Shown: positions 1-64,000 of the stretch, piece by piece
Position numbering within the stretch: the first letter of the stretch is position 1
Layout of the letters: every line of letters begins with the position of its first letter
Source of the DNA: Bacillus sp. EB01
Lineage (GTDB): Bacteria; Bacillota; Bacilli; Bacillales; Cytobacillaceae
Direction: 5' to 3'
Length of the DNA: 64,000 nt
NCBI RefSeq assembly: GCF_000613125.1
Contig: NZ_HG964497.1
Location: 212,910 to 276,909, forward strand
Notes under the pieces: model-generated
Databases searched by the model: none
The model's input: the letters and a program-made list of their open reading frames with translations, nothing else
What the model was told of the DNA's origin: nothing
Program-made: the position numbers and the translations under genes

Positions 1-1
1 T

Positions 2-862
2 CTATTTGGCTGGTCGACAGAAGTCGGAGCGCTTCTAAGCGGGATCATTGCCATCGGAATTTTCCTGGTTCGGGAAGCAGGCAAAGCCATGGACCGTTTT
101 GCCCAGATTATGGGATTTGTCATGATTGCCCTTACTGTTTATGTTATGTTTACAGCTCAGCCCCCTGTGGGAGAAGCAGTCGTGAAGACATTTGTTCCTG
201 ATAAAATTGACCTCCTTGCTATTGTCACCCTTGTCGGCGGCACCGTTGGAGGCTATATCACGTTTGCCGGCGGGCACCGCTTGCTAGATGCTGGAGTTAA
301 GGGAAAAGAATCTCTGCCAGAAGTGACCAAAAGTGCCGTGAGTGCCATTGGTATCGCTTCGATTATGAGGATTTTCCTGTTTCTCGCTGCTCTAGGAGTA
401 GTTGCACAGGGTCTTGCGATTGATCCTGCCAATCCTCCAGCCTCTGTGTTTAAACTGGCCGCCGGAAATGTAGGATACAAAATCTTCGGTGTCGTTATGT
501 GGGCTGCTGCCGTTACCTCCGTTGTCGGTGCTGCCTATACGTCCGTATCGTTCATCCAGACGTTAAGCAAGACGGTGGATAAGTATAATAAATGGACAAT
601 TGTTGCCTTTATTGCGATTTCCACCCTTGTTTTCGTGCTAATAGGAAGGCCTGTTAAAATCCTTATACTGGTCGGATCTCTTAATGGCCTTATTTTACCT
701 ATCGCATTAGGGGTTATGCTGGTCGCTGCCTACAGGACGAAAATCGTTGGTGACTATAAACACCCTCTCTGGATGACGGTCTTTGGAATTGTCATTGTTA
801 TTGCCATGGCGATTATGGGTGGATATTCATTGATTAACGGAATCCCTCAACTATTTAAATAG
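2..862 (+). CDS. ycsG: NRAMP-family transporter, YcsG-like (5' end outside window)
   Basis: The reading frame is open from base 2, so the gene begins before the window and only its last 286 codons are seen. The protein is almost entirely hydrophobic helices separated by short charged loops, with about seven membrane segments visible. It looks like the C-terminal two thirds of an NRAMP-type divalent-cation-symporter-fold protein. The next gene, 21 bp downstream on the same strand, is a YcsI-like hydro-lyase. YcsG (NRAMP family) and YcsI are neighbours in Bacillus subtilis beside the 5-oxoprolinase/kip genes, and this linkage is the main reason for the name. The substrate is not known from the sequence; YcsG relatives need not transport metals. 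An internal ATG at 89 is not the start, because the frame continues upstream in hydrophobic sequence. Confidence 0.75.
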   Translation, partial: LFGWSTEVGALLSGIIAIGIFLVREAGKAMDRFAQIMGFVMIALTVYVMFTAQPPVGEAVVKTFVPDKIDLLAIVTLVGGTVGGYITFAGGHRLLDAGVKGKESLPEVTKSAVSAIGIASIMRIFLFLAALGVVAQGLAIDPANPPASVFKLAAGNVGYKIFGVVMWAAAVTSVVGAAYTSVSFIQTLSKTVDKYNKWTIVAFIAISTLVFVLIGRPVKILILVGSLNGLILPIALGVMLVAAYRTKIVGDYKHPLWMTVFGIVIVIAMAIMGGYSLINGIPQLFK

Positions 863-883
863 AAGGAAACGAGGTGCTCTTTT

Positions 884-1678
884 ATGCGAAGCACAATAGG
901 TATAATGACTCCACAAGATATACGTGAAAAGATCCGTGCAAACCAGTGGGTAAAGCCTACTTCCGGTTTGGCTCCCGGCTATATCCAGGCGAACATGGCT
1001 GTGCTTCCTAAGGATTTGGCGTTTGAATTTCTCTTGTTTTGCCAGAGGAATCCAAAGCCTTGCCCCATCATCGATGTCACTATGCCAGGATCCGGGGTAC
1101 CAGCCCTTTCAGCGCCTGATGCTGACTTAAGGACCGATATCCCGAAATACCGGGTCTACCGCAATGGAGTCTTTACCGAAGAATTAACAGACGTATCAGC
1201 GCTATGGGATGATTCCATGGTCGGTTTTCTAATCGGCTGCAGCTTTACATTTGAAGAGGCCCTTTTGAAAAATGGAATTCCAATCCGCCATATGGAAGAG
1301 GGTCGGAACGTCCCGATGTACAAGACGAATATTCAAACCGTAAAAGCGGGCAGATTTGAAGGCCCAACTGTTGTCAGCATGCGCCCGATGACAGAAAAGG
1401 ATGCCATTCGAGCAATCCAGGTCACAAGCCGATTCCCTTCTGTCCATGGAGCCCCAATTCATATCGGCAATCCGGCTGCTATTGGCATTGAGGATATCCA
1501 TACTCCAGATTTCGGCGACAGCGTAACGATAAAGGATGGAGAGATTCCTGTCTTTTGGGCATGCGGTGTAACTCCTCAGGCTGTTGCCATGCATATGAAA
1601 CCAGAAATTATGATTACTCATGCTCCAGGCCATATGTTTGTAACGGATTTAAAAAATGAACAGTTTAGTATACTTTAG
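884..1678 (+). CDS. ycsI: Putative hydro-lyase, YcsI/DUF1445 (D-glutamate cyclase-like) family
   Basis: A 264-residue soluble protein with the features of the DUF1445 putative hydro-lyase family: an N-terminal region rich in APGYxQAN (about residues 30-37), a central DVTMPG segment, a GCSFTFE motif (about 117-123) and a C-terminal segment with GVTPQ and THAPGHM. In Bacillus subtilis ycsI sits with genes of 5-oxoproline metabolism; a relative acts as D-glutamate cyclase, so a role in the oxoproline/glutamate area is inferred. The start at 884 has a GAGGTG ribosome site 7 bases upstream; a second ATG at 905 is possible. Length is normal for the family. It probably forms an operon with the transporter just upstream and ends at the hairpin near 1735. 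Confidence 0.85.
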
Positions 1679-1733
1679 CTCAAGTGATACTTTACATTCA
1701 CACCTAAATACGGCTGCTTTCAATTGAATAAAG

Positions 1734-1762
1734 AAAAAGACTCGACAGGGCGAGTCTTTTTC
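1734..1762. terminator. Bidirectional terminator between ycsI and the Fe-S protein gene
   Basis: Inverted repeat AAAAAGACTCG / CGAGTCTTTTT around a 6-base loop, with A and T runs on both sides. It can end the rightward ycsI transcript and the leftward flavoprotein operon. Confidence 0.85.
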
Positions 1763-1787
1763 TTTGTTCCTGGATCTATTTTTATTT

Positions 1788-2099
1788 CTAATCCATATTC
1801 ACAACAAGGTCCTTGATCAATGGGCGGCCTTTCAATGGCTCAATGGTGACCTCAGCATCCTCCCTTGCCCTCATACTGCAAAGATACCCTGCCTTCCCAT
1901 CAACAATGGCCATACATTCCTTACAAGCATTAGCCGACTTACAGGAATACCTTACTGAGAGGGATGGATCCTCAGACTCCCGGATATAGAAAATCGCATC
2001 TAGAAGGCTTGAACCCTCTTCGAACGGGACTTCATATTCAACATATCTGCCTTCAGTAAGGGGATCTCCTCTATAAATTTTTAAGGTAATCGTACTCAC
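1788..2099 (-). CDS. [2Fe-2S] ferredoxin-domain protein, SdhB/FrdB N-terminal-like
   Basis: A 103-residue protein resembling the N-terminal plant-type ferredoxin domain of succinate dehydrogenase/fumarate reductase iron-sulfur subunits. It has a Cys cluster CKSANACKEC followed by a later C in GYLC, as needed for one [2Fe-2S] centre. The second half of a normal SdhB (the [3Fe-4S]/[4Fe-4S] domain) is absent, so this is a one-cluster electron carrier. The start chosen is GTG at 2099: it overlaps the stop of the upstream flavoprotein gene (GTGA) and lies just after a GGGGGAAGAG ribosome site. Translational coupling with the flavoprotein suggests the two work as a complex that passes electrons between the flavin and an acceptor. 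Substrate unknown. Confidence 0.8.
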   Translation of the reverse strand: MSTITLKIYRGDPLTEGRYVEYEVPFEEGSSLLDAIFYIRESEDPSLSVRYSCKSANACKECMAIVDGKAGYLCSMRAREDAEVTIEPLKGRPLIKDLVVNMD

Positions 2100-3799
2100 T
2101 GCTCTTCCCCCTTGCTGACCGGGATTTTTTGAAGATTCCATTGGTCACTTGTGCTTAAAGTATAACGATAATGACTGGTTTCCTTTTCTTGTTCAGGAAA
2201 ATCAAGCCGGACATGTGCCCCTCTTGATTCTTTCCTTTCCAATGCACCAATAATAATAGCCTCTCCCAGCTTTGCCATATGATAAGCTTCAAGCTTTTCA
2301 ACCATTGGTAATGCAAAGAACTGCTGATTTTTCAACGCAGTCTTATTACATTTTTCAATGAGGATGCGAATTTCCTCCAGCGCATTTTCCAATGACTCCT
2401 TCGTACGGAGAGGACCCGCCCCTTTCCACAATGTTTTTTGAATTTTACGCCGAATTGACAGCATGGAGGCATCATCCTTATGAGCTGGAGCAGGGTGCCA
2501 GAAAGAATTAAGTTTTTCCCATTCTTTCGAAAGCTCTTCTTCCAGGTCTGTTGGAGTGAAGTCCTCTTTACCCCTTGCAGCAGTTTCACCTGCAATCTTT
2601 CCGGTAACCAATGCTTCAGTAATCGCATTACCGGACAGCCGGTTTGCTCCATGCATTCCCAAAATGAGCTCGCCGCATGCCAGCAATCCAGGAACAGTGG
2701 TATTCATATTCTTATCGACCTTGACCCCTCCAAGCATGAAGTGTGCCATGGGAGCAACCTCCACCATGTCCTTTGTTAAATCCACCCCTTGTGAAAGGAG
2801 AATGTCAATTACTGGGCCAAAGCCTTCCTTGAGCTTCTCCTCAGGGACCATCCTAAAGTCAAGAAAGGCTCCTCCATGCGGGGTTCCCCGACCCGCTTCC
2901 ACTTCCTTAAAAATCGCATAGCTAGTCATATCGCGGGTAGCCGTATATTTTCCTGCCTGTTCCCCTGCATACTGATCCATGAATTCCTCATGCTTTCCAT
3001 TTAATAACCGTCCTCCAAGCTTGTAGCGGAAAGGGTCCCACATGATCGGGTCAATTCCAACCAAAGGCGGGTAAAGGTGGGCAATAGGGAAAAATTGAAC
3101 CATCTCCATATCGTAAAGCTCTCCGCCTGCCTCGGCCGTAAGGAGGAAACCATCGCCAGTCATATTGGTAGATGCACTGTTCCGTTCAAACGCCTCGGTT
3201 AGTCCACCGGTAGCTAAAATCACCTTTGCTGCACTGACCGCTACAGGAACCATTTTTTCCAAAGAGAAACCGACGGCTCCGACAACCCGGCCTTCTTTCT
3301 TAACAAGGCGAGTCATCATGACATTTTTAAGCCTAGTAATCCGACTGTCTCGCCATATCGATTTTCTTAAACCTTGTGAGGTGGCGCCTCCAGTATTCAG
3401 GATATCAACATAGACACACCGTTTGCGTGAGTGTCCGGGCGAAACAACTTGTGAACGCTTCCCGTCATTAGTCCTAGCCCAGTTAACCCCATAACCTTCC
3501 ACCTCTAGAATAACCTCAGGTGCCATGTCAACAATTGTGCGGACAATTTCTGGATCTGCAAGTCCCCTTGCACCTACCATTGTGTCCCTAAAATGAATAT
3601 CTGGATGATCCTCCTCCGCATCACCTAATGCAACCGCGACAGTCATTTGCGCAAGGATCGTCGCTCCACCTCTTCCAACAAGGCTTTTATCCGTAATGAT
3701 CACATTGGCGCCCTGATCAGAAGCAGCCCGTGCTGCCATCATACCAGCTGCCCCCGAGCCAATCACCAGAACATCGGTGGTGTATAGTTCACGAGTCAT
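2096..3799 (-). CDS. Fumarate reductase/succinate dehydrogenase-type flavoprotein
   Basis: A 567-residue FAD protein of the SdhA/FrdA/NadB family. Visible are the dinucleotide-binding VIGSGAAGMMAAR (about residues 12-24), the covalent-flavin-region-like GRGGAT, a fumarate-site-like HFMLGGVKVD, the HGANRLSGNAITEAL segment near residue 388 and a C-terminal helical domain. It is a soluble-type enzyme; no membrane anchor gene is adjacent. Its partner is the small [2Fe-2S] protein encoded immediately downstream with a 4-base overlap. Likely role: oxidation or reduction of a dicarboxylate or related organic acid, with the Fe-S protein as electron relay. The GGGGGAGAAGGA ribosome site before ATG at 3799 is strong. 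It is not a typical sdhA, because the operon lacks sdhC and a full sdhB. Confidence 0.85.
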   Translation of the reverse strand: MTRELYTTDVLVIGSGAAGMMAARAASDQGANVIITDKSLVGRGGATILAQMTVAVALGDAEEDHPDIHFRDTMVGARGLADPEIVRTIVDMAPEVILEVEGYGVNWARTNDGKRSQVVSPGHSRKRCVYVDILNTGGATSQGLRKSIWRDSRITRLKNVMMTRLVKKEGRVVGAVGFSLEKMVPVAVSAAKVILATGGLTEAFERNSASTNMTGDGFLLTAEAGGELYDMEMVQFFPIAHLYPPLVGIDPIMWDPFRYKLGGRLLNGKHEEFMDQYAGEQAGKYTATRDMTSYAIFKEVEAGRGTPHGGAFLDFRMVPEEKLKEGFGPVIDILLSQGVDLTKDMVEVAPMAHFMLGGVKVDKNMNTTVPGLLACGELILGMHGANRLSGNAITEALVTGKIAGETAARGKEDFTPTDLEEELSKEWEKLNSFWHPAPAHKDDASMLSIRRKIQKTLWKGAGPLRTKESLENALEEIRILIEKCNKTALKNQQFFALPMVEKLEAYHMAKLGEAIIIGALERKESRGAHVRLDFPEQEKETSHYRYTLSTSDQWNLQKIPVSKGEEQ

Positions 3800-4184
3800 T
3801 CCTTCTCCCCCTTGATAACCATATGTAAAAAATGAAGACCGGTTTAATACTTGTTAGGTATTAAGTTGTTCCTATTTATTTTATTTCAAAATTTTATATT
3901 TTCCAATAATTTAGTCGATAATTATTAAAGATAACAAGTATTGCTCTATGATAATACAACTCTTTCCTATATACACCTTGGTTAAAAAACTGAAAAGAAT
4001 ACTATTCAGCTAACGCTATTAAAACGAAAGTCCAGAGGGGTAACGTTAACCATTGAGTTATTCAAGCTAACATAAAGATGCAAACAATCATCGGGAATAA
4101 ATCCTGCACCAACAAATAAAAAAAGACCCAGTGCACTTGGTCTCCTACTTTATGTTAAAGTTAAATAGCCTTAATATGAATGGT
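3800..4184. other. Intergenic spacer left of the selC-linked accessory region
   Basis: No coding gene is seen. The first 150 bases are AT-rich and should hold the promoter of the leftward flavoprotein operon. At 4119-4143 an inverted repeat AGACC / GGTCT followed on the minus strand by a T run looks like a leftward terminator, although no intact leftward gene lies directly upstream of it. Confidence 0.5.
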
Positions 4185-4246
4185 TGGCGGGACTGTGTGG
4201 GAATCGAACCCACCTGACCTGGCACGCAGGCGTCATGCGGTTTTGA
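4185..4246 (-). repeat. Partial selC 3' end, copy 1 (oldest attachment-site scar)
   Basis: The minus strand reads as the 3' half of tRNA-Sec: CCA end, acceptor strand, T arm with GGTTCGATTCC, and the variable arm up to the anticodon loop. Homology with the intact gene (40763-40860) breaks off near the anticodon. The variable arm is slightly altered. The part of element sequence that follows (4247-4372) is shared with copies 2 and 3. It marks the left boundary of the accessory DNA and is read as an attL-like scar. Confidence 0.85.
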
Positions 4247-4364
4247 TGTTTGCTAGCATTTGTTTTTCTAATATCTTGGTGTACTCCAAAGTATTGATAT
4301 ATCAAGTTTTTGTGCTTTCTAATGATTCGCTGTGATTTCTAATTTTAAAAATTTGGACACCAAG

Positions 4365-4640
4365 CATGGCACCTGCTGCAACCATTCGGGCATCAAAGTG
4401 GCAGCCGCCATAGGTGTATATCTGAACCGCCTTTGCCCCATCTCTTGAATCAGGTTTGCATCTCTTTCAGTGACTAAGTGCCTTCAATGACGGCAAAACG
4501 GTATTTTTCGGTCAGCGTCCTTACGCTTTTCTCTAATAAAGTCTTTTTTCCTAGAGCCAGAGAATTCATGAGATTGTTCACGGAAAATATTAAATGCCAT
4601 TGTTAATGCATCAGGAGGGCATTTGCAAGTTCTCCAACAA
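4365..4640 (-). pseudogene. Decayed hypB-like gene fragment (Ni-metallochaperone GTPase)
   Basis: Joining three frames on the minus strand gives a recognisable HypB-type order: a degraded P-loop (…GKKTLLEKS), a strand ending in FAVIEG, TERDANLIQEMGAKAVQI and GGCHFDARMVAAGAM, matching the HypB pattern of KT-LLE, VIEGD, NDAxRI and GCHLDA. Stops and frameshifts separate the pieces, so it cannot be functional. HypB delivers nickel to hydrogenase. The fragment runs into the selC copy 1 flank, so it may have been cut by an integration event. Identification is by eye and moderate. Confidence 0.5.
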
Positions 4641-4902
4641 CCAGTTCAATTTTGTTATATAAGATTGTTAATTTGATACAGTGTTTATATTCCTTGTATT
4701 TTAAAATACTATAGGTATATTGTTATAAAAAATAAATGACCCCAATTCACTAGTGAACTGAGGTCAAATGGTTAGCATATTCTCGAAAACCTCTTTACTG
4801 ACAATCTAGTTAATAATCGTTTTGGGTCCAAGCGGTGTTTTTTATAATAGTTGTCCTTTTACTTACCGGTAGTTGAACTGATACCTTGATTTTTTTCAAC
4901 CT
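4641..4902. other. Spacer with leftward terminator of the M14 peptidase gene
   Basis: A long imperfect inverted repeat (4737-4767, TGACC…TTCACTAGTGAA…GGTCA) is followed on the minus strand by a T-rich run and should terminate the carboxypeptidase transcript. Nothing else is recognisable. Confidence 0.6.
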
Positions 4903-7725
4903 TCAATTATTTCGGTCTCGACCTCTTTCAAAGAAGGATTTTTCTATTATATTATTCTGAGCCTTGATCTCTTTACCCTTCACTTTTCCTTTGCCTTTTC
5001 CTTTCTTCATAACCTCGGTGCCTACGGAAGCATAAATGCTATTGGCAATTAATCGATAGCTATATTGTGTATGTGCTCTAAAGGCAAGGTCATTAGCAAA
5101 TAAAGTAATCGTCGCGTCTTCAAAGTTTTTCGTAATTGCTAGGGTTTGGCCCTGCGCTCTTTCATGTCCTGGCCACCATCCGGCAACATAGAAATCATCA
5201 GCTTCACTGAAGGAGGCCAATATCTCTACATCCTCAGGAACAGAGGTTATCCATGCCCCCTGCGTGGTATAGAGCAATTCATTTTTCTCGTAGCCGGAAG
5301 TTAGGACATGGTCATTAACGACAGCTTCAATCAGCCCTTCATGGCCGCCTGCTGTTCTACTTACATCAAGTCCCGGGAGTGCACCACTGGCCTTAACAGC
5401 GTTGACAGCAGAATAGCCTATGCCTACAAATGATTTACCGGATATGCTTTTTGGATTAAAACTGCTTCCCATACTAATAATGACGTCAGCTTCCTCTTGT
5501 GGCACCAAATTGAATCCAAGCTCTCTTAACGAAAAATTGAGTTGGTTGGACCCAGTTGCTGCAACCTTTGGCTGACGCAATTGTTCTGTTTTTACATGGT
5601 TAGTAGTGCCCGCAGGTGTAGCTTCAAAGTAATAGTTTTTCCCAAAAGCCTGTAGATCTTTCGTGTTGACAATAAAGTCTCCTCTATTGATGCCTGCTTT
5701 TGTTTCAGTTGCTTTTTCGACGACTATCCCACGTTTTAATAATTCATTAACTAGTTTAATACTGTCATTATTCGTATTGGCCAATACTTGTTTTGGTGTG
5801 TTACCAACTATTTGACCCGTTGGCAGTGTTACTTTTTCAACTCTTGAAGTATCTTTTGCAAAGGCATTTGGGATACGGATGGCATGAACATCAAAACCGC
5901 GCAGATCCGGGAAATTGGTTACAATCGGATCATACATGGCCGCCCAGTCTGACGCATTTTCCCCTTTAGAGAGCATCGCATTCGCCACTCCGCGCTTCGC
6001 TTGTTTCATTGGAACAATAAATGTTCCTTTCGGATACATAGTCCCATTTACCTTTAAATTTTTTGTTGTTTGCTCAACCTTTACACCATTGCGGAGTAAA
6101 TATTGGATCATCTTATAGGTTTCATGTTCGTTTTTTTGTTCTTTCTCATCAACCGGAAGCACATAATAATCCGGGAAGTAGCTGGCATGTTCTCCCCTTA
6201 CCCGGCCGATTGATTCGCCCTTCGCATTAACGAAATATGGATCCACTGCACGGTTATCCTCACCCTTGACACCACGGGCAAAAATCTCCAGTTGATTTTT
6301 AAATAATTTATCTTTGTTTTCATAAACATAATTGGCAGCACCCAGTCCTGCACCCTCCATGGCGCGATAACCGTTCTGGCCAAGCTCTGGCACCTCAATT
6401 GTATGCCCTAATGAACCGTGCAACATCGCATACATAGGGGTATAAGCAGGAGTCGCATCATCCCAGCCGTCCTTCCATGCTTCCGCAGGAATAAAATATG
6501 ATGTTAGTTTTGAATTGCCAATCCCTGCTTGTCCCATCGAATTGGCTTGATCAATCATCGTGTGGTAAAGCAAGTCATATTCATAGTTGGGATTATGAGG
6601 AGGTGTTGTTGGCTCGATTAAAAATCCGTTAACATACCCATGCTGATCAATGAAAGACAATGGCGTCCACTTGGCGATTACCTGTGTGACCAGCTGTGTT
6701 TCCACCTGAGTTTGATAATGATTATCCCGGTTCAAGTCAAAACCGTTGGCGTTTGCCCTTGTATTTGCGACTCTTCCATCAGGATTGTTCGTAAACATAT
6801 AAAGGAATATAACATCATCCAAAACCTTGTCAACATCCATTTTAACGGTTTGTTCATTTTCTCCCTTGCCACTTTTAAAGGTGACCTCATCCTCAAGAGC
6901 GAACTTCTTGAGCAATTCTACTGAAACATCAACACCTTCTGCTTCATCAGGATGGATATTGTTCATCCAAACAGGCACCTGATAGTCGTCCATCGTACCG
7001 GTTTCTAATTTCTTAATTAAACTTTCCGGATTCTCTAATGCTATTGGCAGCGTTTCGTTTAAATATTTATCGACAGCCTTTTTATCTTTAGCCAATATGA
7101 CGAAATGAAGGTCGCGCCCCTGCACTGTCTTGCCAAGACTTTGATATTCAAGATAGCGATTATTGTTCGGGTCTGACTTTGCCATGGAAAAAATTTGATC
7201 GATTTCAGGCTTTAGCTGATCGTAAAACAGGAATTGATCGTAAACATTGAGTGTGACAGTTTTTGCAGCCTTTGTCTTATTTTCAGGACTAACCAATGCC
7301 AATTCATAGTCACCGATAAACGGTTGATATCGAGTCCTAACTCCTGATAGATTTTCTCTATCAAACAGCAGTCCAAACTCCAAGGTTGCTTTAACAGTCG
7401 TGCCGCCATCGATAAAATGTGGTGCTTCTTTAACAGAAATAAACGGCGCACCATTATAATTATTACCGCTTGTCCATTTTTTCCACTCGGAAATGCTCTT
7501 GCCACCGAATGTCCATTGTAATTTTGTTAAATCAACATTCTTACCAAAATCAGCCTGTACTTCGACAGTTCGAACCTCAGTCATGGAAAATAAATCTCTG
7601 CTTGTCTCCAAGTCTACTACTTTGAAGTCTTCTTCTGCTTCAATTGCCGATGCAGGGAATGCTGTCTGGGCAAATATGGACAGCACCATAAGCAATGAGA
7701 GCAAACCTGCTAAATGTTTCTTCAT
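4903..7725 (-). CDS. Secreted M14-family zinc carboxypeptidase
   Basis: A 940-residue exported protein. The start is the ATG at 7725 (GAAAGGGATGA ribosome site) followed by a classical signal peptide: Lys-Lys, a hydrophobic stretch and an FPASA cleavage region. The N-terminal ~120 residues are a beta domain. The peptidase domain carries the zinc motif NNIHPDEAEG (H-x-x-E type), followed later by DQHGY with the third candidate ligand and by a segment near TIEVPEL that may hold the catalytic Glu. The long C-terminal half looks like a glutamine-amidotransferase-like or substrate-binding domain with a Lys-rich tail (KKGKGKGKVKGK). Expected role: extracellular peptide breakdown. It is the only intact gene of accessory segment I, between selC copies 1 and 2. 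Confidence 0.85.
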   Translation of the reverse strand: MKKHLAGLLSLLMVLSIFAQTAFPASAIEAEEDFKVVDLETSRDLFSMTEVRTVEVQADFGKNVDLTKLQWTFGGKSISEWKKWTSGNNYNGAPFISVKEAPHFIDGGTTVKATLEFGLLFDRENLSGVRTRYQPFIGDYELALVSPENKTKAAKTVTLNVYDQFLFYDQLKPEIDQIFSMAKSDPNNNRYLEYQSLGKTVQGRDLHFVILAKDKKAVDKYLNETLPIALENPESLIKKLETGTMDDYQVPVWMNNIHPDEAEGVDVSVELLKKFALEDEVTFKSGKGENEQTVKMDVDKVLDDVIFLYMFTNNPDGRVANTRANANGFDLNRDNHYQTQVETQLVTQVIAKWTPLSFIDQHGYVNGFLIEPTTPPHNPNYEYDLLYHTMIDQANSMGQAGIGNSKLTSYFIPAEAWKDGWDDATPAYTPMYAMLHGSLGHTIEVPELGQNGYRAMEGAGLGAANYVYENKDKLFKNQLEIFARGVKGEDNRAVDPYFVNAKGESIGRVRGEHASYFPDYYVLPVDEKEQKNEHETYKMIQYLLRNGVKVEQTTKNLKVNGTMYPKGTFIVPMKQAKRGVANAMLSKGENASDWAAMYDPIVTNFPDLRGFDVHAIRIPNAFAKDTSRVEKVTLPTGQIVGNTPKQVLANTNNDSIKLVNELLKRGIVVEKATETKAGINRGDFIVNTKDLQAFGKNYYFEATPAGTTNHVKTEQLRQPKVAATGSNQLNFSLRELGFNLVPQEEADVIISMGSSFNPKSISGKSFVGIGYSAVNAVKASGALPGLDVSRTAGGHEGLIEAVVNDHVLTSGYEKNELLYTTQGAWITSVPEDVEILASFSEADDFYVAGWWPGHERAQGQTLAITKNFEDATITLFANDLAFRAHTQYSYRLIANSIYASVGTEVMKKGKGKGKVKGKEIKAQNNIIEKSFFERGRDRNN

Positions 7726-8303
7726 TGAATCATCCCTTTCTAAGTATTTAAGGCCACCAGAATAAACATAACAGAAAATTCGGAAAATTAATGCCAAATT
7801 TTCTGAAAACTATAGAGTCTTTCTCGTCATATTTCGAGGATTCTAAAGATTTTTATAGGTAGAGTTTATATAAAATGAATAGGTACTAAATGATGTGATC
7901 AACTTTTTTCTTCAAAAACTTCATCGAACGATTAGCCTAACGAGGTTTAGGGACATTCGAACATCTATAATGCAGAAAGCTAAGCTTTTTCAAGGAGCTC
8001 TGTAATCGCATGGGTCAAGTACTCTCCAAGAGGTGTTTAAAAATGTTACATTGTATTCGCAGCCTTTGTAAGAATCTAAATCCTGCCAAAAGATTGAACC
8101 GGCAAATGTCAGTAACCTTTATAATTGTGGTAACTCTTTTCGTGTTTCCTCACACCTTTACGCATACAAAAAACCTCCAAATATAGTAATTTGAAGGCTC
8201 TGAATACACCCAGATTGCTTCTTGGTTTGACACAGTTTCCTTTAAAACGACTAAACGACTGTAGAGGTTGGAAATTATGTGTAAATGATTAAAAATCAAT
8301 AAT
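7726..8303. other. Spacer upstream of the peptidase gene, with gene debris
   Basis: The bases next to the peptidase gene are AT-rich and should hold its promoter. On the minus strand 7985-8060 reads …LGEYLTHAITELLEKA followed by a stop, which looks like the last codons of a lost gene. Its family is not identifiable. No intact ORF is present. Confidence 0.4.
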
Positions 8304-8366
8304 TGGCGGGACTGTGTAGGAACCGAACCCACTGACCTGGCGCGCAGGCGTCATGCTGCTTTGAAG
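8304..8366 (-). repeat. Partial selC 3' end, copy 2
   Basis: Minus strand carries the tRNA-Sec 3' half with several substitutions (for example GTAGGAACCGAACCC on the plus strand), making it the most diverged copy. The following 8367-8490 sequence matches the flank of copies 1 and 3. Read as an attachment-site scar separating segments I and II. Confidence 0.85.
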
Positions 8367-8608
8367 TTTGCTGGCATCTGTTTTTCTAGTACCTTTATGT
8401 ACCCAGAAATACTGATTAATCAAGGTTTTTTACTTTTTAATGTTTCCTTGTGATTTCTAATTTTAAAATTTGGGCACCATATGCAGCACAAACAGTTTTG
8501 TTCTTCCTAAGTTATGATGGCTCGATATCTTTTTAACACCATCAAGAACATTACATAAAAAAATCCGATTGGAGACAACCCAAGATAATAATAGACTGAA
8601 GCAATAAG

Positions 8609-8698
8609 TTAATTACAGTTTTGCCGCACGTCTGTAACAACCATATTCTTCGACAGATCCTTCGTTACAACTGCCCCTGTTCTCTCGAAAGCGTTAAA
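8609..8698 (-). pseudogene. C-terminal remnant of a hexapeptide-repeat acyltransferase
   Basis: The minus strand encodes …ERTGAVVTKDLSKNMVV… before a stop, the usual end of left-handed beta-helix (hexapeptide) acetyltransferases (GAGSVVTKDVP-NSVV type). Only about 28 codons remain; no start or repeat domain is left. Confidence 0.5.
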
Positions 8699-8750
8699 CT
8701 ATACAATTGACTAAAAAACCAGTGACTCAACTGTACTTTTTGACATTTTA

Positions 8751-9488
8751 TTAAAGTAATTTTCCTAAATAATACGGCATTTGACGTCTCCACCATATCC
8801 AATCATGCGAAACATCTTCGCCCCACTCATCAAACAATGCTGGAATTTTTTTTTCTTCAAAGGCTTCTTTTAATGTAAAGTATGAAGGCAGCCCATCCTG
8901 TTCCCAATCACCCAGCCCGGTACAAATAATGATAGTTGCTGACCGATATCGATCAATAAACCAGCCGTCATTTTGATTCCATATATAATCACTCGGTGAA
9001 TTTTGGTATACAAGCGGATCATTTCCGTAATCCCCAAAAAAGTAACGCGCATCGTAAATACCGCTAAGTGCAATGGTTGTTTGGAAAACATCCGGATGTC
9101 TCAAGAAAAAGTTCAAGGCATGATATGCCCCCATGCTACATCCCGTTGTCATCATTGGATCAAACCAACCTGTTTTATGTTTAATAAAGGGAATAGCTTC
9201 TGATATCACATAACGGTCATATGCTTCATGAGCTAATGCACGGTCATGCGCTGGTTTTGAGTCGTGCAGCCAACTTTCGCTATCGATACTAGACAATGTA
9301 AAAAACTGAACTTTTCCGGATTCAATAAAGTCATGACACACATCAATCATTCCAAAATCATGATATTCAGTGTGCGTCCCTCCAGATGAAGGAAAAACGA
9401 CGATTGGGATTCCACTGTGTCCATATCTGTTCAACAGCATTTCACGCCCTAATTCGCCACTCCAATGGCTTAAATGTTCTATATGCAT
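8751..9488 (-). CDS. Alpha/beta-hydrolase esterase-family protein
   Basis: A 245-residue soluble protein of the esterase (Esterase D / YbbA-like) fold: an early beta strand VVFPSSGG, the nucleophile elbow GCSMGAYHAL (Ser near residue 117), a later Asp and a C-terminal DVSHDWIWW with the likely catalytic His. Last gene of a three-gene leftward operon, starting 17 bases after the ATP-grasp gene stop, with GGAG before the ATG. Pairing of two such esterases with an ATP-grasp ligase suggests making and hydrolysing a small ester or amide compound, perhaps a siderophore-like or peptide-like metabolite; this is inference. Confidence 0.8.
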   Translation of the reverse strand: MHIEHLSHWSGELGREMLLNRYGHSGIPIVVFPSSGGTHTEYHDFGMIDVCHDFIESGKVQFFTLSSIDSESWLHDSKPAHDRALAHEAYDRYVISEAIPFIKHKTGWFDPMMTTGCSMGAYHALNFFLRHPDVFQTTIALSGIYDARYFFGDYGNDPLVYQNSPSDYIWNQNDGWFIDRYRSATIIICTGLGDWEQDGLPSYFTLKEAFEEKKIPALFDEWGEDVSHDWIWWRRQMPYYLGKLL

Positions 9489-9505
9489 AGATGAATCTCC
9501 TATCC

Positions 9506-10675
9506 CTAATTATTTCGTTCATGTACAAAACGGATAATGTCATCGACTTCTTCCTGCGAATCTGCAATAATCGCATAAAATTGATTTCCTTGGAGTTTCG
9601 CAAACGCATCTGGTATGCGCTGTGCAAACTTCACACGATCGCCAAATCGTTCATAAATAGCATTCGTACCATGTTTATACTCATACGCATCACGCTGTGT
9701 TACACCTACACAGAACTGGTTTTCAGCATCGGATTCCTTAAATTCTCCGCCTGTCACTAAAGAAGTATACTGAGCAAATAAATCAATGGAGTACGCGAAA
9801 TTGTACATATCCACCGTGTAGCCGCCAGCCAAGCGATTATTGTATTCAAGTGCAACATAATCCCCATTTTCCAATTGAAAAAACTCAATATGGAAAAAGC
9901 GTTCTTTCATGCCAAATGCTTTCACGATTGCCTTACCATACGTTTCGAGCTTTGGATTAATTTCTTTTTGAATCACATAAGCCATATCAAGTTGACCATT
10001 AACCAGCTCCAGAGTTGGCACATTATATGTAAAGCTTGTTTGGAAAACAATATTCCCTTTCTGATCCACTAAACCATCAAATGTACAAAGCACTCCTCCT
10101 TCGACAAATGGTTCCAAGAAGTACACTTGTGCTTCTCCCCATTCTTCTTCAAAATAATGTACAGCCTCTTCTGAATCCAATTTAAAGGTGGCAGCAGACC
10201 CTACTCCGTTATCTGGTTTAGCAATAACCGGCAGTCCTAATTCATCAATGGCTTTGGATAACTCCTCTTTGGTTTTTACGATTCTTCCTTCTACGACAGG
10301 CACTTCTGCTTTTTTAAACAGCTTCTTCATTTCAGATTTATACTTAACTTTTTTGACGTCATCCGTTTTATTGCCATACACGTTAAATTGCTCACGCAGC
10401 TGCGCATCAAGTTCCAGCCAGTGCTCATTATTGGATTCAATGCGGTCAATTGGACCATGTTTATAAAATAAAAAAGCAACAGCACGTTTCACTTCATCTA
10501 CATCTTCTAAATTATTCACACGATAGTATTCAGTTAAAGAGTTTTGTAATTCGGAACCTAATTGGTTATATGGCTCTTCGCCAATTCCTAAAACATTGAC
10601 ACCTGCTTCTTTTAAACGATGAGCGAACGGCTGGAAATTATCTGGATAAAATGGCGATATCAAAATATAATTCAT
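9506..10675 (-). CDS. ATP-grasp domain protein (carboxylate-amine ligase type)
   Basis: A 389-residue protein with ATP-grasp features: an N-terminal Rossmann-like segment (YILISPFYPDNF), a lid region with VIAKPDNGVGSAATFKL (about residues 150-166), the EPFVEGGVLC strand and a metal/ATP site segment ALEYNNRLAGGYTVDMYNFA with a candidate Glu and Asn ligands. Members of this fold join a carboxylate to an amine through an acyl phosphate. A strong AAAGGGAG ribosome site precedes the ATG at 10675. It sits between two esterase genes in one operon; substrate unknown. Confidence 0.85.
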   Translation of the reverse strand: MNYILISPFYPDNFQPFAHRLKEAGVNVLGIGEEPYNQLGSELQNSLTEYYRVNNLEDVDEVKRAVAFLFYKHGPIDRIESNNEHWLELDAQLREQFNVYGNKTDDVKKVKYKSEMKKLFKKAEVPVVEGRIVKTKEELSKAIDELGLPVIAKPDNGVGSAATFKLDSEEAVHYFEEEWGEAQVYFLEPFVEGGVLCTFDGLVDQKGNIVFQTSFTYNVPTLELVNGQLDMAYVIQKEINPKLETYGKAIVKAFGMKERFFHIEFFQLENGDYVALEYNNRLAGGYTVDMYNFAYSIDLFAQYTSLVTGGEFKESDAENQFCVGVTQRDAYEYKHGTNAIYERFGDRVKFAQRIPDAFAKLQGNQFYAIIADSQEEVDDIIRFVHERNN

Positions 10676-10825
10676 AAAAAGGCTCCCTTTCTTAGAATCA
10701 AAGAATCATAGTTTTTACAAATGATACAATCATTTGAATTTTAAATCAATTCAAATCAAAAAAATATTCAAAAAAAGAGTGAGAGTTTCCTCCCACTATC
10801 AATTAAATTTAATGATTCAATTCGT

Positions 10826-11656
10826 TCAAGACCACTTCTCACTTAAGAAACGTAAACATTCTGGTAAGTGTTTTGCCCAAGCTTTTTCATTATGTTCCTC
10901 ATCCGCAAAAATATTAAAACGAATGCTATCAATTGGAACTGAGCCTTTTATTAGTTGTTTATAATACTTAAGCGAGCCATCGATATATGCCTGCTTCATA
11001 TTGCCATACATCAATTTCCGGTCGGCTTCATCGCCTTCCTGAGTCCCAACTTGAATGTACACCCGTTGTTCAGGATCCAACTCTTTCCTGGCAATATAGC
11101 TGTCAAAGGCTTTACTTGTAATCCAATTGGCTAAAGAAAAAATACCTAATCCACCAATTTGATCTTTATATTCAATACCCATAAAAGCCGAAATATTTCC
11201 TCCAAGTGAACTACCAACCATCGCCGTATGATACTTATCTGATTTCGTTCGGTAATGCTTATCTATAAACGGTTTCACGACTGTCATGACAAACTCAGCA
11301 AATTCCGCGCCTCTTCCGCCTAGCTCAAAATCTTCAGGAAGTGGGCTTTCAGTAATTTTCCAAGGCGTATATTCATTAATTCGCTCTTGATCACCATGAT
11401 CAATCCCAACAACAATCATTCTCGGCAAATCGGGATTTTGTTTAATTGCCGGAATCACTTTCCATGAAAACCCGCTATAAGATTCACTACTGTAGAAAAC
11501 GTTTTGTCCATCATGCATATAGACGACTGGATAACGTTCAGACTCATCTTTATCATAGTTTTTCGGCAATAAAACACGCACGCGACGTTCTTCATTTTTA
11601 TAAGGCATATATAATTTATGTGTTTCTAGTTTTAAATAAAAATACGATTCATTCAT
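10826..11656 (-). CDS. Alpha/beta-hydrolase, Fes/IroE-type esterase family
   Basis: A 276-residue protein of the putative-esterase family that includes enterobactin esterases. It has the strand VVYMHDGQNVFY (about residues 45-56), the nucleophile GSSLGG, and the C-terminal FADEEHNEKAW with the probable catalytic His. No signal peptide, so it acts in the cytoplasm. The start at 11656 is preferred to an upstream in-frame codon because a GAGGAGCGG ribosome site lies just before it. First gene of the leftward esterase/ATP-grasp/esterase operon of accessory segment II; the gap to the next gene is about 150 bases. Confidence 0.8.
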   Translation of the reverse strand: MNESYFYLKLETHKLYMPYKNEERRVRVLLPKNYDKDESERYPVVYMHDGQNVFYSSESYSGFSWKVIPAIKQNPDLPRMIVVGIDHGDQERINEYTPWKITESPLPEDFELGGRGAEFAEFVMTVVKPFIDKHYRTKSDKYHTAMVGSSLGGNISAFMGIEYKDQIGGLGIFSLANWITSKAFDSYIARKELDPEQRVYIQVGTQEGDEADRKLMYGNMKQAYIDGSLKYYKQLIKGSVPIDSIRFNIFADEEHNEKAWAKHLPECLRFLSEKWS

Positions 11657-11939
11657 TTTACCGCTCCTCACTCCCTTGGTATTACATTAAATATACTAAT
11701 CTTTTTAATATTAAACCCCTATAATTTTTGTTTATTTCAACTTTCCAGTACTACTAATCTCCCCAATAGAACAAAAAGGCTCTAGTGAAAACAGGCAAGA
11801 ATGCCATTCAATTTCAAAAAACAGGTCTGCCATTATTCCCCATACTGAGTTAATAAGGCTTTTATAGGTAGAACCTCTACGGGAGAAGTTGTATAATCTC
11901 ATAGTAGTGTTCAACAAAAAAAGATAGAGGTGATAGGCA

Positions 11940-12764
11940 TTGAACTTTTATTCAGAAACTGAGCATCCAGAAAAAGTCGATGGCCAAAAATATAGAGAAC
12001 AAACACGGACTTCGGAACCGCAGTCAGCATGGGAGACGGACCAAAGGGGACAAGATATACGGGAAACAAGGGAAAGCAAGGTCAGCGACTCAAGGATGGC
12101 GAGGAGGAACAAATCGGCTGGTTCAGAGGCCAAAGTGGGGGTCACTCCGCCTAGCAGGACGAACTCCAAGCGCATCTCCAATTTTAGACCTTCCCTTGGG
12201 AAAGTAAAAGTGAAACTGCCCAAAGTGAACGTCAATCTTGCATTAAAAATCGCAGCCGTCTTAGCGATACTCATCAACATTAGATACGTTATGGGTCTGA
12301 TGGAGGACCCAGTCGGCACCTTTACATTCAATGATTTGGTGATTAAGTTGGCAATATCAGTTGGTATCAATTTTGCAGCAGTCTCGATTCTGTTTGCTAA
12401 ACAGTCCCGGATTAAGTATTTTCTTTCATTGTTTGCAGTGTTAGCATCGTTTCTGCATTACTTTTATGGCAATTATACCAATCATACTTTATTAGAGAGG
12501 AGCAACCTGATCCCTTCGGTGCTTGTAATCCTATCCGTTCTGATGTTGGTCAATTCCAGTTCCAATTATTACCTGAAAAGCATCCTTTTGTTAATCATCG
12601 CCACAGCCGGAATCTATGTCAGCAGCAATCAATATGCACTTGAGTGGATGCTGATAGGCAGTGCTGGACTGGTAATGTTTTTCAGAGTTTCCAAAACCCA
12701 AAAGAATGACAAATCTACTAAAAAGGAAAGCAGGATAAGAAGGAACCAGCGGCGGTCAGCTTAG
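11940..12764 (+). CDS. Membrane protein with polar N-terminal region, function unknown
   Basis: A 274-residue protein. The first ~95 residues are hydrophilic, rich in Arg, Ser and Glu and probably disordered; residues ~100-250 form five or six membrane helices; the tail is basic. TTG start at 11940 with GAGGTG 6 bases upstream. I do not recognise the family. It is the only rightward gene of segment II and ends at a strong terminator. Confidence 0.7.
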   Translation: MNFYSETEHPEKVDGQKYREQTRTSEPQSAWETDQRGQDIRETRESKVSDSRMARRNKSAGSEAKVGVTPPSRTNSKRISNFRPSLGKVKVKLPKVNVNLALKIAAVLAILINIRYVMGLMEDPVGTFTFNDLVIKLAISVGINFAAVSILFAKQSRIKYFLSLFAVLASFLHYFYGNYTNHTLLERSNLIPSVLVILSVLMLVNSSSNYYLKSILLLIIATAGIYVSSNQYALEWMLIGSAGLVMFFRVSKTQKNDKSTKKESRIRRNQRRSA

Positions 12765-12799
12765 TTTGCCAAGAAAACCACAGTACGCAAATAAGGCCA

Positions 12800-12831
12800 C
12801 CCATATAGCCAGGGTGGCCATTTTTAGTAGT
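12800..12831 (+). terminator. Terminator of the segment II membrane-protein gene
   Basis: GGCCACCC / GGGTGGCC inverted repeat followed by ATTTTTA. Confidence 0.8.
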
Positions 12832-12898
12832 GAAATGAATATAGCTTGGCTAAAAGAAAAATTCTCCAAGTAATTGGAATTGTGCTTTAAGTGTGTAT

Positions 12899-12962
12899 TG
12901 GCGGGACTGTGTGGGAATCGAACCCACCTGATCTGGCACTCTGGTCACAAGCGGTTTTGAAA
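12899..12962 (-). repeat. Partial selC 3' end, copy 3
   Basis: tRNA-Sec 3' half on the minus strand, nearly perfect in the acceptor and T arm, changed at a few variable-arm bases (plus strand GATCTGGCACTCTGGTC). It breaks off at the anticodon loop and continues into the same ~125-base flank as copies 1 and 2 (12963-13090). It separates segments II and III. Confidence 0.9.
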
Positions 12963-13090
12963 GTTTGCTGGGATCTGTTTTTCTAGTACCTTTGTGTGCC
13001 CAGAAATACTGATAAATCACGGTTTCTTGCTTTCTGATGTTTCCTTGGGATTTCTAATTTTAAAAATTTGGGCACCAAGCATGGCACCAC

Positions 13091-13538
13091 TGACCTGCTC
13101 AAAATTTAAAGATAGAACTTCAGAATGATATTATTTACTATAAATTTTAGAATTACTCTTTTTTATTATCTTTAGATTCTTTTAGGCTTTCTATAGGAAG
13201 AAGCAGAGTTACTTCTAATTCTAAAAGGATATAAGTTATGCAGAAAAAAGAATTGCGGATTTGGAAATGGCTGCAGAATGGAAAAAGGACACTTCCCCAA
13301 TGAAGTATCCTTTTTCTTTGAGGCTTCTCTTCTTAAACTTTTTTTGCTTGAAAGACTAGTTAAATGCTGTAAAACCCCTGCTTTTGCACAAATTTTGGCT
13401 TGAGCACCTGTAAAAAGGCTGAGGGACATGTTCTCTTGGACAAAAAATAGCAGAAGTACCCCAAGAATGTCCCGAGACCAGCCGACATACATGTCTTACT
13501 ACGCAAGGGAAAAAGCGTGTTGAGAATACATCCCGATA
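13091..13538. other. Spacer downstream of the esterase gene
   Basis: No convincing gene. A near-perfect hairpin at 13281-13317 (AAAAAGGACACTTC / GAAGTATCCTTTTT) looks like a bidirectional terminator. A 106-codon leftward frame across it has unusual composition and no homology that I recognise. Confidence 0.5.
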
Positions 13539-14480
13539 TTAAACAGATGCAACGCCTTGGAATACCTGCCTTAAAGCTGTCGCTGCATCTTCAATGGATT
13601 TTCTGCCCTGCGCAAGTACTCCTGGCATCCAGAAGAAACCATGAATCATGCCATCATATCGCTTAGCTTTCACTTGGACTCCCGCATCCCTAAGTCTCTC
13701 TGCATAGGCTTCACCCTCATCACGAAGCGGGTCGAACTCACCAGTTAATACAAGCGCTGGCGGTAGTCCGCTCAGGTCTTCCGCTTGTAATGGAGACGCA
13801 TATGGATTTTTGCCGTCTTCCTCATTCCGTAAATAATGATTCCAGAACCAGACCATGCTGTCCTTGGTTAACAGATATCCTTCTGCATTTTCCATATAGG
13901 ATTCCGTAGCGTAGGAGTGATTTGTAACCGGATAAACCAGCATTTGAAAGGCCAGTGAAATCTCACCCTTATCTCTTGCCATTAAGGCTACTACTGCAGC
14001 CAGGTTACCGCCTGCACTATCCCCACCAATCGCTACCCTCTCTGCATCCACTTGAATGGAGGCCGCATTTTCAACGACCCATTTTGCTGCGGCATAGGAA
14101 TCATCTGCTGCTGCCGGGAATTTATGCTCTGGTGCGAGTCGATAATCCACCGATACAACCACACAGTTAGCCAGATTGGTTAAAAGCCGGCAAGGGATAT
14201 CCACTGTTTCCAGGTTCCCAATTACCCATCCTCCACCATGGTAGTATACCAAAGCTGGAAAAGGCCCTTCTCCCTTCGGCGTATAAATACGTACAGGGAT
14301 TTCTCCAGAAGGACCAGGAATTGTCCTGTTTTCTACCTTTCCTACCTCTTCGGGTTCACCCGCCAAAGCACTAAAATCTGTTGTGGCCCGTGCCTCTTCC
14401 GGTGATAGGGTATTCATTGGTGGTGCTCCTGCAGCCTCCATTTGTTCTAACAAAAATTTCGCCTGTGGATCCAATGCCAT
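13539..14480 (-). CDS. Alpha/beta-hydrolase, hormone-sensitive-lipase-type esterase
   Basis: A 313-residue esterase of the HSL (family IV) type: oxyanion motif YYHGGGWVIG (about residues 79-88), nucleophile GDSAGGN (about 153-159), acidic residue in GEFDPLRDEG and His in IHGF near the C terminus. Cytoplasmic, no signal peptide. GGAGG ribosome site before ATG. It follows the monooxygenase gene by 52 bases on the same strand. The Baeyer-Villiger enzyme would turn a ketone into an ester or lactone and this esterase would hydrolyse it, a pairing known from ketone catabolic operons. Confidence 0.9.
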   Translation of the reverse strand: MALDPQAKFLLEQMEAAGAPPMNTLSPEEARATTDFSALAGEPEEVGKVENRTIPGPSGEIPVRIYTPKGEGPFPALVYYHGGGWVIGNLETVDIPCRLLTNLANCVVVSVDYRLAPEHKFPAAADDSYAAAKWVVENAASIQVDAERVAIGGDSAGGNLAAVVALMARDKGEISLAFQMLVYPVTNHSYATESYMENAEGYLLTKDSMVWFWNHYLRNEEDGKNPYASPLQAEDLSGLPPALVLTGEFDPLRDEGEAYAERLRDAGVQVKAKRYDGMIHGFFWMPGVLAQGRKSIEDAATALRQVFQGVASV

Positions 14481-14532
14481 ATAATATTTCCTCCTTAAAA
14501 AAGATAATAATGATTGTTTTTCAAATTTAGTA

Positions 14533-16161
14533 CTATAGTACTGGTTCCTTTGAAGGGATAAGGGTAAAGCCTTCGTATCGTTTGGCCGCTACATCATCAC
14601 AGATTTGTCGGTAGGTGCCTACTCCGCCAAGATAAATCTGGAATCCGCGCGCTTTTCCTTCAATATTTGCGCCCATATACCACGAATCCGTCTTTGTAAA
14701 TAAAGTTGCGTCTGCCACTTCCCGGCAATGAGCACTCCAGGTATTTTCGGCCTCTTCTAGTGCCTCAATAACCCCTACTCCGTTATCCCGCAGATAATTT
14801 AGGCAATCCGACACCCATTCAACATGCTGCTCAATAGAAACCATCATATTGCTTAAAACGGATGGACTTTCTGGTCCTGTTAGCATGAACATATTCGGGA
14901 AGCCTGCTGTTCCAATACCAAGATAGGTCCTAGTCTGTGATCCCCCGGACCACTTCTCTTTTAAGGAAACCCCTTCTTTACCCCGGATATCCATTTTGAA
15001 TAATGGTCCCGTCATCGCGTCAAACCCAGTGGCAAAAACAATCATATCGAGGTTAAATTCTTCTTCTGCAGTCTTAATTCCGGAAGATGTAATTTCCTGA
15101 ATAGGCGCCTTTCTTACATTCACAAGAGTGACATTGTCACGGTTATAAGTCTCAAAATAATCAGTATCAATAATCGTCCGTTTGGTTCCATAGTAGAAGC
15201 TCGGAAGGAGGTTCTCGGCTATCTCAGGATTTTTGACCACCTCACGGATTTTGTTGCGAATGAATTCCTGAACGGTTTCATTGGCCTCTGGATTAATACT
15301 CAAGTCGCTATAAGTGGTCGAAAGAGTCATAAGGCCGCCTTTTTCCCACGCAGCTTCGTATACTTTCTGCCGTTCCTCTGGTGAGTCGTCTAAGGCAGAC
15401 TTTTCTCCATGTAAAATAGGAATCCCTACAGCCGATTGCTGCATTTGAGTTTTAATTTCACTGTAATTCTTTCTGATTTCCTTTAAATATTCCGGGTCCA
15501 AAGGGTTGTTCCTTGCTGGTGTACTATATTGTGGGGTTCTTTGAAAAACGGTAAGATGTTCTGCTTCCTTTGCAATGACCGGAATTGCCTGAATTCCGCT
15601 GGAACCCGTTCCTATAACTCCAACCCGTTTACCTTTGAACTCCACTTTTTTATGCGGCCAATGTCCAGTGTGGTACCACTCGCCCTTAAAGTTTTCCAGT
15701 CCTTTTATTTTTGGTACATTGGAAGCGGAAAGGCAGCCTACTGCGGTTATAAAAAATGTAGCCGTTACTGATTGGCCGTCTTCTAATTGAATGTTCCATC
15801 TTTGCTGTTCCTCATCATAATGCGCTGAATTTACCCGTGTTTTAAACTGGATGTCCCTGTGAAGGTCAAATTTATCAGCAACAAAGTTAATGTAACGAAG
15901 TATTTCTGGCTGCTCTGCATATTTTGCTGACCATTTCCATTCATTGAGGAGTTCATCCGAGAAAGTGTAGTTATAATAGATACTTTCTACATCACATCGC
16001 GCTCCTGGGTAGCGATTCCAATACCAGGTACCTCCGACATTATCGCCGGCCTCAAAAACACGAGTTGAAAAACCCGCCTCTCGCAATCGGTAAAGCATGT
16101 ATAAGCCTGAAAAACCAGCCCCAACAATCACTGCATCAAGATTGGTTGGTGTTGATGCCAT
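14533..16161 (-). CDS. Baeyer-Villiger flavin monooxygenase
   Basis: A 542-residue type I Baeyer-Villiger monooxygenase. Visible are the FAD-binding GAGFSGLY (about residues 14-21), the family fingerprint FKGEWYHTGHWP (F-x-G-x3-H-x3-W/P; near residue 160) and the NADPH-binding GTGSSGIQAIP. The reaction is NADPH- and O2-dependent insertion of oxygen next to a ketone carbonyl. The start at 16161 follows GGGAGG by about 8 bases; an ATG five codons upstream lies on the ribosome site itself. It heads a leftward operon with an esterase and faces a divergent LuxR-type regulator 324 bases away. Natural substrate unknown. Confidence 0.92.
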   Translation of the reverse strand: MASTPTNLDAVIVGAGFSGLYMLYRLREAGFSTRVFEAGDNVGGTWYWNRYPGARCDVESIYYNYTFSDELLNEWKWSAKYAEQPEILRYINFVADKFDLHRDIQFKTRVNSAHYDEEQQRWNIQLEDGQSVTATFFITAVGCLSASNVPKIKGLENFKGEWYHTGHWPHKKVEFKGKRVGVIGTGSSGIQAIPVIAKEAEHLTVFQRTPQYSTPARNNPLDPEYLKEIRKNYSEIKTQMQQSAVGIPILHGEKSALDDSPEERQKVYEAAWEKGGLMTLSTTYSDLSINPEANETVQEFIRNKIREVVKNPEIAENLLPSFYYGTKRTIIDTDYFETYNRDNVTLVNVRKAPIQEITSSGIKTAEEEFNLDMIVFATGFDAMTGPLFKMDIRGKEGVSLKEKWSGGSQTRTYLGIGTAGFPNMFMLTGPESPSVLSNMMVSIEQHVEWVSDCLNYLRDNGVGVIEALEEAENTWSAHCREVADATLFTKTDSWYMGANIEGKARGFQIYLGGVGTYRQICDDVAAKRYEGFTLIPSKEPVL

Positions 16162-16484
16162 TTCTCTACCTCCCATTTTTTTAAGACTTTTAATCTCATA
16201 ATTTTGGGCATTTCAGCATTAGTTTTCACTTGCCTGTTTAGGTAAAATTCATATGAACTACACACTTGCCATTATTGTTTGTAAGCGATTACAATAGTAG
16301 TTACATAATCTTTTAAAGCATCAACCAGCTTGAAAGTAACCTTCCACCTCCTTCCCTCTTTTCTTTTTTCATCGGTAAACTATAGCGAATCTCTAAGTAT
16401 GTCTATGTTAAGTTTATTATCTTTCATAGAGATTGAATATTCATAATTTTCTATGTATTATATCCCCATAAAGTAGGTGTTACT
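16162..16484. promoter_or_regulatory. Divergent control region between the monooxygenase operon and its likely regulator
   Basis: AT-rich 323-base spacer with an approximate inverted repeat TTGTAAGCGATTACAA near 16277-16292 (TTGTAA-GCGA-TTACAA), a candidate binding site for a dimeric regulator. Placement between divergent genes suggests shared regulation. The promoter boxes are not clear enough to assign. Confidence 0.45.
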
Positions 16485-17180
16485 ATGCAGGAGAGTTATC
16501 CCGTTTTGGATTATATTCAAGAACTTGAAGAAGCAGGCAGCCATGAAGATAAGCTCTATAAAATTTTGGACATTTACATGAACCTCTTTCCCGTTAAAAA
16601 CTCATTTCTATTCCGATACTCCCATTTAGGCTACTTGGGAGAAGGAATTATCTCCATCAATCAAGACGGATTAGCTCACATTAGGGATTTAAGGGATGAT
16701 ATTCGTTCCCTGCCTGTAATTTATTCTGCTCTTTATGAAAGAAAAGCCAAATATTGTTCTGGCATTGAATTTCTGAAGCAAATTACCAGTAAATATATAC
16801 TCCCCTCAAATGTGGATACTTTCCTAGCCGTGCCCATTTGCTTTGACTCCGTTTCGATTGGATACATCTGCAGCTATGAATTTAAAAAAGGAACAATGAT
16901 GACCGATCAATTACTGGCTTCCTTTACAAACTATGGACGCCAGGTGGGGAAAGTATTGGAAAAAACAACAGGAGCCAAAGATACCACATTATTAAGCAGA
17001 AGAGAGCTTGAAGTCATGAAAAGAATATCGTGGGGAGAAAGCACAAAAGAAGTAGCCGATGCCTTATCTATCAGTGAGGTAACAATTAATCAGTACGTTA
17101 AATCAGCCGTGAAAAAACTTGGAGCACAGAACCGGGTACAGGCAGTGGCAACATTGTTTCGGAAAGGAATTATATCATAA
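16485..17180 (+). CDS. LuxR-type transcriptional regulator
   Basis: A 231-residue protein with a ~165-residue N-terminal sensory region (GAF-like pattern) and a C-terminal LuxR helix-turn-helix: LSRRELEVMKRISWGESTKE…ISEVTINQYVKSAVKKLGAQNR (about residues 170-218). It has no phosphoacceptor receiver domain, so a ligand probably binds the N-terminal part. It is transcribed away from the monooxygenase/esterase operon and is the natural candidate for its activator. Confidence 0.85.
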   Translation: MQESYPVLDYIQELEEAGSHEDKLYKILDIYMNLFPVKNSFLFRYSHLGYLGEGIISINQDGLAHIRDLRDDIRSLPVIYSALYERKAKYCSGIEFLKQITSKYILPSNVDTFLAVPICFDSVSIGYICSYEFKKGTMMTDQLLASFTNYGRQVGKVLEKTTGAKDTTLLSRRELEVMKRISWGESTKEVADALSISEVTINQYVKSAVKKLGAQNRVQAVATLFRKGIIS

Positions 17181-17386
17181 AACCATTTCCCTGCCAGAGC
17201 TGATTTACTGTTGGCAAAAAATCATCTGCCTTAGCCGGGTTTTATTTTCTATCCTGCACGAACCGAATTTTGTCGATGCAACCTTTAATCTTTTTGTACT
17301 GAAAAGGCATCTCCTACACTCATGCTAAGTGAAGTTCAAATATAAAAAACCACACAAGTAAACCTGTGCGGTAAATTTATGTATTC

Positions 17387-17458
17387 TTTTGGCGGGACTG
17401 TGTGGGAATCGAACCCACCTGACCTGGCACGCAGGTCACAAGCGGTTTTGAAGACCGT
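17387..17458 (-). repeat. selC 3' end copy 4, attL of the 23.4-kb element
   Basis: 72 bases identical to 40760-40831 within and just beyond selC: the CCA end, acceptor, T arm, variable arm and anticodon loop/stem up to AAGACCGT. Identity stops abruptly on the left flank side. This is the left attachment site of the youngest element; the right one is in the intact selC gene. Confidence 0.93.
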
Positions 17459-17713
17459 TTAGGGTGTTTCTGAATCTTTTGGAAATTTGTTAGTCCTTGC
17501 TATGTCTGGGTTTAATCCCTTTTTCCCTTCGTTTTCCTACTCCTAAAACCAGCCGCGCCCACACGGTCTATATTGATCCATGTTTCACGGTCTGTTGATT
17601 ATTTTAGATTAGACATTACCATTTGTCCAGCCTATATATGAGCCGGCAGGATTGTCCTACGACGGCTCAGCGGTTAAAAAAAACAGTCAACTATCTCTTT
17701 CCAAACAAACGGT
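17459..17713. other. Left end of the integrative element, with arm-site-like repeats
   Basis: No gene. Contains CACACGGTCTA (17560-17570) and CACGGTCTG (17586-17594), the same 7-base word ACGGTCT that ends the selC core and that recurs beside the integrase at the right end (40665-40675, 40688-40698). These may be integrase arm-type binding sites. Confidence 0.5.
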
Positions 17714-18049
17714 TTAATCAAAAAGTGACGCCAAGCGAAAAGCTTTTAACCTTTTTAGTACATATGGTTTTTCTACTTTTTCAAATTTTTGGTCTGGATA
17801 TAGCTCTGTTAAAGATATTAATCTCTCTATAATCTCAGTTTTATGTTCACTAATATAATCCAATGATTCGCCAAACTCCTCAGGTCCTTCTCCTGATGAA
17901 AAATTATACTGGACATTATCATAGATACAAGAGGTAAGCGAAAATTCCCATACTTTATTCATTAAGGGATGTTTTAAATCAAAATCCACCTGAAGATCGA
18001 AATCAGTATCTTGCTCAGGAAACCAGATGCGATTAATTATTATTTCCAA
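17714..18049 (-). CDS. Small protein of unknown function
   Basis: A 111-residue acidic soluble protein with a DFDLQVDFDLKHP segment; no family recognised. TTG start with GAGGTG 9 bases upstream. It is the first gene inside the left end of the element; size and composition resemble small immunity-type or accessory proteins, which is only a guess. Confidence 0.55.
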   Translation of the reverse strand: MEIIINRIWFPEQDTDFDLQVDFDLKHPLMNKVWEFSLTSCIYDNVQYNFSSGEGPEEFGESLDYISEHKTEIIERLISLTELYPDQKFEKVEKPYVLKRLKAFRLASLFD

Positions 18050-18132
18050 ATAAAAAACACCTCATGATAATTATGCTCCACGAGGTGAAATAATATAACA
18101 GTGAGGAACAGCCGTTTGTCGGAAGGATTCTG

Positions 18133-18396
18133 CTACGCATCCAAACTGGATTTAAGAGAAGTTACAACCAAAATATCCGTAACTGGTTTATCTGACACAA
18201 TAAAACATTCTTGGTATTCAGGATATTTCATAACAATTTCTTCGTACGTGCCTTTGTCTTTAATCAATTCCGGTTTGTACAAAAAGCATTTCGCATGTTG
18301 AATTTGCGTAAGAATGGTGTCAGTGTATACCAAATCATTTCTTTTGAAAGGCTTGGCACAGACCATACAATGAGGCTGCACTTTTTCTTTAACCAA
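18133..18396 (-). CDS. Small zinc-binding-site protein
   Basis: An 87-residue protein with CMVC (Cys10, Cys13) and HAKC (His34, Cys37), a probable C-x2-C/H-x2-C zinc site. TTG start at 18396 with GGAGAGG five bases before it. Function unknown; small zinc proteins of this kind are common in phage-like and mobile DNA of Bacillaceae. Confidence 0.6.
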   Translation of the reverse strand: MVKEKVQPHCMVCAKPFKRNDLVYTDTILTQIQHAKCFLYKPELIKDKGTYEEIVMKYPEYQECFIVSDKPVTDILVVTSLKSSLDA

Positions 18397-18554
18397 ACTA
18401 CCCTCTCCTTATAAAAACATACTTTTTCTTCGATTGGCGTATGTATATCTCGGGTGTATGTATTGGTAAATTGCAAGCCAAATCTACCATCTGTTTCCAT
18501 CATATCGAAAAAATAGGGTTCTATATGTCGGAAATTTGTATTTTTTGTTACATT

Positions 18555-18803
18555 CTATGTTAATTCAACGAAAGCTTCAATAATGCTTGAAAAGCTTATT
18601 TGTATCATTCTCTTATCCTTCGTTTCAAGGTATAAAACCTTTTTCAGCTCATTTACATAATGAATAAAACCTATATGTTCCTGAAAGAAGCCTGTAGTAA
18701 GTATTTTTATTCTTACCGGAACGGCAAATTCCATAGCCAAAAGAATGTTTTGCTCTATTTTTTCCCGTTGAGATAGAGCGGGTATCTGGTTAGGTATTCC
18801 CAT
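18555..18803 (-). CDS. YolD-like family protein
   Basis: An 82-residue protein with the YolD-like pattern: an N-terminal polar helix, then a small beta domain of the form G-x-I-x-Y-V…VLYLETKDKRMIQISFSSIIEA. YolD-like proteins are often beside DNA-repair polymerase genes (UvrX/DinB) in phages and mobile elements. No such polymerase is adjacent here. Confidence 0.65.
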   Translation of the reverse strand: MGIPNQIPALSQREKIEQNILLAMEFAVPVRIKILTTGFFQEHIGFIHYVNELKKVLYLETKDKRMIQISFSSIIEAFVELT

Positions 18804-18862
18804 AAAATCACTCAGCCTTTCTATTTTTAATCAATTATAGAACATGTGTTCCTTGTTTACCA

Positions 18863-18889
18863 TAAAAAAAACCATCCAAAGGATGGTTA
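18863..18889 (-). terminator. Terminator of the 229-residue protein gene
   Basis: AACCATCC / GGATGGTT inverted repeat with a run of T on the minus strand. Confidence 0.8.
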
Positions 18890-18963
18890 ATCTTTAATAC
18901 ATGTTCATTTTATTATTCTTTCTAGAAATCATATACTGCAAATAAATCGGGGAGGCTGCTAAA

Positions 18964-19653
18964 TTAATAGCTGTAGCGAACAGTGAAAATCGGATCATGT
19001 TGCATCCAATACCCCAGTACATGTCTGCCAATTCCGTTGGAAGCATTTGGTTCTAATTGAAACCTCAATTCCGGATGCGGACCCCCTTGTGGATTAATTG
19101 CTTCTTGGCTTAATAAGGTAGCACCTCGCGGCAGATTAATTATGAGAGACATGGTAAATAGTCCGTCGTTGGTCGTAAAGTTGCTAAATGGAGCGATAAA
19201 TTTCAATTCATAGGTGTTAGGATTCTCAGGTAACGGGGATAACTCTTTATGCAAGAAGAATTTTAATTCTTGATCTCCAGGTTGTAGATCTAGAGAAGAC
19301 AACTTTACTTTGCTCGCTTCTTCTTTCATAGCTTCCCAATGTTCGCGGAACTGTGCTTCAACCAACTTGAATTTTTCTCTTTCTTCTTCGGGCATTGCAT
19401 CTAATTGTTCCGGATCAAATGGAGAGCTAAATTCCTGGCGATTCTCGACTTCCTCAAGTAACCGTATATAAGATTGTTCTGGATCTCCGGAAACTTGCGG
19501 TAGAAATAATGTGATTTGAGTGGGTTCAGGGGTGCGCAAGTGTACAACAGTATCAATATTGACTACATCGGCATTTGTGCCACCTGGAATACGTGAAGTA
19601 TCCAGAATGTTTACAACCATGTCTTGCTTGAGAATCGACCGTTCAAAGCTCAT
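18964..19653 (-). CDS. Conserved-looking protein of unknown function
   Basis: A 229-residue acidic protein with no signal peptide or membrane helix. It opens with a strand-rich segment, has a Glu-rich helical part (about residues 75-120: PEEEREKFKLVEAQFREHWE) and ends with beta-rich sequence. I do not recognise a family. GGAGAGGG precedes the ATG. Single-gene unit with its own terminator. Confidence 0.65.
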   Translation of the reverse strand: MSFERSILKQDMVVNILDTSRIPGGTNADVVNIDTVVHLRTPEPTQITLFLPQVSGDPEQSYIRLLEEVENRQEFSSPFDPEQLDAMPEEEREKFKLVEAQFREHWEAMKEEASKVKLSSLDLQPGDQELKFFLHKELSPLPENPNTYELKFIAPFSNFTTNDGLFTMSLIINLPRGATLLSQEAINPQGGPHPELRFQLEPNASNGIGRHVLGYWMQHDPIFTVRYSY

Positions 19654-19973
19654 TTTACCCTCTCCTTAATAATAAATTATCTATGTAAAAGCATGATGTA
19701 AAATGGCACTACGTCACAATTTTACCATATTTTACACATTTCAACATTTGTGTTTCTACTGATTTTTGTGAACATTTAAAGACAAAAAATAATGTACCAA
19801 AGTTTGAAAAATAATAAAAAAACCATCCTGGAAGGATGGCTCGGAATTTATTCAACAAAATATTTAAAAGCGAAACTTTCCGTTACTGTCGGCTTATAAC
19901 TTTATTAGCCACTTATACTTTGGTAACACATCAATACAATTATCATTCCTGAGAATTAATAATACCTAGTTAA
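19654..19973. other. Spacer with the terminator of the RexAB-like pair
   Basis: At 19816-19842 an inverted repeat AACCATCC / GGATGG with a minus-strand T run ends the leftward two-gene operon. The rest should hold the promoter of the 229-residue protein gene. No gene seen. Confidence 0.6.
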
Positions 19974-20516
19974 TCATTTACTTTTAGGAATAAGACGAGC
20001 AACTAATATCATTATTTTAATTGAACTACCTATAAGACCTATTGTTGCATATAGAGCATATATAAAAATAAATACTTCAACAGAATATAGAAAATAAAAG
20101 TATTTAAATCCATTAAAAATCGGCTGAAAAAAGAAAATAGAAATCGATAGGAAAGTTGATAAACCCCAAAAAACGGTAACTAACCAGAAAGGAAATAAAA
20201 GTTTTTGCAAAGTTTTATTTTTTAACAATAGGTGGGCAACTTCCCCCATTGCTAAAGCAATCAATATCGCTAAAGCTGCAATTATTATTCCTAATAAGGA
20301 AGCTGATACAGAGACAACGGTGTCACCCAGATAAGCAGTCACCTTTTCAGAATCAAAATCCTTCCCGTTGATTATGTATTTATAAAAAAGAAAGCTACCT
20401 AATAAAGCTATATATGTACCCGGATATTTTATGGTTATATTTCGGAGTTTTACTATTTTCAAAAATCCAATAAAGGACAAGTCGTCCAGGTCTATTTTGT
20501 CACCCCTCGTATCCAT
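19974..20516 (-). CDS. Four-helix membrane protein, second gene of a RexAB-like pair
   Basis: A 180-residue protein with a short polar N terminus and four membrane helices (about residues 33-50, 69-95, 106-128, 138-165). The ATG follows a GGGGGAAG ribosome site 13 bases after the stop of the 278-residue gene, so the two are co-transcribed and probably translationally coupled. In layout this resembles phage lambda RexB, a four-helix membrane protein paired with cytoplasmic RexA in abortive infection. No sequence identity is claimed. It could equally be the membrane part of another sensor/effector pair. Confidence 0.7.
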   Translation of the reverse strand: MDTRGDKIDLDDLSFIGFLKIVKLRNITIKYPGTYIALLGSFLFYKYIINGKDFDSEKVTAYLGDTVVSVSASLLGIIIAALAILIALAMGEVAHLLLKNKTLQKLLFPFWLVTVFWGLSTFLSISIFFFQPIFNGFKYFYFLYSVEVFIFIYALYATIGLIGSSIKIMILVARLIPKSK

Positions 20517-20529
20517 TTAACTTCCCCCG

Positions 20530-21366
20530 TCATAGCAAAATTTTTATCATATCAATAGCAAATTTCTTCATTTTAATAAATAATTCGTCTTCATCTTTAG
20601 TTTCGAAACGCCTCAAGTAGATGGAATCTTGTGAAAAATACTTTGTTCTGACTTTTTTATTTCCCTTTTTATTTGCCCTAGGCTCGAAATTATAACCATA
20701 GGCTTTTACCTCACCATATGCGTTTGAAACCATTTCAATACCTTCCTTAATGAAATCTCCATCCTTATTTAAGCCATTTTTATTTTCGAATACGGTTTTC
20801 ATACGGGTTGCGTTTTCGTCATTAATTATTTCGTTTAAACCCTTAAACGTATTTTTTTCAATCATATTGGGAGGAATAATGTCAAATTCGATTTTAGTCA
20901 AAATCTCCATAGATCGAATTTTACTTAGTATCTCATCCTTTTTGGGAATGAAATTTATTTTTATTTCTCCTATTTTAAAGCTATTTCTGTAAACCAGATT
21001 GGAAAAACCAGTTATAAATTCAAACCGATCAAGTTCACGTTCTTCAAAAATCACGACCTCATTTTCGATATGGTACAAGAAACGGCTTTTGTTCGCAACT
21101 GGTTTAGGGATAGAAAAGATTTCTGTTTTATCCCCATCCACTACATCAACAGTTTCGTATCTGGATTTCACTAAATTTCCGACAATAAATGGACCTTCTT
21201 CATCTACATCGGTGAATTGCCAAGTCCAAGTGTTTCTTTGATACTCTTTTTTTACTTTTATTGCTTCTGGGATTAAGTCTATCAACTGTTGTTTGTTATC
21301 CGAAAAAATGTTTTCATTTATATTTACTTTTGCGGCAATAAATTTTGTTTTTCGTTCCTTCACCAT
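20530..21366 (-). CDS. Cytoplasmic partner protein, RexA-like in size and layout
   Basis: A 278-residue soluble protein. Its middle third alternates beta strands and short helices (FLYHIENEVVIFEERELD…FITGFSNLVYRNSFKIGEIKINFIPKKDEIL) and its end is helical and basic. The order of a self-recognition strand, an F-x-x-GF-N-type segment and an effector-binding-like half recalls the RexA / DUF4747 group of phage-defence proteins; length is close to RexA (279 residues). First gene of a two-gene operon with the four-helix membrane protein. GGGGGAG ribosome site. Function is inferred from context only. Confidence 0.7.
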   Translation of the reverse strand: MVKERKTKFIAAKVNINENIFSDNKQQLIDLIPEAIKVKKEYQRNTWTWQFTDVDEEGPFIVGNLVKSRYETVDVVDGDKTEIFSIPKPVANKSRFLYHIENEVVIFEERELDRFEFITGFSNLVYRNSFKIGEIKINFIPKKDEILSKIRSMEILTKIEFDIIPPNMIEKNTFKGLNEIINDENATRMKTVFENKNGLNKDGDFIKEGIEMVSNAYGEVKAYGYNFEPRANKKGNKKVRTKYFSQDSIYLRRFETKDEDELFIKMKKFAIDMIKILL

Positions 21367-21866
21367 AATATCTCCCCCGCTTTTTTACATTAGTAATTCG
21401 ACAAAAAGTTGAAAAATTCCTGTTATTAAGATAAATAATCTATGTGCAAAAATATAAATAAAAAGGGATTCACTGTCGGCAATTTAATGTCATCAGTGAA
21501 TCCTTTAATTCAACTGGTCCGGATCAAAATCAGGATTATTTTTATTTGATTTTAACAATCAGTTCGAAGCCTATTCAGAAGTTTATTATGACGGATATGA
21601 TACAGAGATATTAGCGGAAACGCAGGAACCGGAAACCGAAGTGATACAACAAACCGCCGGTTAAGTTAAGTTAGAAGAAAGTGATTCAGAAGCAAGTGAT
21701 CCTTCCTTAAGATGGAAAGGGTTTGCTTCTGTTATGGTTTTGCTGCAGTTATTCTAACCATATCAACTTATATTGACCGAAAAAAAACGAAAAGCTGACA
21801 TTTTGCATTAGCACGATAATTTTTATATGATTTTAAAGATAAGCATCCATTATTTAAATAAAAGTA
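21367..21866. other. Spacer with hairpin and debris
   Basis: A strong inverted repeat at 21471-21513 (AAAGGGATTCACTG / CAGTGAATCCTTT) looks like a bidirectional terminator. From 21548 to 21664 the plus strand keeps an open frame that ends in a stop (YDGYDTEILAETQ), apparently the tail of a lost gene; a second short coding-like stretch follows to about 21800. No start codon or intact gene. Confidence 0.45.
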
Positions 21867-22148
21867 TTACATGAAAAATGTAAAAGGATAGAAGATATAA
21901 AAATCATCAACATTATGAACTAAAAAATGCCATAAAGGATAGGTTATACCGCATATTACGATTGTAGTGATAATTGGCACCGCATAATTCTTCCTTCTTT
22001 TATATAATCCCAGATTCACTGCTATTCCAATTAAAAATACAAAAATGGTAGGCAATAGTACATATAAGCCTATTGAAAAGCCTCCAAGAAAACTGATGAA
22101 GTAAAGTAAAAAAGCAAAAACATAAAACCTAATTGCCACCTTCATCAT
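21867..22148 (-). CDS. Small three-helix membrane protein
   Basis: About 93 residues with three hydrophobic helices, unknown function. ATG at 22148 is preferred because GGAGGTG lies 9 bases upstream; an ATG at 22166 is closer to a weaker site. It lies just downstream (in its own reading direction) of intergenic repeat C1. Confidence 0.6.
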   Translation of the reverse strand: MMKVAIRFYVFAFLLYFISFLGGFSIGLYVLLPTIFVFLIGIAVNLGLYKRRKNYAVPIITTIVICGITYPLWHFLVHNVDDFYIFYPFTFFM

Positions 22149-22200
22149 TGGTTTCAACACCTCCATTACCCCCTTTTCTAATTACCTACCTACTCAACTA

Positions 22201-22270
22201 ACCTGCCCGTAGCATAATAAGGAATTCAACAAAAAAGGCGGTTAATCCTTCTTGGATCAACGCACCCGTA
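22201..22270 (-). repeat. Intergenic cassette repeat C1
   Basis: In the direction of the flanking genes it reads: hairpin GTTGATCC / GGATTAAC, a CGCC then a T run (terminator), then GAATTCCTTAT and the degraded GGGCAGG end. Close to C6 (31481-31552). Confidence 0.8.
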
Positions 22271-22432
22271 CATAACCTCGCCTAAAGGTTTTCTCTATAT
22301 AAATACCCAGTTGAAAAAAAAAGACCAGTTATTAAAGTCGATAAAGATATATGAGAAATCCCGGTAAGGAAATACATTAACGTACTGCTAAAAAGTGTAA
22401 ATAGAAGCCATTTTAAAGACGATGGTAATGAA

Positions 22433-22963
22433 TTAATCATCTCCATCTCCATTCACCTCTTTTGCCTCGTTTGATTTCCAATAGTGTTCAGCTAAAATAT
22501 TCGAAAAAACATCAATTGACCTTTCAAGTTCTTTTGATGTATTATCTACTCCTCCTACTTCCAATAATATTGCATTATTAGAAATATCCTGGTTATACAC
22601 ACCGTTTCCTTGACTCTTTGGTTTAAGGAATACTCCTCTACTAATTCCAGGATATTTGGATTCTAACATAGCATCCAAATTCTTAGCTGTTTCTAGGTTC
22701 TTAAGATAATTTTTATTAGCTTGACCTACAACGAAATATACTTTTGCATAGCTTACTCCATTTATGGTTTTAGTTGTTATCTCCCTCCTTGCTGAATCAC
22801 GATGTATATCAATGAAATAGTTTAGTTGATTACTTTCGCTTTTAGCAGCTGCCTGAACAAGATTTCTTGATAAATTATAAGCTTGTGAAGTCTCCCAGCC
22901 TCTTTTATGCAATTCTTTAGTCACATTTGTTTTATCGTGCTCCACCCCAATTCCTTTTTTCAT
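22433..22963 (-). pseudogene. Orphan C-terminal domain of SpoIIP (amidase/endopeptidase), 5'-truncated
   Basis: 176 codons matching the SpoIIP C-terminal catalytic domain: GIGVEHDKT, FIDIHRDS (the HR-D-S segment near residue 53), YNQDISNNAILLEVGGVDN near the end. Full SpoIIP is about 400 residues with a membrane anchor and acts in engulfment by cutting peptidoglycan. Here the coding similarity continues upstream of the ATG (…TVLNRLAANL) to a TAA near 23002, with no start codon or signal sequence, so the 5' two thirds are gone. Either a decayed gene or a small cytoplasmic domain protein. Repeat C2 starts 10 bases beyond the break. Confidence 0.7.
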
Positions 22964-23014
22964 TAAATTTGCCGCAAGTCGATTAAGAACTGTTTTTTGG
23001 GATTAACTATCTAT

Positions 23015-23075
23015 ACTGCCCCGTTTGTTCAATATGGAATTCCACTAACAAGGTGTTAGTCCTTATGGGAAAAAC
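23015..23075 (-). repeat. Intergenic cassette repeat C2
   Basis: Contains the full plus-strand block CTGCCCCGTTTGTTCAATA, GGAATTCCAC and GGTGTTAGTCCTT of the family; the terminator hairpin end is degraded. Confidence 0.8.
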
Positions 23076-23100
23076 GCTTTCGCTTGTTTTTTCTAAATGA

Positions 23101-23634
23101 CTACTTCATTGACCGTGCAATCTCCAACATATTCTCCATAGGTATTCTTGAACTATACATTTCTATATAAGTTCCTTCCTGCGTCCACTGAAGTATACCT
23201 CCAGTAACGATTTCTCCTTTACTGTCCACTTCACCGTCATTTCCCCATTTTATTTGATTGCCTGAATAGCCATTTATGCTCACTGACTTAGCATTTTGAT
23301 TATTCTCTTCAGTTCGTTTCATTGAACCTTTTATTTGTTTGATACTAACCATCATTTTTTCATCGTTTTTATCCATATAATGCAATCTAAAATGGGTGAA
23401 TTTGGTCTTGGCTCCCCAAGGGTAGGTTTTGATTTCCAAAGTCCAATCATCCGGTACATTTTTTGGTACAATGACGTTAAAATGGACGTTCTGTTTAATT
23501 TCAGGAATAGTAATACTATTATGGTTATATTTAATTTCTTTTTCTTGAACAGATAATTCCAGGGCTTTTGAGAAATTAGGAGAAACAGGGATCATAAAAT
23601 ATACAAAGATTAATATCACTAATTGTCTTATCAT
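23101..23634 (-). CDS. Secreted protein with DUF4367-like C-terminal domain
   Basis: A 177-residue protein with an N-terminal signal sequence (MIRQLVILIFVYFMIPVSP) and a C-terminal domain of DUF4367 type, ending ILQWTQEGTYIEMYSS…MENMLEIARSMK, where the long-range GTYIEM strand and final helix are typical. Such domains occur at the ends of anti-sigma-like and cell-envelope stress proteins. GAGGTG ribosome site. The promoter, ribosome site and first ~14 codons are duplicated at 26071-26213. Confidence 0.75.
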   Translation of the reverse strand: MIRQLVILIFVYFMIPVSPNFSKALELSVQEKEIKYNHNSITIPEIKQNVHFNVIVPKNVPDDWTLEIKTYPWGAKTKFTHFRLHYMDKNDEKMMVSIKQIKGSMKRTEENNQNAKSVSINGYSGNQIKWGNDGEVDSKGEIVTGGILQWTQEGTYIEMYSSRIPMENMLEIARSMK

Positions 23635-23763
23635 ATAAACACCTCAGTGTTAGTCTTCCTTCATTAAGGTCTATTTATGTTCTTTTATTAGACCTACTGC
23701 GTGTTCAACAAGGAAAGCCCCGTTAGTCGAATATTAAAGTGCCACATAACCCTTTGACCAATC
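23618..23763. repeat. Segmental duplication, copy A
   Basis: About 145 bases, covering the 5' end and upstream region of the DUF4367-like gene, repeated at 26071-26213 with roughly 90% identity by eye. Confidence 0.85.
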
Positions 23764-24019
23764 TTTTTTCCTTCTTAGTTCAACATATGTTCTGTTATAT
23801 CTACATAATAAAACCTTCCGGTTGTTTACCCCTCTTTCAGAGCATCTATTAATGGCAAGATACTGTAAAAAGAAATTTGTAAAAATTATTATAAGCAGGA
23901 TGTAGCATTCCCCAGTGGTCCGGAATTGTGCATTCAAAACAATTCAGATGCGGGTGATTTTACTGTTTCAATTCCCATTGGTAATATTAAGAAAATGGGG
24001 TATGAGGGGAAAGAGAAAG

Positions 24020-24886
24020 ATGATGATTATTAGGGAATATCACGAAAAAATTCATATCGAGGATGCTTTCGCAGCTTTTCAAAAAGCAAGGTTAAACATC
24101 TATCGGTTAAATGAGATTGAGAACTATATAACAGAAAAAGGATATCATAAAGAATCAGGCTGGAAATACTGGAAAAGCAAAATCGATTTAAGGAGAAAAG
24201 AGTTTGACCAATTAGAGGCAAGGGTCGGAATCAAAATATTAAAGCCAATCGACAGTGTTACTAAGGTGACTTTCCGGGAAATGGGTGATGTGAAAAATGT
24301 AATAAATTTGATTAAGAAGTACCTAGTTCTTAATTATAAAATTGAAAAAACTGTCTTATCAATCCTTAAATCCCTGATTTCACTTTTGAAAGACCGTCAT
24401 ATTCGAGTTTTGCAATTATTGGAGCAAGTTTATGATGGATATGCGAGGTATCTGCGAGAAATCAAAATAAACAACATTAACCTCAAATTGAATCGGGTAT
24501 CAACAGACGAGGACAAAATTATTACATATGAGATTACTACGAAGGAGCAAAAACTAAAACGGTTTTTGAACGCCCTGACTGAAAATCAATTAATGTTTAA
24601 AATAAGAGACAATGATGCGTTGATAATTAAGGAATACGAGGAGCTTGACAGGTATGAAAAGCTCCTTTCTACTATAATATCCAACAACATGGATATCATA
24701 GATAAGCTAGAAAAGGATAAAAGCGAAAATATAAATCAAAAAGGCAATATATACAATTGGGTTCTCGCAGGCTTAGCATTTATATTCGTAATTTATTCCG
24801 CCATCACTGATACAATTTCCATTTTTCAAAATGAGGGATATAAATTAAAACAAATTATATGGTTAATGTTTAAATCAATCTTTTAA
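24020..24886 (+). CDS. Helical protein with C-terminal membrane anchor, function unknown
   Basis: A 288-residue protein, Lys/Glu rich and mostly alpha-helical with coiled-coil-like stretches, ending in one membrane helix (WVLAGLAFIFVIYSAI) and a short tail. The ATG at 24020 follows GAGGGGAAAG; longer in-frame starts lack a ribosome site. I do not recognise the family. It is one of two adjacent rightward genes in an otherwise leftward region and is followed by a strong terminator. Confidence 0.7.
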   Translation: MMIIREYHEKIHIEDAFAAFQKARLNIYRLNEIENYITEKGYHKESGWKYWKSKIDLRRKEFDQLEARVGIKILKPIDSVTKVTFREMGDVKNVINLIKKYLVLNYKIEKTVLSILKSLISLLKDRHIRVLQLLEQVYDGYARYLREIKINNINLKLNRVSTDEDKIITYEITTKEQKLKRFLNALTENQLMFKIRDNDALIIKEYEELDRYEKLLSTIISNNMDIIDKLEKDKSENINQKGNIYNWVLAGLAFIFVIYSAITDTISIFQNEGYKLKQIIWLMFKSIF

Positions 24887-24914
24887 TCCAACCATACTTT
24901 TCACAAATTTTTAA

Positions 24915-24951
24915 AAGGCGTAGATCCGTCTCGGAATCTACGCCTTTTATT
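24915..24951 (+). terminator. Terminator of the anchored helical protein gene
   Basis: AAAAGGCGTAGAT…ATCTACGCCTTTTATT inverted repeat with T-rich tail. Confidence 0.85.
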
Positions 24952-25071
24952 ATGACCACTATCTGGTCAACCTCATGGGCATATTCCAGTATTTTTTACA
25001 GCTCCAGTCTTTCCTTCTTCATAATGAATAACTACCCCATTACGGGGGGATATTATGCCAGAGGTGATCCA

Positions 25072-25467
25072 ATGAAAAAGGCTGGCATAATTGTAGCGCT
25101 CATCTTGCTCACCGTCTTCTCTGTAAACGTACTAGCAAGTGCAGAGACGCCGCCGTGGAGCAAATATCCGGATAACTCAAGCAAGATATTTAAGGATGCT
25201 GACACCTTTTACAATTCAATTGACAAAAGCCTGTACACTGAATACGAAAACGCTAAACTGAACATCCGGGAAAAGACCACTTTCAAGGACATCAATAATG
25301 TTCTTGCAAGGGCAGACAAATACGGAAGATCAAGAACCGGGGGAGAGGGATATCATCCCAACCGGCAAGTGTATGTCTTCGTTTCCGTCTCCAAGGATGG
25401 AAAAATGAAGAAGGCTATTTTTGATGCCGAATTGGAAAGGCTCATTTCCACTAGTTCTGATTTATAA
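25072..25467 (+). CDS. Small secreted protein, function unknown
   Basis: 131 residues. MKKAGIIVALILLTVFSVNV…ASA is a clear signal peptide, so the mature protein (about 105 residues) is exported. GAGGTGATCC precedes the ATG. The mature part is polar and has no cysteines; family not recognised. The upstream in-frame extension is not used: it lacks a ribosome site and would bury the signal peptide. Confidence 0.7.
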   Translation: MKKAGIIVALILLTVFSVNVLASAETPPWSKYPDNSSKIFKDADTFYNSIDKSLYTEYENAKLNIREKTTFKDINNVLARADKYGRSRTGGEGYHPNRQVYVFVSVSKDGKMKKAIFDAELERLISTSSDL

Positions 25468-25497
25468 AGCCACAGCTCAATTGAGCTGTGGCTTTAT
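25465..25497 (+). terminator. Terminator of the small secreted protein gene
   Basis: AAAGCCACAGCTC / GAGCTGTGGCTTT perfect inverted repeat directly after the stop codon. Confidence 0.85.
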
Positions 25498-25626
25498 AAA
25501 TGTCCGTTTTTGGATAACACGGGCTATGAACAGAGGTATACGCGGAAGCCTAGGTACTGGAAACCGAAGTAAAAAATACGATAACCATCCCTGGTTACCG
25601 TATCTAGAATTCTTGAATAATCTTTG

Positions 25627-25896
25627 TTAAGTTAATACAGATCCAATTACAACTAATAGAAAAGAGGTAAACCCAGCTAATTTTATTGGATGAGTATTTT
25701 TATATTCATTAAATGGGGTAATCCTTTTGACAATCTCAAAGAATAAAAAGGTTCCTATTACGATGATAATGCCCCCTATAAAAAATACGTTTTCCATGGA
25801 ATTAGCGATACCTACAATATGATCAACAAAAAGAATCCATAAATAGCCTAAAAAAGCATTCAAAATTATAGACAAAACAAAATCTTTTTTCTTCAA
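25627..25896 (-). CDS. Small three-helix membrane protein
   Basis: About 89 residues with three membrane helices. TTG start at 25896 follows AAGGGGGAA; a GTG six codons earlier overlaps that site. Unknown family. Preceded, in its direction, by repeat C3. Confidence 0.6.
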   Translation of the reverse strand: MKKKDFVLSIILNAFLGYLWILFVDHIVGIANSMENVFFIGGIIIVIGTFLFFEIVKRITPFNEYKNTHPIKLAGFTSFLLVVIGSVLT

Positions 25897-25984
25897 GATT
25901 ATTCCCCCTTGCACAATTTTCTGAATATATAAACATTATAACATTAATATTGAATAAATTGGGATTTATTTCTACTTCAACTAA

Positions 25985-26043
25985 ACTGACCCATTTGTTC
26001 AGTAAGGAATTCCACTTAAAAGGCGTTAGTCCTTTTGGGACAG
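25985..26043 (-). repeat. Intergenic cassette repeat C3
   Basis: Plus-strand words CTGACCCATTTGTTCAGTAA, GGAATTCCAC and AAGGCGTTAGTCCTTTTGGG align with C2. On its right it is joined directly to the truncated 5' end of a copy of the DUF4367-like gene. Confidence 0.8.
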
Positions 26044-26070
26044 ACCATAAAACAAACAATGAATAATATT

Positions 26071-26213
26071 CCTAATTGTCTTATCATATTCACACCTCAG
26101 TGTTAGTCTTCCTTTCACTAAGGTCTTTTTATGTTCTTTTATTAGACCTGCTGCGTGTTCAATTAAGGAAGCCCCGTTATTCGAATATAAAAGTGCCGCC
26201 TAACCCTTTGACC
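26071..26213. repeat. Segmental duplication, copy B (gene start without gene body)
   Basis: Copy of 23618-23763. On the minus strand it keeps the GAGGTG site, ATG and first codons (MIRQL…) of the DUF4367-like gene, then runs into repeat C3 instead of the gene body, so the rest was deleted at or near C3. Confidence 0.8.
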
Positions 26214-26582
26214 GATCTGTTCAATAAAACTTCCAACGAAATTTTATAACGGGTTCGGTTTTGAAATACAAAATTCCAATTACCAGTGCTATTCACATAG
26301 TAATTCGCACCACAATCAGCAGGCAATTTAGTGAGTAAATTAGCATAGAAAATGGTTGGAGCATTGCTTGCTCCAACCATTCTTTTGCACATTATTTTCT
26401 TTAACATTAGCACCCGTTACTTTAAGTACAATACTTCACAATCTTTTATAATCTTCATAAACATAATTCTTTAAATGTGCTATCCGTGCAAGAAGACGCA
26501 ATCTTTTTGGAATCTCGGTGGATTTTTTTGGACTACAATAATGAGAAGTATGCAAGTTTATGCATTTACTAAAATTATTCAA
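26214..26582. other. Spacer with hairpin
   Basis: A strong inverted repeat at 26351-26393 (AATGGTTGGAGCA / TGCTCCAACCATT then TTCTTTT) is a probable terminator. A 78-codon leftward frame crosses it and is not regarded as a gene. Confidence 0.5.
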
Positions 26583-27056
26583 TCAAAAAACTATACGTAC
26601 GTATTGTTCACTCTTTAAATTCTCAAGATGATGTAATTCGATTTCTTCAATGTTAATATGTCGTTCTTTTAATTTCCGATCATATTCGCCTGCCCAAAAA
26701 CGGATTAATTCGGCTTCTTGCTCTTTTTTAATGGATTGTTTCAAATAATTTAACAAATCATTTAAAAACACTGAACTCCAATTTCCCTCGATACAGTAAA
26801 CATAATGTTTATCATTATAATCCTCTAAGTCATAAGGTGGATTGCTCCATTCAAATATATTTAACTGTCCAAAAGCTGATTCGTCTGGTGCGTGTAAAAT
26901 CATTGCATCATCAGGCATTGAATGCCAGGGTTGTTTAGGTGTATCTTCAGTAATCGGATATAATTTTCTTAATTCTTTTACTGTAATTTCTACAATTCCA
27001 GTACAATCAATTGTTGGTAGTGGTTTATTGGCTACAAGTACAGAATATAAAGTCAT
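26583..27056 (-). CDS. Protein of unknown function
   Basis: A 157-residue soluble acidic protein, rich in aromatic residues (PWHSMPDDAMILHAP, IFEWSNPPYDLEDYNDKHYVYCIEG). No signal peptide or membrane helix. AAGGAGAG ribosome site before the ATG. Family not recognised; composition and size are like polymorphic-toxin immunity proteins, which is only a suggestion. Confidence 0.65.
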   Translation of the reverse strand: MTLYSVLVANKPLPTIDCTGIVEITVKELRKLYPITEDTPKQPWHSMPDDAMILHAPDESAFGQLNIFEWSNPPYDLEDYNDKHYVYCIEGNWSSVFLNDLLNYLKQSIKKEQEAELIRFWAGEYDRKLKERHINIEEIELHHLENLKSEQYVRIVF

Positions 27057-27220
27057 TGGCTCTCTCCTTTTAAACTATTACGCTTTTTATACGTGATATG
27101 TGTTCGACAAATAGGCTAAAAACCCTTTCAATATAACAGTTTTCAAAGCGTTGTATGCAAACCTTTCTTTACTTACCGTTGTAAATCTGCATAAATCTGA
27201 AGACACTTCTTGTTGCACTA

Positions 27221-27250
27221 TCCTGCCCCGTTTGTTGAATAAGGACTTAG
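27221..27250 (-). repeat. Intergenic cassette repeat C4 (partial)
   Basis: Only the CCTGCCCCGTTTGTTGAATA-AGGA part of the family is kept, between two leftward genes. Confidence 0.7.
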
Positions 27251-27294
27251 TTTAACCCAACCAATTGTCGAAATAAACTTAAACAAATATGCTT

Positions 27295-27822
27295 CTATTT
27301 GAGGGGTATTACTAAGTCCCCATTTAATTTGTTTGATATGCTTATTGCTTCTTTTCTATTTGTTGCTGGTCCGGAAATTAATAGCCCATCTTCAGGATTC
27401 CACTCATAAGTAGCATTATCGCTTCCAGATTCAACAAGTTCATTAACGATAATAGTTAGTTCACTAAAATCATTATTTATATAGAGATTGCCATAGATGT
27501 TACGGTCGGTTGGGTGGGAATAATCCCTGAAGGATAAAGTGCCGCTGTTTCCAAGAAAAACAACTTCAACTTCCTTATTATCAATAATAATATCTTTTGG
27601 CACATCACCTTTTATATCAATGGTACCTTTAAAACGATCTTGGTTAAATATTTTTTTATACAAACTCCCTTTAATTGTTATTGTAACCTTTTCATTTAGT
27701 TGATTGCTTTTCCCTCCAACTCCGTACACGAATCCATCAAATTTTTGATTGATATCTTTTGGAATGGAATACCAAACCGCTATGCTAACCAAACCGACAA
27801 GACATATGAGAACCATAAACAA
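27295..27822 (-). CDS. Membrane-anchored extracytoplasmic protein, function unknown
   Basis: About 175 residues with an N-terminal hydrophobic anchor (MVLICLVGLVSIAVWYS) and a beta-rich outer domain. The reading frame continues a few basic codons upstream (IPIKRKKLF), giving a typical positively charged N terminus, but no ATG/GTG is available there. Either TTG at 27822 or an unusual ATT next to a GGGAG site at about 27843 is the start. Family not recognised. Confidence 0.6.
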   Translation of the reverse strand: MFMVLICLVGLVSIAVWYSIPKDINQKFDGFVYGVGGKSNQLNEKVTITIKGSLYKKIFNQDRFKGTIDIKGDVPKDIIIDNKEVEVVFLGNSGTLSFRDYSHPTDRNIYGNLYINNDFSELTIIVNELVESGSDNATYEWNPEDGLLISGPATNRKEAISISNKLNGDLVIPLK

Positions 27823-27946
27823 TTTCTTTCGTTTTATTGGAATACAACTCCCTAATTATTTTTTTGTTTTCTATACTTTCCTGCATTTTCTTCGATCACT
27901 ATTCCTTTCTCATAACTATTTGAAAAGTTTCCGGACATATGACCTC

Positions 27947-28129
27947 TTAGTTTGAACACGCTCTTACCAATAGAATAATTCCTAAGACCATTAGGACTGA
28001 AATTATGTTAATTAGGCAACCACTACTTGGCGCTCCCGTAAATGCCTGGGCTAATGCATTATTGAAAGTGCCGCCTGGGTTTTTTTGTTGTTCCTTAGCC
28101 TTTAATCTTTCTCTGTCCTTTTCAGACAT
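27947..28129 (-). CDS. Small single-helix membrane protein
   Basis: 60 residues: a charged N-terminal helix (SEKDRERLKAKEQQKNPGGTF) then one membrane helix near the C terminus. ATG at 28129 has GGTGGG upstream. It recalls short DUF6366-type Bacillus proteins, not firmly. Confidence 0.55.
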   Translation of the reverse strand: MSEKDRERLKAKEQQKNPGGTFNNALAQAFTGAPSSGCLINIISVLMVLGIILLVRACSN

Positions 28130-28209
28130 AACCATCCCACCTTTAAAATGTATTTAATACAATTTAGACTGGTCACTGAATGAGTTGGCTGAAGACAATG
28201 TGTTTTTTG

Positions 28210-28392
28210 TTAATGAGACAGAAATACTGACCATATTATAGACATAACAATATACCCAAACATGATGGAGCATAGAATGGTTTGATGGTAAACATCCTTG
28301 CCCTCTTTGACCTTTTTAAGGATTGACACACAATTAGCAAAGAAAATAATAGCAATAATCGGGCTTAAATAAAGAAAAAGAAAATAAAACAT
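28210..28392 (-). CDS. Small two-helix membrane protein
   Basis: 60 residues with two hydrophobic helices separated by a polar turn (KKVKEGKDVYHQ). CGGGGACG lies before the ATG. Unknown function. Confidence 0.5.
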   Translation of the reverse strand: MFYFLFLYLSPIIAIIFFANCVSILKKVKEGKDVYHQTILCSIMFGYIVMSIIWSVFLSH

Positions 28393-28484
28393 ATAACACG
28401 TCCCCGTTTTAAAATAGTGCTGCTTTAATTACCATTTTTAAATAAAGTTTTAGTTCCTTTTAAATTTTACCAAAATATTCTAAC

Positions 28485-28610
28485 TCTTGCGATAAAATAT
28501 TTCTTTGTTATCTCATCGATGGAATACGATATGACCCATGAAGCGTAAGCCGTTTCGGTACGACCAAGCTTGATTCCGGATTTTCTTCTTTGCTGTAAGT
28601 TGTTCCTTCC
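28485..28610 (-). pseudogene. Remnant of a serine-resolvase C-terminal region
   Basis: The minus strand contains KSGIKLGRTET followed by a degraded helix-turn-helix with EITKK, clearly related to the C-terminal end of the resolvase encoded at 30170-30733 (KSGIKLGRPRV … EITKKTG). No catalytic domain remains. Confidence 0.7.
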
Positions 28611-28616
28611 GCAAAA

Positions 28617-28646
28617 ATATAAAAAGTCGCCAGTGTATGGCGACCA
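28617..28646 (-). terminator. Terminator of the 224-residue protein gene
   Basis: GTCGCCA / TGGCGAC inverted repeat with a T run on the minus strand, 45 bases after the stop. Confidence 0.75.
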
Positions 28647-28690
28647 TTTTAAATAACTAAAGCGCACGGTTGTTGAATTAGGAACTAACA

Positions 28691-29365
28691 TTATTTGTAA
28701 TCATTTAACCACTTCTTTAAATCCATATAATTTTTTACGGAATTAAGTTCACTTGGACTTAATTGCAATGTCTTATTTTGATAGCCGATTCCAAAGTGAC
28801 CAATATTAACATCTTTTTCATTTAATGCTTCTAATAGTCTGAATACCTTTTTCATTTCTGTTTCTTCGTTCTCTTCAGTAATCTCAGTGTTATCCATAGC
28901 GATCCCAATTTGTAATGTTACCACACCTATATAATTAGGTACATTTGAACTATTTGTAACATTGGGGGTTAAAATATCCATAACCTCTGCCGCATGATTA
29001 AACTTATTAGGAAATATCTCTTCTATAATAGGAGTTATCTCATTTCTTGCTTGATAGTTCCACAATTCATGGTGATATGAATCGTAAATTTCGTCTAACT
29101 TAGAATCCTGTCCTACGTGAAATGTTACTTCTGGGTTGTTTTTAGAAAAGGCATATGCATGATATGTTCCGCCGGGTAGAAGGTCATATGAGATCTCTTT
29201 AATTACAAAATCCTCATTGTATTTATTTTCCAAATATCTTTTAAACTCGCTTTTGTATGACATCATATTCCATGGTGTCCCGTAAAAGAAGAAGAAAATG
29301 AATCCGATTATACTAAATAAAATCACTGATAAAACAAGGAATTTTTTTGATTTCAAAAATATCAT
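28691..29365 (-). CDS. Membrane-anchored protein, YfjL-like
   Basis: A 224-residue protein with one N-terminal membrane helix (FLVLSVILFSIIGFIFFFFYG) and an extracytoplasmic alpha/beta domain containing SEFKRYLENKYNEDF and YHAYAFSKNNPEVTFHV. This pattern is seen in Bacillus YfjL-like proteins of unknown function. GAGGTGAGCT ribosome site. Flanked upstream by repeat C5. Confidence 0.65.
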   Translation of the reverse strand: MIFLKSKKFLVLSVILFSIIGFIFFFFYGTPWNMMSYKSEFKRYLENKYNEDFVIKEISYDLLPGGTYHAYAFSKNNPEVTFHVGQDSKLDEIYDSYHHELWNYQARNEITPIIEEIFPNKFNHAAEVMDILTPNVTNSSNVPNYIGVVTLQIGIAMDNTEITEENEETEMKKVFRLLEALNEKDVNIGHFGIGYQNKTLQLSPSELNSVKNYMDLKKWLNDYK

Positions 29366-29397
29366 AGCTCACCTCTTTTATATCTATTGTTCAAGTA

Positions 29398-29465
29398 CCC
29401 CGCCCCGTTTCTTAAGGGATTCCACAAAATTGCGTTAAGCTTTCCTGATTAACGTACCCAATTCA
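29398..29465 (-). repeat. Intergenic cassette repeat C5
   Basis: Plus-strand words CGCCCCGTTTCTTAAGG, GATTCCACAAAA, TGCGTTAAGC and CTGATTAACGTACCC align with C1 and C6, with more divergence. Confidence 0.7.
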
Positions 29466-29512
29466 ACAATAGGGTCATCAATCCTTCTCGGTCATATCAC
29501 ATTTTTCACCTA

Positions 29513-29995
29513 TTAAGGAGTTTTATTCGACATTATAAAAGGTTCAGACCTTAATACTTCTTTTCCATCTATTGAAACAACAACTCTCACTTCTTTTGCT
29601 TTTGAAATAATCCTTAACGGGTTTTTCATTGAAACAAACAGTTCTCCCTGCTGATTAGGCTGAAATACCGTCTCCCCAACCATAGTTCCAAGCCGCAAAT
29701 TAACATTTTCTTTAGGTCCAAAATCAACTCCTCGGTTATTTCCTCCCCTAAGTGAGATTTCGTATTTGGCTGTTGGATCCAACCCTTTTGCTAATACGAT
29801 TACATCGATGATTCCATCTACAATGGCACCATCATCGAGCATTGCATCCTCAAATGAAATGGTTACTCTACCCGAACCATCTTCAAATGATATATCTTCT
29901 GCCTTATAAACCTCGACTTCTTTAAAACTTGCTTTAGTTGAGCAACCTGCTAATAACATTCCAAACCCCAGCAAAAAGATAAACATACTTCGCAT
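29513..29995 (-). CDS. Lipoprotein of unknown function
   Basis: A 160-residue protein with a lipoprotein signal: MRSMFIFLLGFGMLLAGC, lipobox LAGC with Cys18 as the lipid-modified residue. The mature part is a predicted beta-sandwich (about 140 residues), so it should be anchored on the outer face of the membrane. GGGGG ribosome site before the ATG. No family recognised. Lies between repeat C5 and the resolvase gene. Confidence 0.75.
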   Translation of the reverse strand: MRSMFIFLLGFGMLLAGCSTKASFKEVEVYKAEDISFEDGSGRVTISFEDAMLDDGAIVDGIIDVIVLAKGLDPTAKYEISLRGGNNRGVDFGPKENVNLRLGTMVGETVFQPNQQGELFVSMKNPLRIISKAKEVRVVVSIDGKEVLRSEPFIMSNKTP

Positions 29996-30169
29996 TAATT
30001 TTCCCCCTTTAGTATATTCTTATCGATTATTATTCCTTTTTATCACCTGAGTTCCTTTATCAACTTCCCCACCGATAAATGCACCCTTTATTCATAATTA
30101 TAGCAAGAATTTACATTTATAGATAAAAACAGGTAATAACTTCCTTAATAACAAAGTGAAAAAATCGCC

Positions 30170-30733
30170 CTAGCTTACAGGACGATTTTTAAGATAATCG
30201 TAAAAAGTTGTCCGGCTAACCCCGGTTTTCTTGGTGATCTCCGCAACGGAATAACGATTAGATTCATGGAGTGCAAAAGCCATTTCAAGCGCTTCAGCGT
30301 CAACTCTCGGACGACCAAGCTTAATCCCGGATTTTTTCTTTGCCGCAAGTTGCTCTTTTGTGCGTTCGGAAATGATGTCACGCTCAAGCTCCGCGATCGC
30401 ACCCATCATCCGAAAGAAGAATTTCCCCATAGCAGACGTTGTGTCAATCTTTTCACGAAGCGAGATGAAATGTATCCTCCTCTTTTCAAAACTCTCCACA
30501 AGCTCTTCCAGATGCTTGAGGCTCCTGCTGATCCGGTCTAGCTTCATGACAACGATCTCATCTCCCTCACGTGCGAATTCCAGCAGCCTTTGGAGTTCCG
30601 GACGGTCTTTCTTCATTCCGGAAACATGCTCTTTGTATATGTTTTCGTCTTCTACACCGGCTGCCTTCAGTGCCTCGATCTGCATCAACATGTCCTGGTC
30701 GTCAGTCGAAACACGTGCGTAACCCAGCTTCAA
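30170..30733 (-). CDS. Tn3-type serine resolvase/invertase
   Basis: A 187-residue small serine recombinase: KLGYARVSTDDQD with catalytic Ser near residue 9, HVSGMKKDRPELQRLL, MKLDRISRSLKHL, then the long E-helix and KSGIKLGRPRV and a C-terminal helix-turn-helix (SVAEITKKTGVSRTTFYDYL). The TTG at 30733 is chosen: AGGAGG lies 7 bases before it and the family always starts at this point. The longer in-frame reading to 30946 is spurious. Normal full length. A palindromic region just upstream may be its recombination site. Confidence 0.9.
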   Translation of the reverse strand: MKLGYARVSTDDQDMLMQIEALKAAGVEDENIYKEHVSGMKKDRPELQRLLEFAREGDEIVVMKLDRISRSLKHLEELVESFEKRRIHFISLREKIDTTSAMGKFFFRMMGAIAELERDIISERTKEQLAAKKKSGIKLGRPRVDAEALEMAFALHESNRYSVAEITKKTGVSRTTFYDYLKNRPVS

Positions 30734-30747
30734 ATTGTTTTCCTCCT

Positions 30748-30818
30748 GTTGTTCGGAAAAAGGGTTTTTGGATGTTTTTTCGGAAAAATCATTTTCCGTA
30801 CCCTTTTCCGGATATTTT
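30748..30818. promoter_or_regulatory. Palindromic region upstream of the resolvase, res-site candidate
   Basis: Nested inverted repeats GGAAAAAGGGT / ACCCTTTTCC and CGGAAAAAT / CATTTTCCG, several copies of TTTTCCGGA-like words. Small serine resolvases bind such repeats next to their own gene. Confidence 0.5.
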
Positions 30819-31108
30819 TTATTTGTTTTACAAAGAAAAAAACGATCCCTTAAATTAAATGACAATTGGTCAAATAAACGGTCGTTTTTCGAACTAACAT
30901 TATTATGTTTCAGGATTTCAAAATATAGACCTTCTCCAAAAAACAATAAAAAGCCGCCAAAATTTGACGACCTTTTTTACAATACTATTGGATTTTTCTT
31001 CAACATAAGCACCCGTTACTTCAAGAAGGAAAGTATTCCATAGACTCTGTTGAAATCCTAAGAAGGGCACAATATCGAGCCACTTCAGTTAGAAGCGACT
31101 CTATCGTT

Positions 31109-31366
31109 TTATGGCGTATTCCAAAATAGAGTAGAAGCAAATGGAATTACAACAGCCCATAAAAGCACAAGTGAATTCCCAAGCAATCCAACTATTTTAA
31201 GGGATTTTTTCTTAGTAAAGAAGGCAGTAATTATTCCAATAATCGGCAGTACAACTGCTATTAGCATTGCTGATTTTGAAAATAAATCGTCATTAAAGAA
31301 CCACGCTGTATATACCATCAAAGAAATTAAAAAAGCCGCAACTGATATGATACCAGACTTTCTCAT
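31109..31366 (-). CDS. Small membrane protein (three helices)
   Basis: 85 residues, three hydrophobic helices. ATG at 31366 has GAGGGGG before it. Family not recognised; similar small proteins are common in Bacillaceae accessory DNA. Preceded by repeat C6. Confidence 0.65.
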   Translation of the reverse strand: MRKSGIISVAAFLISLMVYTAWFFNDDLFSKSAMLIAVVLPIIGIITAFFTKKKSLKIVGLLGNSLVLLWAVVIPFASTLFWNTP

Positions 31367-31480
31367 AGCCATCCCCCTCTCAATAATAAATTATATCATT
31401 ATTCTTACTTATATTACCATTTGCTAATTGTTATTTTTATCAATAACAAAAATTTTCACGAAAACAGCCTTATTGAATAA

Positions 31481-31552
31481 ACCTGCCCCGTTTGTTCAAT
31501 AAGGAATTCTACAAAAAAGGCGGTTAATCCTTCCTGGATCAACGCACCCGTT
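31481..31552 (-). repeat. Intergenic cassette repeat C6 (best copy)
   Basis: Read with the genes: a terminator (GGTGCGTTGATCC / GGATTAACCGCC then TTTTTT) followed by GTAGAATTCCTTATTG and AACAAACGGGGCAGG. It starts 4 bases after the stop of the GNAT gene, so it also serves as that gene's terminator. Confidence 0.85.
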
Positions 31553-31555
31553 TTT

Positions 31556-31993
31556 TTATAAAGGCAAACTCATAGAAACTGTTTTTATGTTAAAGCCCAT
31601 TTTCTCGTAAAGTTGTATAGCTGGATTCCCTGCATACGCACTAAGACGAACTTCAGAATATCCATCCTGTCTTAGATGGTCAAATGCAGTTCTCATTAAC
31701 TGTTTAGAAACTCCATTCCCTCTAAATTTTTCTACAACAAACAGTTCATAAATAAATCCATTCGTCTTGTCAGTAAATTGGTCTTTACCTGCACCTACAA
31801 GAATCCAGCCCATTAATTTTTCGTTCTCTGTTGCTATTAAATAGTAGCTTCCCTTTTTCAGTAATGGTTCAATAAGACTTTTGATTTTTTCATTTGTGGG
31901 TTTTACTTCACCCATTGTGCCATCAAATAAAGCTTGTGGGGAAAGTAAAATAATCTCTTCAAGTTCAGAATCATTTGGTTTTCTAATCTCCAT
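31556..31993 (-). CDS. GNAT-family N-acetyltransferase
   Basis: A 145-residue acetyltransferase: GWILVGAG strand, the acetyl-CoA loop VEKFRGNGVSKQLMRTA (R-G-x-G-V-x-K, about residues 89-101), then EVRLSAYAGNPAIQLYEKMGF, the usual final strand/helix. The ATG at 31993 is chosen as the family start; a TTG at 32014 is possible. Substrate unknown; such genes are frequent passengers of cassette-like DNA. Confidence 0.88.
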   Translation of the reverse strand: MEIRKPNDSELEEIILLSPQALFDGTMGEVKPTNEKIKSLIEPLLKKGSYYLIATENEKLMGWILVGAGKDQFTDKTNGFIYELFVVEKFRGNGVSKQLMRTAFDHLRQDGYSEVRLSAYAGNPAIQLYEKMGFNIKTVSMSLPL

Positions 31994-32021
31994 TAATAAA
32001 GTCAGTCCTTTCAATATCCTA

Positions 32022-32462
32022 TTATAAATTTGAATTGGTATTACAATAATCTTCTTCCACTAAACTGCCCCGATCACGTCTGAAGCAAAAAAACAAAACT
32101 GATCCGACTATAGTGATTGCCAGGATAATGGCATTCAATTGAAATCCGGAAATTATTATACCGAAAGCAAACCCCAATAAAGCGAATAAGACAAAGCCTG
32201 TAAGAAAACGTTTTGAAACAGCAAACTTCCTGTAAACCCATTCCCCTAAAAGGCATCCCGGAAGAACATAATAATGACCAAAAATAAGGATGGATGGCAC
32301 TCCTTCTGCAAAGCGAGCCGTTCTAGAGAAAAACGTATCATACTCACTAAGCAAAACATTGTTGACGAAAATGACAATGATGACAGTCAGAAAAGCAGCA
32401 ATATATCCCTTTAAAAAATTGGTATATTCACCCAATAAGGGCTTATTCAAGCGAGCCTGCAT
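32022..32462 (-). CDS. Four-helix membrane protein
   Basis: 146 residues with four membrane helices (about 18-38, 57-75, 84-103, 108-126). Starts 9 bases after the stop of the NUMOD1-like gene, with GGGAGATG as ribosome site. Its last codons run into a partial copy of the intergenic repeat (CTAAACTGCCCCGATC, 32061-32076). Function unknown. Confidence 0.65.
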   Translation of the reverse strand: MQARLNKPLLGEYTNFLKGYIAAFLTVIIVIFVNNVLLSEYDTFFSRTARFAEGVPSILIFGHYYVLPGCLLGEWVYRKFAVSKRFLTGFVLFALLGFAFGIIISGFQLNAIILAITIVGSVLFFCFRRDRGSLVEEDYCNTNSNL

Positions 32463-32470
32463 CTATTTCA

Positions 32471-32725
32471 TCATCTCCCAATCAACTCCATTTTGCGTTC
32501 TACAGCTTCTTCAGCAGTCGTGAAGAAGTACGTTGTGCCATTAATTGAATACGGTTGATCGTGCCATATCCCATTGTTTATGGCTGACCAGTTGAACCGT
32601 TTGGCATTCGTTTCCCGCTTAAAGAATCTTGCCGCCTCCTGGATGCTTTTGCATTCAGCAATCAATTCCTCGCCCTTATAGATGTTAACCGGAATTTCAA
32701 TTTTGTTTTGCAATGCTCTTTCCAT
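32471..32725 (-). CDS. Small protein with NUMOD1-like DNA-binding motif
   Basis: 84 residues: YKGEELIAECKSIQEAARFF … FNWSAINNGIWH, the pattern of NUMOD1-type modules that form the DNA-binding tails of homing endonucleases and phage proteins. The ATG at 32725 has GGAG upstream. It probably binds DNA. First gene of a pair with the four-helix membrane protein. Confidence 0.55.
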   Translation of the reverse strand: MERALQNKIEIPVNIYKGEELIAECKSIQEAARFFKRETNAKRFNWSAINNGIWHDQPYSINGTTYFFTTAEEAVERKMELIGR

Positions 32726-32862
32726 TTTGCTATTCCCACTCCTTTTCTTTATTTTACCAAAAAAGGAATCCTGCAGGTGAACAATAAGGAAATAGTCCAT
32801 TATAAAAGCATAGGCTCAACATCTTCCAAACAAAAAAGGCTAAGCATTATGCGCTTAGCCAA

Positions 32863-33183
32863 TTATGAGTTGAAAAATTCCGGATATCTTTCCATTGCCT
32901 GCCCCAGTACAACCGGACGATTAAACAGGAGTTGTTTAATGTCCGACCCTTCTGCTTTATAAGCGTTCGATACACTTTGATTTGTCAATTTTGCGTCTCG
33001 AAACCATCTCAATACAGTTTCTTTATGTACACCGCAAGTCGCTGAAATCTGACTTGCGGTGTATAGCGCGTTATCAACGAATATTTCAAAAGAAGTCGGA
33101 AGATGCGGTTCAAGGTTTCTTTCAATACACCATTGAACAAATTCTCTGTAGTTGTATTGTCTTGCCATTGCTGTCACATCCAT
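32863..33183 (-). CDS. Helix-turn-helix protein overlapping the large recombinase gene
   Basis: About 106 residues with a C-terminal helix-turn-helix (YTASQISATCGVHKETVLRWFRDAKL). The start lies inside the last codons of the 941-residue recombinase (stop at 33191) or just after it: ATG at 33183, or ATG at 33168 which has a better GGATGTGA site. The overlap implies translational coupling, so it is probably an accessory DNA-binding factor of the recombinase, comparable to the small third gene of multi-recombinase transposons. Confidence 0.7.
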   Translation of the reverse strand: MDVTAMARQYNYREFVQWCIERNLEPHLPTSFEIFVDNALYTASQISATCGVHKETVLRWFRDAKLTNQSVSNAYKAEGSDIKQLLFNRPVVLGQAMERYPEFFNS

Positions 33184-33190
33184 TACAAAA

Positions 33191-36016
33191 TTATGAAGCC
33201 GTAGCTGTTGCTGCATTTTTGATGTCTTTTATTTGTTGATCAAGAGCTTCAATTTCTTTTTTGACCCTAGGGAGTTCATATAACCAATCCTTCTCTTCAA
33301 GGTTATATTTTTTCTTGAACGCTCTCTTATAACCCTTAGAAATGTCTGCCAGGTATTGCTCTTTCTCTTCTTTATCTTTATTGAGCTGAGCTAAAGTCGT
33401 AGTTTCTTCATGAGAAAGTAATTCCATTTTACTCTGGGTCTCTTCCTTAGTATTCTGATCAGTATCCCGATCAACAATTTGCGGTTTACGGTATCCCTTA
33501 TTTATTTCCCAGTCATAAAAGCTCTTTAAAGGTGCGGCTTTTTCCAGCGGTTTTAGGTTGAAAGGGAAATTTAAAGCTTCGTCCATGATTTTAAAATAAT
33601 GGACAGCATTCGCATCCTTCGCATAAGTCTTTTCAACCAGGGGTTTTTTCATACTAAGGTTGTTCATATCATGACGGATATGAAGTTCAGCTACCCTCTT
33701 CAAGCGCTTTTCCAATTCCTTATCTGACAGATGCGTGTTATGAACCAAGATTTCCGCGACCGTATGCCGCAGGTCGTAATATCGGAAGGATTTTCTTTCA
33801 TTTTCAGGCAAAAAGTTGAACAATTCGTCCCGATATTCCCTAATCCAGGCTCCAATGTTTGAGGAAGAATATTTTTCATCCGGCAAGAAATCTCTGCTTC
33901 GGAATAAATAGCCCTCTCCTTTTGTATTTGGATGTTTCTTATTAAGGATTTTAAAGTAACTGTCAAGCGTTGTTACGAGCCCAGGAGGAATATAAGTACC
34001 CCACATTGGAGAGGCACCATATTCACCTTTTGAAATTTCCTTTCGGATATAAACGAGTCCATATCCGTTTTCATTGTTTGTAGGAACTGATGGTCCTGTT
34101 ATTCCATTCGAAGTTGTGTATACTTTATCCGGATTTAGTTCAAACCGTTGGAGATATCCATCCTCATTTAAAGCGAAATCAGAAATCTTTAAATGGCATA
34201 ACTCATCATTCCTGATTCCAATTAATCCACCCATCAGGAAGATGGCTTTGCGTTTAATCGGAAATTGGAAAGAAGGATGCTCAGTAATCCTTTTGGAAGC
34301 CAATAGAAGTTGTTCCCGAGTCAGGTGAACATCTATTCGCTCGTTCTTTGGGACAGGCTTGAATTGAGGAGTTTTATCAAAAGCATCCAGAATATCCTCT
34401 TCCCATAAGTCCAAAAGGTCCGATAGCCTTTCATATTCTTGCCTGTTCTCAGCTATATTTTCTTTTTCCGTGAGGAATTTCTTTTTGAATTTGCGAAGCT
34501 CTTGTTTTTTGGAAGCAAGGACATAATCAATAAACGGCTTGAAATAATGAGTTATCAACTCAAAATAGGTTGACTCTTCATAACCAGCCGCTATATAGTC
34601 TATATCCTCCGGATTAAAATCAGTCACTTCAAAGAGTGACGGATCGAATTTTTCAAGCTCTTCTTCGTTTAAAGGGCGGTATTTTCCAATGGTATTCATT
34701 TCCCAAAATTTGTCGATTCCGGAACGACCACAGATGATTTTGTACATGCAAATGCCCAGTTTCCTCATAATCCGCTCTCTGGTCTCTTCCTGTTTAACGC
34801 GTTTTTTTCTTTTGGTATTGCCTATCCTGCCGCCCTTTAAGAATGCAGTCACGGCTTCCTCCATTAGTTTTAGGAGGTGAGTTGCCCCTACTTCCTTTAA
34901 AAAATCCAACGGGGAGAAATTTTGACGGTTTTTAGTAAGGGCACGTTTATTTTCTTTGGCAATTTTATAAAAATTATCCTTAACCCATTGGATTTCATAG
35001 AGGGTGCCGTTTACTCTTGCTGGCTCAAGGAATCCCTTAACAGAATAACGCTTTAGAAGGACAATATTTACTGCTAGTAACTTTGATAAGCCTTCCAGCC
35101 CGGTAAAGTGTTCGCGGATATCTATTCCTCCTTGGATTTTATCTTTATTGAATAAATACTTCACACGCCTTGATGGACGAAAATCTCTTCCGGCTTTCAA
35201 ATAGAGATCGCTGTAATAACCCCTCTTTAAAATCTCATTCAAAGTAAAAGGCTTACAGTTAAAAAAGGGCAATGCTTCGTGATAATGAATTAAATCGGGA
35301 TGTTTGCTTTTAATTTCGTCCACAGATGGGAGCGAAGGGTCATAAACCTTGTCTTCAATAAAAAGATATGTGGGTTTTTGTTTTTTGTAACGACCGGAGT
35401 GATCAAAAAAATCAACGCCGTACTTCACAAAGATGCCCTTAAATTCTTCAAGTGTTTCATCGAACTCTTTCATTCGAGAATTTCTGGCTACGGCATCAAA
35501 TTTCATGATCAACCTGCTGCCTAAGCGTTGTTCAAGCTCTTCTACAGACGGAAGCTGATCAGTGTTTTTATATGGGGAAATCTCATCTACCTTGTCTTTT
35601 AAAAAAAGGTATTTATATGAGTCTCTAGTATTTCTAATATCCACTTCGTTTGTTACATAGAGAGATTTAACCATTCCTTTTGAAATATAAGTCCTCATCG
35701 TATTGGGGGTGATATATAGGATCTTACATGCTTCTTTGAAAGAAATGAGAGTAACGCCATTTAATTCTTCATATTCCTCCGGAGTGGGAAGTTCTTTATC
35801 TACCAATCGGCTTTTGATAAAGAAATATTTATACTTACTTTCAAGTTGGAAATCGACGTGATTAATTAAAACCGCGTCTTTGTAATACCCCCGTCTTACC
35901 CTTTCACGAAGACCTTGATTTGTGATACCAAGCAATTTCGATGCTTGATTTGTGTCAAGGATGTCATCCTTCAATTTCTTCTTTAGCTTGTCCAGGGTAG
36001 GCAAAACAGTACCCAT
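33191..36016 (-). CDS. Very large tyrosine-recombinase-like protein with N-terminal repeats
   Basis: 941 residues; ordinary tyrosine recombinases have 300-650. The N-terminal ~300 residues hold four repeats of about 75, each with an HTH-like helix pair (for example LDTNQASKLLGITNQGLRER, then ISFKEACKILYITPNTMRTY) and ending in a KYxF-I/L-K-D/S-K/R motif. The C-terminal half has the recombinase signature: Arg602 in GIRNDELCHL, Arg750-His751 in YYDLRHT, His-rich LHIRHD, and Tyr798 in EKTYAKD; the usual first box-II His is Tyr. The C terminus is a coiled coil. It should cut and rejoin DNA; the repeats probably read a long repetitive site such as 36071-36260 directly upstream. Confidence 0.8.
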   Translation of the reverse strand: MGTVLPTLDKLKKKLKDDILDTNQASKLLGITNQGLRERVRRGYYKDAVLINHVDFQLESKYKYFFIKSRLVDKELPTPEEYEELNGVTLISFKEACKILYITPNTMRTYISKGMVKSLYVTNEVDIRNTRDSYKYLFLKDKVDEISPYKNTDQLPSVEELEQRLGSRLIMKFDAVARNSRMKEFDETLEEFKGIFVKYGVDFFDHSGRYKKQKPTYLFIEDKVYDPSLPSVDEIKSKHPDLIHYHEALPFFNCKPFTLNEILKRGYYSDLYLKAGRDFRPSRRVKYLFNKDKIQGGIDIREHFTGLEGLSKLLAVNIVLLKRYSVKGFLEPARVNGTLYEIQWVKDNFYKIAKENKRALTKNRQNFSPLDFLKEVGATHLLKLMEEAVTAFLKGGRIGNTKRKKRVKQEETRERIMRKLGICMYKIICGRSGIDKFWEMNTIGKYRPLNEEELEKFDPSLFEVTDFNPEDIDYIAAGYEESTYFELITHYFKPFIDYVLASKKQELRKFKKKFLTEKENIAENRQEYERLSDLLDLWEEDILDAFDKTPQFKPVPKNERIDVHLTREQLLLASKRITEHPSFQFPIKRKAIFLMGGLIGIRNDELCHLKISDFALNEDGYLQRFELNPDKVYTTSNGITGPSVPTNNENGYGLVYIRKEISKGEYGASPMWGTYIPPGLVTTLDSYFKILNKKHPNTKGEGYLFRSRDFLPDEKYSSSNIGAWIREYRDELFNFLPENERKSFRYYDLRHTVAEILVHNTHLSDKELEKRLKRVAELHIRHDMNNLSMKKPLVEKTYAKDANAVHYFKIMDEALNFPFNLKPLEKAAPLKSFYDWEINKGYRKPQIVDRDTDQNTKEETQSKMELLSHEETTTLAQLNKDKEEKEQYLADISKGYKRAFKKKYNLEEKDWLYELPRVKKEIEALDQQIKDIKNAATATAS

Positions 36017-36070
36017 TTAATCACCTCCCAATTAGTATGCCCCACTAAATTGTCCTTTTATACCGCAAAG

Positions 36071-36260
36071 GTCACAAACCACTACATACACCTACATATT
36101 AGGTTGAAACAATAGCGTAATTTTCAGGCTAATATGTTGTCCCTTGTAGTGGTTTGTGACATTCCACTATTTTTTTATGTCGTTTTTCGGCTGCTTTTAT
36201 AGCGTGATGTAGTGGTTTGTTGTGGTTTGTTATAGTATGTGACGTTAGAGGGGTTTGTAG
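36071..36260. repeat. Inverted/direct repeat cluster upstream of the large recombinase
   Basis: GTCACAAACCACTACA (36071-36086) is inverted as TGTAGTGGTTTGTGAC (36145-36160). Direct relatives TGTAGTGGTTTGT (36208-36220), TGTGGTTTGT (36221-36230) and GGGGTTTGTAG (36250-36260) follow. The arrangement suits a multi-site binding or recombination region for the adjacent protein. Confidence 0.75.
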
Positions 36261-36346
36261 TCGTCTCATTTGTTATTCTAATGTAATAATTGCATAAAAA
36301 AAACACCAATTTCGCAATTGGTGAAAGTTACTTAAATTTCTCAATT

Positions 36347-36700
36347 TTAGCCAATGAGAAACTCTTCAAGCTCTTCCAAACGTTGGATAGCTTTTGATAG
36401 TGATATATCTCCGTTCTTCTGATAGTGCCTTAAAATAATATTCCGGATTTGTTGGAACTCTTTTTTAGGATTGAAAATCCTAGCTTTTACATAATGAGGG
36501 TCATTTTTTGTATTTTCAAATAAATGGACTAGATCTAGAAAATGTCCAGTTTGTTTGCAACCAGAACAATTCCACGAACCTTCATGTGAATCCATAATTA
36601 CCCGGTCTTGACATATAAAACAAGGGAAGAAAACTGTTGTTTTTTCAAGGTAATAATCAATCTTCTTTTCCTTTAAGAATGAAATTGCTATAGTGTTCAA
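36347..36700 (-). CDS. Zinc-ribbon protein, DnaG/CHC2-like finger
   Basis: 117 residues. Cys27-x2-Cys30 and Cys45-x2-Cys48 in CFIC … WNCSGC, followed by GHFLDLV, the pattern of the primase-type zinc ribbon (FHC…C-F-x-C-G…GDVIDFV). No primase catalytic domain follows, so it is a stand-alone nucleic-acid-binding finger. TTG start overlaps the stop of the upstream excisionase-like gene. Confidence 0.7.
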   Translation of the reverse strand: MNTIAISFLKEKKIDYYLEKTTVFFPCFICQDRVIMDSHEGSWNCSGCKQTGHFLDLVHLFENTKNDPHYVKARIFNPKKEFQQIRNIILRHYQKNGDISLSKAIQRLEELEEFLIG

Positions 36701-36966
36701 CTAATTGCATCCCTTTGAGCTTTTGTTAACGGCATAGAATGAAGAAGGAATTCTTTAAAGTCACTACCTTTTATAGCATATTTGCCGCCAAACGAATAGG
36801 ACTTGAGTTTTCCGGATCTTAACCACCTACGAACTGTTTCAATATGAACATTTAAAACTTCTGCTACAAAACTCGGACGTAAGGTAGCTCCATCAGGAAT
36901 ATTCAAAAACTCATCGGTTAATTTGTTTTCTAAACCTAATTCGTCTAAAAGATTAATTTTACTCAT
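36697..36966 (-). CDS. Excisionase-type (MerR-like HTH) DNA-binding protein
   Basis: 89 residues with an HTH_17-type core: LRPSFVAEVLNVHIETVRRWLRSGKLKSYSFGGKYAIKGSDFKEFL. This winged helix is typical of excisionases and recombination directionality factors. It overlaps the zinc-ribbon gene downstream and lies inside the element near its three tyrosine recombinases, so a role in excision is likely. Confidence 0.8.
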   Translation of the reverse strand: MSKINLLDELGLENKLTDEFLNIPDGATLRPSFVAEVLNVHIETVRRWLRSGKLKSYSFGGKYAIKGSDFKEFLLHSMPLTKAQRDAIS

Positions 36967-37149
36967 TTTCTCTATTTTCCCTCCTTAAGTATATTTTTGT
37001 TGTCCTTTGTTAACCTATGTTATGAATTATGTCCTGTTTTAAAAAATATATAACCAACTTTAAAAGATATTTTAAATTAATTATATAAAAATCCCTGCTC
37101 TTATTTTTTATAAAGACACTTATATAATGAAATAATTATTAATATAACA

Positions 37150-37290
37150 AATAACAAAAAAGTATTAGGAGAAAGAGTGGGAATCAACGAGCCTTATTTG
37201 CAAGGGATTATCATTTCTTTTTCAATTCATGTGAGTCGAAAACGTGCCGGGGCGCTTTTATCTGTTCTTATAACGCGAGTAACGTGTTTA
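37150..37290 (+). pseudogene. Probable remnant of an XRE-type repressor
   Basis: The plus strand reads …LGERVGINEPYLQGII … SRKRAGALLSVL, which resembles a cI/XRE helix-turn-helix with a short deletion. A GTG with AGGAGAAAG exists but would give only 44 codons. Low certainty. Confidence 0.35.
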
Positions 37291-37298
37291 TATAAAAA

Positions 37299-37322
37299 CG
37301 GGAGGTTCTAAGACCTCCCTTT
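37299..37322 (-). terminator. Terminator overlapping the stop codon of the 59-residue gene
   Basis: GGGAGGT / ACCTCCC inverted repeat with GTTTTTA on the minus strand. Confidence 0.8.
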
Positions 37323-37487
37323 CAATTTATTTTCATATTCGTATCTTATAAAAATCCGCTCGTGAATTAACTTCAATTGGTCAACGTATGCTGACAGTTC
37401 CTCTCTAGTTTTGGATTTCTTTAACTTTTTACGGATAGCATTTATCTGTTTCTTTTCTGAACTTGTTAGATACGCTGCAGGTAGCAA
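37308..37487 (-). CDS. Small basic helical protein (59 residues)
   Basis: TTG start at 37487 with GGAGGGG five bases upstream; reads LPAAYLTSSEKKQINAIRKK … and ends at TAG inside the loop of a terminator hairpin. Highly charged, predicted as two helices. Below the usual 60-codon cut-off. Family unknown; position between the excisionase-like gene and the XRE repressor suggests a control or recombination accessory role. Confidence 0.6.
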   Translation of the reverse strand: MLPAAYLTSSEKKQINAIRKKLKKSKTREELSAYVDQLKLIHERIFIRYEYENKLKGRS

Positions 37488-37640
37488 TTCTTCCCCTCCA
37501 ATTTGAAAAGCTTATACCGCTATACAAAGATATATTTTGGAGATAATCATTCTTTCCTTTATTCATATGACAAAATTCACGCTATTGTTATCCATTAGTT
37601 TTATTCATTCCTTTCTGGTCCTATTCGCCAAAAGGTCCGC

Positions 37641-38072
37641 TCATCTCTCAATATAATCTTTAACATATCGCGAGTAGCTATAAATATTTTCGTATACTCT
37701 GGATGTACTTTTCGATCCTTCTGAAATAGCGCATAACAACCTTATCAAGTCTGGGCGTTTCCGAATGATATCAACTAAACCTTGAATTTCATCGGTCTTC
37801 AGCTTATTTAAAAAAGCGTTTACTTCCTGGATACAGCGCTGCCTTTTATCATCATCCGCTAATATCAGATATTCCATTTCATATGGTTCCTGGTTTTCAA
37901 GCCCTAGTATAGAAATTACGTTTCTCTTCACACTCTCCGGTACTTCCTTTACTAAACCTTTTTCCACTGAATAAATATATGAATGCGATTTCCCCAGCAT
38001 TTCGGACAGATTTTTTGCACTGATGCCTCTTCTTTCCCTTTCATCCTTCAACCAGAGAATAAAATCTTCCAT
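37641..38072 (-). CDS. XRE-family transcriptional regulator
   Basis: 143 residues. N-terminal helix-turn-helix: LKDERERRGISAKNLSEMLGKSHSYIYSVEKGLVKEVPES. The C-terminal part is helical (NAFLNKLKTDEIQGLVDIIRKRP). GAAGGAGG ribosome site. It is transcribed away from the tyrosine recombinase at 38221, with about 150 bases between, so it probably represses that gene and is the element's maintenance repressor. Confidence 0.85.
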   Translation of the reverse strand: MEDFILWLKDERERRGISAKNLSEMLGKSHSYIYSVEKGLVKEVPESVKRNVISILGLENQEPYEMEYLILADDDKRQRCIQEVNAFLNKLKTDEIQGLVDIIRKRPDLIRLLCAISEGSKSTSRVYENIYSYSRYVKDYIER

Positions 38073-38220
38073 TGTTATTACCTCCTTCTTATTATCTGTA
38101 TTGCCTTAGAAAAAGTTTTTATTACATTGTGTATAAAAATGTAAAACTGAAACATTCTATAGAACACAACTCAATAGAAACATCTAATAGGAAACATCAA
38201 ATATTATTTTGAGGAGGTTC

Positions 38221-39201
38221 ATGCTTCTGACACAGCAAAAAAAATTAGATGATGCATTCAAAGAATTTTTGGTTGTTCAATCGGTAAAAAAGGGATTAAA
38301 GGAACGGACAGTCCGTGAGCATAAGGTCCACTTTGATTATTTCAAAAGCTATCTAAAAAACAGCGGAATTCAAGTTGCAAATGTAAACGATGTTACGGAT
38401 ATGATTTGCGCCGGATACTGGGAATTTCTCCGGAACAAAGTGAAATGGAGCGACCATAGACGGATTGGAAGTAAGCTCAAGAACGAGGAAAAAGGATTAT
38501 CCCAAACAACAATAAATATCCGGACGCGGACCCTGAAGGCTCAGTTTAATTATTATAAGAAAAAGGGTTATATTCTTGACAACCCATGGCAGGAATTCAA
38601 TTTGAGGCATGAAGACGCTACGCCAAGGTATTGGAGCAAGTCAGAACTTTTCAGGCTGTTAGATGCTATAAACGCCGACTCGTTCGAAGGCGAACGTGAC
38701 CGGGCTCTGTATCTGTTCCTCCTTGATACCGGAGCCCGGATTGGTGAAACATTACAGCTTAATGAATGGAATTTTGATTTGAACGAAGGAGAAGTTCATT
38801 TCCCCGCACAAATCACAAAAAACGGTCATCCCCGTACAAGCCCCCTGGGCAAGGATACCGTCACATTGCTCCAGAGGTTGTTTAAACGAAATTCTGAGGT
38901 TTCTCCTAAAACATCTTACGGAGCATTCATTACTGGAAATGGTACACGAATCACCTATGCCGGAGTCCGGGACAACCTTGTGAGGTATGCGAAGAAAGCA
39001 AAACTGGATCATGCTCATTTTCACCAATTTCGTCATTCCTTTGCCGTCCATTACACGTTAAATGGAGGAGACGAAGTATCGCTGATGCAAATTGGTGGAT
39101 GGAGAGCACAGCAGTCCTTAAGGCGATACCGGACACTGACAGAGAACGATTTGAAGAAGCAGCACCAAAAGTTTGCGCCCGTTAACAGTTTGTTTCAATA
39201 A
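38221..39201 (+). CDS. Tyrosine recombinase, XerC/D-like, 326 residues
   Basis: SAM-like N-terminal DNA-binding domain (residues 1-115) and catalytic domain with Arg in DTGARIGETLQL, the HxxR box HQFRHSFAVH, GGWRAQQSLRRY with the Tyr nucleophile. ATG at 38221 has GAGGAGG seven bases upstream. Convergent with the second recombinase at 39564 over a small coiled-coil gene. Both have the same domain order, suggesting they act together or are alternative integrases of one element. Confidence 0.9.
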   Translation: MLLTQQKKLDDAFKEFLVVQSVKKGLKERTVREHKVHFDYFKSYLKNSGIQVANVNDVTDMICAGYWEFLRNKVKWSDHRRIGSKLKNEEKGLSQTTINIRTRTLKAQFNYYKKKGYILDNPWQEFNLRHEDATPRYWSKSELFRLLDAINADSFEGERDRALYLFLLDTGARIGETLQLNEWNFDLNEGEVHFPAQITKNGHPRTSPLGKDTVTLLQRLFKRNSEVSPKTSYGAFITGNGTRITYAGVRDNLVRYAKKAKLDHAHFHQFRHSFAVHYTLNGGDEVSLMQIGGWRAQQSLRRYRTLTENDLKKQHQKFAPVNSLFQ

Positions 39202-39243
39202 AAAATCCCCCTTGTGTAATACTCACACACAAGGGGGTTTTAT
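39202..39243. terminator. Terminator after the 38221 recombinase
   Basis: AATCCCCCTTGTGT / ACACAAGGGGGTTTT inverted repeat directly after the stop codon, with A and T tails on both sides. Confidence 0.85.
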
Positions 39244-39248
39244 CATTA

Positions 39249-39521
39249 TTATTGGTTTTTTAGTTTGTATTTAACGTTTTTTATTTCGCTTTCGTGCTTA
39301 ATAGAGCGAGCTGCCAAAGTATCAATGACTCGTTGTTGGTCTTCTAAAGCTTCTATTAGATCGTCTGTCTTTACATCAATATGCTTCTCTATGCGGTCAA
39401 AATACGGTCCAATACCATTAATAAGAGTATCGTTAATACTTGTAACATTTTTTATCAGTTCTTGCTGCCCTTGATTGAGTTCTTTTAATTCATTGAGAAT
39501 TAATTTCAAATTTTCTTCCAT
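39249..39521 (-). CDS. Small coiled-coil protein
   Basis: 90 residues, almost all helical (LKLILNELKELNQGQQELIKN … DTLAARSIKHESEIKN), with heptad-like spacing. GGAGG ribosome site. Unknown function; common beside integrases in Bacillaceae mobile DNA. Confidence 0.65.
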   Translation of the reverse strand: MEENLKLILNELKELNQGQQELIKNVTSINDTLINGIGPYFDRIEKHIDVKTDDLIEALEDQQRVIDTLAARSIKHESEIKNVKYKLKNQ

Positions 39522-39563
39522 TTGGATTACCTCCGTTCTTTATTAAAAAGGTCAAGATTGTTT

Positions 39564-40607
39564 TTAAAATAAGTCGTTTAAAGGACTGAATTGATTATGC
39601 TGCTGTCTTATATCTTCACCATTCATTTGGATATACTTCCGGACCATATTCATTGTTGAATGACCCAGGATTCGCTGTAAGGTGAACGCATCACCACCGT
39701 TCAATATATAAAATTTCGCGAATGTATGTCGGAATGTATGAGGAGAAACACGGACATTTGTGATCCCAGCCTGTTCCCCGTAGGTTTTTATTCTGGAACG
39801 AACCCAGCTTGGGTCGATTCTTCCTCCGTAATTGGATAAGAATAAATGCTCGGTATCTTCAAATACACTATTTTCTTTTATTAGTGTCTGTATCATTTTT
39901 GCTGTTCTTTTTGACAATGGAAGTATTCGTGCGCTTGTATTCTTGGCAAGTGGAGCAGGTACTCTTATCATTTTTTGTTCAGAATAAAAATCACTGATGG
40001 TTAGACCCAGTGCTTCATTTGCTCTTATTCCAGTATCCAAAAATAATAACATTAAGGTATAATCCCTGAACCCTGCATATGTGCGTTGGTCGGGCTGTTT
40101 TAATAGTTCGATGATTTGCTGTTTTGAAAATGCTACGATTGTATCCTGTTCTGTTTTCAGTAGCTTAATCCTTTTCGTCGGATTTTCTGGAATATGACCT
40201 TCGTCAGCAAGGAATTTAAACAGGGTTTTTAGCGTCCTTAGCCGTATGTTTATAGTTGTGGCGGCAAGACCCTTCTTCTCCGTCTTATACCTCACAGAAG
40301 CCTGTGTGTGGTCGTCCCACAGTCGTTTTTCTTTTCCCATATAATAAATATAGTCCCGGATCATTTCAGTCGTGATATCTGCCGCCAAATGAACATCCGG
40401 ATATCGATTCCTCAGGAACAGGGTAAAATAACCGTAGTTGGTGAAATGGTCCTTCAATGTACGTTCCCTGAGCCCCTCAAGCTCTTTTGCTCGCATGAAG
40501 ATAGCGAATAGCTCATCAAGTGACCTTTCATGCACAACATTTGTCTCTTCTTCTGTAAAACGCCTTGATGCTGTCTTTTTTCCTTTTCGTTTGCTTTGTT
40601 CAGCCAA
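39564..40607 (-). CDS. Tyrosine recombinase, likely integrase acting at selC
   Basis: 347 residues. N-terminal SAM-like domain, then catalytic Arg in DTGIRANEALGL, HTFRHTFA, LGHSTMNMVRKYIQ with the Tyr nucleophile. TTG at 40607 is chosen because AAGGAGG lies 8 bases upstream; ORF codons before it carry no start signal. It stands 156 bases from the CCA end of intact selC, the usual place for a tRNA-targeting integrase, and 23 kb from the other copy of the attachment core. It is the best candidate for the enzyme that inserted element IV. Confidence 0.9.
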   Translation of the reverse strand: MAEQSKRKGKKTASRRFTEEETNVVHERSLDELFAIFMRAKELEGLRERTLKDHFTNYGYFTLFLRNRYPDVHLAADITTEMIRDYIYYMGKEKRLWDDHTQASVRYKTEKKGLAATTINIRLRTLKTLFKFLADEGHIPENPTKRIKLLKTEQDTIVAFSKQQIIELLKQPDQRTYAGFRDYTLMLLFLDTGIRANEALGLTISDFYSEQKMIRVPAPLAKNTSARILPLSKRTAKMIQTLIKENSVFEDTEHLFLSNYGGRIDPSWVRSRIKTYGEQAGITNVRVSPHTFRHTFAKFYILNGGDAFTLQRILGHSTMNMVRKYIQMNGEDIRQQHNQFSPLNDLF

Positions 40608-40762
40608 AACAAAAACCTCCTTCGCTTTTTGTCGGGGTTTTGCCCAAACATACGCAAAGGAGGTCACACGGTCTGTTTTATCTACCCCACACGGTCTATG
40701 GGGAAAACAAAACAGTATGTATAAAATTCCAATTCATCAGAAACCTTGATGGTTCAAGGGTT
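40608..40762. promoter_or_regulatory. Right element end: integrase promoter and arm-type repeats
   Basis: CACACGGTCTG (40665-40675) and CACACGGTCTA (40688-40698) repeat the word ACGGTCT, which is also the inner end of the attachment core. The same word occurs twice at the left end (17560, 17586). Confidence 0.55.
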
Positions 40763-40860
40763 TTGGCGGGACTGTGTGGGAATCGAACCCACCTGACCTG
40801 GCACGCAGGTCACAAGCGGTTTTGAAGACCGTGGAGGACACCAGTACCCCATTCAGCCCC
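40763..40860 (-). tRNA. selC: tRNA-Sec (UCA)
   Basis: 98 nucleotides with encoded CCA. The minus strand shows an acceptor stem GGGGCUG pairing with CAGUCCC plus discriminator G, D arm with GGGG…CCUC, anticodon loop CUUCAAA with UCA (40823-40825), a seven-pair variable arm UGACCUG / CAGGUCA, and T arm GUGGG UUCGAUU CCCAC. The long acceptor-T stack, long variable arm and UCA anticodon identify selenocysteine tRNA. The gene is intact although its 3' half is part of a 72-bp duplication created by integration. It serves UGA recoding with SelA, SelB and SelD, which are outside this window. Confidence 0.95.
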
Positions 40861-40883
40861 GTGTTAATATGATGACAAGGATT

Positions 40884-40912
40884 ATTATAGCAAAAAACTA
40901 CTATTGCGGCTA
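40884..40912 (-). promoter_or_regulatory. Probable selC promoter
   Basis: Perfect -10 TATAAT on the minus strand (40884-40889), 24 bases before the mature tRNA 5' end; the -35 (TAGCCG-like) is weak. Confidence 0.55.
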
Positions 40913-41000
40913 TAGAAATGTTTGAATGCCACAGTCTTGTCATATTTTGCGGAATCGATTTATAATAGTGATAGTGATTACTTGAACGCAGGTGAATGCA

Positions 41001-41426
41001 TTGATAGATATTTTAAAAGAATTAATGATAGTGATCTGGGTATTCTTATTGTTTGGGTTGATGGCAATTGGCGGATTTTTTATGTTCCGTAAATTCCTTA
41101 AGAAACTTCCTAAGGAAGATGGCAAATCGATCATGGATTGGGAAGAGTATTATGTCAATCAGTCGCGCCATCTCTGGCCGGATGACCAAAAGGCGTTTCT
41201 TGAAGAACTTGTCACCCCTGTTCCTGAGTTGTTCCGTGATGTAGCAAGGCATAAGATTGCCGGGAAAATTGGTGAGTTGGCCTTAAATGAAAGAGTAAAC
41301 AAGATTGACCAGGACCTCATTATTAAAGGATATATCATGGCAACCCCAAAGCGAGACCACAAATTTTTAAAAAAGACGTTACATGAAAAACAAATTGATC
41401 TGACTCCATACCAGCACTTATTTTAG
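41001..41426 (+). CDS. yneK: DUF2621 membrane-anchored protein, YneK-like
   Basis: 141 residues, one N-terminal membrane helix (MIVIWVFLLFGLMAIGGFFMF) and a cytoplasmic domain with PVPELFRDVARHKIAGKIGELAL, as in Bacillus YneK/DUF2621. Starts at TTG 41001 with AGGTGA five bases before; a GTG at 40992 overlaps that site. YneK is next to the ccd genes in B. subtilis, which supports the name. Function unknown. First core gene to the right of selC. Confidence 0.8.
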   Translation: MIDILKELMIVIWVFLLFGLMAIGGFFMFRKFLKKLPKEDGKSIMDWEEYYVNQSRHLWPDDQKAFLEELVTPVPELFRDVARHKIAGKIGELALNERVNKIDQDLIIKGYIMATPKRDHKFLKKTLHEKQIDLTPYQHLF

Positions 41427-41467
41427 CCGCCAAAGAGCGGTTTTTTTCATTTTACCAGGTAGTAAGT

Positions 41468-41635
41468 TTTTTAGATTAATGAAGAATTTCAACCCACCAA
41501 TTTATCTAATAAAACTACTTTTATAGATTAATAACCCCTATAGAATCGCCGATTAATCTAATAAACCTATTATTTTGGATTAATCGACCATACATCGCCA
41601 TCAATTAATCCAATAAACGCTACTTGAATTTCCTC
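41468..41635. repeat. Tandem repeat array of ~51 bp, three imperfect units
   Basis: Each unit holds the words AGATTAAT, a C-rich middle (ACCCC/ATCGCC) and ATTAATCTAATAAA; inner units are bounded by AGATTAAT / ATTAATCT inverted repeats. No coding function. It lies between yneK and ccdC. Confidence 0.75.
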
Positions 41636-41681
41636 ACCCCTTAACTCTCCACCATCAAAATAACAAAAACAGCCGAACCAC

Positions 41682-42173
41682 TCAGGTCGGCTGTTTTTTA
41701 CGAAGTAGTTCGTTCTGCAGTTTTTTAAAGTCGCGGTACATGGCAATCCGCCATGGCAAGATCATAGAAAATGCCAGAAGGAAGAACATCCCGGATAATT
41801 CCCCTAAGTCGATCGTCGCACTCAAGATCAACTTCATGATTAGCCGAACAATTAGCAAGCCGATCAAAATAAAGAAAAATGCTTTCGAGCGTTTTACATA
41901 TATTTGTTCATCCTTGACCTCGAATGAAGAGGTTTTAATCAGCAGGATTGAGAATATCATCCCGATAACAACTGCTTCGACGATCTCCAGTCCTGTGAGA
42001 CGGAATTCCGGCACGATATACATCAGTGCTCCAGTGCTCATACCAATTGGAGGAATGATGATTTTTAGGGCTGTGGCAGGTTTTTTCGCTGCCTTCATCC
42101 TGACAAACATAGCCATTGTAGCCATGCCTAATGCGACAACTGTTGATGCAAGGGCAAGATTCATGCGTCTCAT
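41682..42173 (-). CDS. ccdC: CcdC-family membrane protein
   Basis: 163 residues with four or five membrane helices; matches CcdC (YneN region) of Bacillus in size and pattern (ALKIIIPPIGMSTGALMYIVPEFR, KRSKAFFFILIGLLIVRLIMK). It sits 75 bases downstream of ccdA on the same strand. In B. subtilis CcdC is encoded with CcdA, though it is dispensable for cytochrome c synthesis. Terminator-like CAGCCGACC / GGTCGGCTG at 41672-41699 overlaps its end. Confidence 0.85.
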   Translation of the reverse strand: MRRMNLALASTVVALGMATMAMFVRMKAAKKPATALKIIIPPIGMSTGALMYIVPEFRLTGLEIVEAVVIGMIFSILLIKTSSFEVKDEQIYVKRSKAFFFILIGLLIVRLIMKLILSATIDLGELSGMFFLLAFSMILPWRIAMYRDFKKLQNELLRKKQPT

Positions 42174-42248
42174 CCCAATCTAGTAAGTAGGTTAACAAGC
42201 TAATTATAGTATAAATTGAAAACTCTGGCACGTCATTTTACTGAAATT

Positions 42249-42959
42249 CTAAAAGCCTGTGAAGCCGCCGAACATTGGCTGCAAAACTTGAATGATGACA
42301 GTCAGCCAGTCAAAAAACAGTATGATACCCATAGCAATCATGATGGAACCGCCGACTTTCATGATTTTAATCGAATTACGCTTAATCCATGCCATCCGGC
42401 CGATGAAGAAGGACAGAATGAAGAACGGAATAGCGAATCCAAGGACGTACGCAATCATAAGCGGCATACTTGCGCTAGGGTCGGTTGCTGCAAGCGATAG
42501 TACTGCGCCGAGGATCGGTCCGGTACAGGGTGTCCAGCCTGCTGCGAACGCCATACCGATCAAGACAGAGCCAGCAAAGCCAGCAGGACGGTTCTTGAAT
42601 TGGTACTTGCGGTCCTTCATCAGGAATTCTGGCTTGAAGAAACCGATTATCATCAACCCGAAAATGACCATGAATATCGCGCCGATTTGGCGAATCAAAT
42701 CCTGGTTCTGGTACAGGAACGAGCCAATGTAGGATGTCATAAAGCCCATCATGATAAAGATTGACGAGAAACCTATTAAGAAAAAAATCGTATGCAGAAT
42801 GCTTCGCCTTTGCATCATGCCATTATCACTTTTCAAGTCACTAACAGACATTCCAGTTATATAAGAAAGGAATGCGGGATAAAGCGGCAGGCAGCAAGGT
42901 GATATAAAACTCAGAAACCCGGCACCCAATGCGAGGAACAAATTAACTTCTGTACCCAT
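42249..42959 (-). CDS. ccdA: Thiol-disulfide transport protein CcdA (DsbD-like)
   Basis: 236 residues, six membrane helices. The two key cysteine motifs are present: SPCCLPLYPAF (helix 1) and AAGWTPCTGPILG (helix 4). CcdA passes electrons from cytoplasmic thioredoxin to outer-face thiol proteins for cytochrome c assembly and spore cortex formation. The first motif has two adjacent Cys (CC) where SPCVLP is more usual. Full length. Confidence 0.93.
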   Translation of the reverse strand: MGTEVNLFLALGAGFLSFISPCCLPLYPAFLSYITGMSVSDLKSDNGMMQRRSILHTIFFLIGFSSIFIMMGFMTSYIGSFLYQNQDLIRQIGAIFMVIFGLMIIGFFKPEFLMKDRKYQFKNRPAGFAGSVLIGMAFAAGWTPCTGPILGAVLSLAATDPSASMPLMIAYVLGFAIPFFILSFFIGRMAWIKRNSIKIMKVGGSIMIAMGIILFFDWLTVIIQVLQPMFGGFTGF

Positions 42960-43222
42960 AATTAAACCTCTCCCAAACGATACTATCTAGCTGTATCCAT
43001 TCTAACAAAAAGTTAGCGTAAAAGTTAGGAAACTGCATGAAAGTTTTGTGTCATCCCCGCAAGTTTGATAAGATAGTCACAGTGAATAGGTTTTGTAAAT
43101 TTTTTTACATAAACTTTTGTATTTTTTACCAATATAGGGTATACTTAGTCAAGTATTATACTTATTTTAAGAAAACTTTACTCATCTGCTATTTATTCTT
43201 AACCAAGAAAGGAATTACAGCC

Positions 43223-43420
43223 GTGTTGAAACAGGACTTGCTTTCCCTAATTGAACAAAAGCGGATTGAGTTGTATCAGGTTGCTGCAGCGAACGGCTTA
43301 AGCTCCTCTATTGCAATTCGGTATAGCCAGGAACTCGACCATTTGCTTAACCAATATAATGATACATATATTCTAAAACTGCCAACCGAATCAACAAAAA
43401 CAGCCCCGCTATCTTTCTAA
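43223..43420 (+). CDS. Spo0E-like aspartyl-phosphate phosphatase
   Basis: 65 residues, two-helix protein with the Spo0E signature SQELDHLLNQY in the second helix. Such proteins dephosphorylate Spo0A~P and delay sporulation. GTG at 43223 (or TTG at 43226) follows AAAGGA; the upstream in-frame sequence is AT-rich promoter DNA. Followed by CAGCCGCGC / GCGCGGCTG terminator (43402-43436). Confidence 0.85.
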   Translation: MLKQDLLSLIEQKRIELYQVAAANGLSSSIAIRYSQELDHLLNQYNDTYILKLPTESTKTAPLSF

Positions 43421-43454
43421 GCGCGGCTGTTTTATTTTTTAAAAATAATTTATT

Positions 43455-45257
43455 CTACTTGACTGCATCCTGATATCGTTCAACTAATCCATTTTGCAGC
43501 AAATACATCTTGTGATAAAGACCCTTTATCGCAAGAAGCTCTTGATGGTTTCCGCGTTCAACAATTTCTCCTTTATGGAGCACCAGTATTTGGTCCGCAT
43601 CTTGAATCGTCGAGAGCCTGTGGGCAATTGCAATGGTTGTTCGGCCCTTCCTCATTTTGTTCAGCGCTGTCTGGATCGCTTCCTCTGTTTCGGTATCGAT
43701 ATTCGCAGTCGCTTCGTCCAGGACAAGAATTTTAGGATCAGTCGCGATTGTTCTCGCAAAAGCGATTAACTGACGCTGCCCGCTTGAAAATGCCGCCCCC
43801 CGTTCAACGACCTTATGATCATACTTGTCATCCAACTTTTCAATAAATAAATGCGCCTGTACAAATCGTGCAGCCTCCTCTATCTTCTTATCAGGCATTT
43901 CCTTGTCATGGAGGCGAATATTATCCGCAACCGTCCCATAGAACAAGAACGGATCTTGAAGAACAAGGCCCATCCTCTTCCGCAATTCATCCTTTGAAAA
44001 ATTCTTCGAGGACACGCCATCAATAAGGATTTCCCCACGGTCAAATTCATAGAACCGCATAAGCAGATTAATAATTGAGCTCTTTCCGCTCCCAGTGTGT
44101 CCGACAAGGGCGACTGTCTCGCCTGGATTTGCGGTAAAAGAAATATTTTTAAGAACATCTGTCTTGCCATCATAGGAAAAGCTGACATTTTTGATTTCAA
44201 TTTTACCATCCTGAACCTTGAGGTCTATATCTTCATTCTGTGTAGGTGCAAGTTCCTCTTCATCAAGCAGGCGGAATACCCTCGACCCCGCTACAATTGC
44301 CTGTTGATAAAGGGACAGCCTCATCATCATCTGGTTGACTGGCTCAAAGAATCGATCAAGATAATTCACAAATGCATATAGTACCCCGATTTCAACGGAT
44401 ACTTCGAGTGATGCAACGCCAAAATAACTTAGGACCAAAATCAGGGCCAAGATATAAATCATATCAATTGCTGGCCGCAGTAAAAGTGCATCCAGCTTAA
44501 TGTTCTTCATTCCGGCCATATAATGGCGCTCGTTTATATCACCAAATTCCTTGCGAAGCCGCTTTTCCTGCCTGAATACCTGGATAATCGGCATACCCTG
44601 AAGTGATTCACTCAACTTTGCATTGAGCTGGCTAAGCCTCTCCCTCATATCGAGATAGTAGCGGGAGCTGAACTTCCTATACAGTACTATGACAGCAAAA
44701 ATAACTGGAAGCAGGACTAAACAGAATAAAGCAAGCTTCACATCAAGCATGAACATCGCAATGAAAATACCGAAAAGAAGGAAGCCACTTTGAATAAACG
44801 TAGCAATTACGGTTACAAACATGTCTTTAATGGCTTCTGTGTCATTGGTTACCCTCGAGACAATGCTCCCTGCCGGTGTTTTATCAAAATAGCGCATCCC
44901 AAGTGCCTGCACCTTTGAGAAAACATCAATCCTCAGCTGCTGGATAATCTTCAGGGCAATTTCCTGGAATTTAACTAGCTGGTAATACAACAGAAATGCC
45001 TTAGCCACCTGTGTCCCCATGTAAATGATCCCCAGAGTCAATAACGGACGAAATTCAATATTGTTTGGAAGCAAATAATCATCTATAAATATTTTTACCA
45101 GGTATGGCCCTGCAATGTCTCCGATTGTCGTCAAGAGAAGAAGTGCAAACGCGATTGCGATTGCCTTTTTATGCGGTTTTGTATAGGACAGAAGACGGTA
45201 TAAAACCTTTCTCTGTTCCTTGTCTGTCAGGTTTGTATCCAACTTATTGCCCCCCAT
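43455..45257 (-). CDS. bmrD: ABC multidrug exporter subunit, BmrD/YheH-like
   Basis: 600 residues: six-helix transmembrane domain then nucleotide-binding domain with Walker A GHTGSGKSS, signature FSSGQRQ and a canonical Walker B/catalytic Glu LVLDEAT. The ATG at 45257 overlaps the stop of the partner gene (14 bases). The partner has Asp instead of the catalytic Glu, so one site of the heterodimer is degenerate, as in the Bacillus BmrC/BmrD drug exporter. Expected to pump hydrophobic drugs out of the cell. Confidence 0.85.
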   Translation of the reverse strand: MGGNKLDTNLTDKEQRKVLYRLLSYTKPHKKAIAIAFALLLLTTIGDIAGPYLVKIFIDDYLLPNNIEFRPLLTLGIIYMGTQVAKAFLLYYQLVKFQEIALKIIQQLRIDVFSKVQALGMRYFDKTPAGSIVSRVTNDTEAIKDMFVTVIATFIQSGFLLFGIFIAMFMLDVKLALFCLVLLPVIFAVIVLYRKFSSRYYLDMRERLSQLNAKLSESLQGMPIIQVFRQEKRLRKEFGDINERHYMAGMKNIKLDALLLRPAIDMIYILALILVLSYFGVASLEVSVEIGVLYAFVNYLDRFFEPVNQMMMRLSLYQQAIVAGSRVFRLLDEEELAPTQNEDIDLKVQDGKIEIKNVSFSYDGKTDVLKNISFTANPGETVALVGHTGSGKSSIINLLMRFYEFDRGEILIDGVSSKNFSKDELRKRMGLVLQDPFLFYGTVADNIRLHDKEMPDKKIEEAARFVQAHLFIEKLDDKYDHKVVERGAAFSSGQRQLIAFARTIATDPKILVLDEATANIDTETEEAIQTALNKMRKGRTTIAIAHRLSTIQDADQILVLHKGEIVERGNHQELLAIKGLYHKMYLLQNGLVERYQDAVK

Positions 45258-46995
45258 GTTCAACAAGCTCTTCAAGCTGCTGGCGCAAGTACATTTCGCG
45301 GTACCATCCGTCATTTTCCATCAACTGCTCATGTGTTCCCCGCTCTGTAATCCTGCCCTCTTCGATGACGAGGATGAGGTTTGCATGCTGGATGGCACTC
45401 AGGCGATGGGATGTAATAATCGTTGTCTTCCCTTCCCTCTCCTGCTTCAGGGCTCCAAGAATGGCTTCTTCTGTCTTGGCATCAACCGCTGATAAGGAAT
45501 CATCAAGGATCAAAACTTCAGGATTCAGGATAAGCGCACGGGCAATCGAAATCCGTTGTTTTTGCCCCCCTGATAATGAAACACCACGTTCTCCAACCAC
45601 TGTTTCATATCCATTTGTAAAACCGAGAATATCCTCATGGATATTGGCGAGCTTGGCTGCAGCGATAATTTCATCTCTTGATGCATCAGGCCTTGCAAAG
45701 GCAATGTTTTCTGCAACCGTTGCCGAAAACAAGAAATGGTCCTGAGGCACATATCCAATCGCCTCTCTTAGTTGCTCAAGGCGATAGCTTTCAATATTTG
45801 CTCCTCCAAAACGGATTTCTCCAGATACATTGGTGTATTCCCGAATCAGAAGCTTGAGCAGTGTAGTTTTTCCGGCACCTGTCTTCCCGACAATCCCGAG
45901 TGTCTCCCCTTTTCCGATTGAAAAATAAACATCTTTTAGCAACGGGCTTTCCTCGCCTGGAAATGCAAACTCTTTAATGCAATATTCGATCTCTCCAGCA
46001 GGAATATTTGCAATTGCCTCCGGAGTATCCTGGATTTCCTGGGGCTGTCTTAAAAGTGAAGCTACCCTGTCATACGAAGCGCGGCCCCGTTCAACAATAT
46101 TGAAGAGCCATCCAAATGCCAGCATTGGCCAAATTAAAAGTCCCAAATATGTAGTAAAAGAAATAAGTTCACCTATCGTCATTGTTCCGTTTAACACGTC
46201 GCGCGCCCCGAAACCGATAGAGAGGAAAAATGAAATGGCTACAATGATTGAAATAGTCGGATCGTAAAGAGCATCTATTTTTGCTACGGTTATGTTCTTT
46301 TCAACAACATCCTCGGACTGCTTGGTAAAATCCTCGATGTCCTCTTGTTCCTGCCCAAATGTCTTGATTACCTTGATGCCTGATATACTTTCCTGGGTTT
46401 TATCATTTAACGAAGAGAAGGCTTCCTGTGCTTTATGAAACGAACGGTGAAGCATTGTTCCAAACCAGCTTGTCAGCCAAGCCATTAAAGGCATTGGGAT
46501 AAGCGCAATCAGAGTCAGCTTCCAGCTAATCGTAAAAGCCATGGCCAGGATAACAAACCCGCCTGTCGCAAGGGAGTCTACAAGCGTCAATACGCCAACC
46601 CCTGCTGTCTGCTGGATTGCCTGAAGGTCGTTTGTTGCGTGAGCCATTAAGTCCCCGATACGTCTATTTTGATAAAACCCTGGAGACATTTTTGTAAAGT
46701 GTTCAAACAATTGATCTCGGAGCTTCCTCGTCAATTTCACAGCTGAACCGAAAATCATGATTCTCCAGAAATATCTCATAACATACATGGCTAAACCCGC
46801 ACTGAGCAAAATGGCAACCCATTTACCCAGGCCTGCTTTAGTAATGGTTCCGTCTTTGACGCTATCAGCAACAATCCCAATTACCTTTGGTGGAATGAGC
46901 TGGAGAAAGGCGACGAACATCAAAACCAGAATACCTGATACATACGCTTTCCGTTCCTCCCAGAAGAACCATTTTAACTCTGCAAATATTCTCAT
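45244..46995 (-). CDS. bmrC: ABC multidrug exporter subunit, BmrC/YheI-like
   Basis: 583 residues: six membrane helices, Walker A GKTGAGKTT, signature LSGGQKQR, Walker B LILDDSLSAVD with Asp at the catalytic-Glu place (degenerate site). Length equals B. subtilis YheI. First gene of a two-gene operon. In B. subtilis bmrCD is induced by ribosome-targeting antibiotics through a leader; I see no clear leader peptide in the 150-base upstream region here. Confidence 0.85.
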   Translation of the reverse strand: MRIFAELKWFFWEERKAYVSGILVLMFVAFLQLIPPKVIGIVADSVKDGTITKAGLGKWVAILLSAGLAMYVMRYFWRIMIFGSAVKLTRKLRDQLFEHFTKMSPGFYQNRRIGDLMAHATNDLQAIQQTAGVGVLTLVDSLATGGFVILAMAFTISWKLTLIALIPMPLMAWLTSWFGTMLHRSFHKAQEAFSSLNDKTQESISGIKVIKTFGQEQEDIEDFTKQSEDVVEKNITVAKIDALYDPTISIIVAISFFLSIGFGARDVLNGTMTIGELISFTTYLGLLIWPMLAFGWLFNIVERGRASYDRVASLLRQPQEIQDTPEAIANIPAGEIEYCIKEFAFPGEESPLLKDVYFSIGKGETLGIVGKTGAGKTTLLKLLIREYTNVSGEIRFGGANIESYRLEQLREAIGYVPQDHFLFSATVAENIAFARPDASRDEIIAAAKLANIHEDILGFTNGYETVVGERGVSLSGGQKQRISIARALILNPEVLILDDSLSAVDAKTEEAILGALKQEREGKTTIITSHRLSAIQHANLILVIEEGRITERGTHEQLMENDGWYREMYLRQQLEELVEHGGQ

Positions 46996-47143
46996 GACTT
47001 CCCCCTAATCTCTATTTTTTAATCATCTAAAAGAGCCCCCACAAGAAACCTATTTTAACAAATTTTTTAAAAATAAGGAAGATTGTAACAACATATTTAT
47101 TCAAATAGAAAAGCACCCTCTATCCGAGGATGCCTTGTCCAAC

Positions 47144-47365
47144 TTATTTTGTTTGCTGCTTGTTCATTGCAGCCATCATTTGATTGATTTTCTTTTGAGA
47201 AGGCTTCATGCCCATTTGCATCATCATAACTTTTAACATTTGTTCATTAATAGGCGGATTTTTCTTCAAATAATCCATCATGTACCTGCGTGTTATAAAA
47301 AATCCAATTACGATACCGACAATCAATGCCAGTACCACAATGGCGATCCACCAGCCTGTAGCCAT
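47144..47365 (-). CDS. yneF: YneF family (UPF0154) small membrane protein
   Basis: 73 residues: one N-terminal membrane helix ([20 protein letters not shown]) followed by the UPF0154 motif [30 protein letters not shown] at 47365 with GGAGGAGG. Follows sirA as in B. subtilis. Function unknown. Confidence 0.92.
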
Positions 47366-47437
47366 CGTATTTCCTCCTCCATGTTGTCCTTCAAAAATGT
47401 AAATTACCAAGCGTAATTATACACCAATTCGACTGCA

Positions 47438-47884
47438 TTAGACAAATTTTCTTTCCTTAATTGGCCTAAGCCAGCCATATTTTGTATTATCAAGATCAAT
47501 GGCAAGGAAAGAGGCTTCGCATTTACGGAGAACTTCAAAGAATGCCGTTTCCGCTTCATAACCGCCATCCGCGGTAATAAGAATATGCTGCTCAAATACA
47601 GCGAGTGTTGCTGAACTAATTTTTCCGTTTGCTTCTATTTTATATAATCCATTTTGTACTGAGAATCCTTTGGTTTTTTCCAGCTGTCTGTGTAAAAGCT
47701 GATGGATTCTCAAAACGGGCATGGGCTTGGTTATAAAATTGATCTGTAAATCTGTGACCTTCTTTAATTCTCCTTCAGCCTGCCTATTTTCCCTAAACAA
47801 ATGAAAAAATATGCGCTCTCTTCCGAAGTAATGTGAAGCAAACTCGTCTTCTATTAAATAGAGTTGATATTTTCTCATCTTCAT
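47438..47884 (-). CDS. sirA: Sporulation inhibitor of replication SirA
   Basis: 148 residues with the SirA opening (RKYQLYLIEDEFASHYFGRE) and FLAIDLDNTKYGWLRP near the end. SirA binds DnaA domain I and blocks replication initiation in sporulating cells. Gene order sirA-yneF is conserved; tkt normally lies just upstream, but here two spore coat genes intervene. Confidence 0.92.
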   Translation of the reverse strand: MKMRKYQLYLIEDEFASHYFGRERIFFHLFRENRQAEGELKKVTDLQINFITKPMPVLRIHQLLHRQLEKTKGFSVQNGLYKIEANGKISSATLAVFEQHILITADGGYEAETAFFEVLRKCEASFLAIDLDNTKYGWLRPIKERKFV

Positions 47885-48235
47885 TCTCTCCCCGTTAATG
47901 GACTTTAGGAAAGGCAGACATCACTAAATGTGAGAACAAGAAATAAACCTGATGTAAAGGACATGATGGGAAGGTCGTTGAAAAAAGTATTAGAAAGTAA
48001 TTAATTCGGATAATTCAAAATTTACCTTATCCTTAATTATACTATTCTCTCAATGGACTGTCACGATTTTTGCGGTTATTTCAATGATAAAACCATTTTT
48101 ATATAATTTGTTGAGAGTTTTACATACAATCATAAAATTCCACCTAACTCTTTAGCCAAAACTCCACCTTTTGCTCATGCGGGTAAACGCCTGTTACCAT
48201 AGGATATTATAATTCAGCAAATAGGAGGAATCATT
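47885..48235. other. Divergent spacer between sirA and the coat genes
   Basis: AT-rich. It should hold the sporulation promoters of sirA (leftward) and the CotW-like gene (rightward). No boxes are clear enough to assign, and no gene is seen. Confidence 0.4.
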
Positions 48236-48547
48236 GTGAAAAATCATAATGGAAGCGACTTGTCAGGCGATATTATGAAGTTGATTGTTTCAAAAACACT
48301 TAATAAATATGGAGTAAACAAAAAATCAATGTCACCTGAAGACAGAGAAAGGGTGAGGGATTTGGTTCACCGATTGAAGGAGCAGACCGATGCATTCTTA
48401 AATCAGCATAATCGGGCAGGTTCAGGATCGGATGGAAAAGGTTCACATCATACTCCAGAAATTGAGGAACAGCACCATATGCATAAATACGATAATGATG
48501 TAAATCTAGTTTGGAAACCCGGATTTTCTAGAAAACATAAAAAATAG
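48236..48547 (+). CDS. Spore coat protein, CotW-like
   Basis: 103 residues. The middle segment (IVSKTLNKYGVNKKSMSPEDRERVRDLVHRLKEQTDAFL) resembles CotW of the B. subtilis cotVWXYZ cluster; the rest is His-, Gly- and Ser-rich. GTG start with AGGAGG. A CotX-type gene follows on the same strand, which supports a coat role. Confidence 0.65.
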   Translation: MKNHNGSDLSGDIMKLIVSKTLNKYGVNKKSMSPEDRERVRDLVHRLKEQTDAFLNQHNRAGSGSDGKGSHHTPEIEEQHHMHKYDNDVNLVWKPGFSRKHKK

Positions 48548-48631
48548 ACTAATGACCTCGATAATTTGTCCATACCTTCTTTCTTTCCCCTGAATAGTCT
48601 AGTAGGGAAAACAAAGATAGGAGGAATAACA

Positions 48632-49087
48632 TTGAGCCGAAGAAGAAGCCATTCAAGCTGCAACTCTTGGTCAGCTTTAAGCGGGGAAGACCATCCGCTA
48701 TCAGGATCTGGAAGGATTAATAAAACGCAGGAAGCACGGCAGCGCAGCGTTGCTACCCAATGCTCTGACGAAGTGATCGTAGTTAGGAATTCCGTTGATT
48801 GTACAGTTACTTCGACTGATACGAAGGCTGCCGTTTCTCTGCAGGTTGCACTGCAGGCTGCCATTAATGCAGTCATTCGCTTGTCCATTGCAGATGGCGC
48901 ATTAGCCGAAAGAGTCTCCCAGGAACTTCTGGAATCTTCCAGAATCCATCAAACAACTAGGCAGCGTACGATTGTCGAAAACTGCCGTGGTGTAACAGTT
49001 ACAACCACGGACACACAAATCGCTGTAAACATTCAAGTCCTGATTCAACTGTTACTTGCATTAATCGTAGAATTGGATATCCTGTAA
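48632..49087 (+). CDS. cotX: Spore coat protein X/V domain protein
   Basis: 151 residues with two copies of the CotX/CotV repeat (…ATQCSDEVIVVRNSVDCTVTSTDTKAAVSLQ and …ENCRGVTVTTTDTQIAVNIQ). Such proteins build the insoluble outer coat or crust. TTG at 48632 follows AGGAGG; the longer in-frame reading has no ribosome site. The insertion of coat genes between tkt and sirA is a lineage-specific arrangement. Confidence 0.9.
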   Translation: MSRRRSHSSCNSWSALSGEDHPLSGSGRINKTQEARQRSVATQCSDEVIVVRNSVDCTVTSTDTKAAVSLQVALQAAINAVIRLSIADGALAERVSQELLESSRIHQTTRQRTIVENCRGVTVTTTDTQIAVNIQVLIQLLLALIVELDIL

Positions 49088-49092
49088 TCCCA

Positions 49093-49137
49093 TAAGGAAA
49101 GAGGCCGGAAAACTTATTCCGGCCTCTCCTTCTTATG
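49093..49137. terminator. Terminator between cotX and tkt
   Basis: GAGGCCGG / CCGGCCTC inverted repeat followed by TCCTTCTT on the plus strand; serves convergent genes. Confidence 0.75.
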
Positions 49138-49141
49138 TCTA

Positions 49142-51148
49142 TTAGTTGTTCAACAGTTCTTTCACCTTAGAAACAACATTGCTTGTACTAAAGCCGTACT
49201 CTTCCATGATTTTTTCACCAGGGGCAGATGCACCAAATGTATCGATGGCTAGGACTTCCCCTTCATCACCTGTATAGCGGTGCCATCCAAGGGAAGCACC
49301 CATTTCTATACCAAGACGTTTTTTGACTGCTTTAGGAATGACTGACTCTTTATATTCCTTAGATTGCTGTTCAAAGCGATCCCAGGAAGGCATGCTCACT
49401 ACGGACACTTCAATCCCTTCCTTGGCAAGCTCTGCCTGAGCCTTGACTGCTAGGCCAACCTCAGAACCGGAGGCTAAAAGAAGTGCATCAGGAGTATCTT
49501 TTTGAGCTGGGGAGATAACATAAGCTCCCTTTGATACGCCTTCATACGCATTTTTATCTGTACCTTTGATTGTCGGCAGGTTTTGCCTGGTGAGTACAAG
49601 CGCTGTAGGCTTATCCCTTGATTCTACCGCAAGTTTCCAAGCTGCAGCTGTTTCATTGCCGTCTGCAGGACGGATGATACCCAGATTCGGCATAGCCCTT
49701 AAAGCCGCCAGCTGCTCAACAGGCTCATGTGTAGGGCCATCTTCCCCTACAGCGATACTGTCATGCGTAAATACATAAGTGACTGGCAAGCCCATTAGAG
49801 CCGCAAGCCTGATAGCAGGACGAAGGTAATCAGAGAAAACGAAGAATGTCCCTGCAAATACTTTTAATCCGCCATGCAGAGCCATACCATTTAAGGCAGC
49901 TCCCATCGCAAATTCGCGAACACCGAACCAAATATTCCTGCCTTCATAAGAATGAGGCATAAAGTCACTGGAATTTTTAATTAGTGTTTTATTGGAGCCA
50001 GCAAGGTCTGCAGAACCTCCAATGAAGGTAGGGAGGTTTTTAGCAATAGCATTCAAAGCCTCACCTGAAGAAGCCCGGCTTGCAAGGCTCTTGCCTTCTT
50101 CATATACAGGAAGGTCCTTATCCCAGCCTTCAGGAAGTTCACCGCTTAGAGCTTGCTCAAGCTGTGTTCCCAATTCTGGGTATTCCTTCTTATATTGATC
50201 AAAAAGATCATTCCATTCCTTCTCTTTCTTCTCGCCATGCTCTGCAATCATTTTGCGGAAATGGTCGTAAACTTCCTCAGGAACGTGGAAGTCTTGATCA
50301 AATGTCCATTTATATGCTTCTTTTGTGAGCTTAAGCTCGTCCATTCCGAGCGGAGCCCCGTGTACGTCAGATTTCCCGGCAAGGTTTGGTGAACCATAGC
50401 CAATGACTGTTTTCACTTCAATCATAGTAGGCTGGTCTACATTATTCCTAGCTTCTTCAAGCGCACGCGCTACCTCATGAAGGTCATTTCCATCCTCCAC
50501 TCGGATATATTGCCATCCATAAGCAAGGAATCGATCCTTTACGCTTTCAGAGAACGACTGATGAAGATCTCCATCTAGAGAGATATCATTTGAATCATAA
50601 AGAACAATCAGGCGTCCGAGCTTAAGATGGCCAGCCAGCGATGCAGCTTCTGCGGAAACGCCTTCCATCAGGTCGCCATCACCACAGATGCTGTATGTAT
50701 AGTGGTTAACAAGTTCAAATTTGTCTTTATTGTAAACCGCGGCAACATGGCGTTCAGCCATCGCCATACCAACTGCCATCGCAATACCCTGGCCTAATGG
50801 CCCTGTGGTCGCTTCGACACCCTCTGTATGGCCATACTCAGGATGCCCTGGTGTTTTGGAGCCCCACTGGCGGAAGTTTTTTATGTCATCCATTGTTACG
50901 TTATATCCAGATAAATGAAGAAGGCTGTACAACAGCATCGAACCATGTCCCGCTGATAAAACAAAACGGTCCCTGTTGAACCAGTTTGGGTTCTTTGGAT
51001 TATGGTTCATGTAACGGGTCCATAGCGTATACGCCATTGGTGCTGCACCCATCGGCATTCCTGGATGCCCGGAATTAGCTTTTTCAATTGCATCGATCGA
51101 CAATGTTCTGATCGAGGTTACGGACAAAGCATCAATTTGATCAAACAT
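49142..51148 (-). CDS. tkt: Transketolase
   Basis: 668 residues. Thiamine-diphosphate enzyme of the pentose phosphate pathway: [12 protein letters not shown] near the N terminus, the TPP motif GDGDLMEG (about residues 153-160), and the pyrimidine-domain segment with FVFSDY. ATG at 51148 follows AAAGGATG. Full length. Downstream of ynzC as in B. subtilis. Confidence 0.96.
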
Positions 51149-51313
51149 GAGATACATCCTTTCACTATTCAGTTTCGTACCACTTTATTATTATAGCCTA
51201 CTGCCTGTTAGACAACAAATTACTTCCCCTGCCTGTATCTAAAGTTCCCTTTTATGACAAAAAAGAAACGTAAACAACTTATTCCAGGCAGATTTCAAAA
51301 CAGAAAGACGCCA

Positions 51314-51547
51314 TTAATGCAGATGGCGCCCTTTCTTTCTGTTTTTGATTTTTTGTGGTGTTACATCATTCCCAATCGGGTCGATGAAGGTCGTATTGGT
51401 TAATGTGTCAAGCATGGAAGAACGGAAAACCTGAAGATATTCCTTTCTCAACATGGATTGTTCTTTCGCCTCATCCTCTGTTAAGCCATCTGCTTTTGCC
51501 TTCCTGGCTAATTCATTGATGCGGTTCATCTTTTCTTTTGAAAGCAT
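51314..51547 (-). CDS. ynzC: DUF896 family protein, YnzC
   Basis: 77 residues with the DUF896 helices (RINELARKAKADGLTEDEAKEQSMLRKEYLQVFR) and a basic tail. Part of the SOS-controlled yneA-yneB-ynzC operon. ATG at 51547 with GAGGGA. A terminator GGCGCCATC / GGCGTC lies just after it. Confidence 0.93.
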   Translation of the reverse strand: MLSKEKMNRINELARKAKADGLTEDEAKEQSMLRKEYLQVFRSSMLDTLTNTTFIDPIGNDVTPQKIKNRKKGRHLH

Positions 51548-51617
51548 GGCAAATCCCTCTTTCGAATAAACTACCATGCATGATACTAGAACTCTACATA
51601 TTTTACAAGGCAGATGC

Positions 51618-52283
<666 letters not shown>

Positions 52284-52613
52284 CTATTCATTTTCCCCGG
52301 CACTAGCGAGCTCTGTTCCGGTTTCCAGACGATTCTTCTTTACTGGGACTATTAACTCCTCACCTGGAAAAATTGTTTCCCCGGCTAACTGATTATTTTT
52401 CTTGAGCCAATTCACGATTTCAGAGCGATCCATTGAATGGTTTTCTGACAATTCTCCAGCAATCTCCCAAAGAGAATCGCCTTCCTCTATTGTAACAGTT
52501 ATGTATTTGTTTTCATCTGCAGGCTTATTCAGGATATTTGCAGAAAATGCAAAGATGCAGCTTAGTGCCAAAATAATAATGACGTACGAATAATTGCTCC
52601 ATATTTTTTTCAT
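52284..52613 (-). CDS. yneA: SOS cell-division suppressor YneA
   Basis: 109 residues: one N-terminal membrane helix, then a LysM domain (ITVTIEEGDSLWEIAGELSEN … NNQLAGETIFPGEELIVPV). YneA halts septation during DNA damage. Divergent from lexA with three LexA boxes between. Confidence 0.93.
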   Translation of the reverse strand: MKKIWSNYSYVIIILALSCIFAFSANILNKPADENKYITVTIEEGDSLWEIAGELSENHSMDRSEIVNWLKKNNQLAGETIFPGEELIVPVKKNRLETGTELASAGENE

Positions 52614-52629
52614 AGGATAAACCCCTCCG

Positions 52630-52709
52630 CGAATATATGTTCGGTTCTTTGTTTTTATTATAGTACGAACACTTGTTTGACGTCAACCAATAACTCGAAC
52701 TTATGTTTG
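52630..52709. promoter_or_regulatory. Three LexA (SOS) boxes between yneA and lexA
   Basis: CGAATATATGTTCG (52630-52643), CGAACACTTGTTTG (52666-52679) and CGAACTTATGTTTG (52696-52709) match CGAAC-N4-GTTCG with one change each. They cover both divergent promoters. Confidence 0.93.
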
Positions 52710-52768
52710 TGTTTTTGGGAAGGACATGCTATAATAAGGTAACATTACCAGAAGAGGTGTATCCATAT

Positions 52769-53389
52769 ATGGCTAAAATATCAAAACGTCAGCAGGAGAT
52801 TCTGGACTTTATAAAGGGCGAAGTCAAAAAAAAGGGATATCCACCTTCCGTCCGTGAAATAGGAGAAGCTGTTGGTCTTGCTTCCAGCTCCACCGTCCAT
52901 GGCCATCTCGAAAGGCTGGAGATGAAAGGCCTGATTAGGCGGGACCCAACGAAACCAAGAGCCATCGAAATTCTGGAGATTGAGGAAAACTACATTCCAC
53001 AATCAAGGATTGTGAATGTCCCTGTCGTCGGCCGTGTCACAGCCGGCCAGCCAATAACCGCGGTTGAAAATGTCGAGGAATACTTCCCGCTCCCTGAAAG
53101 AATGGTGCCATCGGACGAGCAGGTATTCATGCTTGAGATAATGGGAGAAAGTATGATTGAGGCGGGCATCCTTGATGGGGATTATGTAATAGTGAAACAA
53201 CAGCAGACAGCCAATAATGGTGACATCGTTGTTGCTATGACCACTGAGGACGAAGCGACTTGTAAACGGTTCTACAAAGAAAAAGACTACTTCCGCCTTC
53301 AGCCTGAAAACTCTGCAATGGAACCAATTATTTTAAGAGAGGTTTCTATTCTTGGAAAAGTGATCGGGGTTTACAGAAGCATCCATTAA
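52769..53389 (+). CDS. lexA: SOS repressor LexA
   Basis: 206 residues. Winged-helix DNA-binding domain (residues 1-65), cleavage bond Ala92-Gly93 in RVTAGQP, catalytic Ser128 (GESMIE) and Lys166 (ATCKRF). ATG at 52769 has AGAAGAGG upstream; the longer in-frame reading would overlap a LexA box. Followed by a strong terminator at 53390-53423. Confidence 0.96.
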
Positions 53390-53423
53390 AAAACAGGCTA
53401 CCCTGGGTTAGCCTGTTTTTTCT
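53390..53423 (+). terminator. lexA terminator
   Basis: AAAACAGGCTA / TAGCCTGTTTTTT inverted repeat. Confidence 0.85.
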
Positions 53424-53441
53424 TTGTTATTTAAATTATTC

Positions 53442-53669
53442 CTATCTGCCGGCAGGTGCATCCTCTCGAGCTTCCAGCCGTTCTACATACCAAACCTTGA
53501 TTTGGGACAATATTGAAAAGACAAGGAAAAAATTCATGGACCATACCCCTATAAATGGCGCAATTCCACCAAACTCTATCGTGACATACCCCTTGAGAGC
53601 CATAACTATGTAAGATTCAACAAATACAAGGATAAACCCCAGAACTCCAGCAACAGCCATTCTAATCAT
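53442..53669 (-). CDS. Small two-helix membrane protein
   Basis: 75 residues with two membrane helices and a charged tail (ERLEAREDAPAGR). Convergent with lexA. Unknown function; similar small proteins are found at this position in some Bacillaceae, but I cannot name a family. Confidence 0.6.
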   Translation of the reverse strand: MIRMAVAGVLGFILVFVESYIVMALKGYVTIEFGGIAPFIGVWSMNFFLVFSILSQIKVWYVERLEAREDAPAGR

Positions 53670-53699
53670 ATTAATTCAATCCCCCATTTCCCTTATTCA

Positions 53700-54300
53700 A
53701 AAGTTTGCCATATTGTTTTTACAGAAATGTGAACTTAACTAAGAAGCCACCTTTTTTAACTTGGAATCTGATATTTTATAAATACAGAGACACATCAATA
53801 GCAATTGCAGCATGAATAAAAAACAACCAGAGCAATTGTTTAGATTTGTGCAACACATCAAGAATTAACTGTAGATTTTTCTTAACAACCAGAAACTACA
53901 CAAACGAGGATCCAGTTACTACTAGAATCAGCCAGTCAAATCAACTTAGATAAACAAACACCGCAGCAGCTAGAACGTGCAGCTTTGTATTCTCGCTTCA
54001 TACGCTGGGGCCAGTATTACATCATGACTCATCCTGTTTTTCACACCCTTGAATTCAACAGGCTCCAACTACTATGGAGCAACAAGATGAAAATGAAGTG
54101 GCATCTACGACACACAACCAGCCAGGTCTCTGCAACAAGACGCATCTTGCAGCTTTCCATCATGATACTTACACGAATATGCAACCAGATACAGATCTGC
54201 TTTCCGCCTGCAGGCATATTGCTTAGCAGGCCCCGACAAAACGCATTGAAAAATGCCTTTCATACCCCAAACCGCCGCCAATCCCCCTTGGCGGTTGTTT
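53700..54300. other. Spacer with possible broken Q/T/H-rich gene and terminator
   Basis: From 53882 the plus strand is open (QTRIQLLLES … TPQQLERAALYSRFIRWGQYY) and from about 54053 a second frame looks coding (IQQAPTTMEQQDENEVAST…THLAAFHHDTYTNMQPD) up to a stop near 54228. A strong terminator AACCGCC / GGCGGTT with a T run follows at 54268-54300. One frameshift would join the two parts. No start codon with a ribosome site is evident. Confidence 0.35.
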
Positions 54301-54499
54301 TTGTTTCATCTTATTCTTTACTTATCATTATATACTATCCTTCCATACTTAGTCACAAAAAAAGTTCACTATTTTGTCACACTTTTTCTAGTGATATAAC
54401 TTCGGTTTTTAAAAAAGAACTAGTAATTCTGGCCATTTATTACTATTCATACTATCTTACTTCCTCAATGGGGAATTAATCTAATTGGCTCTTTCAATA

Positions 54500-54554
54500 T
54501 TGTCAATCTAGTTGACGATTTTCTATTTCGTGATATAATAAACTTGGTTGACAA
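54500..54554 (+). promoter_or_regulatory. carD-like gene promoter with MarR-type operator
   Basis: -35 TTGACG (54512-54517), 16-base spacer, -10 TATAAT (54534-54539). Palindrome TTGTCAA-TCTAG-TTGACGA (54500-54518) covers the -35; a half-site TTGACAA lies at 54548-54554 near the transcription start. Confidence 0.85.
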
Positions 54555-54575
54555 TTTAAATGGGAGTGTAGATAC

Positions 54576-55076
54576 ATGTATAACATAGGGGATTTGATTA
54601 TTTACTCTGCACACGGTATTTGTGAAATTGATGATATTTGCGAGAAGACAATCGCGGGGGTTACCAAGAACTATTACGTTATGCATCCATTGGACAATAG
54701 TCATAAACTCACTATTAGTACTCCAGTAGACAACGAAAGAGTCATTATGAAGGAATTGATTCATGAAGACGATGCCCAGGCACTTCTTTATTCTTTCAAA
54801 AAGCCCGGAAAGTTATGGATTGACAATCCGAACTTGAGAAACCAAAAGTATCACGAAATTGTATCTAAAGGTAATCGCCTTGAGATAGCTAAAATCATTA
54901 ATACGTTAATGAGAAGGCAAATAGAAGTCGAGTTGGAGGGCAAAAAATTTTATGAACAAGATAGAAAATTACTGCTCGGCCTTCAAAAAATTCTTTTCAA
55001 GGAATTGGCCATTAAATTGAACATGACTTCTGAGGAGGTTCATGAAAAGGTTGTTACATTCATCCAACAACAATAA
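54576..55076 (+). CDS. CarD/CdnL-family RNA polymerase-binding regulator
   Basis: 166 residues. N-terminal Tudor-like RNA polymerase interaction domain (NIGDLIIYSAHGICEIDDI … YYVMHPL … KLTISTPVDN), then a helical C-terminal domain as in CarD/CdnL proteins, which stabilise open promoter complexes. Transcribed convergently to the second gyrB over a shared terminator. Its promoter has the same palindrome as the gyrB and marR promoters, so it is a probable third member of the MarR regulon. Confidence 0.88.
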   Translation: MYNIGDLIIYSAHGICEIDDICEKTIAGVTKNYYVMHPLDNSHKLTISTPVDNERVIMKELIHEDDAQALLYSFKKPGKLWIDNPNLRNQKYHEIVSKGNRLEIAKIINTLMRRQIEVELEGKKFYEQDRKLLLGLQKILFKELAIKLNMTSEEVHEKVVTFIQQQ

Positions 55077-55077
55077 G

Positions 55078-55116
55078 AAAAAGGCGGACCTTTAAATTTA
55101 AAGGCCCGCCTTTTTG
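55078..55116. terminator. Bidirectional terminator between carD-like gene and gyrB2
   Basis: AAAAAGGCGGACCTTTAA / TTAAAGGCCCGCCTTTTT, a long near-perfect inverted repeat. Confidence 0.88.
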
Positions 55117-55146
55117 TCGTTTTTATATCATGGTTAAATCCGGGTA

Positions 55147-57093
<1,947 letters not shown>

Positions 57094-57129
57094 CTAACTC
57101 TATGCACATTTCCTTGCTGACTTGATATT

Positions 57130-57193
57130 TCGTCAACAAGGTTGACTAATTTATTTTACTAAAAAACCCTCCTTATGTCAATCTGGTTGACAA
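57130..57193 (-). promoter_or_regulatory. gyrB2 promoter with two MarR-type operators
   Basis: Minus strand -35 TTGACA (57176-57181), 17-base spacer, -10 TAAAAT (57153-57158). Operator ATGTCAA-TCTGG-TTGACAA (57175-57193) covers the -35; operator TCGTCAA-CAAGG-TTGACTA (57130-57148) lies at the transcription start. Confidence 0.88.
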
Positions 57194-57205
57194 CCGGAGG
57201 GTTAA
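57163..57205 (-). terminator. marR terminator whose loop holds the gyrB2 operator
   Basis: Minus strand AACCCTCC … GGAGGGTT then TTTT: a terminator for marR. The loop is the operator palindrome TTGTCAA-N5-TTGACAT, which can extend the hairpin, and it contains the -35 of gyrB2. Confidence 0.8.
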
Positions 57206-57230
57206 AGGAAAAACCTTCTCTTATTCGGAT

Positions 57231-57668
57231 TTATATACCCCAATCAGCCTTCAATATTTCCTTTAGCAATTCAAGCCGATCTTCACCAATTCGCAATGCT
57301 ATCTTTTTTTCAAGCGTTGCCTTAAGGGCTTCATTTTTTTCATAGCATTCTTCCCCTAGTGCAGTTAATTTAATTGATTTCTCTTTTTTGTTGTTTTCAA
57401 CATTGTGTATTTCAACAAGCCCCTTCGCTTCAAGGCTTTTTATGAACTTATGAGTAGCTTGCCTCGAGATACTGACGTTTTTGGAGACATAAGAGATGGT
57501 AGGATGTTTTTTATAGATGCGTGACATAATGTACCATTCAGAGTTGGAGATATAGATTTCACTATTATCATTCCACGATTTTTCAGCAATTTCACGAACC
57601 AATCCGTGGCGCTCGCTAAGTAAATCGATAAGATCAAGATTCTGTAATAATTCCGAGCTTTGGCTCAA
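57231..57668 (-). CDS. MarR-family repressor
   Basis: 145 residues with a MarR winged helix (HPTISYVSKNVSISRQATHKFIKSLEAKGLVEI, wing HNVENNKKEKSIKLT) and dimerisation helices at both ends. TTG start preceded by GAAGGAGTGA. Its own promoter and those of gyrB2 and the carD-like gene share one palindrome, so it is the likely repressor of all three. The inducing ligand could be a gyrase-targeting compound (inference). Confidence 0.9.
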   Translation of the reverse strand: MSQSSELLQNLDLIDLLSERHGLVREIAEKSWNDNSEIYISNSEWYIMSRIYKKHPTISYVSKNVSISRQATHKFIKSLEAKGLVEIHNVENNKKEKSIKLTALGEECYEKNEALKATLEKKIALRIGEDRLELLKEILKADWGI

Positions 57669-57700
57669 ATTGGTTCACTCCTTCGATTTGTTCGCCACCT

Positions 57701-57741
57701 ACTATACAAAATCGGAATAATCTTGTCAACAAAGTTGACGT
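57701..57741 (-). promoter_or_regulatory. marR promoter with its own operator
   Basis: Minus strand -35 TTGACA (57724-57729), 17-base spacer, -10 TATAGT (57701-57706). Operator TTGTCAA-CAAAG-TTGACGT (57723-57741) covers the -35, indicating autoregulation. Confidence 0.88.
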
Positions 57742-57749
57742 TTTTCATA

Positions 57750-57781
57750 AAAAACAGCCCCGAGTTTTACTCAGGGCTGAT
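57750..57781 (-). terminator. glnA terminator
   Basis: Minus strand CAGCCCTGAG / CTCGGGGCTG followed by TTTTTTA. Confidence 0.88.
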
Positions 57782-57802
57782 TTTAGTAATAATGTATTCC
57801 GT

Positions 57803-59137
57803 TTAATACATTGTCATGTATTGCTCGCGCTCCCAAGGGTGAACCTGTGTACGGAACATATCCCATTCGATTTCTTTCGCTTCAACGAAGTGTTCGAAGA
57901 TATGCTCACCAAGTGCGGAGACAATAACTTCATCTGATTTCAGGTATTCCAATGCTTGTGCTAGTGTTGCCGGAAGATCAGTTATCCCTTCTGCATTCCG
58001 CTCTTCTCTGTCCATTACATAGATGTTGCGGTCAACCGGCGCAGGCGGAGTAAGATTGTTTTTGATTCCATCAAGCCCCGCCTTTAGAAGTACAGCCATT
58101 GCAAGATATGGATTTGCTGCAGGGTCAACGCTTCTCACCTCAACACGTGTGCTTAGGCCGCGTGATGCAGGAATACGAACAAGCGGTGATCTATTTTGAG
58201 CAGACCAGGCAACATAGCAAGGTGCTTCATAACCTGGTACAAGGCGCTTGTATGAATTTACAGTCGGATTCGTAACTGCAGTGAAGTTTGTAGCGTGCTT
58301 CAAAATACCCGCAATAAATTGATATGCAGTTTCACTAAGCTTGAGTTCGCCTTCTGTGTCAAAGAATGCATTTTCACCGTTTTTAAACAATGAAAGGTTG
58401 CAGTGCATTCCGGATCCACTTACTCCAAAGAGCGGCTTCGGCATGAATGTTGCATGCAGGCCATGCTTCCTTGCAATGGTTTTTACAACAAGCTTGAATG
58501 TTTGAATATCGTCACATGCTCTAATTGCATCAGCATATTTAAAATCGATTTCGTGCTGGCCTGGTGCCACTTCGTGATGGGAAGCTTCGATTTCAAAGCC
58601 CATTTCTTCAAGTTCAAGAACGATATCACGGCGGCAGTTTTCACCAAGGTCAGTCGGAGCAAGGTCGAAATATCCTCCATTGTCGTTCAGCTCAAGAGTA
58701 GGTTCACCTTTATGATCAAGCTTGAACAGGAAGAATTCTGGTTCAGGCCCTAGATTGAAATTCGTGAAGCCAAGCTCTTCCATTTCCTTAAGAACCTTTT
58801 TCAAGTTATTGCGCGGATCACCGGAAAACGGTGTGCCGTCTGAATTGTAAATATCACAAATCAACCGGGCAACCTTGCCTTTTTCAGCGGTCCACGGGAA
58901 TACAACCCATGTATCAAGGTCTGGATAAAGAAGCATATCGGATTCTTCAATACGGACAAAGCCTTCAATGGAAGATCCGTCAAACATCATCTTATTATCA
59001 AGTGCTTTATCAAGCTGGGAAACTGGAATTTCAACATTCTTAATGGTTCCCAGAATATCGGTGAACTGCAACCGGATGAATTTCACATTTTCTTCATTTG
59101 CTAAACGTTTAATGTCTTCTCTAGTAAATCTACTCAA
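57803..59137 (-). CDS. glnA: Glutamine synthetase type I
   Basis: 444 residues, GSI-alpha type of Firmicutes. [10 protein letters not shown] (Arg62-region feedback loop FVRIEES), ATP/metal motifs PEFFLF and [15 protein letters not shown], the Glu-flap segment [14 protein letters not shown], and [13 protein letters not shown]. It makes glutamine from glutamate and ammonia; in this type the feedback-inhibited enzyme also signals to GlnR. No adenylylation site. In operon with glnR, 154 bases apart. Confidence 0.97.
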
Positions 59138-59291
59138 GTAACTTCCTCCTTTAATGTAAATGACAGTTCGTGGGTTCTCTCAATCCCCACTAATAGGCAG
59201 CAAAGCGAAATTTTTCGAAAGGGAAATCCCGACCTTTAGGCTCAGCTGCCTACAAGGAATGCTTACCGACTTTTAAGGTGTTAAGACAGAT

Positions 59292-59690
59292 TTAATGAAA
59301 GAACCGGAACATATCCCCTTGCCTGAGCGTGGAACGGTTAAACCGTCCAGCCTGCAGCAACTCATTGCGAAGCAACTTCCTTAACTCATCATTGGTAAGA
59401 TTCTTTTTTGGTTTTTCTTCCGCTTCAAGTTCCGGCTGTTCGGATTGCTTTACAAGGAATAACTGCTTGATTCCCGCCATATTTATACCACGGTCAATCA
59501 ATTCCTTAATTTCGAGCAAACGGTCAATATCGTTCAAACTAAACATCCGCCTGTTTCCTTCTGTTCTTGCTGGAGAAATCAACTGGTGTTCTTCATAATA
59601 TCGGATTTGCCGTGCAGTCAAATCTGTAAGCTGCATCACAATTCCGATCGGAAACAGCGGCATGGAGCGGCGGATTTCACTTCCCCCCAT
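59292..59690 (-). CDS. glnR: Nitrogen repressor GlnR (MerR family)
   Basis: 132 residues: [32 protein letters not shown] (MerR-type winged helix), long helix, and the C-terminal autoinhibitory/GS-binding tail ending [10 protein letters not shown]. Represses the glnRA operon when nitrogen is plentiful. Gene order glnR-glnA is conserved. GAGGAG ribosome site before ATG. Confidence 0.96.
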
Positions 59691-59722
59691 GATTTCTCCT
59701 CCCTTTTGTGTTTCATAGTTGA

Positions 59723-59773
59723 ATTATATTCAATGTAATGTATGTTGTCAATCATATGTTAGGTTTTCTGACA
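59723..59773 (-). promoter_or_regulatory. glnRA promoter with GlnR boxes
   Basis: Minus strand -35 TTGACA (59746-59751), 17-base spacer, -10 TATAAT (59723-59728). A perfect TGTNA-N7-TNACA box lies upstream at 59757-59773 (TGTTA…TGACA on plus) and a one-mismatch box at 59734-59750 overlaps the -35, as in the two-operator glnRA promoter of B. subtilis. Confidence 0.9.
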
Positions 59774-60011
59774 TGGTTTTTGAATCCAGGGGGAAAATAA
59801 ATGAAGAATACTTCATTTTAGCGGGAGGATCTTCAGCCACTCCTTATTTGTCGCTCAAAGCGGGAAAAACTATTCCTGTACTCGCTTTCCCTTTGATGCG
59901 TATTCTAAAACTTTTTCTTAAGAAATGGGATATACTGAGGCCGCGCAACTATCCATTGTTTACGGCTAAACAGATGGGCAAAAGCCCAAATCTTGGCGGC
60001 ATAAGGATTAA

Positions 60012-60240
60012 GAAATTCTATTGACGACCGTACCCACCAATTCTTTACCTGCAGGGGCGTCAAGAACCTCTATTGACGACCGTAGCTACTAATTCTTTAC
60101 CCCCAGGGTCGTCAAGAACCTCTATTGACGACCGTAGCTACTAATTCTTTACCTCCAGGGTCGCCAAGAACCTCTATTGACGACCGGGCTCTCCATTCCA
60201 TAATCAGCAGAGTCGTCAAGACCCCTTATTGACCACCATT
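60012..60240. repeat. Tandem repeat array of ~58 bp, about four units
   Basis: Each unit starts CTCTATTGACGACCGTAGC and ends CAGGGTCGTCAAGAAC, so unit ends TTGACGACC / GGGTCGTCAA are inverted and each unit can fold. The units differ at a few bases; the last is most diverged. No coding frame runs through. It lies downstream of ynbB and upstream of the glnR promoter. Confidence 0.85.
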
Positions 60241-60319
60241 TCCACTATTTTTTACTGCTCGTGTTATGAGCCAAAACAACAACGCGAAAAGACAGCGGTA
60301 CATCCCGCTGTCCTTCTTC

Positions 60320-61582
60320 TTACGCCATTTTATTTTCTATCAATCGGTCCAGCGCAAGACATACAGCAATTTTCACATGGGAATACGTCAGTCCCCCTTG
60401 TACATACGCTACAAAAGGCGGTCTAAGCGGGCCGTCAGCTGTCAATTCAATGCTTGCTCCCTGTATGAATGTCCCTGCTGCCATAATGACATCGTCCTCA
60501 TAACCTGGCATATAGGCTGGATACGGAGTTACATAAGAATTTACCGGAGAGGCATACTGGATGGCCTGGCAGAAAGCTAGCATCCTCTCGCGGTCATCAA
60601 ACTGAACAGATTGAATTAAATCAGTCCTTTTCGCGTCCCAACTTGGTTGCGATTTCATCCCGAATCTCTCCAGGATAGCCGAAGTAAAAACCGCTCCTTT
60701 GAGTGCCTGCCCAACAACATGAGGAGCCAAAAAGAACCCCTGATACATTTCCTGGAGACTGTATAGCGATGCTCCAGCCTCGGCACCAATCCCAGGAGAC
60801 GTCATCCGATACGAACATGAGTCCACGTATTCCTGTTTACCTACAATGTAACCGCCAGTTTTAGCTATGCCGCCACCTGGATTCTTTATCAGCGAGCCTG
60901 CCATCAAATCGGCTCCAACATGGCAAGGCTCCATCGTTTCCACAAATTCTCCGTAGCAATTGTCCACAAACACGACAACATCGCTTTTAATTTCCTTTAC
61001 AAATTTGCACATCTGGCCAATTTCCTCAACCGTGAAGGAGGGTCTTGTTGCGTAACCTTTCGAACGCTGAATACCGATCATTTTTGTATTGGGGTTGATT
61101 ACATCGGCAACTCCCTGCCAGTCTATCCCGCCGTCTTGTGTCAGTTCAACACTGTTATAAGAAATACCAAATTCCTTCAACGATCCATTACCAGTTCCGC
61201 GAATCCCAACGATTTCTTCCAGTGTATCGTAAGGTTTTCCTGTTATGTATAAAAGCTCATCACCCGGTCGGAGTATACCAAAGAGCGCGATGGAAATCGC
61301 ATGAGTGCCCGAAATGATTTGCGGCCTTACAAGCCCCGCCTCGGCCCCAAAAACGTCTGCATAAATGCTGGCCAGCACATCTCGGCCCGCGTCATCATAA
61401 CCGTAGCCTGTAGAAGGAATGAAATGAGAGTCATTGACCTTATGCTTTTGAAAACTCTGTAGGACACGGAATTGATTAATTTCTACAGTCGCATCAATTT
61501 CTTCGTGTATTTCCCGTACTTGAGCTTCTACCTCCTTCGAAAGTTGTTTTAGTTTGTCTCCGTGTTTCATATGCTCAAACAT
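60320..61582 (-). CDS. ynbB: PLP-dependent methionine gamma-lyase-like protein, YnbB
   Basis: 420 residues, aspartate-aminotransferase fold; Lys in SLIKNPGGGIAKTGGYIVG is the likely PLP lysine, and VDNCYGEFVE holds the PLP-ring Asp. This family is annotated as aluminium-resistance or methionine gamma-lyase family; true substrate unknown. It starts 14 bases after hflX, same order as B. subtilis. Confidence 0.92.
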   Translation of the reverse strand: MFEHMKHGDKLKQLSKEVEAQVREIHEEIDATVEINQFRVLQSFQKHKVNDSHFIPSTGYGYDDAGRDVLASIYADVFGAEAGLVRPQIISGTHAISIALFGILRPGDELLYITGKPYDTLEEIVGIRGTGNGSLKEFGISYNSVELTQDGGIDWQGVADVINPNTKMIGIQRSKGYATRPSFTVEEIGQMCKFVKEIKSDVVVFVDNCYGEFVETMEPCHVGADLMAGSLIKNPGGGIAKTGGYIVGKQEYVDSCSYRMTSPGIGAEAGASLYSLQEMYQGFFLAPHVVGQALKGAVFTSAILERFGMKSQPSWDAKRTDLIQSVQFDDRERMLAFCQAIQYASPVNSYVTPYPAYMPGYEDDVIMAAGTFIQGASIELTADGPLRPPFVAYVQGGLTYSHVKIAVCLALDRLIENKMA

Positions 61583-61596
61583 GTTGCTGCTCCATT

Positions 61597-62856
61597 CTAA
61601 ACTGTATATTTTTGTAGATGCCCTGTCACTTGATGATCCCTCAAGGTATACCCTTTACAGCTATATAGCTGATGCTCCTCAATAAAGGAAAGTTCCCTTA
61701 AAATTGTTTCATTTTTTAGCAGAGACAAGAGCTTTCCCTCTGTGGCCGGGATAAGGACATTATAAGATTCCATTATCGAAATGGCTGTTTCTTCAATTTT
61801 CCGTTTCAGTGCATCCCGATCGTCTTTATCAAAAGCTGAAATAAATGCCGTCGGCGTATTGGCGGTTGGAACAAAATCAGGATGCTGGATATCTCTTTTG
61901 TTGTAAACAGTCAATTGCGGTATGTCATGAACATCCAATTCCTCAAGCAGCCTGTTCACTGTTTTTTCATGGTGGAAATAATCAGGGTTGGACATGTCGA
62001 CCACATGAAGGATTAAATCTGCTTCCTTTACCTCCTCCAGTGTTGAACGGAAAGCTGCAATCAATGACGTCGGCAAATCCTGAATGAATCCAACCGTGTC
62101 GGTGATCAGGGCAACAAAGCCGCTTGGTAAAATAACCTTCCTCGTCATTGGATCGAGAGTCGCAAACAATTGATTTTCCTCATAAGAATCTGCTTCCGAA
62201 AGCCGGTTGAATAAAGTGGACTTCCCGGCATTAGTGTAGCCAGCAATGGCTATCTGGAATGCCTTGTTCTTTTTGCGGCGCTCCCGGTAACGGTCCCGAT
62301 GCTGGACGATGACCGCAAGCTGCTGCTTAATTTCATCAATCCTTCTTCTAATATGGCGCCGGTCTGATTCAAGCTTCGTTTCACCAGGTCCCCGCGTACC
62401 AATACCGGCCCCAAGACGGGATAACGATATACCCTGCCCCGCCAGACGGGGCAATAGATACTGAAGTTGGGCGAGTTCCACCTGTAGCTTTCCTTCTTTG
62501 GAACGGGCTCGCTGGGCAAAGATATCCAGAATCAGCTGTGTCCGATCGATAATCCTTGCATCAAGCTCAGAGCCAAGGTTCCGCTTTTGGCTTGGTGAAA
62601 GTTCATCATTAAAGATAACAAGGTCGGCTTCAAGCTGCTCTACCAGTCCCTTAAGCTCCTCTACCTTCCCTTTGCCAATGTATGTAGCAGAATGGATTCT
62701 TTCCCGCTTCTGAATTACCGACACCAGGACTTCTCCTCTTGCCGTTTCGGTAAGGGAAACCAGCTCCTCCATCGAATATTGAAAACGGAGATCATCATCA
62801 TCTGTAGTCTGGCACCCGACCAGGATTGCCCTTTCTTTCTCTAACTTGGTTTCCAT
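61597..62856 (-). CDS. hflX: Ribosome-associated GTPase HflX
   Basis: 419 residues: N-terminal HflX subdomain ([34 protein letters not shown]), GTPase G1 [10 protein letters not shown]3 DTVGF, G4 NKRD. HflX splits stalled 70S ribosomes. Conserved beside ynbB. ATG with GAGGTGGG. Confidence 0.95.
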
Positions 62857-63333
62857 GAGCCCACCTCATTTCGCTTTTCTTTTTCCCATCATACCAAAAC
62901 TTCATTGAATACTCTAATCCTGAAAAGTCCAATCTTGATGAGACGGTCAATTTTTGACGCATCGAATTTGTTACCATTTGTGTCCAAACTAGTGAATACT
63001 GGCGATATAATTGTGACAATGGGGGATATATTCTCAGTAGCGTCCGATAAATTTGTGGAAAAGGGGGATATATTTCTAAAACAGTCCGATAAATTTTTAG
63101 TAACGGGGGATAAACTCTATTCGACGGGGTAGCTGCGGATACTAGTTGACCTGTCTATACAAAACAGTCCGCATCTGATTGGTTACCGAACATCGTTCAC
63201 CATCCCGCAGGCAACCCAGCTGTGAAACATTCGCTGTGTATCAAGAAAAATCGAGGCGTGACAGGCACTGTTCGCATTTTTCGCAGCGCTCGCTAAAAAC
63301 CAAATCCCATCAGGAACCGCACACCACAAAAAA
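62857..63333. repeat. Spacer with tandem repeats (~43 bp, about three units)
   Basis: At 62985-63125 units of the form GGGGGATATATT … GTCCGATAAATTT recur two and a half times with drift; related words extend to 62940. The rest (63130-63330) is GC-richer with no gene seen. Confidence 0.7.
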
Positions 63334-63356
63334 AGAGGCCGAGGCCTCTTTCAGTA
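63334..63356 (-). terminator. Terminator of the glutaredoxin gene
   Basis: Minus strand AGAGGCC / GGCCTCT followed by TTTTTTT, ten bases after the stop codon. Confidence 0.88.
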
Positions 63357-63365
63357 AAATCACAA

Positions 63366-63599
63366 TCACTTATTCACATACTGCATCAGGGTTTCAGGGT
63401 CGAAACCGAGCACCCAATGGCCATTTACTTTTGTTTGCGGCACACCCATTTGACCGGTTTCATCAACCAACCGCTGTGCTGCAATCGGGTCATTTTGTAC
63501 ATTAACTACTTTATAGTCCAATCCTTGAGCCTCAAGGAAGTTTTTCATCATTGTGCAGTACGGTCAAGTGTTGGTTGTGTAAACTGTAATATCGTTCAT
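63366..63599 (-). CDS. Glutaredoxin/NrdH-type protein with in-frame UGA (probable selenoprotein)
   Basis: 77 codons plus TAA if UGA is read. ATG at 63599 has GGGAGG 8 bases upstream. The protein begins MNDITVYTTNT, then UGA (63564-63566), then PYCTMMKNFLEAQG, so UGA replaces Cys12 of the CPYC redox motif. The rest is a normal glutaredoxin fold: GQMGVPQTKVNG with the cis-Pro, and GFDPETLM. Starting after the UGA would remove the first strand and the active site. The window has tRNA-Sec, so selenocysteine (UPYC) is the simplest reading; sequencing error or a nonsense mutation is the alternative. Expected role: thiol-disulfide reduction in the cytoplasm. A hairpin 25 bases after the UGA may be the SECIS element. 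Confidence 0.88.
63522..63538 (-). promoter_or_regulatory. Candidate SECIS hairpin after the UGA codon
   Basis: mRNA UCCUUGA-GGC-UCAAGGA: seven pairs with a GGC loop, starting 25 nucleotides after UGA. Bacterial SECIS loops lie at a similar distance and often carry GGU or GU; the loop here is GGC, so the fit is partial. Confidence 0.5.
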
Positions 63600-63724
63600 T
63601 TTCCATTCCTCCCATCATCTTACTCATAAAGTAGCAAATCGGCTTACCTCTTACAAATTATCTGCCCAAAAGCCCTAAAGGATACCGTCCTTATTTTTCT
63701 TTCCCTCTTTTTTCGTTTCTAAGC

Positions 63725-63753
63725 AAAAAAAATAGACCCTCAAATAGGGTCAT
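63725..63753 (-). terminator. spoVK terminator
   Basis: Minus strand TGACCCTATTTGAGGGTC followed by TATTTTTTTT. Confidence 0.85.
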
Positions 63754-64000
63754 TACTCTTCCTCAAAAATAAGGTCATTGCTGCGGATTGTCATTAGGTC
63801 GTGCCTGTCATAGCTGCTTTGCAGCAAAAGTCTCATTGCCTGGGCACGGATCGATTTTTCAATTATATTTCTGATATACCGCCCATTTGAAAAAGCGTTC
63901 GGAGACAAGGTGGACCTTAGCCAGACCAGATGCTCGCGCAGCTTCCGTTCTGCTTCGTGGCTTAGTGCATAATCGCGTTCCTTTGCCATTCGTTCGGCGA
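63753..64000 (-). CDS. spoVK: Stage V sporulation protein K, C-terminal end (continues past window)
   Basis: The last ~82 codons of an AAA ATPase: SHEAERKLREHLVWLRSTLSPNAFSNGRYIRNIIEKSIRAQAMRLL is the helical lid of SpoVK/CbbX-type proteins with the sensor-2 Arg in NGRYIRN. SpoVK is needed for spore maturation in the mother cell. Gene order spoVK-hflX-ynbB-glnRA matches B. subtilis, except that the glutaredoxin gene is inserted after spoVK. The start lies outside the window. Confidence 0.9.
   Translation of the reverse strand, partial: AERMAKERDYALSHEAERKLREHLVWLRSTLSPNAFSNGRYIRNIIEKSIRAQAMRLLLQSSYDRHDLMTIRSNDLIFEEE

Follow-up and report, generated by a model that had tools for sequence, protein, structure and literature searches.

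Glutaredoxins that carry selenocysteine (Sec) in a UxxC active site are already known, and the Bacillaceae gene described here is a new branch of that family. The UxxC Sec-glutaredoxin stands above the 'Predicted' heading in the table of PMC9312934, that is, as an established family, and the Grx selenoprotein (UxxC, PF00462) is reported from Clostridium (Alkaliphilus) oremlandii. According to the 2026 review PMC13188914, only certain species are known to have Sec-containing Grx, and the presence of Sec makes catalysis more efficient. Glutaredoxin selenoproteins of Geobacter sulfurreducens, Alkaliphilus metalliredigenes and Moorella thermoacetica are given in the relevant part of the 2006 survey PMC1794560, where the Bacillales are credited with three selenoproteins whose names are not given at that place. 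Among the open-licence papers of our literature search, no title or abstract start pointed to a Bacillaceae Sec-glutaredoxin gene.

The locus lies in a 64,000-nucleotide stretch of the genome of Bacillus sp. EB01 (hereafter the window; contig NZ_HG964497.1, positions 212,910 to 276,909). The original prediction, made from the letters of the window, had described without naming a strand a ribosome-binding site with ATG, 11 codons, an in-frame TGA at the first Cys of a CPYC motif, 65 further codons, a stop and a terminator, and all these elements were found again, on the minus strand. With TGA read as U, the translation is MNDITVYTTNT-UGA-PYCTMMKNFLEAQGLDYKVVNVQNDPIAAQRLVDETGQMGVPQTKVNGHWVLGFDPETLMQYVNK, that is, 77 codons running through PYC to VNK and followed by a TGA stop, whereas the plus-strand reading of 63366-63599 gives no glutaredoxin-like or sensible protein and was rejected. 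The features are as follows.

63366..63599, minus strand: predicted selenoprotein glutaredoxin gene, 77 codons and stop, active site UPYC (translation, PF00462, AlphaFold2)
63597..63599, minus strand: ATG start codon (same start aligned in close relatives)
63608..63613, minus strand: GGGAGG, resembling a ribosome-binding site, 8 nt 5' of the ATG (by eye)
63564..63566, minus strand: in-frame UGA at codon 12, proposed Sec codon, first position of CPYC (TGA at 25 of 70 related loci, TGT/TGC at 45)
63522..63538, minus strand: SECIS-like hairpin UCCUUGA-GGC-UCAAGGA, 7 bp, 3-nt loop (all 25 TGA genes, consensus fold, pair counts, 18-mer pattern)
63366..63368, minus strand: stop codon, also TGA (translation; without a qualifying hairpin behind it)
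63331..63352, minus strand: intrinsic-terminator-like hairpin with T run, 3' of the stop (consensus match only)
40764..40860, minus strand: tRNA-Sec gene, UCA anticodon (ARAGORN; Rfam RF01852, 65.2 bits, gathering score 47)

The product matches PF00462 Glutaredoxin (1.9e-18, 66.9 bits, cut-off 22.9), and with C in place of U it scores 82.9 bits (1.6e-23) against NCBIfam TIGR02196 GlrX_YruB, below the cut-off of 88.55; by these profiles it appears to be related to the YruB type, not filed as a member. Membership in the UXX-star or distant Grx-like protein 1 group was rejected, as all four scores are far under their cut-offs (NF041212, 43.6 against 66; NF041114, 23 against 72; NF041211, 28.1 against 100; NF047338, 28.8 against 97). 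A thioredoxin-domain match in PHROGs (phrog_22, 4.6e-16) added no information. The AlphaFold2 model, again with C for U (pLDDT 95.7, pTM 0.84), has a helix at residues 13-24 directly after residue 12, which places the active site at the helix start of a thioredoxin-type fold, and the closest solved folds in Foldseek include cGrx2, BC3987, NrdH and cGrx1.

A single in-frame stop could also be a recent inactivating nonsense mutation in a pseudogene, or an error of sequencing or assembly by which a TGT or TGC came to read TGA: with the ordinary code, only a 61-aa frame that begins after the active site stands in the mechanical ORF list, and the gene differs from its Cys homologues by this one codon. 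The original prediction held a random nonsense mutation to be unlikely and proposed an alignment of homologues at codon 12, and the relatives bear it out. A protein search of 151 genomes (the own genome and 150 relatives) at E <= 1e-10 returned 79 match rows in 66 genomes; 70 of the 79 loci were read, and the remaining nine rows have no internal stop in the match table. Codon 12 is TGA in 25 of the loci read, TGT in 34 and TGC in 11, and each of the 25 has only one TGA within the match, always at codon 12. A named collection returned 55 loci, with TGA at codon 12 in 26 and a Cys codon in 29; it overlaps the unnamed set and many genomes are identical, so that the counts are not additive. Among the named carriers of TGA are Bacillus sp. 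FJAT-27225, Mesobacillus campisalis, M. subterraneus, M. maritimus, M. boroniphilus, M. selenatarsenatis SF-1, Neobacillus kokaensis, N. mesonae, N. piezotolerans, N. notoginsengisoli and N. terrae.

The 24 other genomes with TGA at codon 12 keep the remaining frame open, which speaks against a nonsense mutation, and outside the hairpin the TGA genes conserve their amino acids while synonymous sites vary; decay elsewhere in the gene, which the original prediction had named as a refutation, was not seen in the remaining frame. The rows that do look broken are different: in two of them (L082 and L088) a TAA interrupts the frame at another place, and a copy in M. boroniphilus (L138) loses its frame late in the gene by a frameshift. 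Because the same codon is TGA in 24 other genomes, the worry about a sequencing error can be answered without raw reads; the same TGA stands in 25 separate assemblies. Moreover, the hairpin described below goes with TGA and not with Cys. On these comparisons both explanations are effectively excluded, the mutation being extremely improbable and the error close to negligible.

The gene neighbourhood of these loci is not uniform and was set aside as a guide to function. Homologues of spoVK and/or hflX adjoin the TGA gene in N. terrae and in the eight genomes that belong to the window's genus, and likewise the Cys copies of several records of Mesobacillus and Cytobacillus type; the remaining TGA copies have neither homologue within 1.5-2.5 kb on each side, and three of these loci have differing neighbours in the ORF lists. 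The neighbour names (spoVK, hflX and hfq) are putative and given by the appearance of the sequences.

An addition to the original prediction is a SECIS-like hairpin at an accepted distance behind the UGA. The 24 close TGA genes, without exception, show no synonymous difference in codons 21-26. In these genes, each window of six codons between 17-22 and 21-26 has the highest possible value, 1.0, where the median over such windows is 0.22, and the Cys genes have no such synonymous peak (top value 0.27, or 0.44 in the closest 18 Cys genes). Since synonymous variation is also suppressed at codons 16 and 19-20 of the TGA genes, the constraint may begin upstream of the stem. In an alignment of 36 TGA segments, 22 of them distinct, no stem cell is left unpaired, while slid versions reach at most 58% of cells. 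Two stem pairs are changed on both sides, both in the distant gene L070 (49% identical, genome G122), one of them to G-U; no variation is seen at the other five pairs, which are uninformative alone, and the stem is invariant in the other 35 aligned rows, so that covariation support comes from one sequence, L070. This gene (contig G122:C2) encodes a glutaredoxin with UPHC at its active site; its hairpin, of 9 bp, likewise has a spacing of 32 nt. The hairpin 18-mer TTCCTTGAGKSTCAAGGA occurs in 25 of the 151 genomes, once each and by coordinates always inside the glutaredoxin gene, and a backward-pattern control gave zero occurrences in the same genomes. As the 18-mer was drawn from TGA genes, its occurrence in 24 of them follows from the choice of pattern; beyond these 24 it was seen once, in the Cys gene L041 of genome G072.

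The limits for bacterial SECIS elements in the part of PMC13188914 that treats them are a loop of 3-9 nt with G in its first two bases, a stem of 4-16 bp, a spacing of 16-37 nt and an MFE of -7.5 or lower. In our own implementation of such a test, which folds 51 nt and is not bSECISearch, 25 of 25 TGA genes fall within these limits. The hairpin lies at +29 to +45 in each of them (T of UGA as 1), with 7 pairs (9 in L070), a loop of GGC, GGG, GTC or GGA, and 32 nt from UGA to loop; the energy of the 51-nt stretch is -7.6 kcal/mol or lower, and the window gene, at about -7.6 kcal/mol, is narrowly inside the limit. Among 43 Cys genes (two TAA-bearing ones left aside), 13 satisfy the shape limits and 8 of these the energy limit as well, and L041 alone has its hairpin at the same position; shape limits alone are poorly selective, because 13 of 43 Cys genes pass them. 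A point against the reading is that the spacing of 32 nt differs from the 17, 18 and 18 nt of the hairpins of selD and two fdh-like genes within the window's own genome; the narrow margin in energy is another. An Rfam search around the gene with E up to 10 gave four weak matches and no SECIS family; one of them, a snoR35 overlapping the hairpin, is at chance level (11.2 bits, gathering score 40, E 8.5) and was discarded.

The genome (one contig of 5,282,259 bases) carries the machinery for Sec. The tRNA-Sec that the original prediction had reported in the window was recovered by both programs given in the feature list, and of 17 genome matches it alone lies over the gathering score. The genes selA, selB and selD, for which the original prediction had proposed a search, are all present over their curated cut-offs: selA with 572 bits (cut-off 267.9), selB with 358.6 bits (242.25) and selD with 399.5 bits (125), the selD match having one in-frame TGA of its own. 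Two formate-dehydrogenase-like matches have one TGA each, and one of the two is over the family cut-off. The second formate-dehydrogenase-like gene (L152, G000:C1:563673-566480), with its in-frame TGA, has a match broken into four pieces that lie in long open frames, and it looks divergent or as if it had a large insert, and does not look decayed. In addition, the window was scanned for other TGA-interrupted frames with at most two TGA per frame, and none was convincing by eye; owing to this limit the scan missed even the glutaredoxin gene and is no evidence that such frames are absent.

Across the 151 genomes, selA is over the cut-off in 109, namely in 25 of 25 genomes with a TGA gene and in 84 of the 126 others (Fisher p 1.2e-4, uncorrected for kinship). 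Because kinship is uncorrected, this co-occurrence may be taken as supportive only. Among the 66 glutaredoxin-bearing genomes selA is found in all 25 TGA genomes and in 35 of the other 41 (p 0.05), and the link is weak there, since most genomes with the Cys form have selA too. A full-length product would also be expected if the UGA were read through by an ordinary near-cognate tRNA (Trp or Cys), or if TGA were reassigned throughout the genome. The glutaredoxin gene itself ends in TGA, against a global reassignment, and behind this stop the same test detects no hairpin within the limits, the sole hairpin having the loop CTCG without G in its first two bases. Tryptophan at position 12 would cost the enzyme its catalytic residue, and neither form of this explanation accounts for the hairpin or the selA link, which leaves it very improbable. 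Taken together, the conserved TGA, the SECIS-like hairpin and the Sec machinery strongly support the probable UPYC selenoprotein of the original prediction, in which a stop codon is very probably used to insert Sec at the active site.

Partial copies of the tRNA-Sec gene are found elsewhere in the window. Its 3' part recurs exactly over 72 nt at 17387-17458, and diverged copies of it (94, 85 and 94%) stand further left, at 12895-12961, 8303-8366 and 4184-4246; all have one orientation. The stretch between the tRNA-Sec copies, from 17.4 to 40.8 kb, in which 18 ORFs were scanned in one or both libraries, contains the following.

39564-40667, minus strand: tyrosine recombinase, starting just behind tRNA-Sec
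38209-39201: second tyrosine recombinase
36697-36966: excisionase-like protein
33191-36016: 941-aa protein with weak profile matches only
30170-30946: serine resolvase
22433-22963: SpoIIP-like protein

The tRNA-Sec 3' copies and the tyrosine recombinases suggest that an integrative element of about 23 kb sits in tRNA-Sec, with a row of older remnants.

Turning to the history of the glutaredoxin itself, two Cys genes group with the TGA genes: L041, which has TGT together with the full hairpin and whose genome has selA, and L029 (genome G036), a Cys form with a partly altered hairpin. A tree was built from 68 rows over 56 columns, without codons 12-28 and without the two rows that carry TAA. It joins the 25 TGA rows with four Cys rows (93/96, not starred) and has five or more changes of label; most of its forks are open, the bootstrap is not settled, and L070 sits on a long branch with unreliable placement. 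Since L041 and L029 group with the TGA genes, a change from Sec to Cys would be the simplest reading, its direction being unproven by this weak tree. The hairpin of L041 is likely a fossil of a recent change of this kind, selA being still in the genome. The 2006 survey PMC1794560 found few Sec-to-Cys changes, most of which concern two other families.

A TGA copy stands beside at least one stop-free copy in nine genomes (G010, G034, G041, G050, G061, G071, G080, G086 and G122), as it does in Bacillus sp. REN3 (L096 and L105). Such pairs would fit a use of the UGA and hairpin mainly as a selenium-dependent switch, with translation stopping after 11 residues when selenium is lacking and Cys paralogues carrying the load. 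The window genome, in turn, has no second glutaredoxin copy of this type at E <= 1e-10, hence no backup of this type, and we consider a switch improbable as the main role.

We regard it as nearly certain from the comparative evidence that the gene encodes a functional selenoprotein of glutaredoxin fold, a 77-residue UPYC redoxin in which SelB would insert Sec at codon 12 by means of the hairpin. SelA, with selenophosphate from SelD, would produce Sec-tRNA-Sec, and SelB carrying it would recognise the hairpin, whose loop lies 32 nt behind codon 12, so that Sec would be inserted at the UGA instead of termination. The selenolate of Sec12 would then attack disulfides or other oxidised substrates, Cys15 would resolve the intermediate, and re-reduction might be carried out, as for NrdH-type redoxins, by thioredoxin reductase or bacillithiol and not by glutathione. 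Glutathione seems unlikely as the reductant, because in the genome profile search BshC (575.7 bits, cut-off 265.8) and a thioredoxin reductase match over cut-off are present, and PF04262 glutamate-cysteine ligase, the only ligase family searched, has no match.

The gene would thus be a conserved, selected-for selenoprotein redoxin of Bacillaceae such as Mesobacillus and Neobacillus, whose active site is lost from the called protein when TGA is taken as a stop. As close relatives have this 77-residue enzyme either with Sec or with Cys, the two residues could be compared cleanly, and in one relative Sec seems to have given way to Cys while the SECIS survived. A bolder combined reading is tentative, and we would give it somewhat less than an even chance: a Sec-redoxin wired to the bacillithiol or thioredoxin-reductase system of Bacillaceae without glutathione, a long-spaced SECIS (32 against 17-18 nt), and a reversion from Sec to Cys that left a relic hairpin in one relative.

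Like the UxxC Sec-Grx family, the window protein has a glutaredoxin fold, Sec first in UxxC and common Cys homologues. It is 32-36% identical in fold alignments to cGrx1 and cGrx2, both among the closest solved folds and presumably the proteins of C. oremlandii. A seleno-MsrA partner as in C. oremlandii was considered and dropped, since the single MsrA match in the genome has no internal stop and points to no seleno-MsrA of that family. With the distant Grx-like protein 1 or UXX-star group (NF041114 and kin), as far as the part of PMC13188914 on these proteins goes, it shares a glutaredoxin-like character and Sec at the first active-site position, but those proteins are UxxT and the window protein is UxxC. 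In fold it is also close to the short redoxins NrdH (1h75) and BC3987 (3zij), with TM-scores of 0.86-0.87 to the model at 28-34% identity; both, we assume, have Cys where the window protein has Sec, and we take the host of BC3987 to be Bacillus cereus. Unlike the known Sec-glutaredoxins, the window protein has a YruB-like sequence and a Bacillaceae host with BshC and without a PF04262 match.
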